From Chthonomonadaceae bacterium (GTDB lineage: Bacteria; Armatimonadota; Chthonomonadetes; Chthonomonadales; Chthonomonadaceae), in contig JANXLO010000717.1 in the NCBI GenBank assembly GCA_025355115.1, forward strand, positions 1 through 11,245: 11,245 nt of DNA, given 5' to 3'. A model generated the notes under the pieces. That model worked only from the letters and a program-made list of their open reading frames with translations, did no database searches and was not told the DNA's origin. Positions 1 through 11,245 of this stretch are shown here, piece by piece (positions within the stretch are counted from its first letter, which is position 1; every line of letters begins with the position of its first letter). Position numbers and translations under genes: made by a program.

Positions 1-88
1 CCTCCTTCTCACGCTCCTGTCGCTCTTCACGCAGTTCGTCTATCGTCTCCTGAAGGTTTTTCGTTTCGATTTCGATCTCTTCCGGCAT
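1..88 (-). CDS. N-terminal fragment of a charged coiled-coil-like protein of unknown function
   Basis: Read on the minus strand, an ATG at 88-86 opens a frame that stays open to the window edge (29 codons plus one base). A clean GAGGAG ribosome binding site lies at 100-95, 6 nt before the ATG. The visible peptide starts MPEEIEIETKNLQETIDELR and continues with Glu, Arg and Lys in a pattern expected of a solvent-exposed helix or coiled coil. There is no signal peptide or membrane segment in the visible part. The gene is divergent from the Crp/Fnr gene and shares its upstream region. The acidic start followed by a charged helix faintly recalls DUF4337-type small membrane proteins, in which transmembrane helices follow, but that is a guess from too little sequence. 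Start and reading frame are well supported by the ribosome binding site; the function is unknown. Confidence 0.6.
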   Translation of the reverse strand, partial: MPEEIEIETKNLQETIDELREERQEREKE

Positions 89-150
89 CTGGGTCTCCTC
101 TAGTAGGGGGCAGTCTGTCCATTACGTTCGTCGGCCACTCGTAAATTCCT

Positions 151-165
151 TGCGAGTGCCTCGCA
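151..165. promoter_or_regulatory. Short dyad, possible Crp-type operator
   Basis: TGCGAG-TGC-CTCGCA is a perfect 6-bp inverted repeat around a 3-nt centre. Written as TGCGA-N5-TCGCA it resembles the classical Crp half-site layout (TGTGA-N6-TCACA), but with a spacer one base shorter. It sits in the divergent intergenic region, about 63 bp upstream of the minus-strand start and about 83 bp upstream of the -35 box of the Crp/Fnr gene. Autoregulation by the adjacent Crp/Fnr protein is an inference only; a palindrome this short can occur by chance. Confidence 0.25.
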
Positions 166-247
166 TCCCTGCGGGGTAATCCAGATGATGGCCCCTGCAT
201 AGCTGAGTCGCGGAGAAAAACTGCGCTTTTGTTCACACGATAAACTC

Positions 248-276
248 TTGACAAGAAGATAACGAACGTTTATAAT
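248..276 (+). promoter_or_regulatory. Perfect sigma-70-type promoter for the Crp/Fnr gene
   Basis: TTGACA at 248-253 and TATAAT at 271-276 are separated by exactly 17 nt, so both hexamers and the spacer match the primary sigma factor consensus. Transcription would start near 282-284, leaving a leader of about 140 nt before the preferred start codon at 425, or about 75 nt before the alternative ATG at 359. Such a match predicts high basal transcription unless a repressor intervenes. The rest of the interval 89-424 holds no gene I can support. Confidence 0.88.
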
Positions 277-424
277 CTTGGTAAAGCCAGTAACTGTCCA
301 GCCCCATCTCTAGTCTTTTGCACTGCTTTTGGCCGGGTCGTTGCCTTTTCCGTAAGAGATGCTACGAATAGTGGCCGCAAGCCTGCATTCCGGCAGCCGA
401 CGACCGAAGAAAGCGGTGACTAAC

Positions 425-1117
425 ATGCCCGTTGATCCCAAACAACTCTGCAAAATCCCACTATTCGAAGGGCTCACGCCCGACCAGCTTGCCTTTGTCG
501 CCAGCCATGCCCGTTCACGCTCGTATAAAACAGAGGAGGCGATCGTCCATCAGGAGGACTCCGGCGAAACACTGTATGTCATCATAAGCGGCATCGTGAA
601 AATCTCCATGGTTGGCTCCGACGGCAACGAGGTGTTTCTCGCGGTGCTGGCTGCCGGAGAGAATTTTGGCGAACTAAGCCTCATCGACTCGCAGTTCCGC
701 TCTGCCGACGTCGTTACCCAGGAGGAGACCACTCTGGTCTCCATCGACCGGGCTACTTTTAACCAACTCATCGCCACCGTTCCCGCCTTCGCGATGAATC
801 TGCTGAGGATCCTGGCCCTACGGACACGCCGCGCCAATGTCCGCATTCATGCGCACTGTACCCTCGATGTTTTCGGACTCGTCGCTCGGCAGCTTCTTGA
901 GTTCGCGGAGCAGTACGGCATGGTACAGGCGGACGACTCAGTGCTTATCCCGATCCGATTGACGCAGGGCGATATCGCCGATCTGGTAGGCGCATCCCGC
1001 GAGCGAGTCAATCAGGTCATGCGTCATTTCCGTGAAAAGAAAATGATCACTGTTGATTCCAAGACGTTCCGCATCACCGTCCTGAAGCCCGCTGAACTCC
1101 ACAAGAGGCTCCAGTAG
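425..1117 (+). CDS. Crp/Fnr-family transcriptional regulator
   Basis: This encodes a 230-residue cytoplasmic DNA-binding regulator of the Crp/Fnr family. The N-terminal half is a cyclic-nucleotide-binding-type beta roll that opens with the familiar KIPLFEGLT. It carries the phosphate-binding-cassette pattern GELSLID..FRSA (Glu83, Arg92, Ser93 from the chosen start), the residues that contact cyclic nucleotide in Crp. No N-terminal cysteine cluster of the Fnr iron-sulfur type is present. The C-terminal winged helix-turn-helix has LTQGDIADLVGASRERVNQV (about 179-198); its Ser-Arg-Glu matches the Arg180-Glu181 recognition pair of E. coli Crp, while the position of Arg185 is Gln. The frame also allows ATG 359, which would add 22 residues. 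I prefer ATG 425 because family members normally begin just before the LF.GL motif, although neither start has a strong ribosome binding site. The gene is read from the promoter at 248-276. Ligand and targets are unknown. Confidence 0.93.
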   Translation: MPVDPKQLCKIPLFEGLTPDQLAFVASHARSRSYKTEEAIVHQEDSGETLYVIISGIVKISMVGSDGNEVFLAVLAAGENFGELSLIDSQFRSADVVTQEETTLVSIDRATFNQLIATVPAFAMNLLRILALRTRRANVRIHAHCTLDVFGLVARQLLEFAEQYGMVQADDSVLIPIRLTQGDIADLVGASRERVNQVMRHFREKKMITVDSKTFRITVLKPAELHKRLQ

Positions 1118-1214
1118 TGCATCGATTGCCAACAGAATAGCTCAAGTACGATTTCGAGATTGTCTGAACCAGGATTTCTGGGATTTAGGCTGATTTTGGC
1201 AAGAGGAGTTTGGA

Positions 1215-2318
1215 ATGCATTCGACGATAGACATGCGAAGCGACACCGTCACTCGGCCTTCACTTGAGATGCGGAGAGCGATGGCCGAGGCCGAAGTTGG
1301 CGACGATGTCTATGAGGACGACCCGACAGTCAATGCGCTCCAGGAGCGGGCCGCGCTGCTGCTGGGCAAGGAGGCGGGACTCCTCGTGCCCTCCGGAACG
1401 ATGGGCAACGCGCTGGCGCTCATGACTCACACCCGTCCTGGTGACGAGGTGCTGATGGACACGGACGCGCACTCCATGCTCTACGAGGTCGGCCTGCCCG
1501 CCACGCTGGCTCATGTTCTGACGCGGCAGTTTCGCAGCAGGGCAGGTATCCCGGACGTGGAGGAGATCGAAGGCTGCCTTCATTCCGCCGACCTTCACAC
1601 CCCCGGTACTTCCCTCCTCATTCTGGAGAATACGCACAACCGGGCAGGCGGCACCGTCATCCCACTGGACGTCCATCTGGCGGTCGCTCAACTGGCTCGC
1701 TCGCGCGGCTTCTCGGTGCATATAGATGGGGCACGGCTTTTCAACGCAGTCGTGGCCTCCGGCGTGCCTGCTTCTGAATTCGCCGCCTGCGCCGACAGCG
1801 TAACATTCTGCCTCTCCAAAGGGCTGGGTTGCCCGGTCGGATCGGTGCTGTGTGGGACGGAAGCCTTCATAGAGCGAGCGCGGCGCTTCCGCAAGATGCT
1901 GGGCGGAGGCATGAGGCAGGCAGGCATTCTGGCTGCGGCGGGACTCTACGCTCTCGACAACAACATAGCTCGTTTGGCCGACGACCATCGTCACGCCCGA
2001 CGGCTTGCGGATGGCCTCACCGACGCCCCCGGGCTCACACTGGAGAAGCACGAAATCCCCACCAATATGGTCTATTTCCGCACCCAGGTTCCCGCCTCAC
2101 AGTTCGCCGAAAGACTTGCCGCGCACGACATCCTCTGCGGTGCTCCCGCAACTATCTATGTAGCGAAGTCCGAAGCAGGACGACGTGCTCCAGGTGCTCC
2201 TGGCGTGCGCCCTGTCCCCAACCGCATTCGTCTCGTCACTCATCTCGACATCGACTCGGAGGACATCGAGCGAGCCATCACCTCTATTCGATCGGTAGGG
2301 GCAGCAATGAACGCTTAA
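1215..2318 (+). CDS. ltaE: Low-specificity L-threonine aldolase (PLP-dependent)
   Basis: This is a cytosolic fold-type I PLP enzyme that cleaves L-threonine or L-allo-threonine to glycine and acetaldehyde. Family landmarks appear in order: RSDTVT at 8-13, the PSGTMGN phosphate-cup region near 59-65, His86 in the HSMLYEVG segment (the ring-stacking histidine of the family), HIDGARLFNA at 169-178 with the PLP-binding Asp171, and Lys202 in CLSKGLGCPVGS as the predicted Schiff-base lysine. VTHLDI at 341-346 is the usual C-terminal signature. At 367 residues it is about 30 longer than E. coli LtaE (333). Part of the excess is an Ala/Gly/Pro/Arg-rich stretch around 321-336, probably a surface loop. 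GAGGAG at 1203-1208 lies 6 nt before the ATG, which fixes the start. The next gene begins 24 bp downstream, so the two are probably co-transcribed. I found no convincing promoter in 1118-1214. The protein could also act on other beta-hydroxy amino acids. Confidence 0.94.
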   Translation: MHSTIDMRSDTVTRPSLEMRRAMAEAEVGDDVYEDDPTVNALQERAALLLGKEAGLLVPSGTMGNALALMTHTRPGDEVLMDTDAHSMLYEVGLPATLAHVLTRQFRSRAGIPDVEEIEGCLHSADLHTPGTSLLILENTHNRAGGTVIPLDVHLAVAQLARSRGFSVHIDGARLFNAVVASGVPASEFAACADSVTFCLSKGLGCPVGSVLCGTEAFIERARRFRKMLGGGMRQAGILAAAGLYALDNNIARLADDHRHARRLADGLTDAPGLTLEKHEIPTNMVYFRTQVPASQFAERLAAHDILCGAPATIYVAKSEAGRRAPGAPGVRPVPNRIRLVTHLDIDSEDIERAITSIRSVGAAMNA

Positions 2319-2342
2319 TCCCTGGACCACGTAGAGGGAAGT

Positions 2343-4445
2343 ATGATCTGGCTTTTCTTGTGCGGGATCGCAGCGGCGGCGCTGGCGGTGTGGACGGTGA
2401 TGTCGGCGCGCAAGGCAGAACGGGACTATCCTCCGCGCGGGGAGTTCGTCATAGTGGACGGCACCCGTCTGCACTATTTGCGGCGCGGGGCCGGGCCGCC
2501 TCTGGTGCTTCTGCACGGCAGCGACGGATCGCTGCTGGATTTCGCCGACACCGTGCTGGAGACGCTGAGCAGAGATTACGAAGTGTTCGTATTCGACCGG
2601 CCAGGGCATGGGTACAGCGAGGGGCCGTACCATGCCCTGGCCGACCCGAAGGTGCAACTGCAACTTATCCATGAAGCTGTCTGCAGGCTTGGCGTGAAGC
2701 GCCCAGTGCTCGTCGGGCACTCCTGGAGCGGACTGCTTCTCATGATGTATGCCCTGGAGTATCCGGAGGAGCTTTCAGGGTTGGTGCTGCTCGCCCCCTG
2801 GGTCTATGCACCCTCCTCCTCTCCCTCTCCACTGCTCTATGCCCCACGTGTACCCCTGCTCGGTGATCTCGCCCTTTGGACGCTCAATCGGCTGGTCAAG
2901 GGAGCGGTCATAGGCTCCGAACTCCGCCGTGCATTCCTTCCCGACCCTGTTCCCGCAGAGTATGCGAGGCAGTCCCTTGCCTGCTGGCTTCGCTGGCCCC
3001 GACAGGTGAAAGTATTCGCAAGGGAGAACACGGCGGATCGCAAGGCGCTTTGCGAGGCGAGCGTTCGCTATAAAGAAGTAGACGTCCCGCTGGTGATTGT
3101 TGCAGGGGAGGCAGACGGAATCTTGCCCGTGAGCGATCAGGCTCAGCGGCTTCACAGCGAGATTCCGGGTTCGGAGCTTTGTCTGCTGCGGGGCGTTGGT
3201 CATCAGTTGATGCACACTCGGCCCGATGAAGTCTGCGATAGCGTCGCACGCTGTGTTCGCCTGGCGCAGAATCGCGGTCTGACAGCGCTTCCCGCACCTC
3301 TCCGTTCCTCCGATCTGAGCCAAAGTGATCAAACAGCGGGGAGCACGACGACCGGTGGCGGATTCGCGTCGGGTGTGAATTCAATGCAGCGGGTTAGAGA
3401 TCTCGTATTTCGCTGCGGATGGAACTCGGCTGCTTATCAGATACTGAACCCGGAGATGGAGCACTGGTTCTCTTCCGCCGGGGATGCCGTCGTAGGGTAT
3501 GTGCGGCGCGGGGGATTTCGGGTCGTCGCAGGCGCGCCAGTCTGCGAGGAGGCGAAGCTGGCATCGGCAGTTCAGGAGTTCGAGAACGAGGCATCGCTGG
3601 CGGGCGAGAAAGTCTGCTATTTCGGTGCGGCATCGCGACTTAGGGCTGTAATGCTGGAGCTCCCAGGCCATTCGGAGATCGTCATCGGCGCGCAGCCAGC
3701 ATGGAATCCGCAGGGATGGACAGAGCTGATGGCGAAGCACGCCTCCCTCCGAGCACAGATCAGCCGGGCACGCAACAAAGGAGTGGAAGTGGAGGAGTGG
3801 CCGGGCGAGGCGGCGGCCCGCAATCTCAGCCTTATCGCCTGCCTGGAGGAGTGGGCGTCTTCCCGCCCGCTGCCCTCTTTGCGATTTATGACTCAGCCGG
3901 TCGACCTGACGCGGCTGCATGATCGCCGTCTCTTCGTCGCGCAGAATGCGGGCGAAGTCGTCGGCTTTCTGATCGCCACCCCGATCCCAGATCGTTGCGG
4001 CTGGCTGATCGAGCAGATCGTCCGGGGAAAGTCGGCACCAAACGGAACGGCCGAGCTGCTGGTCGGGTCGGCGATGCGGGCTTTGGCAGAGAGCGGCGCA
4101 GAGTATGTCACCCTTGGGCTTGCCCCGTTGTCGAAACGGGCCGGAACGGATCGTGGAGCCGATGCCTCCTGGCTGAGCCTGCTGCTCGATCTGATCAGGG
4201 CGCACGGCAGACGCTTCTACAATTTCGATGGCCTGGATTCGTTCAAGGCAAAGTTTCGGCCGGATTTCTGGGAGCCGCTCTATGCCATTTCGAACGAAAG
4301 GCGTTTCTCCCTGCCCGCGCTATACGCCATCGCAGCCGCCTTTAGTGAAGGCCCTCCCCTCGCCGCCATGTTCAAAGCTGTTCTAGCTGCCGCCAGGCAA
4401 GAAATCCAGTGGCTCAATCGCCACTCTCCCAGTAAGCAAGCCTGA
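2343..4445 (+). CDS. Membrane-anchored alpha/beta hydrolase fused to MprF/LPG-synthase C-terminal (DUF2156-type) domain
   Basis: This 700-residue protein has two parts. Residues about 2-20 form a hydrophobic N-terminal segment, probably a membrane anchor. Residues about 34-310 are an alpha/beta hydrolase: oxyanion-hole HGSDG at 58-62, nucleophile elbow GHSWSG with Ser127, and predicted acid Asp258 and His287 (GVGHQ). A Ser/Thr/Gly-rich linker covers about 318-347. Residues about 348-690 match the GNAT-fold domain at the C-terminus of lysyl/alanyl-phosphatidylglycerol synthases: YQILNPEMEHWFSSAGDAVV near 365-384, VVAGAPVC at 394-401, and the closing FDGLDSFKAKFRPDFWEPLY at 628-647. That family moves an amino acid from aminoacyl-tRNA to a lipid head group. 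The large flippase membrane domain of MprF is absent. A GAGGGA site at 2334-2339 precedes the ATG by 3 nt. The gene follows the threonine aldolase by 24 bp. Substrate and even aminoacyl-transfer activity are inferences; the domain assignments are strong. See findings for the fusion hypothesis. Confidence 0.88.
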   Translation: MIWLFLCGIAAAALAVWTVMSARKAERDYPPRGEFVIVDGTRLHYLRRGAGPPLVLLHGSDGSLLDFADTVLETLSRDYEVFVFDRPGHGYSEGPYHALADPKVQLQLIHEAVCRLGVKRPVLVGHSWSGLLLMMYALEYPEELSGLVLLAPWVYAPSSSPSPLLYAPRVPLLGDLALWTLNRLVKGAVIGSELRRAFLPDPVPAEYARQSLACWLRWPRQVKVFARENTADRKALCEASVRYKEVDVPLVIVAGEADGILPVSDQAQRLHSEIPGSELCLLRGVGHQLMHTRPDEVCDSVARCVRLAQNRGLTALPAPLRSSDLSQSDQTAGSTTTGGGFASGVNSMQRVRDLVFRCGWNSAAYQILNPEMEHWFSSAGDAVVGYVRRGGFRVVAGAPVCEEAKLASAVQEFENEASLAGEKVCYFGAASRLRAVMLELPGHSEIVIGAQPAWNPQGWTELMAKHASLRAQISRARNKGVEVEEWPGEAAARNLSLIACLEEWASSRPLPSLRFMTQPVDLTRLHDRRLFVAQNAGEVVGFLIATPIPDRCGWLIEQIVRGKSAPNGTAELLVGSAMRALAESGAEYVTLGLAPLSKRAGTDRGADASWLSLLLDLIRAHGRRFYNFDGLDSFKAKFRPDFWEPLYAISNERRFSLPALYAIAAAFSEGPPLAAMFKAVLAAARQEIQWLNRHSPSKQA

Positions 4446-4625
4446 GATGCCGAGCGAAGGGCCGCCTGTTTTCTATATCCCTCATGCATAATACGTCAAT
4501 CTGCGGATGCCAGCAGCCAGCGGTACACGCATAATAGAGCATCAACTGTTGGATCTGGGCCAGGGTCGCGTCTAGCCAGGGCTTCGTTCACCAACAGTGA
4601 TTCTCGTGAGCGTGGAGACAGACAA
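4446..4625 (+). other. 180-bp gap and leader of the CoA-transferase gene, with small repeats
   Basis: The gap contains an 8-bp inverted repeat, ACTGTTGG at 4545-4552 and CCAACAGT at 4591-4598, enclosing 38 nt. It also has two direct copies of GCATAATA (4486-4493 and 4529-4536) whose CATAAT cores resemble -10 boxes, and two copies of GCCAGGG (4559-4565 and 4575-4581). Neither CATAAT has a recognisable -35 box at the proper distance. No terminator hairpin follows the upstream gene. The region may hold a promoter for the CoA-transferase gene, but I cannot place one firmly. Confidence 0.3.
4614..4618 (+). promoter_or_regulatory. Ribosome binding site that selects a TTG start
   Basis: GGAGA lies 7 nt before the TTG at 4626. 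No in-frame ATG, GTG or TTG occurs between the preceding stop (4443-4445) and 4626, and the next in-frame ATG lies about 80 codons into the conserved domain. TTG 4626 is therefore the best-supported start for the CoA-transferase. Confidence 0.65.
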
Positions 4626-6008
4626 TTGAGCGCAACTCATGAACCGCCTGCGAACTCCCGATTGCCGCAGCCTCTGCCGGTAGCGGGGGTGAAAGGGCGT
4701 CGTTGGCAGACTCTCTACCAGGATAGGCAGACCAGCGCCGCCAGTGCCGTCGCTCCCATCGTATCGGGGCAGCGTGTGTTCGTGGGGAGCAACTGCGCGG
4801 AGCCACAGACGCTCGTGGCCGCGTTGACGGCACATGCGGACGGGCTAGTAGCCGCAGAGATCGTTCATATTATGACGCTGGGCCAGGCGCCCTACTCCGA
4901 GGCTCGATTCGAGAAGCAGTTTCGCCACAACGCCTTTTTCATAGGGGCCAATGTTCGTGAAGCGGTCAATGCGTGCCGGGCCGACTATACGCCTATGTTT
5001 CTGTCAGAGATCCCTGCCCTATTTCGCAGTGGTCAGCTCCCCATCGATGTAGCGCTGATTATGGTTTCGCCGCCCGATGTGCACGGCTACTGCAGCCTGG
5101 GCATCTCCGTGGATGTGGTTAAAGCCGCTGTCGAGAGTGCCCCGCTCGTGATCGCCGAAGTGAACCATAGGATGCCGCGCACCCTAGGCGATAGCCTCCT
5201 GCATGTGAGCGAGATAGACTCGTTCGTTGAGAGCGATTGCCCGCTGCTGGAGCTGCCGCTGCCTTGCCAGACGGAGACAACGATGCGCATTGGCCGGCAC
5301 ATCGCCAACCTCATCGAGGACGGCTCCACGCTGCAAATGGGCATCGGCGCAATTCCTGATGCGACGCTTGCGTGCTTGACCGACAAGCGGGACCTGGGCA
5401 TCCATACGGAGATGTTCAGTGACGGCCTGTTGTCCCTCGTGGCGGCAGGAGTTGTGACAGGACGACGTAAAACACTCTTTCCCGGCAAGATCATCACCTC
5501 TTTCTGCATGGGAAGCTGCGCCCTCTACGATTTCGTCGATGACAACCCGTCCGTCGAGTTCCACCCGTCCGAAGTCGTCAATGATCCCTTTATCATTTCT
5601 CAGAACGACAAAATGGTCGCCATCAACGGCGCCATCGAGATAGACCTGACCGGGCAAGTCTGCGCCGACTCTATTGGCGAACGCTTCTACAGCGGCATCG
5701 GCGGGCAGGTGGACTTTCTGCGCGGTGCGGCTCGAAGTCGGGGAGGCAAGCCGATTGTGGCGCTTCCCTCCACCGCGAACTTGCCCGATGGCACGAAGGT
5801 CTCACGAATTGCGTTGAACCTTATGCCTGGCGCAGGCGTCGTCACCTCACGGGGCGATGTGCACTACGTCGTCACAGAATGGGGCGTCGCGTTTCTGCAT
5901 GGCAAGAGCATCCGGGAGCGCGCCCTCTCGCTCATCGCCATAGCGCATCCCGATTTTCGCGACGCCCTGAAGAAGGCTGCGCGAGAGCGTCACCTCATAC
6001 ATGGGTGA
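4626..6008 (+). CDS. Acetyl-CoA hydrolase/transferase family protein (4-hydroxybutyrate CoA-transferase-like)
   Basis: This encodes a 460-residue cytosolic family I CoA-transferase of the acetyl-CoA hydrolase / 4-hydroxybutyrate CoA-transferase type. These enzymes move CoA between a carboxylate (often acetate) and an acyl-CoA through a glutamyl-CoA intermediate. The predicted catalytic glutamate is Glu262 in the HTEMFSDG motif. Other landmarks are SPPDVHGYCSLG near 148-159, NDPFIISQNDKMVAINGAIE near 319-338, the glycine-rich GIGGQVDFLRGA at 357-368, VTEWGVAFLHGKS near 416-428 and AHPDFRDAL at 440-448. The N-terminus carries about 25 extra residues, rich in Pro and Ser, before the usual WQ.LY start, which makes it slightly longer than the roughly 430 residues common in the family. 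Translation begins at TTG, supported by GGAGA at 4614-4618. An alcohol dehydrogenase follows after 126 bp on the same strand. The exact acyl substrate (acetate, butyrate, 4-hydroxybutyrate, propionate) cannot be read from sequence. Confidence 0.9.
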   Translation: MSATHEPPANSRLPQPLPVAGVKGRRWQTLYQDRQTSAASAVAPIVSGQRVFVGSNCAEPQTLVAALTAHADGLVAAEIVHIMTLGQAPYSEARFEKQFRHNAFFIGANVREAVNACRADYTPMFLSEIPALFRSGQLPIDVALIMVSPPDVHGYCSLGISVDVVKAAVESAPLVIAEVNHRMPRTLGDSLLHVSEIDSFVESDCPLLELPLPCQTETTMRIGRHIANLIEDGSTLQMGIGAIPDATLACLTDKRDLGIHTEMFSDGLLSLVAAGVVTGRRKTLFPGKIITSFCMGSCALYDFVDDNPSVEFHPSEVVNDPFIISQNDKMVAINGAIEIDLTGQVCADSIGERFYSGIGGQVDFLRGAARSRGGKPIVALPSTANLPDGTKVSRIALNLMPGAGVVTSRGDVHYVVTEWGVAFLHGKSIRERALSLIAIAHPDFRDALKKAARERHLIHG

Positions 6009-6043
6009 TGTCCACCCTTCGTGGAGGAGAGCCAGAGGTTCAC

Positions 6044-6175
6044 ATGACGCAAATGAGTTTCCCTCAACCCTGGCGGCAGATCGACTCAAAGAACTACCCG
6101 GAGACCCGAGACAGGGCAGAAAACAGAGTACCTCATGCAGACAATGCGCGCAAACATCTTTTGCGGAGTAAATGA
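6044..6175 (+). CDS. Candidate 43-residue leader peptide overlapping the alcohol dehydrogenase start
   Basis: An ATG at 6044 is preceded by AGAGG (6 nt spacing) and further upstream by GGAGGAG. It opens a 43-codon frame starting MTQMSFPQPWRQ and ending at 6175, 41 bases inside the alcohol dehydrogenase gene in another frame. The peptide is hydrophilic and resembles nothing I know. The reason to note it is the contrast in translation signals: this frame has a good ribosome binding site, while the alcohol dehydrogenase ATG has almost none. It could act in translational coupling, or be a chance frame in an ordinary leader. I consider chance at least as likely. Confidence 0.22.
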   Translation: MTQMSFPQPWRQIDSKNYPETRDRAENRVPHADNARKHLLRSK

Positions 6176-7199
6176 CATTCGCATCGAAGAGGTGCCGCGG
6201 CCTCGCGCGGGAGTCGGAGAGGCCGTAATCAAGATCACTTTGACGACCATCTGCGGCACGGATCTGCATATCCTGCGGGGTGAATACCCTGTGAAGCCGG
6301 GTCTGATTATCGGTCACGAGCCAGTGGGCATTATCTCAGAGTTGGGGCCAGGCGTCACGGGGTACGAGATAGGCGACCGTGTGGTGGTTGGAGCCATCAC
6401 GCCCTGCGGCCAGTGTCGCGGCTGTCTGTCCGGGCATCTTTCTCAGTGCGGACATGGCGACGGATATGATGCAATCGGTGGCTGGCGGTTCGGCAACACG
6501 ATCAACGGCTCGCAGGCCGAGTATCTCCTGGTGCCCTATGCTCAAGCGAACCTGACCAAAATTCCCGATGGCGTCAGCGATTCGCAGGTCGTTCTGCTGG
6601 CGGATATCGCCTCCACGGGTTTCAGTGGAGCCGAGTCGGGCGGAGTGAAGATTGGAGATGCCGTTGTCGTCTTCGCGCAGGGGCCGATAGGTCTATGCGC
6701 GACGGCTGGGGCGAGACTGATGGGGGCTGCGTTTGTTATCGGAATCGACGGAGACGACCATAGGCTGGAGATGTCCAGACAAATGGGCGCGGACATCGCG
6801 CTCGATTACCGTTCACAGGACGTAGTCGCCGAGGTGAAACGGCTGACCGGAGGCGGGGCGGACGTGGCGATCGAAGCCCTGGGGACTCAGCAGACATTCG
6901 AAAGCGCGTTGCGTTGCCTGCGGCCCGGGGGCACGCTTTCGAGCCTTGGCGTCTACTCCGGGAAATTGTCGGTGCCCGACGACGCCTTTGCCGCCGGGCT
7001 GGGAGATCATCGCATCATAACGACCCTCTGCCCTGGCGGCAAAGAGCGAATGCGGCGACTGATCGAGATCGTTCGAACGGGCCGCGTGGATCTGACTCCG
7101 CTTCTGACCCACTCCTTTTCCCTGGACAACATCGGTGAGGCGTACGATCTGTTCGGAAGCCGCAGCGACCGTGTTCTCAAAGTCGCAATTCGCCCTTAA
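6135..7199 (+). CDS. Zinc-dependent, probably NAD-linked, medium-chain alcohol dehydrogenase
   Basis: This is a 354-residue cytosolic medium-chain dehydrogenase/reductase. Predicted catalytic zinc ligands are Cys40 (ICGTDLH), His61 and Glu62 (GHEPVG) and Asp157 (ADIASTGF). The structural zinc loop is complete with Cys91, Cys94, Cys97 and Cys105. The Rossmann fold has AQGPIG at 181-186, a known variant of the glycine motif, and an acidic Asp205 at the end of the second strand, which favours NAD over NADP. Segments such as GGWRFGN (115-121) and LCPGG (298-302) resemble the isopropanol/secondary alcohol dehydrogenases of Clostridium beijerinckii and Thermoanaerobacter, so short-chain or secondary alcohols, ketones or aldehydes are plausible substrates. 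ATG 6135 is the longest start; ATG 6144 (MRANIFCG) is an alternative and neither has a strong ribosome binding site. It converges on the pseudopilin gene with only 38 bp between stops and no evident terminator. Confidence 0.92.
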   Translation: MQTMRANIFCGVNDIRIEEVPRPRAGVGEAVIKITLTTICGTDLHILRGEYPVKPGLIIGHEPVGIISELGPGVTGYEIGDRVVVGAITPCGQCRGCLSGHLSQCGHGDGYDAIGGWRFGNTINGSQAEYLLVPYAQANLTKIPDGVSDSQVVLLADIASTGFSGAESGGVKIGDAVVVFAQGPIGLCATAGARLMGAAFVIGIDGDDHRLEMSRQMGADIALDYRSQDVVAEVKRLTGGGADVAIEALGTQQTFESALRCLRPGGTLSSLGVYSGKLSVPDDAFAAGLGDHRIITTLCPGGKERMRRLIEIVRTGRVDLTPLLTHSFSLDNIGEAYDLFGSRSDRVLKVAIRP

Positions 7200-7237
7200 C
7201 CGCATACGGACAAAACCCGGCAGTCCAGCAGACGTGA

Positions 7238-7987
7238 TTAGCGCTGAGGATTGCGTCGCCAATCGTTATCGCTGTAGGAGCGCCACGTCTGCTCTGGGCG
7301 CTTCCATTTCGAGTGTCCGTCGGCGAAGGCGACGTTTCCTCCCTGCTGATGGCGCGCGACAAAACGGGCTTGGGATGCCACGTCGAACGCCCAGGGCTGC
7401 GGATAGAGGCCGCCGCGCGAGGAGGTATTGTCCGAACGCGCCGCGTCTGCACACATCAGGAACTCCGCGGGGAAGGAAATGCTGGCCAATGGTGTGCCCT
7501 GATTGAATCCGAAATCGCTCAGGTCCGGCTGAGCCTGCCCAGAGTAGTTGAGAGAGTGGTTGCTGCTGGCAGGAACCAGGCTTCCTTCATTGAAATGGCA
7601 GCCGTAATCAGTTGGATACCAGTTGCCCGGCCCAATGGGTGCCCATGGCAGAGCTGAGGGACACTTGAACAGGCCCTGGCTCTTGATGTAAGGCTGCAGG
7701 ATCATGCGATAGCTGTATGGTACGCGAGCCTCGGCAGTATCGGGCACCGTGGACGGGGCCTGACGCTCGGAGACGGTGGCCATAAAACCGTCATCGTAGT
7801 CCTGATTGTACATAGCGAAGCCCAGGCTGATCTGCTTGGTGTTGGACAGGCAAGCGGTACTACGGGCTTTTTCGCGTGCCTGCGAGAAAACAGGGAAGAG
7901 TATCGCCGCCAATATGGCAATGATGGCGATGACGACAAGCAGTTCGATGAGTGTAAAAGCAGACCGACGATGTGTATTGTGGTTCAT
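7238..7987 (-). CDS. Type II secretion/type IV pilin-like pseudopilin with H-X9-DG motif (DUF1559-like)
   Basis: This 249-residue protein begins with a short basic leader ending RRSA, then [19 protein letters not shown], the class III prepilin N-terminus with Glu at +5 of the mature protein. The residue before the cleavage site is Ala10 instead of the usual Gly. The hydrophobic helix runs to about residue 30, followed by [12 protein letters not shown], a junction frequent in Armatimonadota and Planctomycetota pseudopilins. The C-terminus has [17 protein letters not shown], where His213 is followed by nine residues and Asp223-Gly224, the prepilin-associated H-X9-DG motif. The product is expected in the inner membrane and to be processed by a prepilin peptidase; such proteins occur in many paralogs with largely unknown roles. 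AGGAAGG at 7998-7992 lies 4 nt before the ATG (the inner AAAGGA gives 7 nt). The gene has its own strong promoter at 8080-8051 and an inverted repeat in the leader. No pilus or secretion genes are adjacent. Confidence 0.93.
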
Positions 7988-8004
7988 GCTGCCTTCCTTT
8001 CTGT

Positions 8005-8038
8005 ATTGTTGACTAATCTGATTGATTTAGTCAACAAT
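8005..8038. repeat. Perfect 12-bp inverted repeat in the pseudopilin 5' leader
   Basis: ATTGTTGACTAA at 8005-8016 and its exact reverse complement TTAGTCAACAAT at 8027-8038 flank a 10-nt spacer. The element lies on the minus-strand transcript at about +6 to +39, between the predicted start site near 8044 and the ribosome binding site. It has no T-run on either side, so it is not an intrinsic terminator. It could be the operator of a dimeric repressor, its A/T-rich 12-bp arms being typical of such sites, or a 5' RNA hairpin that stabilises the message. Confidence 0.75.
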
Positions 8039-8050
8039 GGTCGTGAACAG

Positions 8051-8080
8051 ATTATACGGCCAACCTTGCCCGTTTGTCAA
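8051..8080 (-). promoter_or_regulatory. Perfect sigma-70-type promoter for the pseudopilin gene
   Basis: On the minus strand TTGACA (8080-8075) and TATAAT (8056-8051) are separated by 18 nt. Both hexamers are exact. The predicted start is near 8044, giving a leader of about 57 nt before the ATG at 7987. Confidence 0.85.
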
Positions 8081-8234
8081 GTCGCTGCATAGGAGGACTT
8101 CAATCTCACTTCCTCGAACTCCGATGCAAAGACCTCAACGGTCAACCGGGGGAGTTCGGTTATGCCCCGCTCTCCAAACCTGGCTTTTCAAACCAGACCG
8201 GGCTTCCGGGCATAGATACTAGGAGTAGTTTTCA

Positions 8235-8948
8235 ATGCGCTCAGTGCTTGTTCTGGCTGGTTTCCTCTGCCTTGCTGCATGTTGTGCGTGTCTGCCCGTC
8301 ATGTCTCAGGAGCGCGCGGTCGTCTGCATCGATCCGGGGCACCCATCGGAGGTCAACAGCGGTCTGGAGAGGCAGAACGGCACTACGGAGACGCATATAG
8401 ATTGGGCCGTTGCGCTCAAGCTGCAGAAAATTCTTGCCTTGAAGGGCTTTAAGGTGGTGATGACGAAATCAGCAGAGAAGCAGATGGTCAGAAACAAGGA
8501 TCGAGCCCTCATCGCCAACCGTGCGGGAGCCGCCCTGATGGTGCGACTCCACTGCGACTCCAGCAAGGATAAGGGATACGCCGTCTACTATCCGGATCGG
8601 CAGGGCACGAAAGAGGGGACGACCGGGCCGACGAAGGAGATTATGGAGAGCAGCCGAGCGGCAGCGGAAGTGGTTGACGGAGCGATGAGCAGGGCGCTGA
8701 ATGGCACGCTGAAAAATGGTGGTGTTCGAGGCGATTCGAAAACGTTCGTTGGGGGAAAACAGGGCGCACTGACCGGTTCTATCTTTTCGCAGGTTCCCGT
8801 TCTCACGATCGAGATGGTCGTCCTGAATCGCAAAAGTGATGCCGACTTCATTCGCAGTGAGGCGGGGCAAAGCCGAATGGCGCAGGCCATTGCGGACGGG
8901 GTAGTCCAGTTTGCTGGCACATCGCGCGATGGGGGCAATATTAAGTAG
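8235..8948 (+). CDS. N-acetylmuramoyl-L-alanine amidase (Amidase_3 type), probable lipoprotein
   Basis: This 237-residue zinc amidase is predicted to cut the bond between N-acetylmuramic acid and L-alanine in peptidoglycan stem peptides. Family landmarks are the first zinc ligand His36 in CIDPGHPSE, Glu52 in TETH, His106 in RLHCDSS, and Glu193 in VLTIEM as the predicted catalytic glutamate. The N-terminus is a hydrophobic export signal containing a lipobox LAAC (13-16). The mature protein may therefore be lipid-anchored on Cys16; ordinary signal peptidase cleavage near residue 24 is an alternative. There is no separate peptidoglycan-binding domain in this chain. AGGAG at 8221-8225 sits 9 nt before the ATG. 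The YARHG-repeat gene starts 20 bp after the stop, which implies co-transcription. I found no clear plus-strand promoter in 8081-8220. Roles in cell-wall recycling, division or sporulation-like processes cannot be separated by sequence. Confidence 0.92.
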   Translation: MRSVLVLAGFLCLAACCACLPVMSQERAVVCIDPGHPSEVNSGLERQNGTTETHIDWAVALKLQKILALKGFKVVMTKSAEKQMVRNKDRALIANRAGAALMVRLHCDSSKDKGYAVYYPDRQGTKEGTTGPTKEIMESSRAAAEVVDGAMSRALNGTLKNGGVRGDSKTFVGGKQGALTGSIFSQVPVLTIEMVVLNRKSDADFIRSEAGQSRMAQAIADGVVQFAGTSRDGGNIK

Positions 8949-8968
8949 CGGAGAAAGGGAGATTCACA

Positions 8969-10135
8969 ATGCTGGCGCATCTCGTGCCGAATCGATGTCC
9001 ATGGAGCGGTTTAATCCTGCTGGCAGGAGCGATGCTCCCCGCCGCGGCGCAAAAACCCGATGCCCTCGCGAAATGGGAGAGCTTTGATTTCGTTCATAAC
9101 CTTGTCACAGCCGACCAACTCAAAGACCTGTCCCCAACGCAGTTGAAGTACATGCGCGGCATAGTCTTCGGTAAGCATGGGCGGGTGTTCGACGAGGCGG
9201 CTATTCAGGACTGGCTCAAGACTCGGCCCTGGTATCGGCCCGATCCGAAGTACAAAGTGACGGTGCTGAACGACACCGAGCGAGCCGATATGGATGCGAT
9301 CAAGGAGGCGGAGTTTCATAAGCACGAGTACATCGAGCCGGGCGACCTGAAATTCTATCGTGACAAGACGTTCGAAGCGAAGGCTCTTGGGGAACACTCG
9401 TCGATAGAGTGGACGATCATGCGGGCGGAGGTGGAGGCGATTCATGGCAAGACGTTCACCGATCAGCCCTGGCTGCAAAGCTTCTTCGCCGAGCGCTACT
9501 GGTATCGTCCCGACCCGAAATATTCTCCTGCTGTGCTCTCTGACATCGAGCGCAAGAACATCGCGACGATCGCAGCGGCAGTCAAGACTCAGCGCAAAGT
9601 GGCGCTCGCGCCCGGCGACATGGGCTTGTTCCAGGAGACAGCCATTGCGCCTGAACTGCTGAAAGGTTTGAGCCTGTATGAGCTTCGCCTGCTTCGGAAC
9701 GAAGTCTATGCACGACGCGGCAAACGATTTCATACCGGCTGGATACAAAACTATTTCACGGATGAGGGGTGGTATCGGCCGCACAAGGACTATCGGGAGC
9801 CAAAACTTTCCGCAATAGAGGCACGCAATGTCGCGGTGATCGTAGAGGCTGAAACCCGAATGCACGACAGCCTCACGACGAAGCCAATCGACGTCGCGCT
9901 CTTTGATAATCTGTACTTAGAGGATGCTCGCAAACTGCGCGAGGAGATCTACGCGCATCACGGGAAAATCTTCACCGACCACTGGACAAACGGATATTTC
10001 CGCAGCTTCAAATGGTACAAGCCTGATCCGAATTTCTCGGTGAAATCGCTCTCCTCGCTGGAGAAGCGTAACGCGGCGGTCATTCTGGCCTATGAGAAAA
10101 AGGCGCGACAGGAGGGAGCCGCCACTGCCGCTTGA
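8969..10135 (+). CDS. Secreted protein with four YARHG-type repeats
   Basis: This 388-residue protein has an N-terminal export signal (hydrophobic core about 12-26, likely cut after AAA at 25-27). The rest is four related modules at about 58-113, 148-203, 238-293 and 320-375, spaced 90, 90 and 82 residues apart. Each has a helix ending in a divergent YARHG-like motif (FGKHG 67-71, EAIHG 156-160, YARRG 247-251, YAHHG 328-332). Each then has an aromatic WYRPDPKY-type motif (88-95, 178-185, 268-275, and WYKPDPNF at 349-356) and a closing LS..E..N helix. YARHG is a presumed extracellular domain without established function. Repeat 4 has a shortened lead-in. AGGGAG at 8956-8961 lies 7 nt before the ATG. 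The gene follows the amidase by 20 bp and is closed by a terminator, so the pair looks like a complete two-gene operon. A role in binding or positioning at the cell wall is an inference from that neighbour. Confidence 0.88.
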   Translation: MLAHLVPNRCPWSGLILLAGAMLPAAAQKPDALAKWESFDFVHNLVTADQLKDLSPTQLKYMRGIVFGKHGRVFDEAAIQDWLKTRPWYRPDPKYKVTVLNDTERADMDAIKEAEFHKHEYIEPGDLKFYRDKTFEAKALGEHSSIEWTIMRAEVEAIHGKTFTDQPWLQSFFAERYWYRPDPKYSPAVLSDIERKNIATIAAAVKTQRKVALAPGDMGLFQETAIAPELLKGLSLYELRLLRNEVYARRGKRFHTGWIQNYFTDEGWYRPHKDYREPKLSAIEARNVAVIVEAETRMHDSLTTKPIDVALFDNLYLEDARKLREEIYAHHGKIFTDHWTNGYFRSFKWYKPDPNFSVKSLSSLEKRNAAVILAYEKKARQEGAATAA

Positions 10136-10149
10136 GTGCAGCAGCCTCT

Positions 10150-10166
10150 GTCCCGCGTGTCGGGAC
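10150..10166. repeat. Small hairpin upstream of the terminator
   Basis: GTCCCG and CGGGAC form a 6-bp GC-rich stem with a 5-nt loop, 14 nt after the stop of the YARHG gene. It has no T-run, so it is probably not a terminator by itself. It could protect the 3' end or be incidental. Confidence 0.45.
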
Positions 10167-10184
10167 AATCACCCTTATAAAAAG

Positions 10185-10222
10185 AACGTCCTCTCTTCCA
10201 GTTTAGAAGAGAGGACGTTTTT
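10185..10222 (+). terminator. Strong intrinsic terminator of the amidase-YARHG operon
   Basis: A perfect 14-bp stem (10185-10198 with 10206-10219) encloses a 7-nt loop CAGTTTA, and the right arm runs into TTTTT (10218-10222). On the opposite strand the stem is followed by a T5 run as well (complement of A at 10179-10183), so it could work in both directions. It isolates the operon from the DUF2089 gene downstream. Confidence 0.93.
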
Positions 10223-10471
10223 GGCTCTGCGGCATGCCACCTGTCTTTGCAGACGACTGTGAGCAGGGGCATAAAACGGCAGGGATCGTGTGCTACATGA
10301 GACGTCGCGTCAACTGCCCGTTTTAAATAAATTCAATGAAAATTTAACTTTATTGAACGCGTATGGAGGACTGTGGTTCTTGCTGGATGTCCCTCAGGTC
10401 GGTATTCGCAAAGGCATGGACAGATTGGCTGGGGAAGACGGCAGCCACGGGTACATCAGAGGGAGGTTACT
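10223..10471 (+). other. Intergenic region with AT-rich island upstream of the DUF2089 gene
   Basis: No gene is supported between the terminator and 10472. The segment 10321-10357 is strikingly AT-rich compared with its surroundings and includes TTCAAT (10332-10337) and ATTGAA (10352-10357) as inverted arms 14 nt apart. This is the most likely place for a promoter or regulatory site for the two downstream genes, but I cannot identify a convincing -35/-10 pair. The frames opening at 10290, 10363 and 10373 have no recognisable protein character. Confidence 0.4.
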
Positions 10472-10801
10472 ATGAGGAGGTGGGTTATGCCCGAAGTAAG
10501 GATGAGTCATCCGCTTTTCGCGCTGGAAGAGGCCGATCTGGAATTTGTCCTGCGGTTTGTCCTGGCGTCGGGATCCCTTAAAGATGTGGCGACGGAATAC
10601 GGCGTCAGTTATCCCACCCTGCGGGCGCGGCTGGACCGACTGATCGCGCAATTGCAACAACTCAGTGACTGCCGAACGATTGACCCGATGGCACACCTTT
10701 TGGCCGATTTGCTGGAACAGGGTGAGGTGACGCTGAACGCGGCAAAAACGATCAAGGATCTGCATCAAAAACAGATACTGCAGAAGAAGGAGAGAGATTG
10801 A
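10472..10801 (+). CDS. DUF2089 family protein, helix-turn-helix type
   Basis: This 109-residue soluble protein has a core (about 16-55) reading LEEADLEFVLRFVLASGSLK and continuing through GVSYPTLRARLDRLI, the hallmark of DUF2089 and likely a helix-turn-helix. Many DUF2089 proteins carry an N-terminal cysteine zinc ribbon; this one does not. The C-terminal part (about 64-109) is a charged helical tail ending in Lys/Arg/Glu. Two in-frame starts compete: ATG 10472 with GGAGG 5 nt upstream, and ATG 10487 with AGGAGG at 10475-10480, 6 nt upstream and inside the first codons of the longer form. I list the longer form; the shorter one would lack only five residues. The stop overlaps the start of the membrane-protein gene by one base (TGATG), so the two are very likely translated together. 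DNA-binding function is inferred from the fold, not shown. Confidence 0.85.
   Translation: MRRWVMPEVRMSHPLFALEEADLEFVLRFVLASGSLKDVATEYGVSYPTLRARLDRLIAQLQQLSDCRTIDPMAHLLADLLEQGEVTLNAAKTIKDLHQKQILQKKERD
10475..10480 (+). promoter_or_regulatory. Internal consensus ribosome binding site for the second start of the DUF2089 gene
   Basis: AGGAGG sits 6 nt before ATG 10487 and is formed by codons 2-3 of the longer reading frame that starts at 10472. Both starts are therefore usable on sequence grounds. Confidence 0.6.
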
Positions 10802-11160
10802 TGACAACTCCATGGGTGGATCCCCAGCTTTGCAGCATGTGGTACGGGGCGATCGTCGGAGGTGTGGTGCTCGGCGGCGGTGGAGTGCTCGGTAGTCTGG
10901 CGGGACTGTGGGCGCCTCGGGCAAAAGCCTGCCGCTGGATTTTGGGAGGCATGCAGGCATTCGTGACTTTTGGCCTGATCCAAGCCGCCGTGGGGATCGT
11001 TGCCTTAATAAGCGGCCAGCCCTACGGCATATGGTATCCGCTTCTGCTCTGTGGTGGCATATCCACGCTGGTCATGGGCCTTAATTTGCCGCGAATCCGC
11101 CGAGCCTATATGGTCGCAGAAAATCGGCGTGTGCAGGCAGAGGCCCTGCGCAATATGTGA
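10801..11160 (+). CDS. Small membrane protein with three predicted transmembrane helices, partner of DUF2089 protein
   Basis: This 119-residue protein starts at ATG 10801, overlapping the upstream TGA stop by one base, with AAGGAG at 10787-10792 (8 nt spacing). Predicted membrane segments are at about 14-37 (glycine-rich), 46-70 and 77-97. The segment GQPYGIWYPLLL at 72-83 is the most distinctive stretch, and the C-terminal 22 residues are a basic, helical tail (IRRAY..AENRRVQAEALR) probably on the cytoplasmic side. I recall similar small membrane proteins next to DUF2089 genes in Planctomycetota-like genomes, but cannot confirm this here. No catalytic motif is visible. Tight translational coupling suggests fixed stoichiometry with the DUF2089 protein, for example as its membrane receptor or sequestering partner. 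The function is unknown. Confidence 0.85.
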   Translation: MTTPWVDPQLCSMWYGAIVGGVVLGGGGVLGSLAGLWAPRAKACRWILGGMQAFVTFGLIQAAVGIVALISGQPYGIWYPLLLCGGISTLVMGLNLPRIRRAYMVAENRRVQAEALRNM

Positions 11161-11245
11161 GGCGTTCGGCCTCTGGCGCCCGAGAGTGCTCTTGGCACGA
11201 AAAGCAATATACTCACTCGGATTTATGATGAGGGGGTAGCACTGC
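11161..11245. other. Right-edge intergenic sequence
   Basis: I see no gene, terminator or clear promoter in these last 85 bases. A frame from 11051 to 11239 runs through it but overlaps the membrane-protein gene in another frame and lacks a ribosome binding site. Confidence 0.4.

Follow-up and report, generated by a model that had tools for sequence, protein, structure and literature searches.

An N-terminally anchored alpha/beta hydrolase fused to a flippase-less LPG_synthase_C domain in a Chthonomonadaceae bacterium

The window, the whole 11,245-nucleotide stretch of contig JANXLO010000717.1 analysed here, carries on its forward strand a single open reading frame in which an alpha/beta hydrolase is joined to a domain of the LPG_synthase_C family. 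The features of this gene and of its upstream neighbour are as follows.

1215..2318, + strand: threonine-aldolase-like gene, on the same strand and 24 bp upstream of the fusion gene (Beta_elim_lyase in Pfam; enzyme name by eye)
2333..2338, + strand: Shine-Dalgarno-like AGAGGG 5' of the start codon (by eye)
2343..4445, + strand: fusion gene, 700 residues, ATG start (open reading frame, Pfam, 75 further fusion homologues listed)
2346..2426, + strand: N-terminal anchor helix, residues 2-28 (AlphaFold2 secondary structure, charge counts)
2442..3272, + strand: alpha/beta hydrolase domain, residues 34-310
2721..2723, + strand: codon of the nucleophile Ser127 (S in 76/76 fusions)
3114..3116, + strand: codon of the catalytic Asp258 (D in 76/76 fusions)
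3201..3203, + strand: codon of the catalytic His287 (H in 76/76 fusions)
3303..3377, + strand: flexible linker, residues 321-345 (pLDDT <50)
3378..4442, + strand: LPG_synthase_C (DUF2156) tandem-GNAT domain, residues 346-700 (Pfam match 361-649)
3456..3458, + strand: Met372, where S. aureus MprF has its essential Lys547
4011..4022, + strand: Glu557-Gln-Ile-Val560, at the position of MprF Asp731-x-x-Arg734
4245..4247, + strand: Lys635, equivalent to MprF Lys806 and the sole essential MprF residue retained (K in 74/76 fusions and 40/40 standalone proteins)

The threonine-aldolase-like gene, itself preceded by a gene for a Crp-type regulator, possibly forms an operon with the fusion gene. This neighbour is not seen at four other fusion loci (L045, L049, L050 and L051). 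There the fusion gene is convergent with a gene for a TPR protein (from Pfam in L045 and L049, by eye in the rest), and sugar-nucleotide dehydrogenase-like and MotA/MotB-like genes lie nearby (by eye). Elsewhere in the window, the gene at 8969-10135, immediately following one for an N-acetylmuramoyl-L-alanine amidase (8235-8948), encodes a 388-residue protein with four YARHG stretches, and the reverse strand at 7238-7987 encodes a pseudopilin-like DUF1559 protein that carries a prepilin methylation motif.

The fusion frame is intact, as the first-pass annotation had described it, and both halves are recognised separately by Pfam. Residues 54-299 match Abhydrolase_6 with 83.8 bits (cut-off 26.3) and residues 361-649 match LPG_synthase_C (PF09924) with 146.5 bits (cut-off 27.5), which bears out the family proposed for the C-terminal half. 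The AlphaFold2 model, built on an 86-row alignment (mean pLDDT 90.5, pTM 0.68), consists of the helix 2-28 and two confident globular domains; the segment between them, earlier called a flexible linker, does have pLDDT values below 50 (residues 321-345). The mutual orientation of the two domains is taken as not fixed by the model. Beyond residue 30, Kyte-Doolittle hydropathy over 19-residue windows never rises above 1.5, and the fusion therefore contains no flippase; its single hydrophobic segment is N-terminal, in agreement with the annotated absence of the MprF flippase region. A weak match of the anchor region (2358-2504) to pPIWI_RE_Y, at 20.2 bits against a cut-off of 26.7, is taken as spurious. 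Third-position G+C is nearly equal in the hydrolase and C-terminal halves (0.692 and 0.701), and the gene is the only one of PF09924 found in the incomplete source genome (3.66 Mb, 74% complete, 774 contigs).

Against some 5.8 billion proteins the fusion protein gave 300 matches, of which 120 were listed. Both domains and a length of at least 590 residues are seen in 76 of those listed, the window's copy included, and the remaining 75 fusions are 36-69% identical to the window protein; the near relatives P0005 and P0015 also come from Chthonomonadaceae bacteria. The architecture is far beyond chance, and the fusion is confirmed as a feature that a whole family shares and that is not peculiar to one contig. 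The other 44 listed homologues are shorter than 590 residues and 48-59% identical to the window protein where aligned. Three of these, of 466-498 residues, resemble cut fusions, and 41 of 385-427 residues are apparently standalone C-domains. Such standalone, flippase-less DUF2156 proteins (about 385-430 residues; named records from Pyrinomonadaceae, Gemmatimonadaceae and Binatia), which share 48-59% identity with the C-terminal half over roughly half of the query, are its true family.

Among 291 genomes of Armatimonadota, the C-terminal half as query finds matches in 68 (E 1e-3 or better) and the hydrolase subfamily is present in six (E 1e-25 or better), five with the fusion (G000, G046, G049, G050 and G051, all in the window's family) and one, G204, with a standalone gene. 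The window's family comprises 17 genomes: besides the five with the fusion, two (G043 and G045) have the C-domain without the hydrolase, one (G047) has a fragment truncated where its contig stops, and nine have no C-domain match. Six of the 149 genomes from the phylum of G291 (Thermoanaerobaculia), which we take to be the Acidobacteriota, also give matches (E 1e-30 or better). In the five of these neighbourhoods that were read (L003 and L090-L093) the C-domain is not fused to this hydrolase; the sixth match, in G367, is a 792-residue frame, 29% identical. Longest-first picking of open reading frames misses genes, among them the C-domain gene of L038 (G079) and the hydrolase gene of L094, and the hydrolase search was therefore repeated on the DNA itself. 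This translated search covered 31 loci and recovered the four fusions among them as well as the standalone hydrolase gene of G204 (L094). It gave one further, weak match, in L091 (E 2e-5, about 3.4 kb away), the only one at the 26 loci with non-fusion C-domain genes. The C-domain is thus common on its own, and its basic function does not require the hydrolase.

Plasmid records hold no close relative of the C-terminal half, all 48 matches lying below 60% identity, and with the whole protein as query the 20 matches listed of 349 are to the hydrolase only. Three of these records were viewed; one is unannotated, and the other two have no MprF within 6 kb. Some 50 Armatimonadota genomes carry the window's clade and 19 an MprF-type gene, with both in G008 only. 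Mutual exclusion of the two was considered and dropped, about three co-occurrences being expected by chance against the one seen. The PF09924 proteins of this phylum seemingly fall into three classes: MprF-type proteins in 19 genomes, scoring 234-304 bits; an intermediate class of about 142-192 bits with frames mostly of 280-350 residues (G188, G241 and G253, for instance) that the C-terminal query does not match; and the window's clade at about 61-163 bits.

The 110 neighbouring open reading frames at 20 standalone C-domain loci, a count that omits L038 (G079), reveal no general partner among the 25 commonest of 117 families, and the recurring neighbours (YebC, polA and a glyoxalase + Abhydrolase_2 pair) reflect synteny inside one genus. 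Several local arrangements were seen. In G043 and G045 the hydrolase-less C-domain gene adjoins a gene for a CLC chloride channel (L053:6764-9459 and L052:5140-8272); the two genes overlap on one strand in L053, 3' of an ArsR-like gene (by eye), and are divergent in L052. The channel family, PF00654, accounts for two of the 110 neighbours, with the L052 copy confirmed. CLC genes are sometimes linked with acid stress. In two Acidobacteriota (L090:6166-8994 and L091:4869-7678) an ABC1/UbiB-like kinase gene (PF03109, 2/110 neighbours, E 1e-84 in L090) lies directly 5' of the standalone C-domain gene and a CBM9-like gene 3' of it. In one Armatimonadota genus (L034, L036, L037 and L040) the C-domain gene is divergent from a glyoxalase-family + small alpha/beta-hydrolase pair (PF02230 in 3/110 neighbours at E 1e-5), a pair that resembles MhqO/MhqD.

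In the C-domain tree (170 rows), a long branch (support 100, length 2.78) separates the 15 MprF-type proteins from all other rows. Seventy fusions group with one standalone protein (support 81), while nine fusion rows, representing five proteins of which four were entered twice, lie deeper (support 84). A further fusion, P0108, falls among the standalone proteins on branches of 85-92% support, none of them starred. The hydrolase tree places all 76 fusions opposite 60 standalone hydrolases, every second of the 120 listed, across a branch with support 98. P0108 is not really placed in this tree, having a branch length of 5.39 and at most 28% identity to any other row, and the best score of its N-terminal half, to a proline-iminopeptidase-like model, is under the cut-off. 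P0108 is apparently an independent second fusion, although as one sequence on one 10.6-kb contig it could be an assembly accident. A single origin of the fusion was rejected, since the C-domain tree needs four changes and its starred branches force two; contrary to this, the hydrolase tree keeps all fusions together, albeit with P0108 poorly placed.

A nucleophilic Ser and a His are common to most alpha/beta hydrolases. In this family Ser127, Asp258 and His287 are invariant in all 76 fusions, so that the intact triad claimed at the outset holds throughout, and the wider set of His58, Gly59, Ser60, Asp85, Arg86, Ser127, Trp128, Asp258 and His287 is conserved in 74-76 of them. Judged from its sequence, the N-terminal half is apparently an active Ser-His-Asp hydrolase of general esterase/lipase type. 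It matches Abhydrolase_6, Abhydrolase_1 and Hydrolase_4 in a Pfam scan at E 1e-3, in which the VirJ-type family gave no match to the fusion protein. In structure comparison it comes closest to generic esterases, haloperoxidase-type enzymes and C-C hydrolases, a mixture that fixes no substrate. AcvB, whose head-group pocket is acidic (Asp271, Asp340 and Asp370), is not among the structural matches listed, an absence that excludes nothing.

The conservation of these residues bears on whether the hydrolase has a catalytic role at all. It could serve mainly as a tether or allosteric module with a chemistry unrelated to that of the C-terminal half, the fusion being neutral history; the wide occurrence of standalone C-domains fits such a role, as does the greater variability of the hydrolase half (in L026, 29% identity to the window protein against 47% for the C-terminal half). 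Retention of the triad and motif residues in nearly every fusion, together with the apparently independent fusion in P0108, argues against it, and we regard it as very unlikely.

The C-terminal half departs from the MprF synthases in its active-site residues. According to the available part of PMC2774229, S. aureus MprF cannot make Lys-PG without K547, K621, E624, D731, R734 and K806; the window has M372, V447, A450, E557, V560 and K635 at these positions, one identical of six. This comparison is by sequence and profile alignment, not structural superposition, with the S. aureus numbering transferred by residue spacing to the B. licheniformis chain, which carries the published letter at all eight positions. 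Within the clade Lys547 is replaced by Met or Ile, Arg734 by Val or Ala, Glu685 mostly by Thr or Pro, and Asp731 by Glu, and 40 aligned standalone proteins without the hydrolase show the same pattern. K621 and E624 also vary in the MprF-type proteins of Armatimonadota, so the telling changes are those at K547 and R734. Arg734 is present in 18 of 18 comparison sequences and absent from the window's clade, which weakens the case for an aminoacyl-tRNA donor. The NCBIfam equivalog bifunc_MprF is not reached (83.7 bits, cut-off 600). Unlike the MprF/LpiA synthases, also of PF09924, the clade thus lacks a flippase, sits on a long branch and has Lys547 and Arg734 replaced, and the residues looked for in the MprF-type aminoacyl-PG writer of the first-pass annotation are largely lost.

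The fold nevertheless is predicted to be the tandem-GNAT fold of MprF synthases, and structure comparison groups the C-terminal half with aminoacyl-tRNA enzymes, FemX- and Sbb17-type proteins scoring well above CoA-dependent GNATs. In a clade alignment of 42 members (33 shorter homologues, eight fusions and the window's C-terminal half), 26 match the acyl-CoA-type GNAT family PF00583 (Acetyltransf_1) with an E-value of at most 0.05, compared with one of 18 MprF/VlmA-type sequences. These scores are weak, that of the window's C-terminal half alone being marginal (22.2 bits, cut-off 20.7) and that of the full-length protein under the cut-off (20.3 bits); with the absence of Arg734 they keep an acyl-CoA or ACP donor possible, but the structural ranking is why an acyl-CoA donor is not preferred.

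An acyl donor would suit a single-chain Lands cycle, in which a PlaF-like phospholipase A is coupled to a C-terminal acyltransferase that reacylates the lysolipid. PlaF, an N-terminally anchored phospholipase A of Pseudomonas aeruginosa, likewise has a TM/juxtamembrane helix followed by a Ser/Asp/His alpha/beta hydrolase. It matches residues 17-151 by sequence (6i8w, E 3e-12) and ranks 17th in Foldseek for the hydrolase half, and is not among the 50 VIA-align rows listed. The loop after Arg561, which by eye we take to lack a canonical CoA motif, counts against this cycle, as do the marginal PF00583 scores and the ranking of aminoacyl-tRNA enzymes above CoA-dependent ones. So does the periplasmic position of PlaF's catalytic domain (PMC9132575, available text), that of the window protein being predicted to be cytosolic. 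PlaF also differs in having no transferase domain. We consider this cycle quite unlikely. The C-terminal half is probably a divergent aminoacyl-tRNA-type transferase of a flippase-less clade, whose acceptor probably differs from that of the Lys- and Ala-PG synthases and whose donor perhaps does too.

Other non-canonical LPG_synthase_C proteins offer comparisons. VlmA is a PF09924 enzyme that forms O-seryl-isobutylhydroxylamine in a tRNA-dependent reaction (PMC9379638, available part), its acceptor being a small molecule. A relative in L096, next to VlmB-like, flavin reductase and serS genes, is also flippase-less and has residues 546, 547 and 685 replaced. By analogy the C-terminal half could aminoacylate a small non-lipid acceptor from aminoacyl-tRNA, the hydrolase then processing the ester. 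The L096 protein, which shares 24-27% identity with the five clade rows that it matches best, however retains Asp731 and Arg734, where the window has Glu and Val, and a Pfam scan of the ten window ORFs found no azoxy-type genes; of the readings weighed here this is the least probable. LysX2 (Rv1619) is likewise non-canonical, but the accessible text of PMC8974105 reports its MprF-like domain as extracytoplasmic, opposite to the topology predicted below, and mentions no hydrolase. In a family study in eLife, sequences without the catalytic motif, which rarely contain a flippase, were dropped from the training set (PMC11630815, available part). No description of a hydrolase-LPG_synthase_C fusion was found in the literature searched, a search beyond whose reach most subscription papers lie.

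A clear N-terminal hydrophobic segment is present, at our threshold, in 58 of the 76 fusions and missing in 18, so the anchor is usual but not universal. More positive charge lies C-terminal of the anchor in 57 of these 58 (means of 0.22 charges before and 3.1 after), and in the window protein positive charges are found solely on that side. Anchored standalone hydrolases share the bias less strongly (same side in 63 of 87, even in 10, opposite in 14; means of 1.67 and 3.08), showing that it is not unique to the fusion; Lys and Arg are altogether absent before the anchor in 50/58 fusions against 34/87 of the standalone proteins (Fisher p 9e-9, ignoring kinship). One membrane segment with this bias places both domains on one side, and the sequence thus predicts that both lie in the cytosol, a location that suits a transferase with a cytosolic donor.

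This prediction separates the hydrolase half from AcvB, VirJ and PA0919, which are alpha/beta hydrolases too but are periplasmic and encoded by separate genes (PMC13197417 and PMC13135905, available parts); AcvB, partner of the LPG synthase LpiA, works on Lys-PG from the periplasmic side (PMC13197417, same part), and AcvB, VirJ and PlaF all face the periplasm (PMC13197417, PMC13135905 and PMC9132575, as far as available). The fused hydrolase, with its generic Abhydrolase families, does not bear out the AcvB/PA0919-type eraser that the first-pass annotation had invoked. That annotation saw a writer-eraser of membrane charge, in which the C-terminal half loads a tRNA-borne amino acid on a phospholipid and the hydrolase removes it. 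The conserved fusion, the apparently active hydrolase and the predicted MprF-synthase fold stand; the MprF writer and the AcvB/PA0919 eraser are not supported. Such a pairing has precedents in lpiA and acvB, which form an operon and whose AcvB binds LpiA (PMC13197417, available part), and in the PA0919/PA0920 pair cited earlier. Against it, MprF Lys547, Arg734 and mostly Glu685 are absent, and the hydrolase has no VirJ-type Pfam match. Writer and eraser would also share the cytosolic face, with no flippase, and a plain writer-eraser so placed would cycle futilely if nothing regulated it. As a mechanism the MprF-AcvB reading is over-specific and unlikely; action on a different aminoacylated envelope molecule, also raised in the annotation, is a possible alternative.

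We tentatively favour, at slightly less than an even chance, a membrane-tethered, cytosol-facing bifunctional enzyme in which the hydrolase and the MprF/FemX-fold transferase share one substrate, a lipid or envelope ester. Working on the inner membrane from its cytosolic side, the two would most likely act in sequence: the hydrolase frees an acceptor, or strips off an acyl group that is wrong or unwanted, and an aminoacyl or acyl group is added by the transferase. The observed basis is the architecture, the invariant triad, the predicted fold and the absence of the MprF residues. From it we infer the topology, the catalytic activity, the coupling, the donor class, the lipid nature of the substrate and the order of steps. 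A bolder form of this proposal, and an unlikely one, is an inner-leaflet lipid editor of a new kind, in which the anchored hydrolase removes an acyl or aminoacyl group and the attached MprF-fold transferase, its active site re-wired, adds a different one to the same molecule. The product would be a modified lipid not yet described, and the fusion would have originated on two or more occasions.

Few functions are known for the large set of LPG_synthase_C proteins that lack a flippase, and a natural fusion to an intact serine hydrolase gives this set a testable partner activity and topology. If both halves edit one lipid, this would be a new route of bacterial inner-leaflet remodelling. If the C-terminal half uses neither lysyl-tRNA nor PG, the label 'phosphatidylglycerol lysyltransferase', which one source applies to many of these proteins, would be wrong for the clade.
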